Shown: positions 1 to 34,807 of the stretch, piece after piece
How positions within the stretch are numbered: the first letter of the stretch is position 1
Layout: every line of letters begins with the position of its first letter
Origin: Terriglobia bacterium
Lineage (GTDB): Bacteria > Acidobacteriota > Terriglobia > Acidiferrales > UBA7541
Reading direction: 5' to 3'
Assembly: GCA_020072765.1 (NCBI GenBank)
Contig: JAIQGD010000035.1
Location: forward strand, 1 to 34,807
Length of the DNA: 34,807 bases
The notes under the pieces: model-generated
What the model was told of the DNA's origin: nothing
What the model saw: the letters and a program-made list of their open reading frames with translations, nothing else
Database searches by the model: none
Position numbers and translations under genes: made by a program

Positions 1-477
1 GCGCGCCAGGCCACCGGAGCCCTGCTGGGCAATATTCTCGACCGCCACTCCACGGCACGTCTGCTGGTCATCGGAGAACGGCTCGACGAGGAGGAGAACT
101 TCGCCCTTCTCCGCCACGGCGTGAAGGGAATCCTGACGTACAAAGAAGCCCGCGAGCAGCTCTCCCACGCCCTGCCGCAAGTCGCGGCGGGCGGCATGTG
201 GGTTCCGCGCTCGGTCCTTTCCAGCTTCGTCGATTCGATTCTGACCAGCGTGCAGGGGCGCCGCTTGCGCGCCGATTCGCCGACGGCGCTCAGCCGCCGC
301 GAGCAGGAGGTCCTCAGCGGCCTGCTCGAGAATCTCGCCAACAAGGAACTGGCCGACCGCCTGCATATCTCCGAACGCACCGTCAAATTCCACGTGTCGA
401 ACCTGCTCGGCAAGTTCGGCGTGCGCCGCCGCGCCGACCTGATTCTGCTCTGCTATCAGCGCAACCCGAAGGAATAG
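1..477 (+). CDS. LuxR/NarL-type response regulator, 5' end outside window
   Basis: The frame is open from the first base, so the gene starts upstream; 158 codons are visible. The first ~75 read like the second half of a receiver domain: a beta-strand LLVIGE, then the LRHGVKGILTY segment that matches the conserved-lysine end of REC domains, then the linker helix. The last third is a LuxR/GerE helix-turn-helix (window codons ~96-153) with the signature LSRREQEVL, ANKELADRLHISERTVKFHV and a closing GVRRRADLI. The family consists of DNA-binding transcription regulators usually activated by phosphorylation from a partner histidine kinase, which is not in view. The acidic phosphorylation pocket is upstream of the window, so it cannot be checked. 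The stop is TAG at 475-477. Confidence 0.85.
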   Translation, partial: ARQATGALLGNILDRHSTARLLVIGERLDEEENFALLRHGVKGILTYKEAREQLSHALPQVAAGGMWVPRSVLSSFVDSILTSVQGRRLRADSPTALSRREQEVLSGLLENLANKELADRLHISERTVKFHVSNLLGKFGVRRRADLILLCYQRNPKE

Positions 478-534
478 ACTTTCCCCCGCCGCCGTCGTTT
501 TCCTGGGCCCGGCGGACAGCCCCGCGCGATTCGC

Positions 535-543
535 TGCTATAAT
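535..543 (+). promoter_or_regulatory. Extended -10 promoter candidate for mtaB
   Basis: TGC followed directly by TATAAT forms an extended -10 element about 50 bases upstream of the mtaB start. There is no good -35 hexamer 17 bases upstream, which is typical for extended -10 promoters. Seen in sequence; activity is inferred. Confidence 0.5.
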
Positions 544-594
544 TCCACCCTTGGATTCCCGCGGGCCGCCGCTGCATGGTCGGCCGCTGGCCGC

Positions 595-1959
595 ATGGCT
601 ACCTTTTCCATCGAGAACTTCGGCTGCCGCGCCACCGAGGCCGCCGCCACCGCGCTGCGCCATCAATTGCTGGGAAGCGGCTTGGCGCCGGCTGCCGATC
701 ATCTCTCGGCCGACGTGGTGGTGCTGAACACCTGCACGGTCACCGCCGCCGCGGATTCCCAGGCGCGCGACGCCGTGCGCAAAATCCGCCGCGCCAATCC
801 CGCCGCCCGCATCGTCGTCACCGGCTGCTACGCGCAACGCGCGCCGGAGGAACTCGCGGCCCTCGAAGGCGTCGCCTGGGTGATCGGCAATGCGCGCCAG
901 GCGGAAATCCCGCGCGTCATTCGCGAACTCCTGGGGCCGGACACCAACTCTTCCGCCGGCGCCGCTCTCGAAGAGAACTCCCTGTCGCTGGCGCAAGGCC
1001 CGGCCAAAATTCTGACCGGCGACATGCTCGCCCAAGACATTCTCGCCAGCGTGGCCGCCCCGCCGGGCGCCTCGGCGACGCACGACCGCACGCGCCCCAT
1101 CCTGAAAATTCAGGACGGCTGCAACAATCGTTGCGCCTACTGCGTGATTCCCGTCGTGCGCGGGCGCAGCCGCAGCCTGCCGCCGGATGCCGTCGTCGAA
1201 CAGGTGCGCGGGCTCGTGGCCGCCGGCGCGCGGGAAATCGTTCTGAGCGGCATCAATCTGGGCAGCTACGGCCGCGACCTCGCGCCGCGCGCGCCGCTGG
1301 AGGCCGTGGTGCGGCGCATTCTGAACGAAACCGCTCTGGCGCAGCTGCGCTTCAGTTCCATCGAGCCGCAGGACATCACCGAGGATTTCGTGGCCCTGGT
1401 GGCATCGTCGGGGCGGCTGGCGCGTCACTTTCACGTGCCGCTGCAATCGGGTTCGGACCGCGTCCTGCGCGCCATGCATCGCTGGTACCGCACCGGACAT
1501 TACGCCGAGCGCGTGCAATTGATCCGCCGGCGGCTGCCCGATGCGGCCATCGGCGCCGACGTCATCGTCGGTTTTCCGGGAGAAACGCGCGAGGATTTTG
1601 AGGCCACGGCCGCATTCATCGCCCAACAGCCGCTCACCTACCTGCACGTATTTTCGTTTTCCGCGCGGCCGGACACCGCTGCAGCGGACCCGAGCGATGC
1701 CGTGGCGCCCGGCGTCATCCAGGAACGCGCCCGCGCGCTGCGGGCGCTGGGGCGCGAGAAATCCGCGGCGTTCCGCGATGCGCTGGCCGGACGCACGGTG
1801 CGCGCGCTCACACTGAAAAGCGGCGGAGACGGCTGGACTGACGCCCTCACGGGAAATTACCTGAAGCTGCGCATGACCGGCCGCCACCCCGCCAACCAGT
1901 GGCATGAACTGCGCCTCACCGCCGGCGCGGAAGACCTCGTGGCGGCGCGCCCCATTTGA
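595..1959 (+). CDS. mtaB: tRNA t6A37 methylthiotransferase MtaB
   Basis: This is a 454-residue radical-SAM methylthiotransferase. The N-terminal UPF0004 domain carries three cluster cysteines: C11 (NFGCRA), C47 (LNTCTVT) and C78 (VTGCYAQ). The radical-SAM motif CNNRCAYC follows with C176, C180 and C183, and a short TRAM-like tail closes the protein. The family adds a methylthio group to N6-threonylcarbamoyladenosine at position 37 of ANN-decoding tRNAs. The NTCTVT motif and the length fit MtaB rather than MiaB or RimO. The ATG at 595 places the first cysteine at the usual distance. No clear Shine-Dalgarno precedes it. A longer overlapping frame starting at 576 is a shadow. Confidence 0.9.
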   Translation: MATFSIENFGCRATEAAATALRHQLLGSGLAPAADHLSADVVVLNTCTVTAAADSQARDAVRKIRRANPAARIVVTGCYAQRAPEELAALEGVAWVIGNARQAEIPRVIRELLGPDTNSSAGAALEENSLSLAQGPAKILTGDMLAQDILASVAAPPGASATHDRTRPILKIQDGCNNRCAYCVIPVVRGRSRSLPPDAVVEQVRGLVAAGAREIVLSGINLGSYGRDLAPRAPLEAVVRRILNETALAQLRFSSIEPQDITEDFVALVASSGRLARHFHVPLQSGSDRVLRAMHRWYRTGHYAERVQLIRRRLPDAAIGADVIVGFPGETREDFEATAAFIAQQPLTYLHVFSFSARPDTAAADPSDAVAPGVIQERARALRALGREKSAAFRDALAGRTVRALTLKSGGDGWTDALTGNYLKLRMTGRHPANQWHELRLTAGAEDLVAARPI

Positions 1960-2003
1960 TCCCCAGCCAATCGTCGGCCGCATTTAACAGAATGCGGAAA
2001 AAC

Positions 2004-2130
2004 CCCGAGAGCTCTGTGGGTCGCGGCTTCAGCGCGCCGTTTGCGTCCCGGACAGCCGTCGGGACCGCGACATAAAGCCCACAAAGTGAGAGCGGCTTCA
2101 GCCGCTGAAGTTCCCTGCAGCTTCTTTTTC
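2004..2130. repeat. Dispersed palindromic intergenic repeat (copy 1)
   Basis: The 180-base gap between mtaB and acpS holds palindromic material rather than a gene. Bases 2007-2029 match 22876-22898 with one difference. Bases 2091-2106 form a hairpin (agcggctt/cagccgct), followed by a cttcttttt tract like the one at 20429-20436 behind another ggcttcagcc hairpin. It may help terminate the convergent transcripts of mtaB and acpS, but the hairpin-to-T spacing is poor. Confidence 0.5.
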
Positions 2131-2139
2131 AGCACCTTG

Positions 2140-2517
2140 TTAACTCTCGAAAATCACCTGGGCGAGGGCGAGATTGCCGCTGTGCGTGATTGAAAGCGAA
2201 ATATTCTTCACGCCCAGGCGGTCGGCCAGCTCGCGCGCCACGCCGGCCAGGCGCAGCACCGGCTTGCCGCCGGTTTCGCGCGTGACTTCGATGTCCCGCC
2301 AGCGCACGCCGCGGCGCCAACCGGTCCCCAGTGCTTTCATGGCCGCTTCCTTCGCGGCAAAGCGCGCGGCATAGCGCTCGTAGCGGTTCTTGTGGCTTTC
2401 GCAGTAGGCCACTTCGCCGGGCGTGAACAGCCGCTCGATGAACGGCGCCCCGTGGCGCCCGATGGCCGCCTCGATCCGGTCGATCTCGGCGATGTCCAAC
2501 CCCAGTCCGACGATCAT
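2140..2517 (-). CDS. acpS: Holo-[acyl-carrier-protein] synthase AcpS
   Basis: This is a 125-residue 4'-phosphopantetheinyl transferase that moves phosphopantetheine from CoA to the serine of acyl carrier protein, activating fatty-acid synthesis in the cytoplasm. The start MIVGLGLDI places D8, and RFAAKEAAMKAL places E57; these are the two Mg-binding acidic residues of the AcpS family. The C-terminal ISLSITHSGNLALAQ strand is also typical. The length matches the family (about 120-130 residues), so the open frame upstream of the MIVG methionine is not coding. The gene is divergent from pgeF across a 90-base gap with a palindromic promoter. Confidence 0.93.
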   Translation of the reverse strand: MIVGLGLDIAEIDRIEAAIGRHGAPFIERLFTPGEVAYCESHKNRYERYAARFAAKEAAMKALGTGWRRGVRWRDIEVTRETGGKPVLRLAGVARELADRLGVKNISLSITHSGNLALAQVIFES

Positions 2518-2556
2518 GCCGCCTCCCGCATATCTCCCCAGCGCCTGAATTTCCGT

Positions 2557-2568
2557 GATTATATAATC
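2557..2568. promoter_or_regulatory. Bidirectional -10 palindrome between acpS and pgeF
   Basis: The 12-base perfect palindrome gattatataatc contains TATAAT on the plus strand (2562-2567) and on the minus strand (2558-2563). It lies about 40 bases from each start codon of the divergent pair. Neither side has a good -35, so expression may be modest or activator-dependent. The regulatory reading is inference. Confidence 0.55.
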
Positions 2569-2607
2569 GAAACGCGCCGCGACTCCCGGCCAAACTGAAG
2601 GAACAAG

Positions 2608-3567
2608 ATGACGACGACCCTCGCGAAGAAACGCAAAGCGCCCCAGCGCCGTGCCGCAACCGCCCCCGCGCCCTGGAAATTGCGCCGCGCCGGCCGCGTG
2701 CAACTGCTGGAGGCTCCGCCGCTCGAGCGCCTCGACTGGCTCGTCCATGGATTCAGCACGCGCCCCGGCAGCAACAGCGACCTCGCCAAAACGCGCGGCC
2801 ACCGCAAGACGTCACAGCGACTGCTCCATCCCGGATCCGCGGCGGAAGATTCCTCCGCGCGCGTGGCCGAGAACCGCAAGGCGTTTTTTCATGCGCTTGG
2901 CGCGGACCACCTGCGCGCCGTCACCCTCCGCCAGATTCATTCCGACATCGTGCACCGCGTGGATTCGCCGGACACCGCTGCCGGCGATCCGCCCGGAGGC
3001 GACGCGCTGTTCACGCGCGCGCCCGGCTGCCTGCTCGTGATCCAGACGGCCGACTGCGTCCCTATCCTTCTCGCCGACACGAAGCAGCGCGCCATCGCCG
3101 CCATTCATGCGGGCTGGCGCGGCACCGTGCGCCGCATCGCCGCCAAAACACTCGGACGCATGCAGATGGAATTCGGCACGCGCCCCCAGGATGTGGTCGC
3201 CGCGTTGGGCCCGTCCATCGGGCGCTGCTGCTATGAAGTGGGCGAAGACGTCGCGCGGGAGTTTCACGCGCAGTTTCCCCAGGCGCGCCAGTGGTTCGAC
3301 GGGCCGTTCGACGCGCTGGCCTCGGGCGAAAACGATCCCAACTGGCTGCCCTGGCTCACCATGATGCCGCCCGGACATCAGCCGCCGCCGCTGCGCGTGC
3401 ACCTCGATCTCATCGCCGCCAACCGCGCCATCCTCGCCGAAGCCGGCGTTCCGCCCCGGCAAATTTCTTCTTCGGGATTTTGCACCGCCTGCCGCACCGA
3501 CCTGTTCTTCAGCTACCGCCGCGAAGGCAAGACCGGCCGCCTCCTGGCCGCCATCGGCATTTTGTAG
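2608..3567 (+). CDS. pgeF: Peptidoglycan-editing factor PgeF / YfiH-type purine nucleoside phosphorylase
   Basis: This is a 319-residue multicopper-polyphenol-oxidase-like (DUF152, YfiH) protein. The catalytic zinc triad is visible: H111 (RQIHSD), C150 (TADCVPILLAD) and H167 (IHAGWRGT). The C150-to-H167 spacing of 17 equals that of C107 to H124 in E. coli YfiH. GPSIGRCCYEVG and a C-terminal CTACRTDLFFSYRREG segment complete the signature. Family members act as purine nucleoside phosphorylases/adenosine deaminases and, in E. coli, keep L-Ala at position 1 of the muropeptide stem. A basic 25-residue N-terminal extension precedes the conserved core; the ATG at 2608 has a GAAGGA ribosome site a few bases upstream. 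Confidence 0.9.
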   Translation: MTTTLAKKRKAPQRRAATAPAPWKLRRAGRVQLLEAPPLERLDWLVHGFSTRPGSNSDLAKTRGHRKTSQRLLHPGSAAEDSSARVAENRKAFFHALGADHLRAVTLRQIHSDIVHRVDSPDTAAGDPPGGDALFTRAPGCLLVIQTADCVPILLADTKQRAIAAIHAGWRGTVRRIAAKTLGRMQMEFGTRPQDVVAALGPSIGRCCYEVGEDVAREFHAQFPQARQWFDGPFDALASGENDPNWLPWLTMMPPGHQPPPLRVHLDLIAANRAILAEAGVPPRQISSSGFCTACRTDLFFSYRREGKTGRLLAAIGIL

Positions 3568-3656
3568 CGCCGGCATCTTGCCGGCTCTCGTGGGCATGGA
3601 ACGGACGCCAGACGGGCTAGGAGCACTAGCGCCACGCAACCACGAGGCAACGCCTT

Positions 3657-3716
3657 TGTAGCGGCCACCTTCAGGTGGGCGCTCCCACGGCGGCCGGCCT
3701 GAAGACCGCCGCTACA
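3657..3716. repeat. Paired REP-like element (two inverted GTAG hairpins)
   Basis: The 60-base element begins tgtagcggc and ends with its exact reverse complement gccgctaca. Each half contains a hairpin around a TTCA (or complementary TGAA) loop preceded by GTAG. Two inverted units side by side is the arrangement known as a BIME in enterobacterial REP families. Related single units occur at 3875, 9769, 17926, 33265 and 34605. Confidence 0.75.
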
Positions 3717-3786
3717 TAACCAGGGTCAGAATTGCAGGAGAGAGGCTAACCGCAGAGACGCAGAGGCCGCAGAGAAGATGGTTTTC

Positions 3787-3863
3787 GTGGGACAGCCACT
3801 CTTGGCTGTCCATCTCTACTGCGTCGGCCTCATGCGCGGACGCCCAGGAGTGACTGTCCCACA
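3787..3863. repeat. Hairpin repeat of the 'acagccact' family
   Basis: Bases 3790-3811 form a hairpin (ggacagcca, ctct loop, tggctgtcc). A near-copy of its first half lies inverted at 3846-3863, so the whole 77-base unit has terminal inverted repeats. Relatives occur at 12046-12065 and 17845-17864. Confidence 0.65.
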
Positions 3864-3874
3864 CCACATGATTT

Positions 3875-3899
3875 TGTAGCGGCGGCCTTCAGGCCGGCG
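3875..3899 (+). repeat. REP-like GTAG hairpin overlapping the rlmN stop
   Basis: TGTAGCGGC, then a GGCC-TTCA-GGCC stem-loop, matching the family consensus of this window. It lies across the rlmN stop codon (3889-3891), so the last residues of RlmN are encoded by the repeat. Confidence 0.7.
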
Positions 3900-4995
3900 A
3901 GGACGCGGCGGATTCCGCTAGCGCGAGTTGGCCGCAGGCGGCCTGCACATCCTGGCCGCGCGAATCGCGCACGAAGATCCGCAGGCCCTTGTCCGCCAGG
4001 ATGGCGCGGAATTCCTCCACGCGCGCCGCGTCCGGCTTGGCGTAGGGCAACGCGCCGGGATTCCACGGGATGAGGTTGACCTTGCAGCGGACGTGCGCGA
4101 GCAGCTTCGCCACGCGCCGCGCGTCTTCGGGCGCATCGTTGAATCCGCCCAGCAGCACGTACTCGAACGTCAGATGCTCCCACGGCCGCAGCGGATATTT
4201 CCGGCACGCCTCCAGCAGCATCTCCAGCGGATATTTCCGGTTGATGGGCATGATCTGGTCGCGCTGCTCGTTCGACGACGCGTTGAGCGAAATCGCCAGC
4301 TTCGGCCGCACCTTCTCTTGCGCCAGCCGCTCGATGCCCGGGACGATGCCGCTGGTCGAAAGCGTCGCGTGCTTGGGCGAGATGGCCAGGGCGTTGGGGT
4401 CGAGCAGGATGCGCAGCGCGGCCATCACCGCGTCGTAATTCAGCAGCGGCTCGCCCTGGCCCATCAGCACGATATTGGTCTGCGGCTTGAGCGTGGCGCG
4501 ATGCTCCTCCAGCGCCACCAGCACCTGCGCGACGATCTCGCCCGCCGTCAGATTCCGCGCCAGCCCCAGCGTGGCCGTCAGGCAGAAGCGGCAATCCACC
4601 GCGCAGCCCGCCTGCGTCGAAACGCAGATCGTCTGCCGCTTTTCCCCGGGCATGAACACCGCTTCGATATTCGCCGGCGCCGCGCGCCCCTCGCCCGCGG
4701 GAGCGCTTCCGGAATCCGGCGCGAGCGCGAGCACGTAGCGCACCGTACCGTCCGGCGAACTGTGCCGCCGCACGATCCGCGGCAGCGCAATGCTGGCTTC
4801 GCGCGCCAGGCGCTCGCGCAGCGCCGCCGGAAGATTCGTCATCGCCGCGAAATCGAAGCGCCGCTCCGCATACAGCGCGTGATACAGCTGCGCTCCGCGA
4901 TACCCCGGTTCGCCCAGCGATTCCAGAAACGCGCGCAGCTCTTCGGCGGATTTTCCCAGCAGATTTGTACGCGGATTGGAACCTTGCGAGGACAT
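3889..4995 (-). CDS. rlmN: Dual-specificity 23S rRNA/tRNA C2-adenine methyltransferase RlmN
   Basis: This is a 368-residue radical-SAM enzyme that methylates C2 of A2503 in 23S rRNA and A37 in some tRNAs. The cluster motif CAVDCRFC gives C131, C135 and C138. The two catalytic cysteines are also present: C124 (QTICVST) and C354 (VQAACGQ), equivalent to C118 and C355 of E. coli RlmN. The ATG at 4995 has a GAAGG ribosome site and gives the usual N-terminal helical domain (TNLLGKSAEELRAFL). The frame stays open far upstream, antisense to the M16 protease gene, and that part is not coding. A linker at residues ~94-108 (SGSAPAGEGRAAP) is an expansion of a variable loop. The C-terminus runs into a REP-like repeat. 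Confidence 0.93.
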   Translation of the reverse strand: MSSQGSNPRTNLLGKSAEELRAFLESLGEPGYRGAQLYHALYAERRFDFAAMTNLPAALRERLAREASIALPRIVRRHSSPDGTVRYVLALAPDSGSAPAGEGRAAPANIEAVFMPGEKRQTICVSTQAGCAVDCRFCLTATLGLARNLTAGEIVAQVLVALEEHRATLKPQTNIVLMGQGEPLLNYDAVMAALRILLDPNALAISPKHATLSTSGIVPGIERLAQEKVRPKLAISLNASSNEQRDQIMPINRKYPLEMLLEACRKYPLRPWEHLTFEYVLLGGFNDAPEDARRVAKLLAHVRCKVNLIPWNPGALPYAKPDAARVEEFRAILADKGLRIFVRDSRGQDVQAACGQLALAESAASSPA

Positions 4996-5088
4996 CTTGC
5001 CTTCATGATAACACGCCCGCGCGGAGCGGCCTTTCCGCCCGGCCGGGCGAAATGACAACGCCGGGGCCGCGTGCGACAATGAAACAGT

Positions 5089-6366
5089 ATGTCCAGCACT
5101 CCTCATACCGTGCGGCAGGAAACCCTGCCCAACGGCCTGGTGGTCATCACCGAGCCGATGGAGCACGTCCATTCGGTTTCCGTGGGGATTTGGCTGCGCT
5201 CCGGATCGCGCCGCGAGCCCGCCGAGCTGAACGGCATCTCGCATTTCATCGAGCACATGGTGTTCAAGGGCACCCGGCGGCGCTCGGCCGAGGACATCGC
5301 CCGCGAAATCGACCGCGTGGGCGGGATGCTCGACGCGTTCACCTCCAAGGAAATGGTCTGCTTCAACACGCGCGTCCTCGACGAGCATCTCCCCAGGGCT
5401 TTCGACGTCCTCGCGGACATGGTCCTCGAACCCAAATTCGCGCCCCAAGACATCGCCCGCGAGCAGGGCGTCGTCCTCGAGGAAATCCGCATGACCCAGG
5501 ACAATCCCGAGGACCTGGTCCACGAGCTGTTCATCCAGAATTTCTGGAATCCGCATCCGCTCGCGAAACCGATCCTGGGCACGCCGGAAACGGTTTCCAG
5601 CTTCACGCCCGAGATGCTGCGGGCGTGGTTCGGCCGGCACTACGCGCCGAATCATCTGATCGTCACCGCGGCCGGCCATCTCTCGCACTCCCAGCTGGTG
5701 GACCTGGTCGCCGAGCGCTTCGCGCACCTGGCGCCCTGCGCGGACGCCTTCGACGATCCGCAGCCCGAGTCCGCCCCGCACATCACTCTGCGCACCAAGC
5801 GCGAACTCGAACAGGTGCACATCTGCCTGGGCGTCGCGGCCCTGTCTATGACCGACCGCCGCCGCTTCGCCGTCTCCGTTCTCAGCAACGTGCTCGGCGG
5901 AGGAATGTCCTCGCGATTGTTCCAGAACATCCGCGAGCGCCAGGGGCTGGCGTACGCCATTTTCAGCGAGATGACTTCCTATCGCGATGCGGGCATGCTC
6001 TCGATCTATGCGGGCACCTCGCTCGACACCGCCGGGCAAGTGGTCCGCTCGGTGCTCGAGGAACTCCGGCACCTCATGGACGAGCCGCTCGGCGAGGAAG
6101 AGATGCGCCGCGCCAAGGATCATCTGAAGGGCGCCACGCTGCTGGCGCTGGAAGGCTCGGGCCAGCGCATGTCCAGCCTGGCGCGCTACCACCTCTATTT
6201 CAACCGGCACTTCACCCCCGCCGAGTTGATCGCCATGCTCGAAGCCGTCACCCCCGAGCAAGTGCAGCAGCTAGCAAGGGAATTCTTCCAGCCCGGACGC
6301 ATCGCCGCCTCCATCGTCGGCAACCTCAACGGCTTCAGCCTCACCCGCGAGCAACTCGCGATCTAG
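5089..6366 (+). CDS. M16 (pitrilysin/insulinase) family zinc metallopeptidase
   Basis: This 425-residue single-unit M16 peptidase has the inverted zinc motif HFIEH (H52, E55, H56) inside GISHFIEHMVFKGT. The third zinc ligand is expected at E131/E132 in VVLEEIRMTQDNP, about 75 residues later as in the family. The C-terminal half is the inactive M16 domain with LSNVLGGGMSSRLFQNIRE and RQGLAYAIFS. It resembles bacterial mitochondrial-processing-peptidase-like enzymes (B. subtilis YmxG/MlpA) that degrade peptides in the cytoplasm or at the membrane. No signal peptide is evident. The gene is divergent from rlmN with a 93-base gap. Confidence 0.9.
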   Translation: MSSTPHTVRQETLPNGLVVITEPMEHVHSVSVGIWLRSGSRREPAELNGISHFIEHMVFKGTRRRSAEDIAREIDRVGGMLDAFTSKEMVCFNTRVLDEHLPRAFDVLADMVLEPKFAPQDIAREQGVVLEEIRMTQDNPEDLVHELFIQNFWNPHPLAKPILGTPETVSSFTPEMLRAWFGRHYAPNHLIVTAAGHLSHSQLVDLVAERFAHLAPCADAFDDPQPESAPHITLRTKRELEQVHICLGVAALSMTDRRRFAVSVLSNVLGGGMSSRLFQNIRERQGLAYAIFSEMTSYRDAGMLSIYAGTSLDTAGQVVRSVLEELRHLMDEPLGEEEMRRAKDHLKGATLLALEGSGQRMSSLARYHLYFNRHFTPAELIAMLEAVTPEQVQQLAREFFQPGRIAASIVGNLNGFSLTREQLAI

Positions 6367-6376
6367 AGGCAAGCAA

Positions 6377-6494
6377 GCCACAGAGGCACAGAGACACCGA
6401 GCCAGAGAAAGACTGTTCATTCACTTCCTCTGACTCCTCTGACTCCTTTACCTCCTTTGCTTCCTTTATCTCTGTGTCTCCGTGTCTCTGTGGC
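6377..6494. repeat. Long inverted repeat with a 9-base tandem repeat in its loop
   Basis: Bases 6377-6398 (gccacagaggcacagagaca...) pair with 6473-6494 at 20 of 22 positions. The loop contains five imperfect 9-base units at 6428-6472: ctctgactc twice, then ctttacctc, ctttgcttc and ctttatctc. No gene fits this 158-base gap. Shorter relatives of the arm occur at 3754 and 11192. Confidence 0.7.
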
Positions 6495-6524
6495 GCATTT
6501 TTTCTTTGACGCCGCCGCACCACT

Positions 6525-7367
6525 TTGCCATCATCGTGCGCGGAGAAAAATCGCATCTCGTTTCGCATATCCATTCTCGCGTCGGGCAGTTCGGGCAACT
6601 CCACGTTGCTCGAAACGGGCCACACGACGCTGCTGATCGACGCCGGGCTGGGCCGCAAGGAGATGATGCGGCGGTTCGCGTCGCTGGGCCGCGCGCGCCC
6701 CGAGCGCGTCGACGGCATTCTGGTCACGCACGAGCACTCCGACCATTCCGGCGGGCTGGCGCAGATGGCCCGCGAATGGAATTGCCCCGCCTATCTCACC
6801 CAGCCCACGCACCAAGCCATCCTGGAGATGTATCCCGGCGGCCCGTTCGAGAAGATGCAGCGCGTCGAATACATCCGCGCCGGCGAGCGCTTCGAAATCG
6901 GCGACATCGAAATCAATCCCTTCGCCATCCCCCACGACGCCGCCGATCCGGTCGGCTACGCGTTGCGCTCCAACGGCACCAAAGTCGCCATCGCCACCGA
7001 TCTCGGCTACCTGCCCGAACTCGTGAAGCACCACCTCCGCGAAGCCGATTTCCTGATCCTGGAATCGAATCACGATCTCGAAATGCTCAAGGTGGGGCCG
7101 TATCCCTGGCACATCAAGCAGCGCGTCATGAGCCGCACCGGGCATCTTTCCAACACCGTGGTCAGCGAATTCCTCGCCGACGCCGAGCTCTTCGACGGCC
7201 GCGCCCGTCATCTCGTCATGGCGCACATCTCCGCGCAAAACAACACGCCCGACCTCGTCCAGATTTCCGCCGAACAGGCCCTGGCCAGCCGCCCCGCTGA
7301 CTTCGCCTTCCGCGGCTCGCTTCACCTCGCCTCCCAGCGCTTCCCCCTCGGCCCCTTCGAGCTGTAG
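6525..7367 (+). CDS. MBL-fold metallo-hydrolase, YycJ/WalJ-like
   Basis: A cytoplasmic metallo-beta-lactamase-fold protein of about 260-280 residues. The N-terminal ISILASGSSGNSTLL is the signature of the YycJ/WalJ exonuclease-like branch. The metal motif THEHSDHSGG gives H69, H71, D73 and H74 if counted from the TTG at 6525. Later motifs (LESNHDLEML, LSNTVVSEFL) also fit. The start is doubtful: the family usually begins at the ISILASGS strand, but no ATG or GTG lies there in frame, and the TTG has no clear ribosome site. The last ~15 codons are repeated twice downstream (8026, 9698), marking this 3' end as an insertion site. Confidence 0.85.
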   Translation: MPSSCAEKNRISFRISILASGSSGNSTLLETGHTTLLIDAGLGRKEMMRRFASLGRARPERVDGILVTHEHSDHSGGLAQMAREWNCPAYLTQPTHQAILEMYPGGPFEKMQRVEYIRAGERFEIGDIEINPFAIPHDAADPVGYALRSNGTKVAIATDLGYLPELVKHHLREADFLILESNHDLEMLKVGPYPWHIKQRVMSRTGHLSNTVVSEFLADAELFDGRARHLVMAHISAQNNTPDLVQISAEQALASRPADFAFRGSLHLASQRFPLGPFEL

Positions 7368-7371
7368 CGGC
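7319..7371 (+). repeat. Insertion-site direct repeat, copy 1 (MBL gene 3' end)
   Basis: A 53-base segment covering the last 16 codons of the MBL gene, its TAG and 4 further bases. It matches 8026-8078 at 51 of 53 positions. It encodes LHLASQRFPLGPFEL and a stop, and would be the attL-like end of the accessory block. Confidence 0.85.
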
Positions 7372-7412
7372 GTGGATGGATGCACCGCCCGCCGGCACTT
7401 GCTCTTTCTTTG

Positions 7413-7432
7413 TGTACATACTAATATGTACA
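7413..7432. promoter_or_regulatory. Palindromic operator/promoter of the brnTA operon
   Basis: Perfect 8-base arms tgtacata/tatgtaca are separated by ctaa and end 23 bases before the brnT start. BrnA antitoxins are ribbon-helix-helix-type DNA-binding proteins that, with BrnT, repress their own operon, so this is the likely operator. The AT-rich core can also supply a -10. Seen in sequence; the binding is inferred. Confidence 0.6.
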
Positions 7433-7455
7433 TACGCGGCCATGGTTCTTAGAAC

Positions 7456-7740
7456 ATGAGATTCGCTTGGGACGGCCAGAAGAGCCGCCGCAACCTCGCG
7501 AAGCACCACGTCAGCTTCGAAACAGCCAGGCTCGTGTTCGATGATCCGCGCGCCATCAGCCGGTTGGATCGCATGGAGGACGGGGAAGAGCGGTGGCAGA
7601 CACTGGGGCTTGTGGGCGGCATTGCGGTTCTCCTGGTGGCGCATACCTACCGCGAGGAGGACGGCGAAGAGGTGATGCGGATTATTTCCGCCCGAAAGGC
7701 GACGCCCCACGAAAGGAGAATCTATGAGCAAGGCATCTAG
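7456..7740 (+). CDS. brnT: BrnT family toxin
   Basis: This is a 94-residue protein matching the DUF497/BrnT family of RelE-fold ribonuclease toxins, which cut RNA and inhibit translation. The family pattern is visible from end to end: FAWDGQKSRRNLAKHHVSFE at the N-terminus, a central VFDDPRAI, then VLLVAHTYRE and the terminal RIISARKATPHERRIYE. The conserved basic/acidic residues of the family are present, so it looks intact. Its stop overlaps brnA by 17 bases, which is the normal toxin-first order of brnTA. It lies directly after the first copy of the MBL-end repeat, suggesting it arrived with that insertion. Confidence 0.9.
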   Translation: MRFAWDGQKSRRNLAKHHVSFETARLVFDDPRAISRLDRMEDGEERWQTLGLVGGIAVLLVAHTYREEDGEEVMRIISARKATPHERRIYEQGI

Positions 7741-7996
7741 ACAGCAGAAGAAGGAACTCGCGGCGCTGGCCGCTCTGCGCGCCGACAAGATCGACTTTTC
7801 CGACGCGCCCGAAGTGCGGGATTGGAGCCGTGCGGTCGTGGGCAAGTTTTACCGGCCGGTCAAGAAATCTCTCACGATTCGTCTCGACGCCGACGTGCTC
7901 GCGTGGCTCAAGGCCCAAGGGCGCGGCTACCAGACCCGTATCAACAAGCTCCTCCGCGCGGCAATGGAAGGCCGATCGCGCCGGCGCCGAGCATGA
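7724..7996 (+). CDS. brnA: BrnA family antitoxin
   Basis: This is a 90-residue partner of BrnT. The C-terminal half carries the DUF4415/BrnA ribbon-helix-helix-like signature: KKSLTIRLDADVLAWLKAQGRGYQTRINKLLRAAM. The N-terminal half with DFSDAPEVRDWSRA is the usual toxin-binding linker. It starts inside brnT with a strong AAAGGAG ribosome site 6 bases upstream of the ATG, so the two are translationally coupled. It neutralises the toxin and presumably represses the operon at the palindrome 7413-7432. The basic tail (RSRRRRA) ends only 30 bases before the second MBL-end repeat. Confidence 0.9.
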   Translation: MSKASRQQKKELAALAALRADKIDFSDAPEVRDWSRAVVGKFYRPVKKSLTIRLDADVLAWLKAQGRGYQTRINKLLRAAMEGRSRRRRA

Positions 7997-8025
7997 GCCG
8001 CTGGGACACATTCGCCTAGCAGTAC

Positions 8026-8078
8026 GCTCCACATCGCCTCCCAGCGCTTCCCCCTCGGCCCCTTCGAGCTGTAGCGGC
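8026..8078 (+). repeat. Insertion-site direct repeat, copy 2
   Basis: Matches 7319-7371 at 51 of 53 positions and in one frame still encodes LHIASQRFPLGPFEL plus TAG, although no gene leads into it. It separates the toxin-antitoxin module from the ATPase module. Confidence 0.85.
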
Positions 8079-8260
8079 ACTTTCGCTGTCCTTCCGCAGG
8101 AGGCGACACCGCATGAGCACGCAGCGTCCAGCGAGCAACGGCTCAACCATCTTCTTGACGAGGCGTAACTCACGCTGGTAGTGTGGTTGGCGTCATCGGC
8201 CCTGCTGGTGACAAATTCAAAAGAACCTGTTGGTGCCGAGTGCATCGACAAGGAGACAAA

Positions 8261-9604
8261 ATGAGATACGACCGTCCGAACGATCCCAATGCCTCGCGTC
8301 TAGTTGAATCCCTTCGTCACCTTGGTTATGGAAACTACGAAGCAATAGCGGATATCGTCGATAATTCCATCGACGCTGAAGCCCCCAAAATATCAATTAA
8401 GATACAGCAGAAAGGTGGTCAGCCTATCATCACCATTGCCGATGATGGGCAAGGTATGACCGAGCCGGTCCTCGATCAAGCGATGCGCCTTGGTTCGCTA
8501 ACCTCACGCGATCTAAACTCCGATTTAGGGAAATTCGGGATGGGGCTAGTGACGGCCAGTTTGTCGCTGGCACGTCAGTGCCACGTCATTACCCGAACAA
8601 GCGAAGGTACTTTTTCGAGCGCCTGGGATGTCGACGAGATTGTTTCGCAGAACAAATTTGTAAAGCATCTCGACAAAGCAAACGACGAAGAATGTGCCCG
8701 CTTGAAGGACGAAATCGGCACTGCAAAGGGCGGCACACTCGTCACTCTGAGCAAGTGCGACAATCTCGGCAACAAGAATCTGTCTTCGTTCGCATCAAAC
8801 CTAAAGCATCATCTTGGTCGGGTACACCGGTATTTTATCGCGGCTGGTCGAGAAATAAGGTCGCTCAAGGCCCAAGGCTTTTCCGTAATGCGGAACCAGC
8901 GCGAGGTCATGAACGCAGTCTCGCTAAACTTTTTTACAAAGCACAACGATTTCAATCGGATGCGCGGAGAGCTTTTCTTTCCCGCTGCGTTGGACGGCAT
9001 GGTTGGTATTGAGTTTACGAAACGCCAGGTGGATTTCGAACAAAGCCTGTTCGATCAGCTTGCTGCCGTATTGGTGCCCACGTGCCGGACAATCAAGCAC
9101 CGGGAAGCAACCAAGAAGCGCATCCACTCAGGAGAAGCGCAAGTTCAACTGCACAACCAAGCGGCGAAGGTAATCGCTGAAAAGGATAAGCTGCTCATAA
9201 AGCCAAAGGCCGTGATTGAGAAACGCATGCCGGCTCGAGTACCCGGCTCGCGCAACGTACGTGACGAAACTACAACCCACGAACGGCGAAACTTCACCCG
9301 GACTCAGGAAATCGAGACGAGACTGAACTGCCAAATCCGTGAAGAGCGAATGGGGCCGAATGGTCAAATTTACGAGTGCGATATGGAGGGACGGAAACTC
9401 ATCCTCAGGTACAACATTGAACATCCGTTCTACCAACGATTCGTTGTGGATAACCTCAGCGATTCGAGAGCAGTCACGGCCGCGGATTTCTTGATCTACA
9501 GCATGGCTTCGGCCGAACTAAAGATGATGGATGATGGCGAACTCGAGGCGGTTAACAACTTCAAAGCAGTCTTATCCGCAAACTTGAGAACACTCCTGAA
9601 TTAG
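8261..9604 (+). CDS. GHKL-type ATPase of unknown role, possibly defence-related
   Basis: This is a 447-residue protein with an N-terminal Bergerat (HSP90/MutL/histidine-kinase-type) ATPase domain. Visible motifs are the N box EAIADIVDNSIDA (E27, N35), the G1 box DDGQGM (61-66), the G2 box LGKFGMGL (89-96) and a GGTLVTLSK strand. No C-terminal family was recognised in the remaining ~300 residues; there is no MutL endonuclease motif, kinase H-box or membrane segment. Stand-alone GHKL ATPases of this kind occur in MORC/MutL-related defence modules, so an anti-phage role is possible but unproven. The ATG at 8261 follows AAGGAG with ideal spacing; the frame also opens at a GTG at 8183, judged too early. 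Base composition is AT-richer than its neighbours. It lies between MBL-end repeats. Confidence 0.8.
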   Translation: MRYDRPNDPNASRLVESLRHLGYGNYEAIADIVDNSIDAEAPKISIKIQQKGGQPIITIADDGQGMTEPVLDQAMRLGSLTSRDLNSDLGKFGMGLVTASLSLARQCHVITRTSEGTFSSAWDVDEIVSQNKFVKHLDKANDEECARLKDEIGTAKGGTLVTLSKCDNLGNKNLSSFASNLKHHLGRVHRYFIAAGREIRSLKAQGFSVMRNQREVMNAVSLNFFTKHNDFNRMRGELFFPAALDGMVGIEFTKRQVDFEQSLFDQLAAVLVPTCRTIKHREATKKRIHSGEAQVQLHNQAAKVIAEKDKLLIKPKAVIEKRMPARVPGSRNVRDETTTHERRNFTRTQEIETRLNCQIREERMGPNGQIYECDMEGRKLILRYNIEHPFYQRFVVDNLSDSRAVTAADFLIYSMASAELKMMDDGELEAVNNFKAVLSANLRTLLN

Positions 9605-9697
9605 CCGTGCCCCAACTGTCCCATCCTTCTCGACTCGGGGGAGGATGGGGCGGAAGGCGGCGGCCCCAAGCCGTCAAGTCTTTGCACGAACAACCGC

Positions 9698-9749
9698 TTG
9701 AAACTTGCCTCGCAGCGCATCCCCCTCGGCCCGTTCGCGCTGTAGTCGC
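9698..9749 (+). repeat. Insertion-site direct repeat, copy 3 (diverged)
   Basis: In the right frame this stretch encodes LKLASQRIPLGPFAL plus TAG (9743-9745), the same peptide as the MBL C-terminus with conservative changes. Bases 9707-9749 match copy 1 at 38 of 43 positions. The divergence suggests this is the host's original 3' end, displaced by the insertion, while copies 1 and 2 came with incoming modules. Confidence 0.75.
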
Positions 9750-9768
9750 CGCGCTGCTGAATGGCTCC

Positions 9769-9793
9769 TGTAGCGGCCGCCTTCAGGCGGGCG
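9769..9793 (+). repeat. REP-like GTAG hairpin
   Basis: TGTAGCGGC followed by a CCGCC-TTCA-GGCGG stem-loop, a single unit of the window's REP-like family, upstream of purB. Confidence 0.7.
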
Positions 9794-9850
9794 AATTTCG
9801 GGTATCATAATGCCGGGGAGATTGTCCCCTGCTGAAAGAAGGAGCTGCGC

Positions 9851-11170
9851 TTGATCCCACGCTACACGCGACACGAGATGGGCCGGGTCTGGAGCGAGGA
9901 AAACAAATTCCAGAAGTGGCTCGAGGTCGAGCTGGCCGCCACGGAAACGCTGGCCGAGGCGGGCGTGGTCCCGCGCGAGGCGGCGGCCAAGCTGCGCGAG
10001 CGGGCGCGCGTGCACGTCGGGCGCATCAACGAGATCGAAGCGAAGGTGCGGCACGACGTGATCGCCTTCACCATCGCCGTGCAGGAAACCGTGGGCGTTC
10101 CCGAGGCGGCGCGCTGGCTGCACTACGGGCTCACGTCCAACGACGTGGTGGACACGGCGCAGGCGCTGCTCATCCGCGAAGCCTCGCAGCTGATCGAAAA
10201 GGGCCTCGAACGCTTCGGCGAAATCCTCGCCCGGCGCGCCTGGGAATTCAAGGACACGCCCGAAATCGGCCGCACGCACGGCATCCACGCCGAGCCCATC
10301 ACCTTCGGCCTGAAAGTCGCCAACTGGTACGCCGAAAACCGCCGCGACGCCGCGCGCTTTGCCGCCGCCGCGCGCGAGATGGCCGTGGGGAAAATTTCCG
10401 GCGCGGTGGGGACGTGCACGCACCTCGGCCCGGACATCGAGCGCAAAATCTGCGAACGCCTCGGCCTCGCGACCGCGCCCATCACCTCGCAGGTGATCGA
10501 GCGCGACCGCCACGCGCACTATCTGGCGACGCTCGCCATCGCCGCCGCCTCGCTCGAACGCGTGGCCCTGGAAATCCGCCACCTGCAGCGCACCGAAGTC
10601 CGCGAGGTCGAGGAGCCGTTCGGAGGCGAGCAGCGCGGCAGCTCGGCCATGCCGCACAAGCGCAATCCCGTCTCGAGCGAACAGATCTGCGGCCTGGCGC
10701 GCGTGGTGCGCGCCAATTCGCTGGCGGCGGCCGAGAACGTGGCGCTGTGGCACGAGCGCGACATCTCCCACAGCTCGGTCGAGCGCATCATCCTGCCCGA
10801 TTCGACCATCCTCGCCGATTACATGCTGCACCGCACCTCGGAAATCGTCGCCAACATGAAAGTGTTTCCCGAGCGCATGCGGCGCAATCTCGACGCGACC
10901 AAGGGGCTCGTATTTTCCGGGCAGGTCCTGCAGGATCTGGTCGAGCATGGCGCCCCGCGCGAAGACGCCTACAAATGGGTGCAGGGCCACGCCATGGCCG
11001 CCTGGGAGTCCGACACCAGCTTCCAGGAACGCGTCGCCGCCGATCCGAATATCCGCAAGTTCCTCGACGAAAAGGCCCTCGCGCACACCTTCGATCTGCA
11101 GCGCCAGCTCCGCGCCGTCGACGCCATTTTTCAACGCGTCTTCGGCGCAAAATCGCCCGCCGCGCATTAG
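9851..11170 (+). CDS. purB: Adenylosuccinate lyase
   Basis: This 439-residue fumarase/aspartase-superfamily enzyme acts twice in purine synthesis: it cleaves SAICAR to AICAR and adenylosuccinate to AMP, releasing fumarate. The catalytic-loop signature GSSAMPHKRNP is at about residue 263, and GRTHGIHAEPITFG, with the catalytic-region histidines, is near residue 141. N-terminal YTRHEMGRVWSEENKFQKWL is typical of the shorter Bacillus/Thermotoga-type PurB. It starts at TTG, with AAGGAG 7 bases upstream; no alternative ATG in frame gives a complete N-terminus. The gene stands alone, away from other pur genes. Confidence 0.95.
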   Translation: MIPRYTRHEMGRVWSEENKFQKWLEVELAATETLAEAGVVPREAAAKLRERARVHVGRINEIEAKVRHDVIAFTIAVQETVGVPEAARWLHYGLTSNDVVDTAQALLIREASQLIEKGLERFGEILARRAWEFKDTPEIGRTHGIHAEPITFGLKVANWYAENRRDAARFAAAAREMAVGKISGAVGTCTHLGPDIERKICERLGLATAPITSQVIERDRHAHYLATLAIAAASLERVALEIRHLQRTEVREVEEPFGGEQRGSSAMPHKRNPVSSEQICGLARVVRANSLAAAENVALWHERDISHSSVERIILPDSTILADYMLHRTSEIVANMKVFPERMRRNLDATKGLVFSGQVLQDLVEHGAPREDAYKWVQGHAMAAWESDTSFQERVAADPNIRKFLDEKALAHTFDLQRQLRAVDAIFQRVFGAKSPAAH

Positions 11171-11262
11171 AAGCTGTTCCGGAAGAAATTCCACAGAGAC
11201 ACAGAGGCGGAAGGGCGAGGTGCCTCGGCGCTCTCTACGGTAAACGGGTTTGCCGGCGGCGC

Positions 11263-11823
11263 TTACTGTACGCGCTGGATGTAGCGCGCTTCGGAGGTGT
11301 CGACTCTAATTGTGTCGCCGTTGCCGACGAACGGCGGCACGTTGACGATCAGCCCGGTTTCCAGCTTGGCCGGCTTCACCACCGCGCTGGCGGTGGCCTT
11401 CTGGATGCTCGGCTCGGTGTCCACCACCTTCAGATCGACCGTGTCGGGAACCAGCACGCCGATCGGCTTGTTGTCGTAATACTCGACTTTCACGGGCATG
11501 TTGGGGATGAGGTAGTCCTTGGCGTCGCCCACGATGTCGTTCTGCAGCGCGATCTGCTCGTAGTTCTCCGTGTTCATGAAGTGGTGGCTGTCACCCTCGC
11601 TGTACAGATATTCGTACTCGATTTCGTCCACCACCACCTTCTCGACGAATTCCTCGGCGCGGAAGCGGTAATCCATCATCGCGCCATTGCGCAGGTTGCG
11701 CATCTTGGTCTGCATCGACCCGCGCTTGTTCCCCGGCGTGCGATGGTCCACGCTGTACACCACGTGGAGGTCGCCGTCGTGCTTGATGATCATGCCCACG
11801 CGGATTTGCGTTGCCTTTAACAT
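11263..11823 (-). CDS. efp: Translation elongation factor P
   Basis: This is a 186-residue EF-P, which binds between the ribosomal P and E sites and relieves stalling at polyproline. All three beta-barrel domains are present: the KOW-like N-domain (MLKATQIRVGMIIKHDG), the central OB domain (YLYSEGDSHHFMNTENYEQ) and the C-terminal OB domain ending GDTIRVDTSEARYIQR. The tip loop reads HRTPGNKRGSMQTKMRNL. Aligned without gaps to E. coli (PGKGQAFARVKLRNL), the modified lysine 34 position is N32, followed by K33 and R34. No modification gene (epmA/B, earP, ymfI) is in view. A ribosome site AGGAG and a strong upstream promoter support this start. Confidence 0.95.
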   Translation of the reverse strand: MLKATQIRVGMIIKHDGDLHVVYSVDHRTPGNKRGSMQTKMRNLRNGAMMDYRFRAEEFVEKVVVDEIEYEYLYSEGDSHHFMNTENYEQIALQNDIVGDAKDYLIPNMPVKVEYYDNKPIGVLVPDTVDLKVVDTEPSIQKATASAVVKPAKLETGLIVNVPPFVGNGDTIRVDTSEARYIQRVQ

Positions 11824-11960
11824 GCCTGCTCCTGAATTCTTCTCTGGGGTTTCTCCCGCCCCGCGCGATCGCGCAAGGAACGCCGGGAGATTCGAGCCGG
11901 GAGGGTGTCCTACCCGCCAAGGCGCGCCCGCAGCGCCAGCGCTGCCGAGCCAATGCCTTA

Positions 11961-11990
11961 ATTATAGCGGTCCGCGCGCGATGTGGTCAA
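11961..11990 (-). promoter_or_regulatory. Sigma-70-type promoter of efp
   Basis: On the minus strand TTGACC (11985-11990), an 18-base spacer and TATAAT (11961-11966) form a near-consensus promoter. Transcription would start near 11954, giving a leader of about 130 bases before efp. Confidence 0.75.
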
Positions 11991-12045
11991 ACCAGGGGGA
12001 AGCCGGATAGTGACTCAGTTTGCTCGCGCGGGCCGCTCTTCGTGG

Positions 12046-12065
12046 CACAGGCACTCCTGCCTGTG
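12046..12065. repeat. Hairpin repeat of the 'cacaggcactcc' family
   Basis: Perfect 8-base arms cacaggca/tgcctgtg around ctcc, preceded by gtgg. This is the same design as 17845-17864 and 3790-3811, with compensating arm changes, so the fold is conserved rather than the sequence. Confidence 0.65.
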
Positions 12066-12124
12066 TTCTTGCATTGGGGCAAACATCCGCGACACAGCCG
12101 ATGGTGGCTGCTGGACCGCAAATT

Positions 12125-12157
12125 GGTAGGGGCGCACCTTGTCCGTGCGCCCCTACC
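12125..12157. repeat. Strong 13-bp hairpin downstream of the secreted-protein gene
   Basis: Perfect arms ggtaggggcgcac/gtgcgcccctacc with a 7-base loop, 40 bases beyond the stop of the minus-strand gene at 12197. It could act as a transcript end, but no T-run follows. Hairpins with a GTAGGGGCGCAC head are scattered in many bacterial genomes as small mobile repeats. Confidence 0.65.
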
Positions 12158-12196
12158 GATGCTCCTCATGGCAGAGGGACTGTGATCGGTTGGTCC

Positions 12197-12685
12197 CTAT
12201 CTATCATCTCTGTCGGGCTTCGGACTGAATCTGTACGTTCCGTCCCAGTGCCAATTTGACCCGTCCGTAGGCGGCGAGACAACAACACGCGCAGAGAACC
12301 CGGCGAACTCCCCGGTCCCGTCCGAGAACGTGCACAGTCCGAGACCGGTTCCCAAATCGAGTGTGCAATGGCCGACCGCCCAGTTCCCGGGCCCGGCCGC
12401 CGCGTCGACGAGGACGACGTTACTGTCCAGCAAGCCCCCCGGCACACCAGCCGCCTGGTCATAGAAGATCTTCGAGCCGACCGCGATCGCATCGAGGTTC
12501 GAGCCCGTGATCGTGCAATAGTCACCGGCGGCGCCCGTGTACTTCGAGCATTCCTTCGTCACACGCAGATCTCCGTTTCGCGCGGAGGATGCTGAAGCCG
12601 CTCCCGGGCTCAGTGAGAGCGTCAGGCTTACAAAGCCCGCGACCAGCACGAGGGCGAAGATTGTGCTCATAACTTTGAATTTCAT
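12197..12685 (-). CDS. Small secreted protein, possible dirigent/allene-oxide-cyclase-like barrel
   Basis: This is a 162-residue protein with a Sec signal peptide: MKFKV, a hydrophobic stretch to about residue 28, and a probable AxA cleavage near ASASSA (residue ~33). The mature part has three cysteines: C46 in TKECSKY, then one in GDYCTITG and one each in VGHCTLDL and LGLCTFSD (four in all after residue 40). The alternating strands and GTGEFAGFSARVVVS are reminiscent of the dirigent/allene oxide cyclase beta-barrel fold, but that is only a resemblance. The chosen ATG follows AGGAAAGGA, better than a start 13 codons upstream. No functional partner lies nearby; it is divergent from the winged-helix/TPR gene. 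Confidence 0.65.
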   Translation of the reverse strand: MKFKVMSTIFALVLVAGFVSLTLSLSPGAASASSARNGDLRVTKECSKYTGAAGDYCTITGSNLDAIAVGSKIFYDQAAGVPGGLLDSNVVLVDAAAGPGNWAVGHCTLDLGTGLGLCTFSDGTGEFAGFSARVVVSPPTDGSNWHWDGTYRFSPKPDRDDR

Positions 12686-12992
12686 TGTCGTTTCCTTTCC
12701 TCTCACGTGGTTCACGCTCATCACAGTTCTCCTTTTGTGTTTTGGCCGAGTGCGTCTCCCTGGCCTGCCGAAGTTCGCACGGTGCCTTCACTTCCTGTCT
12801 TCCGGGCATACCGCGCACGTTGCATTAGGCACCTCGAATGGTCAATCCTTGGAAAGTAGCTTCACGGTAAGACGCGTATATCCGCGTAAGCCACTCAGGG
12901 AGCAGACCTTAGCTGGTCGAATATCCGCAAGCGCTCGGGCTTTCCGCCGGTTTATATTGGTGCTACACTCCGCGGCATATGGCGGGTTAGAG
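12686..12992. other. Divergent intergenic region, no gene seen
   Basis: The 307 bases separate the secreted-protein gene (minus) and the winged-helix/TPR gene (plus). A TGC-TACACT extended -10 candidate lies at 12961-12969 but only about 25 bases before the plus start. A small palindrome acgcg-tatatc-cgcgt is near 12872. The plus-strand frame remains open here but shows no protein-like pattern. Confidence 0.5.
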
Positions 12993-15287
12993 ATGTCTCA
13001 ACCTCCAAGCCAACCCCGCGGCGTGCGCTTCGGTTCCTTCGACGTGAGTTTCCCCTCGCGCGAACTCCACAAACACGGCGTTCGGGTGAGGTTGCCCGGC
13101 CAGCCCTTCGACATCCTAGCCATCCTCTTGGAGCATCCGGGCGACGTGGTCACCCGCGAAGAACTCCGCCAGCGCTTGTGGCCGGTCGATACGTTCGTGG
13201 ACTTCGAGCACGGCATGAATAACGCCGTAAAGAAGCTGCGCGCGGCGTTGGGCGATTCGGCGGATCGTCCGCTCTACATCGAAACTCTCGCCCGCGTGGG
13301 TTATCGATTTATCGCCCCGCTGGATCAAACGGGGAGTACTTCGAATCATGCGCACGGGCAGCTAGGAATACGCTGGAAGGTGATTGTCCCCGCTGCGATC
13401 GCGGTCGTGGCGCTTGTCGCCGGCAGTTACTTCTATTTCCGTCGCACTCCGAAGCTGACCGAAAGAGATTCCATCGTGCTCGCTGATTTTGCGAACGCGA
13501 CGGGCGATCCGGTGTTCGACGGCACGCTCCGCCAGGGGCTTTCCGTGCAGCTCGAACAAACGCCGTTCCTCCAACTCGTCTCCGCCGATCAAATCGGGCA
13601 GACGTTGCGCCTGATGGAGAAGCCGTCCGATACGCGAATGACTCCCGAAGTAGCGCGAGAAGTCTGCCAGCGTGCCAACGCAACGACGGAGATCGAGGGC
13701 TCGATCGCTGTCCTGGGCAATCAGTACGTACTCGGCCTCCATGCCGTCAACTGCAGCACCGGCGAAACGTTGGCCGGGGAACAAATCACCGCGGACGGCA
13801 AAGAAAAGGTTCTTGCGGCTCTGACCGCCGCTTCCTCGAAGTTGCGCTCAAAGCTCGGCGAATCGCGCGCTTCTCTACAAAAGTTCGACGCTCCGCTCGA
13901 TCAGGTCACCACACCCTCGCTGGAAGCCTTGCAAGCCTGGACTCTGGGCACCCAAGCGCTGTCGAAGGACGATTTTGCGTCGGCGATATCATTCTTCCAG
14001 AGGGCCGTGAATATCGATCCGAATTTCGCCGTGGCCTACTCCACCATGGGAGGGACGTACGCTGTAATAGGTGACAGTGGCCGGGCGACCGAAAACATCG
14101 CTAAGGGATATGACTTGCGCGACCGCGCAAGCGAACGCGAGAAGTTTGCAATTTCCGCCAACTACCACCTCATCGTGACGGGAGACGTGGAAAAGGCGGC
14201 TCAAATCTGCGAGCAGTGGTCGAAAATCTTTCCGCGTGATCCGCCGGCCTTCATGGGCCTGGAAGCGTCCTACTGGGGGGCGGGCCGATTGGATGAGGCG
14301 CTCGCCGCCGCCCGTGAAACCCTCCGGCTTGATCCAACGCCATCGGCGTACGTCGGGGTCGCCGCCGACTACATGTCACTTGGGCGCCTGGACGAAGCAC
14401 GTGCGACGATTCGACAGGGTGAAGCCAACCACATCGATCCTTCCGTGTTCCGCATTGTGCTGTGGTGGCATGCCTCTCTCCAGAACGACTCGGCGGGAAT
14501 GGCTGAACAGGCGGCTGGTCCGTGGATAGGCCCGCCTGCCTTTGCCGAAGAATGGCAATCACATGCAGCCGCCTACAGAGGGCACCTCTCCCGCGCCCGC
14601 GATCTGGCGCGGCGCGCTATCGCCTCCACTAAACAGCAAAGGGCAAACGAGGTAACGACAATCTATCAGGTGCACGCCGCGCTTCGGGAGGCGTTGTTCG
14701 GTAACTTCCCGGAGGCCCAGGAAGCTGTGAAAGACGCAGGAAACTTCATGGCGGACCGGGACCTGGAAGGAGAGGCGGCCATCGTATTGGCGCTTTCGGG
14801 CGATACCACACAAGCTCAGCGGCTTGCCGACGATCTCAATAAGCGCTTTCCGGAAGCCACCTACGTTCGGTTCGGCTCTCTCCCGGCAATCCGAGGCATC
14901 CTGGCGATTCGCCGGGGGAACGCGCGGGAAGCTGTCGAGGATCTGCGCGCCATTTCGTCGCGCGAGATGGTGACTTCTGCCAACTGGGCCACATATGGCG
15001 GATCGCCTATGCTGCCAGTCTATATCACCGGCGAAGCGTACCTCGCGGCACATCAGGGAGCGGAAGCCGCTGCGGAATTCCAGATGATCATCGACCACGC
15101 CGGTTTCGTCGGGGTTACGCCCATTGGCGCGCTCGCGCATCTGGGCCTCGGCCGCGCGTATGCGCTCGCGGGCGACACCACCAAGGCCCGCGCGGCGTAT
15201 CAGAACTTCCTCACTCTGTGGAAGGACGCCGACCCGGATATCCCCATCCTCAAACAAGCAAAGGCAGAGTACGCCAAACTGCAATAA
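12993..15287 (+). CDS. Membrane-anchored winged-helix (PhoB/CadC-type) regulator with TPR repeats
   Basis: This is a 764-residue protein. Residues ~10-110 form an OmpR/PhoB-type winged helix (VRFGSFDVSF, REELRQRLWPVDTFVDFEHGMN, RVGYRFIAPL). A single membrane segment follows (about 129-149, VIVPAAIAVVALVAGSYFYF). Residues ~155-330 resemble the TolB-N-like/adenylate-cyclase-associated region (SIVLADFANATGDPVFDGTLRQGL), and the rest is tetratricopeptide-like helical repeats. This places the DNA-binding domain in the cytoplasm and the TPR part in the periplasm, as in CadC/ToxR-type one-component regulators. Such proteins are numerous in Acidobacteria. The ATG at 12993 begins the wHTH; the frame open upstream is not conserved-looking. 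Ligand and target are unknown. Confidence 0.85.
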   Translation: MSQPPSQPRGVRFGSFDVSFPSRELHKHGVRVRLPGQPFDILAILLEHPGDVVTREELRQRLWPVDTFVDFEHGMNNAVKKLRAALGDSADRPLYIETLARVGYRFIAPLDQTGSTSNHAHGQLGIRWKVIVPAAIAVVALVAGSYFYFRRTPKLTERDSIVLADFANATGDPVFDGTLRQGLSVQLEQTPFLQLVSADQIGQTLRLMEKPSDTRMTPEVAREVCQRANATTEIEGSIAVLGNQYVLGLHAVNCSTGETLAGEQITADGKEKVLAALTAASSKLRSKLGESRASLQKFDAPLDQVTTPSLEALQAWTLGTQALSKDDFASAISFFQRAVNIDPNFAVAYSTMGGTYAVIGDSGRATENIAKGYDLRDRASEREKFAISANYHLIVTGDVEKAAQICEQWSKIFPRDPPAFMGLEASYWGAGRLDEALAAARETLRLDPTPSAYVGVAADYMSLGRLDEARATIRQGEANHIDPSVFRIVLWWHASLQNDSAGMAEQAAGPWIGPPAFAEEWQSHAAAYRGHLSRARDLARRAIASTKQQRANEVTTIYQVHAALREALFGNFPEAQEAVKDAGNFMADRDLEGEAAIVLALSGDTTQAQRLADDLNKRFPEATYVRFGSLPAIRGILAIRRGNAREAVEDLRAISSREMVTSANWATYGGSPMLPVYITGEAYLAAHQGAEAAAEFQMIIDHAGFVGVTPIGALAHLGLGRAYALAGDTTKARAAYQNFLTLWKDADPDIPILKQAKAEYAKLQ

Positions 15288-15666
15288 TCCGACCGTCCCC
15301 CGGAATGGATCACGGATGAATATAGGTTTGCAAAGCCCGCGTCCCACCGCGCCAGAAGCGGCTGATCGCCCTTCGTGTCGCGCACCAGCACCGTAGAGCT
15401 GAAGCTCTTCCCCGTGAAATCGTTCTGGGCCGCCGGCGGAGCCGCTCTGTTCTAGAGTTTCATGTCTTCCGGGGAGGATGCGGTTGCACGTCCTCCCGGC
15501 CCGGCCAGGCACGGCCATCGCCGTGGTGTTCCTCGTGACGATCATGCATTCATCGAGTTGAGGCGCTCGCTTTTCATCTATGAGCGAACTAGCTTGATGG
15601 GAGCTCAATCGGAAATCGCAGTTTCCGACGACGCCGTTTATCAAAAGTCGGCCCCATCAACTGCTC
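15288..15666. other. Gene-free stretch with a duplicated gene fragment
   Basis: No intact gene is seen in these 379 bases. The left part contains a scrap similar to the saccharopine-dehydrogenase-like gene (15332-15393). The remainder, including a gagctgaagctc palindrome near 15397, shows nothing recognisable. Confidence 0.6.
15332..15393 (-). pseudogene. Fragment resembling the saccharopine-dehydrogenase-like gene
   Basis: The 62 bases match 16881-16942 at 56 positions without gaps. On the minus strand they read LVRDTKGDQPLLARWDAGF, against LVRGTKGDQPLLVRWDAGF in the intact gene about 1.5 kb away. Similarity is lost on both sides, so this is a degraded piece of a paralogue or a local duplication. 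Confidence 0.7.
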
Positions 15667-16347
15667 TCACCTCCCCGGAGATTTGTGTCCCAGAAAGATC
15701 GTGTGGCGGGGACCGCCCTTCTTCCGGCGGCCACGCACGCGCTCCACTCCGACGGTGAACCCGCCCTGGCGCAAGCGCTGCTCGAATTTCGGATCCTCTC
15801 GCGCCGACCAGACGGCCAGCACCCCGTCCTTCTTGAGAGCCGCGAAGGCGGCGGCGATTCCGCCGTGGTCATAGAGCCCGGCGTTGTGCGAGGCGGTAAA
15901 AGCGGCCGGGCCGTTGTCCACGTCGAGCAGCACGGCATCGAACTGGCCGCGGCCTGCACGGAGTATGACGGCGACGTCATCGATCTCGACCCGCACGCGC
16001 CTATCCTTCAGCGGCTCTCCGGCCAGTGGTCCGAGCGGACCACGATTCCACTCCACTACCGCGGGAACCAACTCGGCCACGACAACCCGCGCGTCCGGTG
16101 GGAGCAGATCGAGCGCCGCTCGTAGCGTGAAACCCATACCGAGGCCGCCAATCAGCACGCTGGGCCGCTCCAGCGTCCGCGCGCGTCGGCAGGCGAGCGT
16201 TGCCAGCGCCTCCTCCGAGCCGTGCATGCGGCTCGACATAAGGCTCTTCCCATTGGCCAGGATGATGTACTCGTCCCCGCGACGGGCCAGCTTCAGCTCC
16301 GTGCCGTCTGGAGAAACTGCCTGCCCGAGCAACTCCCAAGTCTTCAC
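15667..16347 (-). CDS. Spermidine-synthase-like (polyamine aminopropyltransferase fold) protein
   Basis: A 226-residue SAM-dependent-methyltransferase-fold protein of the spermine/spermidine synthase superfamily. Visible motifs are SVLIGGLGMGFTLRAALD (nucleotide-binding glycine loop), VVVAELVPAVVEWNRG (acidic end of strand 2) and FDAVLLDVDNGPAAF (strand 4 aspartates). The N-terminal strand region (LKLARRGDEYIILANGKSLMSS) is the short beta-domain seen in spermidine-synthase-like proteins of unknown substrate. It is shorter than true SpeE (~280). The start is taken as the GTG at 16347 (VKTWELLGQAVSPDG) because the open frame upstream has no conserved pattern. Substrate not assigned. Confidence 0.8.
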   Translation of the reverse strand: MKTWELLGQAVSPDGTELKLARRGDEYIILANGKSLMSSRMHGSEEALATLACRRARTLERPSVLIGGLGMGFTLRAALDLLPPDARVVVAELVPAVVEWNRGPLGPLAGEPLKDRRVRVEIDDVAVILRAGRGQFDAVLLDVDNGPAAFTASHNAGLYDHGGIAAAFAALKKDGVLAVWSAREDPKFEQRLRQGGFTVGVERVRGRRKKGGPRHTIFLGHKSPGR

Positions 16348-16471
16348 GCGTGCGATGTTACAGCAGAGGAGAACCCAAGTAAAAATGGACCGATTGTCCC
16401 TAGGTTCGACAAAATAGCCAGTAGCAAGGTGGCGGTGACCGTAGCTTCTAAATTCACACCCGTCTTGCGCC

Positions 16472-16515
16472 GTCATTCTGAGCCCATCCGGTCAGGATGG
16501 GCGAAGAATCTCAGC
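16472..16515. repeat. Intergenic repeat of the 'gtcattctgagc...gcgaagaatctc' type
   Basis: The ends cattctgag and gcgaagaatctcag frame an imperfect inverted core (cccatccggtcaggatggg). Similar short elements are scattered widely in bacterial genomes. It lies in the 290-base gap between the spermidine-synthase-like and the saccharopine-dehydrogenase-like genes, where no gene is seen. Confidence 0.55.
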
Positions 16516-16637
16516 GTCGTTCTCAAGCACAACGTGTATTCCTTGTTGCGTCGCGCGGCGAGCCACGCTTACTGCTGTTCTGCCGCCGGGTTCTTCGCTC
16601 TTGCGCATCCCCACTGTTACTCGTGAGAAATGCGGCG

Positions 16638-17807
16638 CTAAAGCTCCTCTTCTTCCTCCTCGTTCTTCTTGAGCCGGGTGATTTTCAGCGCGATGCGGAA
16701 ATCCCGCGCGCGCGCGTCGGCCAGGATGGCGCGGCGCGTGGCCGGCGGCAGCGCGGCCGGGCCCATGACACCCGCCAGCGCGCGCGGAAAGTGCCGCACG
16801 AAAATCGCGGCCATGTGCGCGGTGGCATAAGAAATGGGCGTGGCGACCAGGCCGCGCTGGCGAAGTTGGTACAGCGTGGGAAAGCCCGCGTCCCATCGCA
16901 CCAGCAGCGGCTGATCGCCCTTGGTCCCGCGCACCAGCACCGCGGCGGCAAACCGCGCATTTTCGAGGATGCCCCGGCGGATCAGCGCGGCCACCTGCCG
17001 CGGCGTCGGCGTCTTCGGAAACCTCTTGCGCGCCATCCCCTGCGACCTCCGCAAGCGTCCTTGCCGGTACCACCGCCGCAGCCGCTCGAAATCGTTCCCG
17101 CCGATCTTGGCGTCCACGTCCCGCACCGGAATCAGGTACGGCAGCATGCAGACTTCGTCCTGCGCCGCCAGGTACACCGGCGTCGTGCCGATGGGTGGAG
17201 GAAACCGGAACGCCTCGCGCTCGTCAAACCGCCGCCCCAAAAGAAATTTCCCGTGGCGATAAACGCGCGGGCGCGAAATCGCCTCGTCGTAGGCCGCCTC
17301 GGCCGACCACGTCGAAACCGGGTCCTTGCTCTCCGTGCTTTCGTACAGCCGGATGTGCACCGACTCGACCGAATCCAGCAGCTCCGCGCCCCGCATCGCC
17401 AAAAGGTTCGTCAGGCCGGGCGCGGCCCCCGCGCAGATCAGCGCCACGCGGTTTTTCGCCAGAAAGCGCTTGTGGAACCGGAACTGCTCGGGCCGGAACG
17501 GATGATGCACCAGGTGGGAATTCAGATCGAGGTAATGGGCGCGCAGCCGCAGCGCCGCGCGCAAAATAATCTTGTTGTACACCGCGGGCAAGGCGTTGAG
17601 CACCAGGTTCGCCCCGCGTCCGGCGCGCACGATCGACCACACGTTCCGCGCGTTCACCTCGCGCACTTCGATCCGGCTCTTCTTGCCCAAAAACCGCCGC
17701 GCGCGCTCGACATCGCGGTCCCCGCACCACACCGTGTGTCCCTGGCGCTCCAGCAGATGGGCCGCCAGCGAGCCGGTGCCGCCGACTCCGAGAACAAAGA
17801 TGCGCAT
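16638..17807 (-). CDS. Saccharopine-dehydrogenase-like NAD(P)-binding oxidoreductase
   Basis: A 389-residue protein beginning with a Rossmann motif, MRIFVLGVGGTGSLAAHLL, followed by ADP-binding WCGDRDVERARRF. The middle (LVLNALPAVYNKIILRAAL, HYLDLNSH, GAAPGLTNLLAMRGAELLD) is the saccharopine dehydrogenase/homospermidine-synthase-like fold. The C-terminal ~100 residues are more variable and end in a run of glutamates (KKNEEEEEEL). Family members reduce or oxidise amino-acid conjugates such as saccharopine or carboxyspermidine. The neighbouring spermidine-synthase-like gene on the same strand makes a polyamine link conceivable, but no such pathway is demonstrated. Confidence 0.8.
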   Translation of the reverse strand: MRIFVLGVGGTGSLAAHLLERQGHTVWCGDRDVERARRFLGKKSRIEVREVNARNVWSIVRAGRGANLVLNALPAVYNKIILRAALRLRAHYLDLNSHLVHHPFRPEQFRFHKRFLAKNRVALICAGAAPGLTNLLAMRGAELLDSVESVHIRLYESTESKDPVSTWSAEAAYDEAISRPRVYRHGKFLLGRRFDEREAFRFPPPIGTTPVYLAAQDEVCMLPYLIPVRDVDAKIGGNDFERLRRWYRQGRLRRSQGMARKRFPKTPTPRQVAALIRRGILENARFAAAVLVRGTKGDQPLLVRWDAGFPTLYQLRQRGLVATPISYATAHMAAIFVRHFPRALAGVMGPAALPPATRRAILADARARDFRIALKITRLKKNEEEEEEL

Positions 17808-17844
17808 CGGAGCGCCACTCTACCACATCCTCCGCGGCGCGTGG

Positions 17845-17864
17845 CACAGCCACTCCTGGCTGTG
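17845..17864. repeat. Hairpin repeat of the 'cacagccactcc' family
   Basis: Perfect arms cacagcca/tggctgtg around ctcc, preceded by gtgg. It shares the design with 12046-12065 and 3790-3811. Confidence 0.65.
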
Positions 17865-17925
17865 CTCTGCCCTGGCGGCCGCTCCTCCGCCGCAACTTCG
17901 GATTCCCTCGCCGCACTCCCGCCTT

Positions 17926-17954
17926 TGTAGCGGCCGCCCGGTTTCCGGGCGGGC
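17926..17954 (+). repeat. REP-like GTAG element with longer stem
   Basis: TGTAGCGGCC then gcccgg-ttt-ccgggc. The head matches the other GTAG units, but the TTCA loop is replaced, so it is a diverged member. Confidence 0.55.
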
Positions 17955-18203
17955 ATCTTGCTGTTTCTTTGTGGGCCACGGCATCAGCCATTCCCGCCTG
18001 GTCTTCGCCCACAACCCGCCGCAAGCACCGCCCCTTTGGAGTGCGGCGGCTTGCCGCCGCTTTGCCACACACTCGCACCCACCGTGGCTGATCCACCCGC
18101 GAAGCTTGCTTCGCCGGGCCAAAGCCAAGCAAGCTCCCGCACGCCCAACACCGCCGCCGCGTCAGCCCCCGCCCGCCGCGCTACCCCGCCCAGCCCCCCT
18201 CGG

Positions 18204-18233
18204 TTGACAACGCGCGAAGCGGACGCGTATCAT
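18204..18233 (+). promoter_or_regulatory. Strong sigma-70-type promoter of rpsA
   Basis: Consensus TTGACA at 18204-18209, an 18-base spacer and TATCAT at 18228-18233. Transcription would begin near 18240, leaving a leader of about 120 bases. A strong promoter fits a ribosomal protein gene. Confidence 0.75.
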
Positions 18234-18306
18234 TTCTTGCGATGGGGCGCCGAGCGCGGGCGCTTCGTCTCCCTTCATTGCTCTATCCCCCAGCAGGGTG
18301 GAGTGA

Positions 18307-18324
18307 CCGAGGCCGGAGCCTCGG
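18307..18324 (+). promoter_or_regulatory. Hairpin in the rpsA leader
   Basis: ccgaggc-cgga-gcctcgg forms a 7-bp stem with a tetraloop, 20 bases upstream of the GGAGG ribosome site. It lacks a T-run, so it is not a terminator. S1 represses its own translation in E. coli through leader structure; a similar role here is inference. Confidence 0.45.
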
Positions 18325-18360
18325 CAAATAGGGCTCGATTCCGTACGGAGGCCGCACCCA

Positions 18361-20343
18361 ATGTCACCCGAATACGACCAGAACCTACAACTTTCTTCGT
18401 CCGCGGAAACTGCCGCGGATGGCTCCGCCGTGCCGAGCCCGGCGGGCTCGCCCGTCGGCATAGCCGTACAGCCGCAGGATGCCACCGGAACCGCCACCGC
18501 CGTGGCGCCCGCGCTGGAATCCCTGCCCGCCGCCGACGACTCCCCCAATTCCAGCTCCGATAGCGCCGCCGTGACGCAGCCCGCCACCGCCGCCGTCGCC
18601 GAGCCGGCTCCCGGCGAGCAATCCGCGGATGCCGAATCCACCGAGACCATGGACCAGCTCCTCGACCAGTTCTCCTCCCCCGAGGCCCTGCCGGCCGAGG
18701 GAGAGATCTTCGACGGCCACGTCCTGGCGGTGACCGACGCCGGCGTCGTCGTCGACGTCGGAGGAAAATTCGAGGGCCTGGTGCCGGCGCAGGAATTCGC
18801 CGATTCCGGCAGCCCCATTGAATTTGGCAAGGGGCAAACCATCGAGGTCGAGCGCCTGCACGAGCAGAAGGATGGCTACGTCGTGCTGTCCCACGTCCGC
18901 GCGCGGCGCCGCCGCGTCTGGGAGCGCATCGAAAAAGCCCACCGCGAGCACACTACCCTCACCGGCAAAATCCTCGAACGCATCAAGGGCGGCCTCGTCG
19001 TGGACCTCGGCGTGCGCGCCTTTTTGCCCGCCTCGCAGATCGAACTCCGCCCCGTGCACGATCTGGAGGCCTGGAAAGACCGCGAGATTGAAGTCCGCGT
19101 CCTCAAGCTGAATCGCAAGCGCGGCAATATCGTCGTCAGCCGCCGCGCCATTCTCGAGGAAGAGCAAAAGGTCCAGCGCGAGGCGCTCGCCTCCACGCTT
19201 TCCGAAGGCGCCATCGTGACCGGCAAAGTGAAAAACGTCACCGATTACGGCGTCTTCGTCGATCTCGGCGGCATGGACGGTCTTCTGCACGTCAGCGACC
19301 TGGTCTGGGGCCGCGTGCCCCACCCCTCCACCGTCGTGAAGCCCGGCGACGAAATTCAGGTGCAGATCCTCAAGTTCGACAAGGACAAGCAGCGCATCTC
19401 CCTCGGCCGCAAACAACTGCTCGCCGATCCCTGGGCCACCGTCCCCGAGCGCTTCCCCGCGGGAGCCCGCATCACTGGAAAAGTCGTCGGCGTCACCGAC
19501 TACGGCGCCTTCATTCAGATCGAGCCGGGCGTCGAGGGCCTGGTGCACGTCAGCGAGATGAGCTGGTCCAAGCACGTCAAGCACCCCTCGAAAATCGTCA
19601 AGGTCGGCGTCGAACTCGAAGTCGTGGTCCTGGAAGTGAAGACGGACCAGCGTCGCATTTCCCTCGGCCTCAAGCAGACCCTCCCCGATCCCTGGCACGC
19701 CGCTGCGGAAAAATATCCCGTGGGCGCGCTGGTCACCGGACGCATCCGCAACCTCGCGGAATTCGGCGCCTTCGTCGAAATCGAAGAGGGCATGGAAGGC
19801 CTGATCCACATCAGCGACATCAGCTGGACCGAGCGCGTCAAGCATCCCAGCGAAAAATTCAAGAAGGGCGAGACGGTCGAAGCCCGCGTCCTCAAAGTGG
19901 ACTCGCAGAATCGCCGCCTCTCGCTCGGCATCAAGCAGGTGAACGACATCTGGACCAATTGGTTCGCCCAGCACAAAGTAGGCGACGTCATCCGCGCCAA
20001 GGTCGCGCGCACCGCCGATTTCGGCGCCTTCGTCGAGCTGGCCGAAGGCATCGAAGGCCTTTGCCACATCTCCGAAGTCGAGGAGCGCCGGCCCAAGGGC
20101 GAGCAGGACAAGGACAAGGCCAAGGGCTCGCGCGGCGAACGCGTCGCCTCCGTCCTCTCCCCGGGCAAGGAATACGATTTCAAAATCCTGCGCCTTGAAC
20201 CCGAACAGCACAAAATCAGCCTGAGCTACCGCGCCGCGCAAAAACAGGCCGAGCGCCAGGATATGGATTCGTTCCGGTCGTCGAAATCGTCGCCCACCGC
20301 CACCATTGGCGACGCCCTGATGGCCAAACGCCAAATGCTCTAG
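18361..20343 (+). CDS. rpsA: 30S ribosomal protein S1
   Basis: This is a 660-residue protein with six S1 (OB-fold) domains at about residues 114-179, 197-262, 282-351, 367-438, 454-525 and 540-625. Domains 3-5 are the best conserved (DYGVFVDLGG.DGLLHVSD; DYGAFIQIEPGVEGLVHVSE; EFGAFVEIEEGMEGLIHISD). S1 binds mRNA on the 30S subunit and helps initiation on structured or weak-SD transcripts, in line with several TTG/GTG starts and weak ribosome sites in this window. The odd feature is an N-terminal ~110-residue Ala/Ser/Pro/Glu-rich extension that looks disordered. The ATG at 18361 has GGAGG 12 bases upstream, so the extension is likely translated. Domain 6 has a charged insert (KGEQDKDKAKGSRGER). 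Confidence 0.93.
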   Translation: MSPEYDQNLQLSSSAETAADGSAVPSPAGSPVGIAVQPQDATGTATAVAPALESLPAADDSPNSSSDSAAVTQPATAAVAEPAPGEQSADAESTETMDQLLDQFSSPEALPAEGEIFDGHVLAVTDAGVVVDVGGKFEGLVPAQEFADSGSPIEFGKGQTIEVERLHEQKDGYVVLSHVRARRRRVWERIEKAHREHTTLTGKILERIKGGLVVDLGVRAFLPASQIELRPVHDLEAWKDREIEVRVLKLNRKRGNIVVSRRAILEEEQKVQREALASTLSEGAIVTGKVKNVTDYGVFVDLGGMDGLLHVSDLVWGRVPHPSTVVKPGDEIQVQILKFDKDKQRISLGRKQLLADPWATVPERFPAGARITGKVVGVTDYGAFIQIEPGVEGLVHVSEMSWSKHVKHPSKIVKVGVELEVVVLEVKTDQRRISLGLKQTLPDPWHAAAEKYPVGALVTGRIRNLAEFGAFVEIEEGMEGLIHISDISWTERVKHPSEKFKKGETVEARVLKVDSQNRRLSLGIKQVNDIWTNWFAQHKVGDVIRAKVARTADFGAFVELAEGIEGLCHISEVEERRPKGEQDKDKAKGSRGERVASVLSPGKEYDFKILRLEPEQHKISLSYRAAQKQAERQDMDSFRSSKSSPTATIGDALMAKRQML

Positions 20344-20355
20344 TGTCCTGAGCCC

Positions 20356-20395
20356 TAAGTTCGTTGCAGGGTTCTTAAGTTCGTTGCAGGGTTTT
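20356..20395. repeat. Two tandem 20-bp repeats after rpsA
   Basis: Units 20356-20375 and 20376-20395 are identical at 19 of 20 positions (taagttcgttgcagggtt + ct or tt). They start 12 bases beyond the rpsA stop. The 318-base gap to the HU gene holds no gene. Confidence 0.8.
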
Positions 20396-20401
20396 TAGGA
20401 G

Positions 20402-20421
20402 GCCGGGGCTTCAGCCCCGGC
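20402..20421. terminator. Hairpin after rpsA, weak terminator candidate
   Basis: gccggggc-ttca-gccccggc-type stem, then gttcaggcttcttttt: the T-run starts 8 bases after the stem, later than in a classical terminator. A related hairpin plus cttcttttt occurs after mtaB (2091-2124), so it may be a repeat family that also ends transcripts. Confidence 0.4.
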
Positions 20422-20661
20422 GTTCAGGCTTCTTTTTCAAGGGGCTTTCGCGCCTTTTGCGTCCCGACGGTTTGAGTCGGGAAGCCCCTGAAGTCCGGTG
20501 TCGGCTTCTTCAGTACCCGGCGAGGCCGGACCCAGCTGCCTCCGGCGAGAAAAAGCTTTTACCCAGCAGCCAATTAGTGATATGCAAAGGTCCTGCGGCC
20601 GCCGGCCCCGGCCCGCAGGCGGCCCGTAAACACGACAATCGCGAGAGGAGGCTCTCAACCC

Positions 20662-21018
20662 ATGGCGGAAGTTGCCGGAGAGCACGAAACCAGCCACACC
20701 GTGACCAAGGCGGATCTGATCGAGGAAGTCACGCGCGTGACCGAATTGCCGCGCAAGGAATCCGAGGCCGTCGTCGAAACCATTTTCGACAGCATCATTG
20801 CCGCCCTCCAGGGTGACGACAAGATTGAAATCCGCGGCTTCGGCAGTTTCCGCACCCGCCAGCGCCGCGGACGCACCGGCCGCAATCCCAAGACCGGCGC
20901 CAAGGTGGAAGTCCCGCCGAAGAAGATTCCCTTTTTCAAGCCCAGCAAAGAGCTGAAGGACTTCGTCAACAGCTCGCCGGCCGCCGCGGCGGGCTCCTCC
21001 TCCGGCGCGCGAGACTAA
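20662..21018 (+). CDS. HU/IHF family DNA-binding protein
   Basis: A 118-residue nucleoid protein. The helical dimer part (TKADLIEEVTRVTELPRKESEAVVETIFDSI) and the beta-arm region (IRGFGSFRTRQRRGRTGRNPKTG) with the proline-bearing arm are clear, followed by VPPKKIPFFKPSKELKDFVN. HU/IHF proteins bend DNA and shape the nucleoid. The RNPKTG arm and short acidic N-terminal extension (MAEVAGEHETSHT) are closer to the IHF-like type, but the family cannot be separated safely here. The C-terminus has an Ala/Ser/Gly-rich tail. AGAGGAGG lies 9 bases upstream of the ATG. The HIT gene follows after 5 bases, so the two are probably co-transcribed. Confidence 0.93.
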   Translation: MAEVAGEHETSHTVTKADLIEEVTRVTELPRKESEAVVETIFDSIIAALQGDDKIEIRGFGSFRTRQRRGRTGRNPKTGAKVEVPPKKIPFFKPSKELKDFVNSSPAAAAGSSSGARD

Positions 21019-21023
21019 GCGGG

Positions 21024-21518
21024 ATGGATTACCTGTGGACGCCGTGGCGCTATCGCTACGTCGCCAGCGCTTCGGCCAACGCCCCCCACGACGACCGCTG
21101 CATTTTCTGCGACGCCCTGGCCGCCGGTGACGACGCCTCCTCCCTCATCGTCCTCCGCGCCTCCAAAAATTTCATCATCCTCAACCGCTACCCGTACACC
21201 AGTGGCCACGTCATGGTCGTGCCCTATGCCCACGTCGCCGATCTGGCCGCCGCGGACCCCGAGACCCTGGCCGAAATGATGCAGCTCGCCCAGCGCGTCC
21301 AAAAGGCGCTCGGCGAAACCTACCGCCCCGAAGGTTACAATCTGGGCATGAACCTGGGCCGGGCCGCGGGTGCCGGCGTCACCGGTCATCTCCACCTGCA
21401 CGTCCTGCCGCGCTGGGCCGGCGATGCCAACTTCATGACCGTGGTGGGCGAAACGCGCGTCGCGCCTGAAGAGCTTTCGACCACCTTTGAGAGGCTGAGC
21501 AAGGCGCTCGCCACCTGA
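21024..21518 (+). CDS. HIT family nucleotide hydrolase/phosphorylase
   Basis: A 164-residue histidine-triad protein. The triad motif HLHLHVLPRW (about residues 122-131) carries the catalytic nucleophile histidine. The N-terminal WTPWRYRYV and the CIFCDALAAGDD zinc-type pair are typical of the Ap4A phosphorylase/hydrolase-like HIT branch, with FIILNRYPYTSGHVMVVPY following. Members split nucleoside phosphoramidates or dinucleoside polyphosphates in the cytoplasm. The start ATG is 5 bases after the HU stop, and pcaH starts 25 bases after its own stop, so HU, HIT and pca genes may share a transcript. Confidence 0.92.
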   Translation: MDYLWTPWRYRYVASASANAPHDDRCIFCDALAAGDDASSLIVLRASKNFIILNRYPYTSGHVMVVPYAHVADLAAADPETLAEMMQLAQRVQKALGETYRPEGYNLGMNLGRAAGAGVTGHLHLHVLPRWAGDANFMTVVGETRVAPEELSTTFERLSKALAT

Positions 21519-21543
21519 TGCCCGCACGGCCCAAGGAGTCTGT

Positions 21544-22269
21544 GTGACATCGCCAGCGAAACCTCCCGTGATTACGCCCTACCGCCGGCTCGACCCGAAG
21601 ACCCAGCCGCCGTTGCTCTACGAACCCTACCGCGCCTCGGTCGAACGCGCCCCGCGCAAGCCGCTCATCCTGCTCCCCCAGACCCTTTCCGAAATCACCG
21701 GGCCGGTCTACGGCCACGGCGACATCCAGGCAACCGACAACGATCTCACGCGCCAGCACGCCGGCGAACCCCAGGGTCAACGCATCCTCGTGACCGGGCG
21801 CGTCCTGGACGACGCCGGACGCCCCGTGCCCCATACCCTGATCGAAATCTGGCAGGCCAACGCCGCCGGACGTTACATCCACAAGGCCGATCGCAACGCC
21901 GCGCCTCTGGATCCCAATTTCTCCGGCACGGGCCGCACTTTGACCGATGCTCAGGGCCACTACCGCTTCGTCACCATCCAGCCCGGCGCCTATCCCTGGG
22001 GCAACCATCCCAACGCCTGGCGGCCCCGCCACATTCATTTTTCTCTGTTCGGCACCGCCTTCGCCACGCGCCTGGTCACGCAGATGTATTTTCAGGGCGA
22101 TCCCCTGATTCCTTTCGATCCCCTCCTCAACGCCATCCCCGAGGAGAAAGCGCGCGAGCGCCTGATTTGCAAATTCGATCCGAACCTCACCGAACCCGAC
22201 TGGGCCTTGGCCTACCGCTTCGACGTCATCCTGCGCGGGCGCGAAGCCACTCCCTTCGAGGGGCAATGA
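21544..22269 (+). CDS. pcaH: Protocatechuate 3,4-dioxygenase, beta subunit
   Basis: This 241-residue intradiol ring-cleavage dioxygenase subunit opens protocatechuate to 3-carboxy-cis,cis-muconate, using non-haem Fe(III). All four iron ligands are seen: Y111 (GRYIHKAD), Y150 (GAYPWGNHP), H163 and H165 (RPRHIHFS). Their spacings (39, 13, 2) equal those of Y408, Y447, H460 and H462 of the Pseudomonas enzyme. LIEIWQANAAGRY and DPNFSGTGRTLTD are family signatures. It starts at GTG with AAGGAG 5 bases upstream. pcaG follows at once, giving the alpha/beta heterodimer. Confidence 0.95.
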   Translation: MTSPAKPPVITPYRRLDPKTQPPLLYEPYRASVERAPRKPLILLPQTLSEITGPVYGHGDIQATDNDLTRQHAGEPQGQRILVTGRVLDDAGRPVPHTLIEIWQANAAGRYIHKADRNAAPLDPNFSGTGRTLTDAQGHYRFVTIQPGAYPWGNHPNAWRPRHIHFSLFGTAFATRLVTQMYFQGDPLIPFDPLLNAIPEEKARERLICKFDPNLTEPDWALAYRFDVILRGREATPFEGQ

Positions 22270-22271
22270 CC

Positions 22272-22844
22272 ATGGACTACACACCCACTCCGTCGCAGAC
22301 CGTCGGACCCTTTTTCATGATCGGCTTCGCCGGGCCGCTTCTGATTTCGCACATCGCCGCTCCCGGCGTCCCCGGCGAGCGCGTGAAACTCGTCTGCACC
22401 GTGTTCGCCGGAGAAAACCAGCCGGTCAACGACGCGCTGATCGAAATCTGGCAGGCCAACGCCGAAGGCAAGTACAACCATTCCGGCGACCCGCAGGAGA
22501 AGCCGGTCGATCCGTCCTTTCTCGGTTTCGGCCGCCAGGGCACCGATGACCTCGGCGTTTGCGTGTTTCACACCATCAAGCCCGGCCGCGTGCCCGCCAA
22601 TGACGGCAGCCTCCAGGCCCCGCATCTGGTCGTGGGGGTCTTCACGCGCGGCGTGCTCCAGCGTCTCCCCACGCGCATCTACTTCGCCGGCGATCCGGCC
22701 AACGATTCCGATCCCGTCCTGGCGCTGGTTCCCGCGGCGCGCCGCGTCACCCTGCTCGCCCAGCCCGTCCCCGGCGAACCCGAAACGTGGCGCTTCGACG
22801 TGCACCTGACCGGCGCCCGCGAAACCGTCTTCTTCGATATCTAA
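22272..22844 (+). CDS. pcaG: Protocatechuate 3,4-dioxygenase, alpha subunit
   Basis: This 190-residue partner of PcaH shares the intradiol-dioxygenase fold (TPSQTVGPFF, LIEIWQANAEGKYNH, DPSFLGFGRQGTDD) but lacks the histidine pair that binds iron, having APHLVVGVF at that place, as expected for the alpha subunit. The start is put at the ATG of MDYTPTPSQ, 8 bases after GAGGGG. Another ATG 6 bases earlier overlaps the pcaH stop (ATGA) and would also couple translation, but its ribosome-site spacing is too short. Together with pcaH it forms the ring-cleaving oligomer. Confidence 0.93.
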   Translation: MDYTPTPSQTVGPFFMIGFAGPLLISHIAAPGVPGERVKLVCTVFAGENQPVNDALIEIWQANAEGKYNHSGDPQEKPVDPSFLGFGRQGTDDLGVCVFHTIKPGRVPANDGSLQAPHLVVGVFTRGVLQRLPTRIYFAGDPANDSDPVLALVPAARRVTLLAQPVPGEPETWRFDVHLTGARETVFFDI

Positions 22845-22875
22845 CCGGATGCTGAAAAGTGTTGCCGGACGGCCG

Positions 22876-23026
22876 GAGAGCTTTGTGGGTCGCGGCTTTA
22901 CAGCTCACGAAAAAAAAGGCGCATCTTAGGGGGTCGGAGTTCCGCAGTCCCAGAATCCCGGAAGGAGTTGCGGGACTTCAGCTCCGACATACAGCACGGC
23001 TTCTCATCAGGGGTTTTAACCCCTGA
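22876..23026. repeat. Dispersed palindromic repeat between pcaG and pcaD
   Basis: Bases 22876-22898 match 2007-2029 with one difference. A perfect 9-bp inverted repeat (tcaggggtt/aacccctga) lies at 23007-23026. The 251-base gap has no gene and separates pcaHG from pcaD. Confidence 0.6.
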
Positions 23027-23095
23027 GGCGCCGCTTTTGATTTCTTCTCCGGCGGTTGCTCTCACCGCCGGACAAAACAGAAAGGATTCACAACG

Positions 23096-23896
23096 ATGCC
23101 CTTCGCAACTGTTGGGAAAAACCGCCTCTACTACCGCCTGGAGGGGCACAACGGTCTCCCCGTGCTCGTCCTCTCGCATTCCATCGGCGTGGACCACGGA
23201 CTCTGGGCCCCGCAGATGCACGACCTGCTCGCACATTTCCAAATCCTGCGCTACGACACGCGCGGGCACGGCGCCTCCGACGCGCCGCACGCGGAATACT
23301 CCATCGAAGATCTCGCCTGCGACGTTCTAGGCCTCGCCGACGCGCTCGGCATCGCCCAGTTCGCCTTCTGCGGACTCTCCCTGGGCGGCATGACCGGCCA
23401 GTGGCTCGGCATGCACGCCTCCGAGCGCCTCACCGCGCTGGTCCTCGCCAACAACTCCCCGCGCGCCGGATCGAAAGCCGCTTGGGACGACCGCCGCACC
23501 GCCGTCTTCGCCGGCGGCATGGCCTCCATCGTGGACATGGCCATGCAGCGCAATTTCCTGCCCGAGACGCTGGCGCAACGCAATCCGCACACCAGCACCC
23601 TGCGCGCCGTGTTCCTGAAAACCGATCCCGCCGGCTACGCCGGCTGCTGCTCGGCCATCCGCGACATGGACCACGTCGCGTCGCTGCGCAACATCCGCGT
23701 TCCCACGCTGGTCATCGTCGGCAACCGCGACGCCTCCACCCCCTGGGAGGGCCACGGCGAAATCCTCGCCCGCGAAATTCCCAACGCCCGCGTCGTCCGC
23801 CTCCCCTCCGCCCACCTCTCCAATATCGACTGCCCCCAACCCTTCACCGCCGCCCTCCAAGATTTCCTCCTCCCGCTCACCACACCAGCGCCGTAG
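23096..23896 (+). CDS. pcaD: 3-oxoadipate enol-lactonase
   Basis: This is a 266-residue alpha/beta hydrolase. The nucleophile elbow CGLSLGGM places S95. The acid is D212 (VGNRDASTP) and the base H240 (SAHLSN), the correct order and spacing for the fold. VLSHSIGVDHGLWAPQ and RYDTRGHGASDAP match the PcaD branch, which hydrolyses 3-oxoadipate enol-lactone to 3-oxoadipate in the beta-ketoadipate pathway. The neighbouring pcaHG genes support the call. The two intermediate enzymes, PcaB and PcaC, are not in the window; this protein has no fused C-terminal carboxymuconolactone decarboxylase domain (as in PcaL). Its last codons overlap the first unit of a repeat array. Confidence 0.88.
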   Translation: MPFATVGKNRLYYRLEGHNGLPVLVLSHSIGVDHGLWAPQMHDLLAHFQILRYDTRGHGASDAPHAEYSIEDLACDVLGLADALGIAQFAFCGLSLGGMTGQWLGMHASERLTALVLANNSPRAGSKAAWDDRRTAVFAGGMASIVDMAMQRNFLPETLAQRNPHTSTLRAVFLKTDPAGYAGCCSAIRDMDHVASLRNIRVPTLVIVGNRDASTPWEGHGEILAREIPNARVVRLPSAHLSNIDCPQPFTAALQDFLLPLTTPAP

Positions 23897-24125
23897 GCGC
23901 GCTACACGTTAGCCCAACCCGTGAGGGTTGGGCGGCCCGGGACACAATTACCCCATTCATTCCCGGCGAGCGCCGAAGGCGCGCTACACGTTAGCCCAGC
24001 CCGCAAGGGGGCTCATTCCAAATCAGCGCCGGAGGCGCGTAACACGTTAGCCCAACCCGCAAGGGTTGGGCGGGCCGCCCCGGGCCAAATCCCCTTTTTA
24101 TTCTCAACGAGCGCCGTAGGCGCGA
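23887..24125. repeat. Tandem array of REP-like double palindromes
   Basis: Four units begin at 23887, 23969, 24025 and 24110 (the last partial). Each has a gcgccg-nag-gcgc palindrome, the string acacgttagccc, and a hairpin of the cccaacccg-c/t-aagggttggg type. The array overlaps the end of pcaD and stops 22 bases before the transposase remnant. Confidence 0.85.
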
Positions 24126-24146
24126 CACCTACCCACAAATGAATCT

Positions 24147-24680
24147 CTAACCAAATACAAATTTCGGATCAAACTCCAAGCCGTGCTTTTTCAATAACGC
24201 CACAAATTCCACATCGAAACTCATCTTCCTGTGATGCGCTTCCTGATTTCGTATGTAGCGCACCACCACGGGAACAATCGACCGGCTCACGCTAAACACC
24301 CCGTATCCCTGCTGCCACGCAAATGGGTGCCCTTCCTCGTTCGCCCATCGCGACGAATTCGATTTGATCGCCAAAACCGCCTGGGCCACCGCCAACCGCG
24401 GCGGCACCTGGATGAGCAAATGCATGTGGTCCTCCATCCCGCCCACCGCGTGAACAAAAATTCCAAGCTGATGGCAAATCCCCGCCGTGTACGCCCACAT
24501 CCGCGGCTGCCACTCTCGCGCAATCGCTTGGGGGCCGCTAAGGGGCCTAAATTGCTTCCATGTCGAAGCAATTCGGAGCCTCCGTGGCGAAGCAATTTGG
24601 AGCTTCAACGTCGAATGCATTTTCACGGCAATTGGCCAGCCGTTCCGTTGGCTTCTCGCGAGGCTTGCGCGCCTCCGCAT
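24147..24680 (-). pseudogene. IS200-like / REP-associated tyrosine transposase, 5'-truncated
   Basis: Recognisable Y1-transposase sequence runs from about 24530 down to the stop at 24147. It includes QPRMWAYTAGICHQLG, the HUH metal motif EDHMHLLIQV, FAWQQGYGVFSVS and the helix VRYIRNQEAHHRKMSF carrying the catalytic tyrosine, then KKHGLEFD. The usual first ~25-30 residues (a TYxxLxYHxVFSTK-type strand) are missing. In their place the frame continues through unrelated sequence containing 24-bp tandem repeats, up to an ATG at 24680. The missing strand is part of the catalytic core, so activity is unlikely unless an internal product folds. The family uses single-strand hairpins as substrate; a hairpin array lies just beyond its stop. 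Confidence 0.75.
24550..24608. repeat. Hairpin and two 24-bp tandem repeats at the transposase break
   Basis: aattgctt (24550-24557) pairs with aagcaatt (24566-24573). Two 24-bp units (24561-24584 and 24585-24608) agree at 19 positions around gaagcaatt-c/t-ggagc. They replace the expected 5' end of the transposase gene. Confidence 0.65.
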
Positions 24681-24857
24681 GCGACCTGCTCATGAACAAC
24701 ACGGCGCGTGATACTATCGCGGCGGATCACCGCGCGCATGCGTTGCGGGTGCGCATTCGGCGCGGCGTGTGGTCCGGCCCCAGAACGTGATTTAGATTTT
24801 CTTCCTGGGGCAAACATCCGCAGCGGCCGGTCTCAACTTTTCGCGAGGAGTGAATTC

Positions 24858-25385
24858 ATGCACTTAGACCTGCAATATCCCATCGGCAAATGGGAGCGCG
24901 TTAAAAATGCCACGGACGCGCAGCGCGGCGCCTTCATCGACGCGATTGCCGCTGCGCCCGCGAGCCTCGCCGCCGCCGTCGCGGGTCTCACGCCCGCGCA
25001 GCTCGACACAACTTATCGTCCCGGCGGCTGGACCATCCGCCAGGTGGTCCATCACGTGCCCGATAGCCACATGAACGCTTACGTGCGCTTCAAGCTCGCG
25101 CTCACCGAAGACGTGCCCACTATCAAGCCCTACGACGAAGCGCGCTGGGCCGAACTCCCCGACGTGAAGACCACTCCCATCGAGACCTCGCTGGCGCTGC
25201 TCGAAAACCTTCACCGGCGCTGGGTAATTTTGCTGCGCGCGCTCACATCGGAAAACTGGGCGCGCACATTCAAGCATCCGGATCTTGGCCCGCTCACGCT
25301 CGACACCACCGTGCAGCTCTACGCCTGGCACGGCCGGCACCACGTGGCGCACATCACCGGGCTGCGCAGCCGCAGTAACTGGTAG
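24858..25385 (+). CDS. YfiT-like DinB-superfamily metal-dependent protein
   Basis: A 175-residue four-helix-bundle DinB_2 protein close to B. subtilis YfiT, named a putative metal-dependent hydrolase. The YfiT pattern is continuous: YPIGKWE, GGWTIRQVVHHVPDSHMNAYVRFKLALTED, TIKPYDEARWAEL, and a C-terminal WHGRHHVAHI. Candidate zinc ligands are one histidine of the HH pair at 65-66 and two in H158-H165. Relatives (the DinB/BstA group) act as thiol transferases, for example with bacillithiol, but the substrate here is unknown. GAGGAG lies 7 bases upstream of the ATG. Confidence 0.9.
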   Translation: MHLDLQYPIGKWERVKNATDAQRGAFIDAIAAAPASLAAAVAGLTPAQLDTTYRPGGWTIRQVVHHVPDSHMNAYVRFKLALTEDVPTIKPYDEARWAELPDVKTTPIETSLALLENLHRRWVILLRALTSENWARTFKHPDLGPLTLDTTVQLYAWHGRHHVAHITGLRSRSNW

Positions 25386-25444
25386 CCGCCCGCTCGCGCC
25401 TCGCGCTGTGGTCCGTCCGCTCGTCCGGCGCTGTCACGGAGCGA

Positions 25445-25480
25445 TTGACTTTCGGCCGGCAAAACGTGGATTCTAGTGGC
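25445..25480 (+). promoter_or_regulatory. Possible promoter before the plus-strand O-methyltransferase
   Basis: TTGACT at 25445-25450 is a good -35. The best -10 (gattct, 25470-25475) needs a 19-base spacer, so the call is weak. Confidence 0.35.
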
Positions 25481-25516
25481 CCACAAAACACCGCCATCAA
25501 GGAGACGAAGCATCCG

Positions 25517-26542
25517 ATGAGTTCCCAAATGCCGTCGCAGGCCACGCCCCAGCGTTTGATGCAGATTGTTTGGAGCTTCGCGCAACCTCTCGCCCTGCAG
25601 GCCGCCATTGAAAACCGCGTGTTCGACGTGCTCGACGCCGGTCCCAAGACCATCGAGGAAGTCAGCCAAGCAACTGGCGCATCCGTGCGCGGGCTCGCCG
25701 CGGTGATGAACCTGCTGGTCGGCATTCAGTTCCTGGCCAAGACGCCGGACGGCCGCTACGCACTAACGCCGGAGAGCTCCGCCTTCCTGGTCAGCACGAA
25801 GCCCGGCTATTACGGCGGGTTCGTTCGCCAGATCGTTTCCGGACTGATCCCTCACTTTCTGCAGCTGCCGGAGATCGTGCGCACCGGAAAGCCCGTGGAG
25901 AATCACGTCGGCAGTTCCGAGGCGCCGGAGTTTTTCGAGGAACTTGTGGTGAACATTCTGCCGGTGGCGTATGCGGGTGCGCGGGCCGTCGCCGAGGCGC
26001 TGGGCGTTTCACGCGCCGTCCAGCCGGTGCCGGTGCTGGATATCGGTGCGGGTTCCGGGGTGTGGGGCATCGCGCTGGCGCAGGCCTCGCCGCAGGTGCG
26101 CGTCACCGCCGTCGACTTTCCCGGCGTGCTGGCGGTCACGCGCAAAGTGGCCCAGCAATTTGGCGTCGCCGATCAATTCACCTGCGCGGGCGGGGACATA
26201 TTCAAGGACGATCTCGGCAGCGGCTACGCCGTGGCCACCCTGGGACACATCCTCCACATGGCCGGCCCGGACGCCAACCGATCCTTGCTGAAGAGAATTT
26301 TCAGCGCGCTGGCCCCGGGGGGAACGCTCGTCATCGGGGAATTTATCGTCAACGAGGATCGCACCGGGCCGGTGGAGCCTCTCGCCTTCGCCATCAACAT
26401 GCTGATCCACACGGAGAATGGAAACGCCTACACGCTGGGGGAGATTCGCGCGTGGCTTCAGGAAGCCGGGTTCGTGAATATTCGTACGCTGGCTGCTCCC
26501 GCTCCATCACCGCTGGTGCTCGCCGACAAACCGGGGAAATGA
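25517..26542 (+). CDS. SAM-dependent O-methyltransferase, plant-COMT-like family (1)
   Basis: This is a 341-residue class I methyltransferase of the Methyltransf_2 family. The N-terminal ~100 residues are the helical dimerisation domain (ALQAAIENRVFDVLDAGPKTIEEVSQATGASVR). The SAM loop VLDIGAGSGVWG is at ~172-183, and AVDFPGVLAV holds the acidic ribose binder. At the catalytic region the motif is LGHILHMAGPD: the histidine is kept, but the usual HDW/D is HMA, which may alter acid-base chemistry. ALAPGGTLVIGEFIV is motif VI. Family members methylate phenolic or polyketide hydroxyls, or demethylate. AAGGAG is 11 bases upstream of the start. A related methyltransferase lies on the opposite strand at 27775-28824. 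Substrate unknown. Confidence 0.87.
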   Translation: MSSQMPSQATPQRLMQIVWSFAQPLALQAAIENRVFDVLDAGPKTIEEVSQATGASVRGLAAVMNLLVGIQFLAKTPDGRYALTPESSAFLVSTKPGYYGGFVRQIVSGLIPHFLQLPEIVRTGKPVENHVGSSEAPEFFEELVVNILPVAYAGARAVAEALGVSRAVQPVPVLDIGAGSGVWGIALAQASPQVRVTAVDFPGVLAVTRKVAQQFGVADQFTCAGGDIFKDDLGSGYAVATLGHILHMAGPDANRSLLKRIFSALAPGGTLVIGEFIVNEDRTGPVEPLAFAINMLIHTENGNAYTLGEIRAWLQEAGFVNIRTLAAPAPSPLVLADKPGK

Positions 26543-26821
26543 GCCGCGCCGTAATTTCGTTGGGCGGCGGGGCAGCTTCGCCGCAAAAGTGCGGTCCGGC
26601 TGCCAGCTGGGCCAGCTCGAATCGGCTATGCGGTTTCCTACAGGAATTGTAACTTTTCGTTCCCGCGCCGCCTTCCCGGGCCGGCAAGCCTATTGATTAA
26701 CTAGCTGCTAATGCGGAGGTTTTCTTCTGGCAGTCCATTTGCAGTGTCAGACTATGGGGTAGAGGTGTCGACGGCGCCGGAAATCCAGGTTGGCACCACA
26801 AATCTTTTGGGGGATAGGGTT

Positions 26822-27157
26822 ATGGGAACGCGTGAATGTCCATTCTGCGGAAAGACCATCGCTGACCATCTGACTCACTGCTCCCGCTGCCGGGAGCCTC
26901 TGCCGGAAATGTCTCGGTCAATTCAGGCATCACCGAAGGTGTCGCGCGAAGCGGCAGAGGGCGGGCACACGATTCGCCGCGGGCTGCTGTACATGTTCTT
27001 CGCGGCGGTGATCGGATACTTCGCCAGCGGATCGAGTCCGTTGGCGCTGCCCGTGACCGTTCCCCAGGAAGTGGCACACTATCTGGTGCCCCTGATGTTC
27101 CTGAGCGGACTCGCTCTGACCCTCTACGGCTTTTACAAACGGAACATGATGGCCTGA
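26822..27157 (+). CDS. Small zinc-ribbon membrane protein
   Basis: This is a 111-residue hypothetical protein. CPFCGKTIADHLTHCSRC is a four-cysteine zinc ribbon at residues 6-23. Two hydrophobic segments follow: LLYMFFAAVIGYFASG and YLVPLMFLSGLALTLYGFY, separated by about 20 residues, so both the ribbon and the short KRNMMA tail are probably cytoplasmic. The ATG at 26822 directly before the ribbon was chosen; the frame extends upstream to 26711, but that part has no motif and no ribosome site. The 279 bases before it contain no other gene. Function unknown. Confidence 0.65.
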   Translation: MGTRECPFCGKTIADHLTHCSRCREPLPEMSRSIQASPKVSREAAEGGHTIRRGLLYMFFAAVIGYFASGSSPLALPVTVPQEVAHYLVPLMFLSGLALTLYGFYKRNMMA

Positions 27158-27338
27158 AATTTTTCCCCGCCACACCCGGCGCCCGCGCGGCGCACTTCCG
27201 CTGCGCGCCGGCCGCTGCGCAACGCAACCGCACGAATCCTCCGGCACTCCTCCCGAAAACTTGACAACCGAAACGGCCCGGCTCAGACTGCCGGCAGGCC
27301 CGCACGAAATTCACCGAAACCAGCAGGAGGATCAGGCG

Positions 27339-27749
27339 ATGAGGACCAACTATCCCGCGGTGTTGGTTTGCGCAGTGGTCTACTGGCTACTTGGGGCGGT
27401 CTGGTATGACGTGTTGTTCAGCAAGCCGTGGATGGCGTTGGAACAGTTCACCGACGCTCAGGTGAAGAGCTTCGGTCCGGTCTGGCCCTACGTGATCACG
27501 CTGGCGCTGAACCTGCTGATCGCGTTCGTGCTCGCGCAAGTTTGCCTTTGGCGCAACGCCGACACCGCGGCCCGCGGCGCGGCCATCGGCATTCTGCTGT
27601 GGCTCGGCCTCGTCGGACCGATCACGTTCTCAACCTACATGTACGAAATGCGGCCGAAGGGGCTGTTCGCCATCAACGAATTCTATCCGCTGGCCGGCCT
27701 GTGCCTGATGGGCGCAATCCTCGGCGCGTGGAAAAAGAAAGCCGCCTAG
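27339..27749 (+). CDS. DUF1761-like four-helix membrane protein
   Basis: A 136-residue integral membrane protein with four predicted membrane segments, starting YPAVLVCAVVYWLLGAVWYDVLFSKPW. The pattern of a first helix ending in WY..LF.K.W, then WPYVITLALNLLIAFVLAQ, a third helix and a final LAGLCLMGAILGAWKKK tail is the DUF1761 family, whose function is unknown. AGGAGG 9 bases upstream fixes the ATG at 27339; the in-frame ATG-less region before it is not conserved. It converges with the methyltransferase gene 25 bases downstream. Confidence 0.8.
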   Translation: MRTNYPAVLVCAVVYWLLGAVWYDVLFSKPWMALEQFTDAQVKSFGPVWPYVITLALNLLIAFVLAQVCLWRNADTAARGAAIGILLWLGLVGPITFSTYMYEMRPKGLFAINEFYPLAGLCLMGAILGAWKKKAA

Positions 27750-27774
27750 GCGCGCGCCCGTTGCCGCGCGCTGT

Positions 27775-28824
27775 TCAGGCCTTGACGGCCTCGATGACGC
27801 AGTAGGGGGATTTGGTCCGGACGACGCGCGCCAGGCGCAATCCGGCCTGCGAGAAGAGTTCGGCGAAATCGCGTTCGGTGCGCTCGCGGCCGCCGGCCAT
27901 GGCTAGCATTTCCATGTCGATCCACTTCGCAAGACTGGGCTCATTGCCCGGATCGATCACGAATTCGATCAGAAGCACTTTGCCGCCGGAGCCGCGCATG
28001 GCGCGCGCGCAATTTTTGAGGATGGCGACGGAGCGGGCATCATCCCAATCGTGGATGACGGATTTCAGCACGTAGCTATCGGCCGGCGGAACGCCCTGAA
28101 AGAAATCTCCGCCGGCAATCTCGCAGCGGGACGCCAGTCCCAGCGAGTCGATGCGCGGTTTCGCGCCCGCCACCACATCGGGCAAGTCGCAGACGATGCC
28201 GCGCAGCCCGGGATGCTTCTGCAAAATGGCGGCGAGCAGGAACCCGTGTCCCCCGCCGACATCGGCCAGCGTGCCGAGCCCGCCGAAATCGTATTCCTCG
28301 AGGACCGGCCCGATGAGCCACGCGCTGAGGTTGGTCATGGCGGCGTTGAACACCGCGTGTTCGGCGGCGTCCTGCTGGAGATAATCAAACGCCTCGAAGC
28401 CAGTGGCTTTTTTGACGGCGGTGGCGCCGGTCTTCACCGAGTGCATGAACTCCGCGAAAACGCGCAGGTGAAACGGATCGGCCAACCACAGCACGATTTC
28501 GTGCAGCGAACCGGGAGTCCCCGCACGGAGCAGCTCGGAGGCCGCGGTGTTGGCAAAGATTCCGGGCGCCGTTTCGGTGAAGACGCCGATGCACGCCAGC
28601 GCGCGCAGCACGCGGTAGAGCGCATTTTCGTTCACGCCCCCGGCCCCCCAGGCCAGCTCCGCCACGGGCCGCGGCCCTGCCGCCAGCAGATCCGCGATCT
28701 TGAGTTTCGCGGCGGTGTGCAGACAGATCGCCGGCATGTAGCCGGTGGCGAACTGCAGGATCTGGTTGCGCGGGTCCGGCGCGGAACCCTTCGGTGCAGT
28801 ATTCGGCGCGGATGAAACGGTCAT
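27775..28824 (-). CDS. SAM-dependent O-methyltransferase, plant-COMT-like family (2)
   Basis: A 349-residue Methyltransf_2 protein. It has an N-terminal dimerisation domain (QFATGYMPAICLHTAAKLKIADLLAAGPR), an SAM loop LADVGGGHGFLLAA, a strand-2 acidic region VCDLPDVV, the canonical catalytic block VIHDWDDARSVAIL, and GGKVLLIEFVIDPG. Unlike the plus-strand paralogue it retains the HDW.D catalytic motif, so it looks like an active O-methyltransferase of the hydroxyneurosporene/phenolic type. AGGAGG lies 5 bases before the ATG. A TACTAT -10 candidate occurs at 28871-28876 on this strand. No biosynthetic cluster surrounds it, so the substrate is unassigned. Confidence 0.9.
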   Translation of the reverse strand: MTVSSAPNTAPKGSAPDPRNQILQFATGYMPAICLHTAAKLKIADLLAAGPRPVAELAWGAGGVNENALYRVLRALACIGVFTETAPGIFANTAASELLRAGTPGSLHEIVLWLADPFHLRVFAEFMHSVKTGATAVKKATGFEAFDYLQQDAAEHAVFNAAMTNLSAWLIGPVLEEYDFGGLGTLADVGGGHGFLLAAILQKHPGLRGIVCDLPDVVAGAKPRIDSLGLASRCEIAGGDFFQGVPPADSYVLKSVIHDWDDARSVAILKNCARAMRGSGGKVLLIEFVIDPGNEPSLAKWIDMEMLAMAGGRERTERDFAELFSQAGLRLARVVRTKSPYCVIEAVKA

Positions 28825-29111
28825 GGAGCCTCCTGGGTGTGGTGAATGGACTCGATTGCGTGGGCAAATCATAGTACACGCCGCGAACCCGCGCCAACGA
28901 ATTGCCGCCCCGGTGTGCTTGCTGTCTAACAGGACGCCGGGAGTGAAGCCACGCAAACGGGCCTGGCGGCATCCCTTAGCGTGTCGCCGGGGCTGGCATA
29001 TTGAGCAACCCGGGGACATGCCCGGCAGGCGGGCCAACACGTTCTCCTAGAATGAGGAGGCCGCGCGCGCACCGGGAGCGGACGCAATTCAGGTGTACTG
29101 GGAGGAACCTT

Positions 29112-31010
29112 ATGAAAGCAGTTACACCATTTCTTGTGGCGATTCTGTTCCTGCTGGGCGGCGGAGCTTCCGCGCAGGAGACGGCGCATGCGCCGGGCTG
29201 GGTGGTCCTGCCGCTGGAAGAGTACCGGATGCTTCATGGCCGGGCTTATCCCACGGAACGCGGCCCGGAGCCGCCTCCGGTGGATGCGACGCTGACGCGC
29301 GTGGACTACGATTTGCGGATTGAGAACGAAGTGGCGGTGGGCCGCGCGGTCCTGACCGTGGATGTGCTGAAGGACGGGTGGGTGCGCGTGGCGATTCCCG
29401 CAGGCCTGCTGGTGCGCAAGGCGGAGTTGGACGGCAAGGCGGTGGCGCTGGTGCCAAGCGGCGGGGAGAGAGGGGGCGGCCAACTCTCGGCGGTGTTGTC
29501 GCACCCGGGCCGTGCCGCGCTGTCCCTGGACGTGGTGCTTCCGGTGGCGGCGGCGAGCGCGCAGGAAAGCCTGATGTTGCCGACGGCCGGATCCGGCGTG
29601 ACGCGCGCGTCGGTGGAGATTCCCCGGCAGGGCGTGGACATCCGGCTGAGCGGCGGAATTTTGTCGGAGCATTCGGAATCCGGCGCGGGCAGCAAGTGGC
29701 TGGCCTACGGCAACGGGAGTGAAACGCTGACGCTGACCTGGCAGCGCAAGGTGGAAGATCACCGCGGCAGCGAACCGCTGCGCTGGCGCGGCTCGTTGAC
29801 GCAGCTGGTGAGCCTGGGTGAAGACTCGACAGCGATCTACGCGGAGGCGAACGCGGAGGTCGTGCAGGGGCTGGCGCGCGACATCCGCATCCGGGTGCCG
29901 GCGGGGGTGACGATCAATCAGGTGATGGGCGCGCTGGTGGCGGACTGGAACACCAAGGGGAACGAACTGGTGGTGACGTTCCTGGAGCCGGTGGAGCACT
30001 CGGCGCGGTTTGTGGTCACCGGAGAAACGCGCCTGCCGCGAGACGGGAAGATCGAGGTGCCACTGCTGCGGCTGGTCGATCCCGTGCGGGAGACGGGAGG
30101 CGTGGGGGTGGAGGTGACCGGAGCGGGGGAGATCAAGGATTTGAAGCCGCGCGGACTGGAAAACGCGGACGCCAGCGATCTGGGCGAGATCGTGTCCAGC
30201 CGGCAATCGCCCTCGTTGGTGGCGTTCCGGTTCCGCGTGGGCGGGGCGGAGATGGAACGGGCCCTGACAGTGGACGTCACGCGGTATACGCAGCAAGCGG
30301 TCCTGATGGCGAACATCGAGGAAGCCCGGTACAAGGTGCTGGAAAGCAAGGATGGAAAGACGCTGGTGGAAGCGCGCTACGCCGTGCGCAATAACCAGAG
30401 AAACTTCGTCAAGATCACGTTGCCGCCGGGGGCGGTGCTGTGGAGCGCGTCGTTGGCGGGCAAGCCGATCCGGCCCGGGCAGGCTCCGGACGGCAGCCTG
30501 CTGCTTCCGGTGGAAAAAGCGCGCGGCGGGGAGGAAGCGCCGGCGTTTGCGCTGGAGGTGTTGTATGTGGCGCGGGCGTCCGCGTGGAGCGAGCGGGGAA
30601 AATTCGCGCTGTCGTTGCCCGCGGTGGATCTTCCCATCTCGCGCACCGGGCTGGAGCTTTTTTATCCACCCCTGTTCAAGGTGACGGCGGACCCGGGCAC
30701 GTTTCGAACGGAAACGTACGCGGACCCCATGTCGGTGGCTCTCAATGCGGGCAGAGATGAACTGGTGGCCAGCGAGACGAGGGCGGGGGCCGAAACCCCG
30801 GCCGCGCCGCAAAGGAAAGATACCCAGTCTCTGCTCGATCAGTTTTCAGCCAAGTCCAAGACCGGGCGGGCCGCGGGGATTTTGCCGGTTCGGATTTCGT
30901 TCCCGGCGTTTGGCCCGTCGCTGTTTCTTGTGTCGGAATTGACGAGCGAGAACCAGGCGCCGGCGGTGGCGTTGAGTTACCAGCAGGAGAAAAAGGGAGG
31001 TGCGCGATGA
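29112..31010 (+). CDS. Secreted paralogue A, large beta-rich protein of unknown function
   Basis: This 632-residue protein has a clear signal peptide (MKAVTPFLVAILFLLGGGASA, cleavage before QE). I do not recognise a named family. The mature part begins WVVLPLEEYRMLHGRA and is almost entirely beta-strand-like, with repeated VxVxLP patterns (VRVAIPAGLLVRKAELDG, NFVKITLPPGAVLWSASLAG). The late block LSLPAVDLPISRTGLEL.YPP.FKV and the C-terminal GILPVRISFPAFGPSLFLVS are matched in the next gene. GGAGGAAC stands before the ATG. The stop overlaps the following start in ATGA, so the two are coupled. Probably periplasmic or outer-surface; no cysteines or lipobox, no enzyme motif seen. Confidence 0.8.
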   Translation: MKAVTPFLVAILFLLGGGASAQETAHAPGWVVLPLEEYRMLHGRAYPTERGPEPPPVDATLTRVDYDLRIENEVAVGRAVLTVDVLKDGWVRVAIPAGLLVRKAELDGKAVALVPSGGERGGGQLSAVLSHPGRAALSLDVVLPVAAASAQESLMLPTAGSGVTRASVEIPRQGVDIRLSGGILSEHSESGAGSKWLAYGNGSETLTLTWQRKVEDHRGSEPLRWRGSLTQLVSLGEDSTAIYAEANAEVVQGLARDIRIRVPAGVTINQVMGALVADWNTKGNELVVTFLEPVEHSARFVVTGETRLPRDGKIEVPLLRLVDPVRETGGVGVEVTGAGEIKDLKPRGLENADASDLGEIVSSRQSPSLVAFRFRVGGAEMERALTVDVTRYTQQAVLMANIEEARYKVLESKDGKTLVEARYAVRNNQRNFVKITLPPGAVLWSASLAGKPIRPGQAPDGSLLLPVEKARGGEEAPAFALEVLYVARASAWSERGKFALSLPAVDLPISRTGLELFYPPLFKVTADPGTFRTETYADPMSVALNAGRDELVASETRAGAETPAAPQRKDTQSLLDQFSAKSKTGRAAGILPVRISFPAFGPSLFLVSELTSENQAPAVALSYQQEKKGGAR

Positions 31011-33220
31011 GACAGGCCTGGTTTGTTTTCGCGCTGATCATGCTGATTATGGCGAGCGCCGCAGGCGCGCAGGACAAGAGCAACCTTCCTCTGCCCGGGC
31101 CGGGCAATGTGACGCTGACGTTGGACGAGTACAACCGCCTGGCGGCGCTGGCCAGCAAGCCGCTGCCACCGGCCAACGTGCCGCCGGTGGCGTACGCCAT
31201 CAAGAGCGCGGAGTTGCGGCTGCGCGTGGCGGATGAGTCGGTGATGGGAACGATCGCGGTGGAGGGAGAAGTGTTTCGCAAGGGAGCGACGCGCGTCCCG
31301 CTGACCACGGGATTCACGATTCTGGACGCGCGCGCGGGAGGCAAGGCCGTGCCGCTGGAGCAGCAAGGCGGCCGGCAGACGGCGATCTTGCCGGGGCCGG
31401 GCGAGTTCTCGCTGACGCTCGACGCGGGCCTGGCGCTCGAAATCGGCGCGGGCCGCGCCTCGTTCAATCTTCCGGTGCCGGCGGCGGGAAGCGCGCGGCT
31501 CACGCTGGTGGTTCCCGGCGATCACACCAACGTCAGCATCAATAAGGGGCTGATCGTGGGCCGGAAGTCGGAGAACGGGCTGACGACCGTGGAGGCCGCG
31601 CTCGTGCCGGGACAGCAGGCGAGCGTCTGGTGGACGACGCGGGAAATCACCGCGCCGGTGGTTCCGCGGGAAGCGCGATTCCTTTCCGAGGTCAAGACGC
31701 TGGTCTCGGTAGGCGAAGCGGATCTGCGGCTGGCGGCGCTCGCCGACATTACCGTGGTGCAAGGAGAGCCATCGCAGTTCGTGGTGGAGGTGCCGCCCGG
31801 ATACGAACTGACGGGCGCGACGGGAGCGACGCTGGAATCGAGCGAGGTGCAATCCGGCGCGCTGGTGCTGAAAGTGAGCCAGCCCGCGCAGCGCACGCAC
31901 GAGTTCCTCATCTCCATGGAGCGATCCATGGACGGAACCAAGGCGGAAGCGCCCTTTTTGAGTTTTAAGGACACGCAGCGAGAAACGGGCGAAGTCCTGG
32001 TGGAGGGCGAAGGGACGATGGACCTGACCGCGACCGAAGGCGGAGGCCTCAAGCGCATGGATGTGAAGGAGACCAACGCGTATTTGCGGTCTCTGGCGCG
32101 CTTTCCCATGCAGGCGGCGTTTCGCTATCACCGGCAGGCGGCGGAGGCTCCCACGCTGGCGCTTTCCTGGGTGCGTTTTCCGGACACGAGCGTGCTGGCG
32201 GCGATTGCCGAACACGCGGTGGTCACCACGCTGGTGACCTCGGAAGGGAAATCGCTGACGGAAGTGAAACTCTCGGTCAAGAATCAGGCGCAGCCGTTTT
32301 TGAAAGTGGGGCTGCCCGCCGGGGCGAGCATCCTTTCGGCGGACGTCGCGGGCGAGAAGGTGAAGCCGGTGCAAGGAACCGACGGCGAGCGCGTGCCGCT
32401 GCTGCGGCCGGGCTTCCGGCCGGTGGACACCTACGAGGTGTCATTTGTGATCATGCATTCGGGCGCGCCGTTTGCCAAGAATGGAGGCTCGGAGCTATCG
32501 CTGCCGAAGATGGATGTTCCGATCAGCCTGCTGGAATGGGAAGTGTTTCTGCCGGAACGGTACAAGGTGAAAGATTTCGGGGGCGATGCGCTGGCGGCAA
32601 ATCTGGTGCCTGGCGGGATTGCGTGGGGCGTGGGTGGGGCAGCAGGAACGGTGGTGGGAGTGGCTGTTGCGCCTGGTGTGATGGCCAATCCCGGAGTTTC
32701 GCGGTTGCTTCCCGGGCAGATGGGAGGGTACGTGACCGATGCCAGTGGCGCGGCGATTGCCAATGCGTCGGTGACGATCACGAACCTGGATACGGGCGCG
32801 ACGCGCACGGCGGCCACCGATGCCTCCGGCTTCTGGATGGTTCCCAACATGCCGTCGGGTAGAGTGAGAATCACAACGTATTCTCCCGGCTTTCAGAGCT
32901 GGGTTCGCGACGTGAACTTCAACGCGGGCCAGCCGGAGCGGTATGCGATTACTTTGAATGTTGGGTCCGTGACAGAGAGCGTCATGGTCACTGGCAGGAA
33001 CTACGAAGAAGTAATCGACCTCGCGCCAAAGAAGGCGGAGAAGAATGCCGCAATGGCGCCAAGCATGGCCTCGGCCAACGTATTCAATCTCCAGCAGCGC
33101 ATTGCGGGGGTGTTGCCGGTGGCCGTGGATATTCCGCGCACGGGCAATTCGTACCGCTTCGTGCGGCCGCTGGTGCTCGATGAGGAGACGAAGATCACGT
33201 TCACATACCGGACGAAGTAG
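31007..33220 (+). CDS. Secreted paralogue B with inserted carboxypeptidase-regulatory domain
   Basis: This 737-residue protein has a signal peptide (MRQAWFVFALIMLIMASAAGA, before QD). It parallels gene A: VTLTLDEYNRLAAL near the N-terminus, QPFLKVGLPAGASILSADVAG, then LSLPKMDVPISLLEWEVFLPERYKV, and C-terminal GVLPVAVDIPRTGNSYRFVR. Between the last two blocks it has a Gly/Val-rich linker (~537-560) and a carboxypeptidase-regulatory-like beta-sandwich at ~571-664 (GYVTDASGAAIANASVTITN, TDASGFWMVPNMPSGRVRI, ending VTESVMVTG). That module is typical of acidobacterial Oar/TonB-receptor N-termini, but here no receptor barrel follows. Start ATG overlaps the stop of gene A. Function unknown; a joint envelope complex is inference. 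Confidence 0.8.
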   Translation: MRQAWFVFALIMLIMASAAGAQDKSNLPLPGPGNVTLTLDEYNRLAALASKPLPPANVPPVAYAIKSAELRLRVADESVMGTIAVEGEVFRKGATRVPLTTGFTILDARAGGKAVPLEQQGGRQTAILPGPGEFSLTLDAGLALEIGAGRASFNLPVPAAGSARLTLVVPGDHTNVSINKGLIVGRKSENGLTTVEAALVPGQQASVWWTTREITAPVVPREARFLSEVKTLVSVGEADLRLAALADITVVQGEPSQFVVEVPPGYELTGATGATLESSEVQSGALVLKVSQPAQRTHEFLISMERSMDGTKAEAPFLSFKDTQRETGEVLVEGEGTMDLTATEGGGLKRMDVKETNAYLRSLARFPMQAAFRYHRQAAEAPTLALSWVRFPDTSVLAAIAEHAVVTTLVTSEGKSLTEVKLSVKNQAQPFLKVGLPAGASILSADVAGEKVKPVQGTDGERVPLLRPGFRPVDTYEVSFVIMHSGAPFAKNGGSELSLPKMDVPISLLEWEVFLPERYKVKDFGGDALAANLVPGGIAWGVGGAAGTVVGVAVAPGVMANPGVSRLLPGQMGGYVTDASGAAIANASVTITNLDTGATRTAATDASGFWMVPNMPSGRVRITTYSPGFQSWVRDVNFNAGQPERYAITLNVGSVTESVMVTGRNYEEVIDLAPKKAEKNAAMAPSMASANVFNLQQRIAGVLPVAVDIPRTGNSYRFVRPLVLDEETKITFTYRTK

Positions 33221-33289
33221 GCGGCGGAGGCTGCGAACGTGCGGCGGCGCAACTCGCGCGAGCGGGCCGCCCTGAAGGGCGCCGCTACA
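33221..33289. repeat. 69-bp direct repeat, left copy, including a REP-like unit
   Basis: It matches 34561-34629 at 65 of 69 positions, with 57 of 59 from 33231. Its right part (33265-33289) is a REP-like GTAG hairpin in reverse orientation. It starts right after the stop of secreted paralogue B. Confidence 0.85.
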
Positions 33290-33586
33290 CCCGGCGCAAA
33301 GGACACCGGCGTCCCGCCGGGCGTGCTCGGCGGGTTCTGGCCGGGCTGCGGCGGGCACATCGCGGGTCCGTTTACGGTTTGCGCGTCTATCGGGAGTTAT
33401 CTTTGAGAACATCCTTCAGACGCAGCACTCCGAGGCTACTCCGGCAGGGGTACATTTGGAGCCATGGAGCGCAACGGCTTTCCTGGCGGGCGGTCGCACG
33501 TAGTTTTCGACGAAGCCGAAAGCCGAGGGCCGTTTGCAACCAGCGCTCGCGCGACGTTTCGGCAAGGACGTATCTGAGCCACCGCC
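33290..33586. other. Gene-free stretch upstream of the diguanylate cyclase
   Basis: Apart from a tccgccg-rich remnant and a short ggcgtcccgccgggcg palindrome near 33309, I see no gene, repeat or strong promoter here. A plus-strand open frame from 33379 lacks protein-like composition and overlaps the start of the cyclase. Confidence 0.5.
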
Positions 33587-34498
33587 ATGTTCACGCGCAC
33601 TCCCGCCGAACTCCAAGTCTTGATTTCGAATGTGGACCAAGCGATCTACAACCACGATCAATGGTACGACGCACTCATCGCGACGCTGATCTGTCATCTG
33701 CCGTACGATGAGCACGACGTTCACGAGGAATCCTTTCGCCGCTGCCGGTTTGGACAGTGGCTTTACGGCGAAGGCCAGCGGTTGCTGCACGATCACGCAT
33801 CGTACGCCTCGATCGAAAGCGAACACCGCCGCATGCACCAATTGGCCGCCCGGCTCCTGCTCACGGCTGCGGAAGGTGCGCCCATCGGAGTACAAGAGTA
33901 CGAGCTATTCACCAGCGCTTTAAAGGGTCTGCGGCTGGAAGCCTCCACTCTGAAGAGTGAACTGGAGGATCTGCTGTCGCATGTCGATCCCCTCACGGGA
34001 GTCAACGGGCGCACGATCCTCTTGACCGTCCTGCGCGAGCTCCACGCCCTGGTCAAGCGCAAGGTCATGCCGTGCAGCGTGGTGATGATGGATCTGGACC
34101 ATTTCAAGGCGATCAACGATACCTACGGACATCAGGCGGGCGACCGCGTTCTGATCGCCGCCGCCCGGTACGTCGTGGAGCATCTGCGTCCCTACGACAA
34201 GATATTTCGGTATGGAGGAGAGGAATTCGTCCTCACTTTACAAAACGCAAACTCGGAAGCGGCCTTGGGCACGGTCAACCACCTTCGGGAGGGGCTGGCA
34301 AAGATGCCCGTTCATTACAATGAGATGCTCATCGGCGTGACCGCATCGTTCGGCGTCGCCCCGCTGGCCCCCGGCGACACGGTGGAACAATCGTTGGATC
34401 ACGCCGATCAGGCTTTATATGCGGCGAAGTCCGGAGGCCGCAACCGTGCGGAGATCTGGAAGGCGACGGTGGGGCCTGTGGGGCCCACCGCTCCCTAG
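33587..34498 (+). CDS. DgcZ-like diguanylate cyclase with zinc-sensing CZB domain
   Basis: This is a 303-residue cytoplasmic protein. Residues ~10-125 are a chemoreceptor zinc-binding (CZB) domain; the four ligands H23, C53 (CRFGQW), H80 and H84 fall one residue after H22, C52, H79 and H83 of E. coli DgcZ. Residues ~133-295 form a GGDEF domain with active-site GGEEF (210-214), metal aspartate D169 in MMDLDHF, and an allosteric I-site RPYD (201-204) five residues before GGEEF. It should make cyclic di-GMP from two GTP, with zinc inhibiting and product feedback at the I-site. No membrane segment. It is flanked by 69-bp direct repeats. Confidence 0.93.
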   Translation: MFTRTPAELQVLISNVDQAIYNHDQWYDALIATLICHLPYDEHDVHEESFRRCRFGQWLYGEGQRLLHDHASYASIESEHRRMHQLAARLLLTAAEGAPIGVQEYELFTSALKGLRLEASTLKSELEDLLSHVDPLTGVNGRTILLTVLRELHALVKRKVMPCSVVMMDLDHFKAINDTYGHQAGDRVLIAAARYVVEHLRPYDKIFRYGGEEFVLTLQNANSEAALGTVNHLREGLAKMPVHYNEMLIGVTASFGVAPLAPGDTVEQSLDHADQALYAAKSGGRNRAEIWKATVGPVGPTAP

Positions 34499-34560
34499 AC
34501 CCAGGCAGAGAAGCTGCCCTCCACCCTGTGAGGCACGCGGTTGGTAACCGGAAACGGAGC

Positions 34561-34629
34561 GCTGCGGCGGCTGCGAACGTGCGGCGGCGCAGCTCGCCCG
34601 AGCGGGCCGCCCTGAAGGGCGCCGCTACA
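34561..34629. repeat. 69-bp direct repeat, right copy, including a REP-like unit
   Basis: It matches 33221-33289 (65 of 69). Same orientation as the left copy, so the cyclase gene lies between direct repeats 1340 bases apart. Confidence 0.85.
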
Positions 34630-34670
34630 GGGGCGCGAAGGAAACGGGTGCTGCCGGCGGGCGCGCGGCT

Positions 34671-34700
34671 TTGTTTTTCCCCTGTGTGGTGTCGTATGCT
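34671..34700 (+). promoter_or_regulatory. Promoter candidate for obgE
   Basis: TTGTTT (34671-34676), an 18-base spacer and TATGCT (34695-34700), about 33 bases before the obgE start. Moderate match to sigma-70 consensus. Confidence 0.45.
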
Positions 34701-34732
34701 TCCTTATTGCATCTTCTGGGGTCGACTAACCT

Positions 34733-34807
34733 GTGTTTGCTGACGAAGCGAAAATTCTGGTGAAGGCCGGGGACGGCGGGAACGGCTGCGTGGCGTTCCG
34801 CAGGGAG
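34733..34807 (+). CDS. obgE: GTPase ObgE/CgtA, 5' end only
   Basis: The window ends 25 codons into the gene. The visible residues VFADEAKILVKAGDGGNGC, followed by VAFRRE, match the glycine-rich N-terminal Obg fold (normally FVDEA.I.V.AGDGGNGCVAFRREK). Obg is an essential ribosome-associated GTPase involved in 50S assembly and stress control. The start is GTG at 34733. The GTPase domain lies outside the window. Confidence 0.88.
   Translation, partial: MFADEAKILVKAGDGGNGCVAFRRE

Follow-up and report, generated by a model that had tools for sequence, protein, structure and literature searches.

What are the short palindromes beside a damaged Y1 transposase gene in this Terriglobia genome, and do they belong to that gene? 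The window, by which we mean the whole stretch of 34,807 nt analysed here, carries four copies of the palindrome AGCGCCGNAGGCGCG (P1) between 23887 and 24124. They lie on the 3' side of a Y1 transposase ORF (24147-24680, minus strand), as the first-pass annotation had placed them. That annotation saw a four-unit array of REP-type substrates of the neighbouring enzyme. In our reading, the array is very probably the tandemly amplified right end of a decayed, hairpin-ended Y1 transposon of about 650 bp that belongs to TnpA-Y1 subclass 1.2. The palindromes would be the element's own ends, a layout derived from sequence comparison. The same reading includes handling as single-stranded DNA with an NTAG guide, proposed by analogy with enzymes of known biochemistry.

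The array and its transposase gene

The features of the locus, in window coordinates, are the following.

23887..23901, plus strand: P1 palindrome of unit 1, GTA loop (palindrome and genome pattern searches, DNA fold)
23909..23932, plus strand: TTAG foot and P2 hairpin of unit 1, CCCAACCC-GTGA-GGGTTGGG (P1-TAG-P2 search, DNA fold)
23969..23983, plus strand: P1 palindrome of unit 2, GAA loop (palindrome and genome pattern searches, DNA fold)
23991..24014, plus strand: TTAG foot and degenerate P2 of unit 2 (ACACGTTAGCCC string search, DNA fold)
24025..24039, plus strand: P1 palindrome of unit 3, GGA loop (palindrome and genome pattern searches, DNA fold)
24047..24070, plus strand: TTAG foot and P2 hairpin of unit 3, CCCAACCC-GCAA-GGGTTGGG (P1-TAG-P2 search, DNA fold)
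24110..24124, plus strand: inner P1 at the right end of the element (the 'fourth unit'), 23 nt past the transposase stop codon
24150..24551, minus strand: remaining transposase homology (alignment-model positions 14-147), in which DHMH, WQ and YIRNQEAHH are kept
24552..24680, minus strand: unrelated DNA, joined in frame where the N-terminus and the left end have been lost (alignment with relatives), with an imperfect 24-nt direct repeat inside

The units run in the order P1 palindrome, linker, TTAG-footed P2 hairpin. Units 1 and 3 have a perfect P2 hairpin CCCAACCC/GGGTTGGG; that of unit 2 is degenerate, with a DNA fold z score of -0.75 versus -2.8 for the other two. The string ACACGTTAGCCC accompanies the first three P1s only (23904-23915, 23986-23997 and 24042-24053), and the starts of the four P1s are 82, 56 and 85 nt apart. 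The array as such is real; its supposed four units are three, the middle one with a degenerate P2, and a lone P1 that has neither ACACGTTAGCCC nor a second hairpin. A P1-TAG-P2 pattern search of the window returns units 1 and 3, and the same pattern finds nothing in five mononucleotide shuffles of the window. Exact P1 palindromes number seven in the whole genome (3.78 Mb in 152 contigs), four of them in the array, and the reversed pattern has two matches.

Beyond the array, the genome carries one more unit, its fifth, on contig C95 (4021-4068 of locus L024). This unit occupies the spot where the conserved sequence of 16 compared relatives would continue. From the alignment, that sequence is apparently the 3' end of a gene, and the unit appears to truncate or replace the 3' end of this neighbouring gene. 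No relative has both flanks of the C95 unit contiguous as an empty site; their sequence runs on past the spot.

The transposase ORF matches the Pfam Y1_Tnp profile with 74.7 bits over profile positions 19-121. Alignment with intact relatives shows that the window protein lacks its first ~22 residues, with unrelated DNA in their place, and the gene is indeed the remnant that the first-pass annotation took it for. The lost residues take in β-strand 1 (residues 9-16 in the predicted structure of the relative L065, mean pLDDT 80.9). The best structural matches of this model are the TnpA-DNA complexes of ISDra2 and IS608, with the RAYT 4er8 weaker, and both profile and structure identify a HUH-Y1 single-domain enzyme of the IS200 fold. 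Having lost β-strand 1 and the left end, the window enzyme and its element are presumably inert, and the array is then a relic if no other enzyme works on it. The only other Y1 match in the genome (contig C49:2762-3037, L025) is weak at 23.5 bits; NHYH is present, the tyrosine motif is degraded, and by its sequence it is probably a decayed class 2 gene. The imperfect 24-nt direct repeat (GAAGCAATTYGGAGC type) lies at 24554-24600, inside the DNA that replaces the transposase N-terminus.

The motifs YIRNQEAHH, WQ and DHMH of the window protein correspond to the subclass 1.2 signature Y---Q--HH. Y---Q--HH is present in 98 of 102 related loci, and WQ in 89 of 95 full-length relatives. For subclass 1.2, the table of Quentin et al. 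2018 (PMC6006769) lists 148 aa, WQ, YIKNQKEHH, 'REP: no' and occurrence in Cyanobacteria and Bacteroidetes, and the subclass is described there as generally without typical terminal secondary structures and as not sharing IS properties. The window group resembles this published subclass in length (~148 aa), DH[IV]H, WQ, YIxNQxxHH, low copy number and divergent copies; the median length of the relatives is 149 aa, so that the length fits them and not the truncated window copy. Unlike the subclass as described there, the genes studied here are in Acidobacteriota, the majority are bounded by inverted P1-P2-P1 modules, and mobility is seen for one pair. By its protein features, compared with the published table and not with its HMM, the window enzyme fits subclass 1.2. 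The published trait of no REP or IS-like ends is contradicted here, so this filing rests on protein features, and the inverted-end layout is an addition to the published description.

Two other class assignments were considered and rejected. The window protein scores 19.3 bits with the RAYT profile, against a cut-off of 80, and five intact relatives score 24-40 bits or have no match (24-29 bits for three close intact ones). This score, together with Y---Q instead of a Y---NP-type motif, rules out a classical RAYT. TnpA-Y1 class 3 is attractive by phylum and by its 'atypical structures', and is ruled out by the Y---Q--HH motif and the NTAG foot. The NCBIfam IS200 model (cut-off 55) is passed with 65-80 bits by all five intact relatives tested, and the truncated window copy falls just under the cut-off at 51.7 bits.

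Inverted hairpin ends of intact relatives

In close relatives, inner P1s lie a few nucleotides from the start and stop codons (P1-nCAC-ATG, and TAG-GTG-n-P1 in reverse complement), nearer to the stop codon than the 23 nt of the window. About 67 bp farther out come P2 and an outer P1, and the two flanks of the gene carry them in inverted orientation to each other. Given this layout, the window array is a right end, in which the inner P1 at 24110-24124 is followed by repeated P2-P1. One relative, L066, has tandem P1-P2 copies upstream of its gene, at a spacing of 68-70 bp.

The architecture is demonstrated on a larger set by sequence comparison. Alignment A1 of ten proteins, searched in 396 genomes of the phylum at E <= 1e-20, has relatives in 80 of them, with a highest count per genome of at least 10. 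We compared 103 loci, 14 from the family search, 29 from the phylum search (window excluded) and 60 chosen by hand with multi-copy genomes favoured. One of them (L077) had no match, and 95 of the remaining 102 were retained as full-length with Y---Q--HH. A GNA/GNNA hairpin (stem of at least 5) is found in the 150-nt flank of 57/94 genes on the left and 64/94 on the right, compared with 4/91 and 2/93 in farther-out windows and 0/94 and 3/94 in block-shuffled flanks. TAG-footed hairpins are found in 45/94 left and 48/94 right flanks (3/91 and 4/93 farther out). Either hairpin type occurs on at least one side of 79 of 93 genes and on both sides of 60; under these strict criteria 14 of the 93 have neither type on either side, and at several loci no module is visible by eye.

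The ends are also specific to this enzyme group. For RAYT genes of the same genome set (29 scorable of 30 loci), either hairpin type is found on at least one side in 8/29 and on both sides in 2/29. The GNA/GNNA hairpin alone is found on either side of 72/93 genes of our group versus 6/29 RAYT genes (Fisher p 6e-8). Matches to the RAYT model (E <= 1e-10) occur in 34 of 36 Acidobacteriota genomes, up to 12 per genome, and the 29 scored mostly do not have the P1-P2 layout.

Left and right ends of an element match each other. Every left end of 93 elements was aligned with all right ends read inwards; pairs from the same element have a mean score of 23.5, compared with 7.7 for the right ends of other elements, and the own right end is top-ranked among all 93 for 54 elements. 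The inverted orientation beats the uninverted one (mean 10.0) in 77 of 93, which is not the non-inverted, one-hairpin arrangement of IS200/IS605 ends. The layout is also found outside the phylum. A plasmid tblastn search gave 532 matching records, and the best two, which were inspected, are both from Bacteroidota. The Persicobacter plasmid (L168) has P1-TAGC-P2-P1 on both sides of the gene, and the Bernardetia plasmid (L169) has repeated palindromes of another, weaker form with no clear P2. Among viral contigs, 11 stretches matched a pattern, and no relative was confirmed among them.

Stem covariation is likewise demonstrated for both hairpins. Sites were chosen by CGNAG, spacing and TAG only, giving 286 distinct sites, many of them noise. 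All four outer pairs of P1 form in 96 of the 114 sites chosen via P2 (at least 6/8 paired), compared with a mean of 18.3 and a maximum of 27 when the 3' arms are re-dealt. In the other direction, P2 is at least 7/8 paired in 89 of 155 sites chosen via a fully paired P1 (re-dealt arms: mean 10.4, maximum 18). The P1 loops of the 96 double-positive units are GGA in 37, GTA in 35, GAA in 20 and GCA in 4, although the selection required the G-N-A form, which therefore carries no independent weight. PMC4686876 reports GNA and GNNA loops in very stable DNA mini-hairpins.

The foot is better described as NTAG. The first-pass annotation had the P2 hairpin preceded by GTTA, and this tetranucleotide was replaced after comparison of 96 related units, where TAG is preceded 49 times by T, 32 times by G, 8 times by A and 7 times by C; in the window the foot is TTAG, unpaired and followed by CCC. 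GTAG itself is thus the foot in 32/96 units, so the array can no longer be set apart from the GTAG family on that account, yet each unit has two palindromes, compared with the single hairpin of GTAG REPs. The second coexisting REP family that the annotation suspected was not found, nor is it needed to explain the array. CT was considered as the cleavage dinucleotide, as suggested by the ends of L128/L129 and L099/L101, but shows no convincing enrichment beside P1: CT is next to P1 in 53/127 units versus 39/127 farther out, with a small peak at -4 (16 units).

Distribution and mobility

With up to three mismatches allowed, 27 of the 121 genomes (this one and relatives) contain the unit; the reversed pattern has very few matches. 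Exact unit matches over genome contigs fall on seven stretches, all in Acidobacteria or Candidatus Acidiferrum records. We searched the window protein in 45 genomes of the family, 25 with units and 20 of the 48 without. Strong Y1 matches (E below 1e-20) occur in 10 genomes, all among the 25 unit holders. In 8 of these 10, including the window (7 of 9 excluding it), a unit is found no more than about 300 bp from the Y1 gene, and at the other two loci, L070 and L071, palindromes with different stems are close to the gene. The genome-wide search proposed in the first-pass annotation therefore finds units that are neither unique to this locus nor free of a transposase. Units are more numerous where a close Y1 gene is present (mean 6.5 vs 1.5, with 20 of 48 unit-free family genomes sampled). 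The other 15 of the 25 unit-bearing family genomes have no close Y1 gene, and many of these assemblies are incomplete. One of the 15, G068, has a 27-residue transposase scrap between units (L077, contig C414), a further case of decay.

Mobility is seen in genome G483. Two loci on different contigs, L128 and L129, have 659 bp in common at 92% identity, and their outer flanks are unrelated. The shared stretch includes 103 bp upstream and 108 bp downstream of the ORF and ends just outside the outer P1 on both sides. This is a sharp-ended duplication, and the only pair of whole units duplicated within a genome; same-genome copies are mostly divergent. P2 of this element has eight matches in G483. 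Four are in L128 and L129, an ORF-less inverted pair on contig C40 accounts for two more, and the last two are lone modules of the right-end type, so that derivatives of the element are also demonstrated. A joined-flank search of 41 genomes of the genus for an empty site of L128 gave 14 with a match and both flanks only in G483 itself, and thus no empty site.

Proposed mechanism and competing explanations

Intact relatives have the form P1-P2-P1-transposase-P1-P2-P1 with a transposase of 147 aa, end modules that are inverted copies and inner P1s beside the start and stop codons. P1 is a short GNA/GNNA-loop hairpin, and P2 a longer hairpin behind the NTAG foot. From the biochemistry of IS608/ISDra2 and TnpA-REP, we expect that the enzyme binds the P1 and P2 hairpins as single-stranded DNA and that NTAG serves as the guide choosing the cleavage site. 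Cleavage by the tyrosine and rejoining may then excise the element or lone modules and rejoin them at replication forks. The proposal leans on GTAG-foot biochemistry as treated in PMC8266576. The window copy has lost β-strand 1 and its left end, with the right-end P1-P2 tandemly amplified to three copies.

The main competitor is a REPtron. P1-P2 would then be a family of REPs dispersed by a transposase that is domesticated and immobile, like classical RAYTs, and whose gene is itself static. Most genomes of the window's family have the gene in single copy, lone modules are scattered in genomes, inverted pairs resemble REPINs, and more units accompany a close Y1 gene, all as such a system predicts. 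We nevertheless regard it as rather unlikely: L128/L129 is a whole-element duplication within one genome, other families reach at least 10 gene copies per genome, the RAYT model score is far under its cut-off, and the GNA/GNNA hairpin is absent at 23 of 29 RAYTs of the same genome set. The first-pass annotation was right that the array is REP-like DNA that goes with the neighbouring Y1 enzyme; in place of a classical GTAG REP/RAYT pair, it appears to be the element's own inverted ends.

A classical IS200/IS605-type insertion sequence would have a single hairpin at each end, both oriented alike on the strand. All five relatives tested pass the NCBIfam IS200 model and the fold is that of IS200, but an element of this type is improbable, since the ends are mutual inverted copies with two palindromes each and an inner P1, the enzyme has Y---Q--HH and a conserved C-terminal tail instead of Y---Q alone, and same-genome copies are mostly divergent. 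The hairpins are intergenic with G+C-rich stems and could be transcription terminators or other RNA-level elements of the flanking genes that merely look like REPs. This we consider very improbable, because no T-run follows P2 directly on its 3' side in the window, in many different genomes the hairpins accompany the transposase gene on either side, and the lone C95 copy sits where relatives have the conserved 3' end of the neighbouring gene. Chance clustering of G+C-rich palindromes deserves hardly any credence: loose P1 matches are frequent in the G+C-rich window (48 vs 30 expected, 2 mismatches), but full units do not appear in shuffles, and the unit is in 27 of the 121 genomes with very few reversed-pattern matches.

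The reading as a decayed transposon end can be set beside the closest known systems. With REPtrons and RAYTs it shares a foot tetranucleotide before the hairpin (NTAG here, GTAG there), inverted pairs, lone dispersed copies and a repeat-flanked gene; it differs by two hairpins per unit (GNA/GNNA-loop P1 and P2), by Y---Q instead of Y---NP, and by a whole element that appears mobile. IS608 and ISDra2 of IS200/IS605 are alike in HUH-Y1 fold, subterminal hairpins, small size and mobility, whereas they have one same-orientation hairpin per end and not inverted triple-palindrome ends. TnpA-Y1 class 3 of Acidobacteria and Planctomycetes is similar in phylum, in the atypical secondary structures round the gene and as a possible IS/REPtron intermediate, and is different in having Y----Q, a 178-aa median and a CnGA foot, compared with Y---Q--HH and NTAG here. 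Double-palindromic TIRs are described at some Y1 genes in PMC3733652, and these TIRYTs (TIRtrons) also have a Y1 gene between inverted repeats, some with double palindromes and some in Acidobacteria. However, as counted in PMC6006769, 20 of 26 TIRYTs belong to subclass 2.1, whose inverted repeats are of the GGGGWSAS type, and the others to 2.2 and 2.5, with none in 1.2.

A more general proposal, to which we give an even chance, is that subclass 1.2 enzymes drive a third type of Y1 element, next to IS200/IS605 and REPtrons. Such elements would have inverted P1-P2-P1 triple-hairpin ends, hence exactly one end in recognised orientation per DNA strand, and an enzyme that co-evolves with both hairpins. 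Their range would include at least Acidobacteriota and Bacteroidota. The complete element would be mobile and would also give rise to REPIN-like pairs and lone modules. In the titles and abstracts of the open-access literature that we searched (subscription journals and ISfinder lay outside the search), we recognised no earlier description of hairpin ends for subclass 1.2. The ends provide a candidate DNA substrate for a transposase group that is listed without one in the reference classification, and would correct its 'no REP, not an IS' entry. Since the gene and the lone hairpin modules both appear to spread, the element may be an intermediate between mobile IS200-type elements and domesticated RAYTs. 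The hairpins are short and well defined, making cleavage directly testable in vitro. For tests of enzyme-hairpin specificity, genome G370 is well suited; it has at least six full-length subclass 1.2 genes (L078, L108-L112) with differing P1 and P2 stems.

Follow-up and report, generated by a model that had tools for sequence, protein, structure and literature searches.

Paired, putatively exported proteins of Acidobacteriota, apparently built from tandem M1-type saddle domains, with a transthyretin-like insertion in one partner

Organisation of the gene pair

The window analysed here, a stretch of 34,807 nucleotides from a Terriglobia bacterium, contains two adjacent plus-strand genes, designated A and B (Table 1), whose coordinates and ATGA overlap had been given correctly in an earlier note on this DNA. 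Gene A starts with ATG at 29112 and stops at 31008–31010, and gene B starts with ATG at 31007, with its stop codon extending to 33220. Both are preceded by GGAGG, at 29101–29105 and 30996–31000, respectively. An Rfam scan revealed no match near the pair, a promoter scan around it gave no plus-strand match, and terminators were found there at chance level. A foreign origin on the basis of composition was rejected, the GC content (0.645–0.666) and GC3 (0.80–0.82) being typical of the window.

Both proteins are predicted to be exported, since each begins with a Sec-type signal peptide ending in A-x-A/Q. The same reading of the sequences identified no lipobox in either of them, and no C-terminal membrane segment or other anchor beyond the signal peptides was found.

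Table 1. Features of the A/B gene pair (positions in the window).
Feature	Residues	Position	Strand	Basis or comment
Gene A	1–632	29112..31010	+	632 aa, predicted export, apparently three tandem saddle domains
A signal peptide	1–21	29112..29174	+	ASA/Q; read from sequence; hydrophobic stretch 3–21
A N-terminal motif VVLPLEEYRML	31–41	29202..29234	+	motif search
A domain 1, predicted M1 N-terminal-like saddle	55–213	29274..29750	+	LTA4H, Z 12.9, rmsd 3.2, 154 aligned
A domain 2, predicted saddle	223–390	29778..30281	+	D. radiodurans M1, Z 12.0, rmsd 3.5, 152 aligned
A domain 3, first part (predicted)	397–540	30300..30731	+	ERAP1, Z 12.4, rmsd 3.3, 157 aligned, model range 397–625
A variable low-confidence loop	547–591	30750..30884	+	site equivalent to the B insertion
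A C-terminal hairpin (predicted)	603–625	30918..30986	+	closes domain 3; after GILPV block
ATGA, A stop/B start overlap		31007..31010	+	overlap in 24/24 pairs examined
Gene B	1–737	31007..33220	+	737 aa, predicted export, paralogue of A
B signal peptide	1–21	31007..31069	+	AGA/Q; read from sequence; hydrophobic 1–19
B N-terminal motif VTLTLDEYNRL	35–45	31109..31141	+	motif search
B domain 1, predicted saddle	60–212	31184..31642	+	LTA4H, Z 14.1, rmsd 2.8, 149 aligned
B domain 2, predicted saddle	222–391	31670..32179	+	Ost1, Z 13.8 over 58–396; homologous to A domain 2
B domain 3, first part (predicted)	398–515	32198..32551	+	alignment with A domain 3, and model
B insertion	517–713	32555..33145	+	alignment and model
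CarboxypepD_reg (transthyretin-like) in B insertion	573–650	32723..32956	+	PF13620, 4e-19
B C-terminal hairpin (predicted)	715–733	33149..33205	+	closes domain 3; alignment and model

Paralogy and family searches

A and B are paralogues, with a similarity far above chance (tblastn E 6.6e-50, 28% over B residues 7–523; phmmer 4.5e-51). It spans about 520 residues, and the matching sequence blocks are its visible tips: the N-terminal motif, present in 49 of 67 family proteins against 0.1% of shuffled sequences, the late block (SLPAVDLPIS in A, SLPKMDVPIS in B), and the C-terminal block (GILPV and GVLPV). The earlier note had described an exported, beta-rich paralogous pair sharing these three blocks; the blocks are all present as quoted, and the description is supported.

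Searches with A and B against Pfam, NCBIfam, and PHROGs yielded nothing besides PF13620 in B. A sequence search of the PDB with each protein singly and with a 23-row profile gave no credible match, and no relatives were found in plasmid and viral collections. A match to S_layer_anammox (21.7 bits versus a cut-off of 1400), confined to the B insertion, was discarded. Profile searches thus placed the two proteins in no characterised family. The suggestion that no known system is involved holds at the system level, where no profile library names the pair, but not for the fold, which is already known. Since the three-saddle architecture matches no named bacterial family, the pair appears to be a genuine uncharacterised two-protein envelope system.

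Predicted domain architecture

The fold evidence comes from template-free AlphaFold models of A and B compared with PDB structures using Foldseek and VIA; one set of 23 sequences underlies both models, which are not wholly independent of each other. The model of A has a pLDDT of 74, and since the pTM of the models is low (0.33–0.36), the order of the domains can be trusted, while their relative placement cannot. According to these models, A and B each apparently consist of three tandem "saddle" domains of the type found at the N-terminus of M1 aminopeptidases, without a catalytic domain. In the predicted model, each A domain alone matches M1 N-terminal domains in VIA with an rmsd of 3.2–3.5 Å, and over both proteins the predicted fold agrees with domain I of LTA4H, PepN, ERAP1, and the D. 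radiodurans M1 enzyme at 2.8–3.5 Å. Unlike these aminopeptidases, A and B would carry three tandem copies of the domain and have no thermolysin-like domain. The zinc motif HEXXH and the GxMEN motif (GAMEN/GAFEN) are absent from 80 family proteins.

At the sequence level, the M1 fold has modest support, which is strong only for domain 1. A wide, leak-free profile made from the family's first domains only, which replaced an iterated search with possible drift, matched, in register, an M1 aminopeptidase of acidobacterial origin (E 3.2e-5 at Z=100,000) and gave two further M1 matches at 0.03–0.1, also in register, with no decoy at E ≤ 10. A profile search linked domains 1 and 3 (5e-4), and when the domain profiles were compared by hhalign, both among themselves and against M1, only like-with-like pairs reached significance. 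Neither A nor B gave a PF17900 (Peptidase_M1_N) match at E ≤ 10; the sole match of this profile in the same genome was another sequence, C102.

The N-terminal saddle domain has been characterised as exclusive to M1 enzymes (PMC10343166). TAF2 of TFIID (7edx_B, 5fur_I), not itself a peptidase, also has a saddle of the M1 type, with a VIA Z of about 12 to the A model. TAF2, unlike A and B, is nuclear, retains an M1-like remainder, and is not a tandem string. Its saddle has a role in protein contacts.

In the models, the best full-length fold match of both proteins is the ectodomain of Ost1/ribophorin I, a component of the OST complex in the human and yeast endoplasmic reticulum, which likewise comprises exported tandem M1-like saddles without a protease. 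It provided the top Foldseek matches of A (E 7.7e-9) and was also matched by B (E 1.6e-9); VIA Z for A was 14.8 against yeast Ost1 (A residues 55–396) and 13.6 against the human protein (A residues 222–628). However, Ost1 aligns over two saddles, whereas A and B each have a predicted three, and the Ost1 transmembrane helix and cytosolic helical ribosome-binding domain are missing in both.

An inserted transthyretin-like domain in B

The insertion in B contains a CarboxypepD_reg domain (PF13620) scoring 69.2 bits against a gathering score of 32.3. No PF13620 match was obtained at the equivalent site of A, where the model shows a low-confidence linker, and no TonB plug or barrel family was detected in B, in which just a hairpin follows the insertion. 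The earlier note was therefore right to report such a domain in the second gene only and without a TonB barrel. It also positioned the domain correctly, "exactly between" the late and C-terminal blocks; since these are the two ends of domain 3, the extra domain is better described as a loop insertion in the third domain. The term "regulatory", however, is merely the Pfam name of this transthyretin-like module. Four of 24 B proteins lack the insertion, which is thus not essential to the pair; at least four state changes were counted on the tree, with at least two losses.

A similar module stands at the N-terminus of Oar-like TonB-dependent transporters, and the B insertion shows 35% identity (4e-18) to the N-terminus of such a receptor encoded in the same genome. 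B differs from these transporters in having neither plug nor barrel and in carrying the domain inside another fold. One further locus (L119) carries a receptor plug fragment (E 1e-5). An Oar-like TonB-dependent transporter was the probable source of the B insertion, and the domain-3 loop looks like a natural insertion site where pieces of TonB receptors come and go, clearly exemplifying domain capture.

Distribution and linkage

Among all genomes searched, those with either gene of the canonical pair always had the other. Pairwise distances of A and B are correlated at 0.97 over 231 comparisons, although common inheritance, with no contact between the proteins, can also produce such mirror-tree correlation and linkage. 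Within the searches run, the pair was found only in Acidobacteriota, inherited as a unit, in agreement with the proposal that it is characteristic of this phylum; its distribution there is patchy, most relatives lacking it. Neighbouring genes are unrelated and vary between lineages, while the pair itself persists. A and B are fused in one chain at L094/L095, and L092 encodes an A/B chimera; the fused chain of these remote relatives is membrane-anchored.

Possible function

We consider it an even chance that A and B form, as its two subunits, a scaffold outside the cytoplasm with no catalytic role, periplasmic or otherwise within the envelope. Both would be translated, probably at matched levels, from a single mRNA on which the genes overlap, and exported through Sec, each with its N-terminal motif and three M1-type beta-saddles lacking a catalytic domain. 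They would most likely join, in the periplasm or at the cell surface, as a particle of six saddles, although separate action of the two proteins is possible. By analogy with M1 enzymes, with a single saddle, and Ost1/ribophorin I, with two, the curved saddle sheets may bind other polypeptides. The loop preceding the last hairpin of domain 3 in B would display the transthyretin-like domain as an accessory, dispensable module.

A role as ectodomains of an envelope sensor, in which strings of saddles relay the state of the envelope through membrane-anchored partners, seems unlikely. Four remote relatives of about 1000 aa (L098, L100, L101, and L102), which may act in this way, have C-terminal transmembrane segments and are located after a conserved partner gene of 740–940 aa (mutual E 1e-53 to 1e-102); L100 has an ECF sigma factor gene upstream, and in L101 a sigma region 4 was found. 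Assignment of the partner as a vWA protein was dropped, having no Pfam support at E ≤ 10. The pair in the window, however, has no membrane anchor, no such partner gene, and no nearby sigma factor, and the GGDEF gene adjoining it is not conserved beside other pairs.

Surface adhesion or matrix assembly, as originally suggested, is somewhat less plausible still. The proteins are exported by prediction, repetitive, and beta-rich, the insertion resembles domains of surface proteins, and Foldseek weakly matched B with pilins and adhesins, among them BcpA and UafA; yet these matches have a TM-score of about 0.1 and an rmsd over 20 Å, far below those to M1 N-terminal domains and Ost1, and neither a sorting signal nor secretion or anchor genes nearby were found. 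Adhesion thus lacks specific support.

A part in protein glycosylation as the bacterial equivalent of Ost1 is very improbable for A and B in spite of the full-length fold match. No match to PF04597 was found at E ≤ 10 in 12 genomes, A and B included, and the proteins have no equivalent of the membrane and cytosolic parts of Ost1. STT3 was not detected in the genome of the window (96.6% complete), and of 25 genomes with the pair only 2 reached its cut-off (2 of 44 genomes overall); an oligosaccharyltransferase role is therefore not supported. Least probable of all is that the proteins are functionless remnants of decayed M1 aminopeptidases, as the missing catalytic domain and the many relatives without the pair might suggest, given that the frames are intact, with roughly 57–70% identity across genera and families and the overlap always kept, and that the A frame is broken at only two loci, L014 and L110, perhaps through assembly error.

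As a broader and doubtful proposition, one could hypothesise that A and B represent a class of bacterial proteins not described before, made of tandem M1 saddles and free of catalysis. In this class, an obligate A:B pair would act at the envelope, capturing polypeptides that have been exported, and its tandem-saddle architecture would be an ancestral one shared with Ost1/ribophorin I and so far reported from archaea and eukaryotes alone.

Two anonymous "hypothetical proteins" of Acidobacteriota, a dominant and poorly understood soil phylum, are thus given a defined predicted architecture and become a testable two-subunit system. Here a domain hitherto ascribed to M1 enzymes alone would be reused repeatedly as an enzyme-free building block, and in tracing where the Ost1 ectodomain came from, A and B may serve as a bacterial reference.

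Linked Genes for Putatively Exported Paralogues

The adjacent genes A and B overlap by ATGA, and their products align over about 520 residues with 28% identity (E 6.6e-50; 4.5e-51 in a second search). The overlap and matching sequence blocks described in the earlier note are thus borne out. The sole named domain of the pair is PF13620 (CarboxypepD_reg), at residues 573–650 of B; PHROGs, NCBIfam and PDB sequence searches with A and B gave no credible match. The base composition of the pair is native.

Coordinates of the pair, of features of related loci (L-numbers, other acidobacterial genomes) and of further features of the window
Feature	Locus	Position	Remarks
Gene A	window	29112–31010	632 aa; Sec-type signal peptide, own GGAGG ribosome site
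Gene B	window	31007–33220	737 aa; Sec-type signal peptide, own GGAGG ribosome site
Gene A, split by apparent frameshift	L014	3568–5447	assembly error or decay
Gene A, split by apparent frameshift	L110	8264–10163	assembly error or decay
Stretch with TonB-receptor plug-like fragment at B insertion site	L119	338–2311	
As above	L014	5444–7741	
As above	L015	9983–12292	
Conserved partner (740–940 aa)	L100	11784–15214	
As above	L101	11331–14485	
As above	L098	5512–7767	TonB_C
As above	L102	5649–7868	
69-nt G+C-rich direct repeat, 94% identical	window	33221–33289, 34561–34629	brackets CZB-GGDEF gene downstream of pair; only full copies found in genome
Y1 transposase (IS200-type, PF01797)	window	24147–24680	beside the short repeats
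Three short repeats	window	23880–24077	hold GCGCGCTACACGTTAGCCCA-like sequence
Two different O-methyltransferases (PF00891)	window	25529–26542, 27775–28824	near each other
Tandem intradiol (protocatechuate 3,4-) dioxygenase genes	window	21544–22844	four-base overlap, in the style of A/B

Predicted Fold and Relation to M1 Aminopeptidases

Structure prediction of the single proteins, proposed as a check in the earlier note, yielded template-free AlphaFold2 models built from 23 sequences (pLDDT 74 for A and 71 for B), with three similar beta domains (D1–D3) predicted in each protein. The top PDB match for both was the oligosaccharyltransferase subunit Ost1/ribophorin I (E 7.7e-9 for A, 1.6e-9 for B). 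With VIA-align, A matched yeast Ost1 over domains 1–2 (Z 14.8) and human ribophorin I over domains 2–3 (Z 13.6); the rmsd of 11–15 Å probably reflects differing domain angles. Individual domains matched the saddle, the beta-rich N-terminal domain of M1 aminopeptidases: D1 of A matched that of LTA4H (Z 12.9, 3.2 Å, 154 residues), D2 a D. radiodurans M1 enzyme (Z 12.0, 3.5 Å), D3 ERAP1 (Z 12.4, 3.3 Å), and D1 of B an M1 N-terminal domain (Z 14.1, 2.8 Å). Since the D3 match of A (residues 397–625) spans the late block (SLPxxDxPIS) and the final hairpin, the late and C-terminal (GxLPV) blocks of the earlier note are placed together in D3, with a loop between them that holds B's insert, positioned by alignment with A.

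A plain hhalign test of the fold was negative. A D1 profile made from first domains of the family only, leaving out third domains and all M1 proteins, was searched against 29 acidobacterial M1 proteins and several thousand reversed or shuffled decoys. Three M1 enzymes were matched, the best at E 3.2e-5 (Z=100,000) and the others at 0.03 and 0.1, and each match began no more than three residues away from where the M1 domain starts; none of the decoys scored at E≤10. A D3 was matched across its length (E 5e-4). The protease motifs HEXXH and GAMEN are absent from all 80 family proteins. From the fold matches, the D1 profile and this absence, the most fitting view of A and B is that each is a row of M1-type saddles devoid of catalysis, the saddle identity of domains 2 and 3 being drawn mainly from predicted structure. 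Domain I of PSA has been called a feature of M1 aminopeptidases alone, lacking strong similarity to proteins of other families (PMC10343166). Bacterial proteins built of tandem saddles were not found described in the part of the literature covered; profile searches were conducted within Acidobacteriota.

Origin of the Insert in B

The insert, including the linker after its domain, resembles the N-terminal region of Oar-like TonB-dependent transporters of the same genome (35%, 4e-18), and in L119 a receptor plug fragment replaces the domain (42%, E 1e-5); it therefore seems that parts of TonB receptors were captured by B. In L014 and L015, the plug-like evidence is a weak 'LNLAGRNSTNL'-like motif. 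The CarboxypepD_reg domain is missing from 4 of 24 B proteins, a pattern that the tree explains with no fewer than four changes; L016 and L017 represent losses, since both sit inside domain-bearing groups.

Distribution and Remote Relatives

A scan of GTDB contigs revealed 11 loci, all in Acidobacteriota and all with A and B adjacent. In the phylogenetic profile, another check proposed earlier, the canonical two-gene pair occurs in 18 of 95 genomes from the order and in 8 of 396 from a phylum-wide sample, with both genes present every time. It was found in 1 of 20 genomes of the window's genus (the window genome alone) and 17 of 36 of a sister genus, many of them incomplete. The overlap is kept in all 24 pairs examined (ATGA in 20, GTGA in three, TGATG in one). 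Distances among A proteins and those among B proteins have a correlation of 0.97, much of which is expected from shared ancestry alone. Given this linkage and neighbours kept only within small clades, the pair is a self-contained two-gene cassette, often moved or lost; its native composition and lack of a resolved place on the tree leave both transfer and loss as readings for the window.

Remote relatives occur in other acidobacterial families. In L094 and L095, A-like and B-like halves, each followed by transmembrane segments, are fused in a single chain of ~1580 aa, and L092 encodes one chimeric A/B protein. A further adjacent pair stands at L104; its second protein has CarboxypepD_reg at the site known from B, and its first protein, like A, lacks the domain. 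L098 and L100–L103 encode longer relatives (~1000 aa) that have additional domains and end in membrane segments, preceded at four loci by a conserved partner gene without a Pfam family and at L100 and L101 by upstream ECF sigma factor genes; partner and membrane-anchored relatives constitute an unnamed envelope operon. In 49 of 67 proteins, against 0.1% in shuffles, the signal peptide is succeeded by the 11-residue motif V-[TV]-L-P-x-x-E-Y-x-x-L. The motif has three copies in each of L096 and L099 and may be a docking element.

Proposed Function

The Ost1 match could point to an oligosaccharyltransferase role, but this is unlikely, since a search for the catalytic partner STT3 detected none in the window genome and gave matches at the cut-off in just 2 of the 25 genomes that bear the pair, the Ost1 family PF04597 gave no match, and A and B lack the Ost1-type membrane anchor and cytosolic domain. 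A link between ribophorin I and protein quality control has also been described (PMC12564220). The best reading is that A and B would assemble into an exported, non-catalytic scaffold, whose saddle surfaces may bind other polypeptides.
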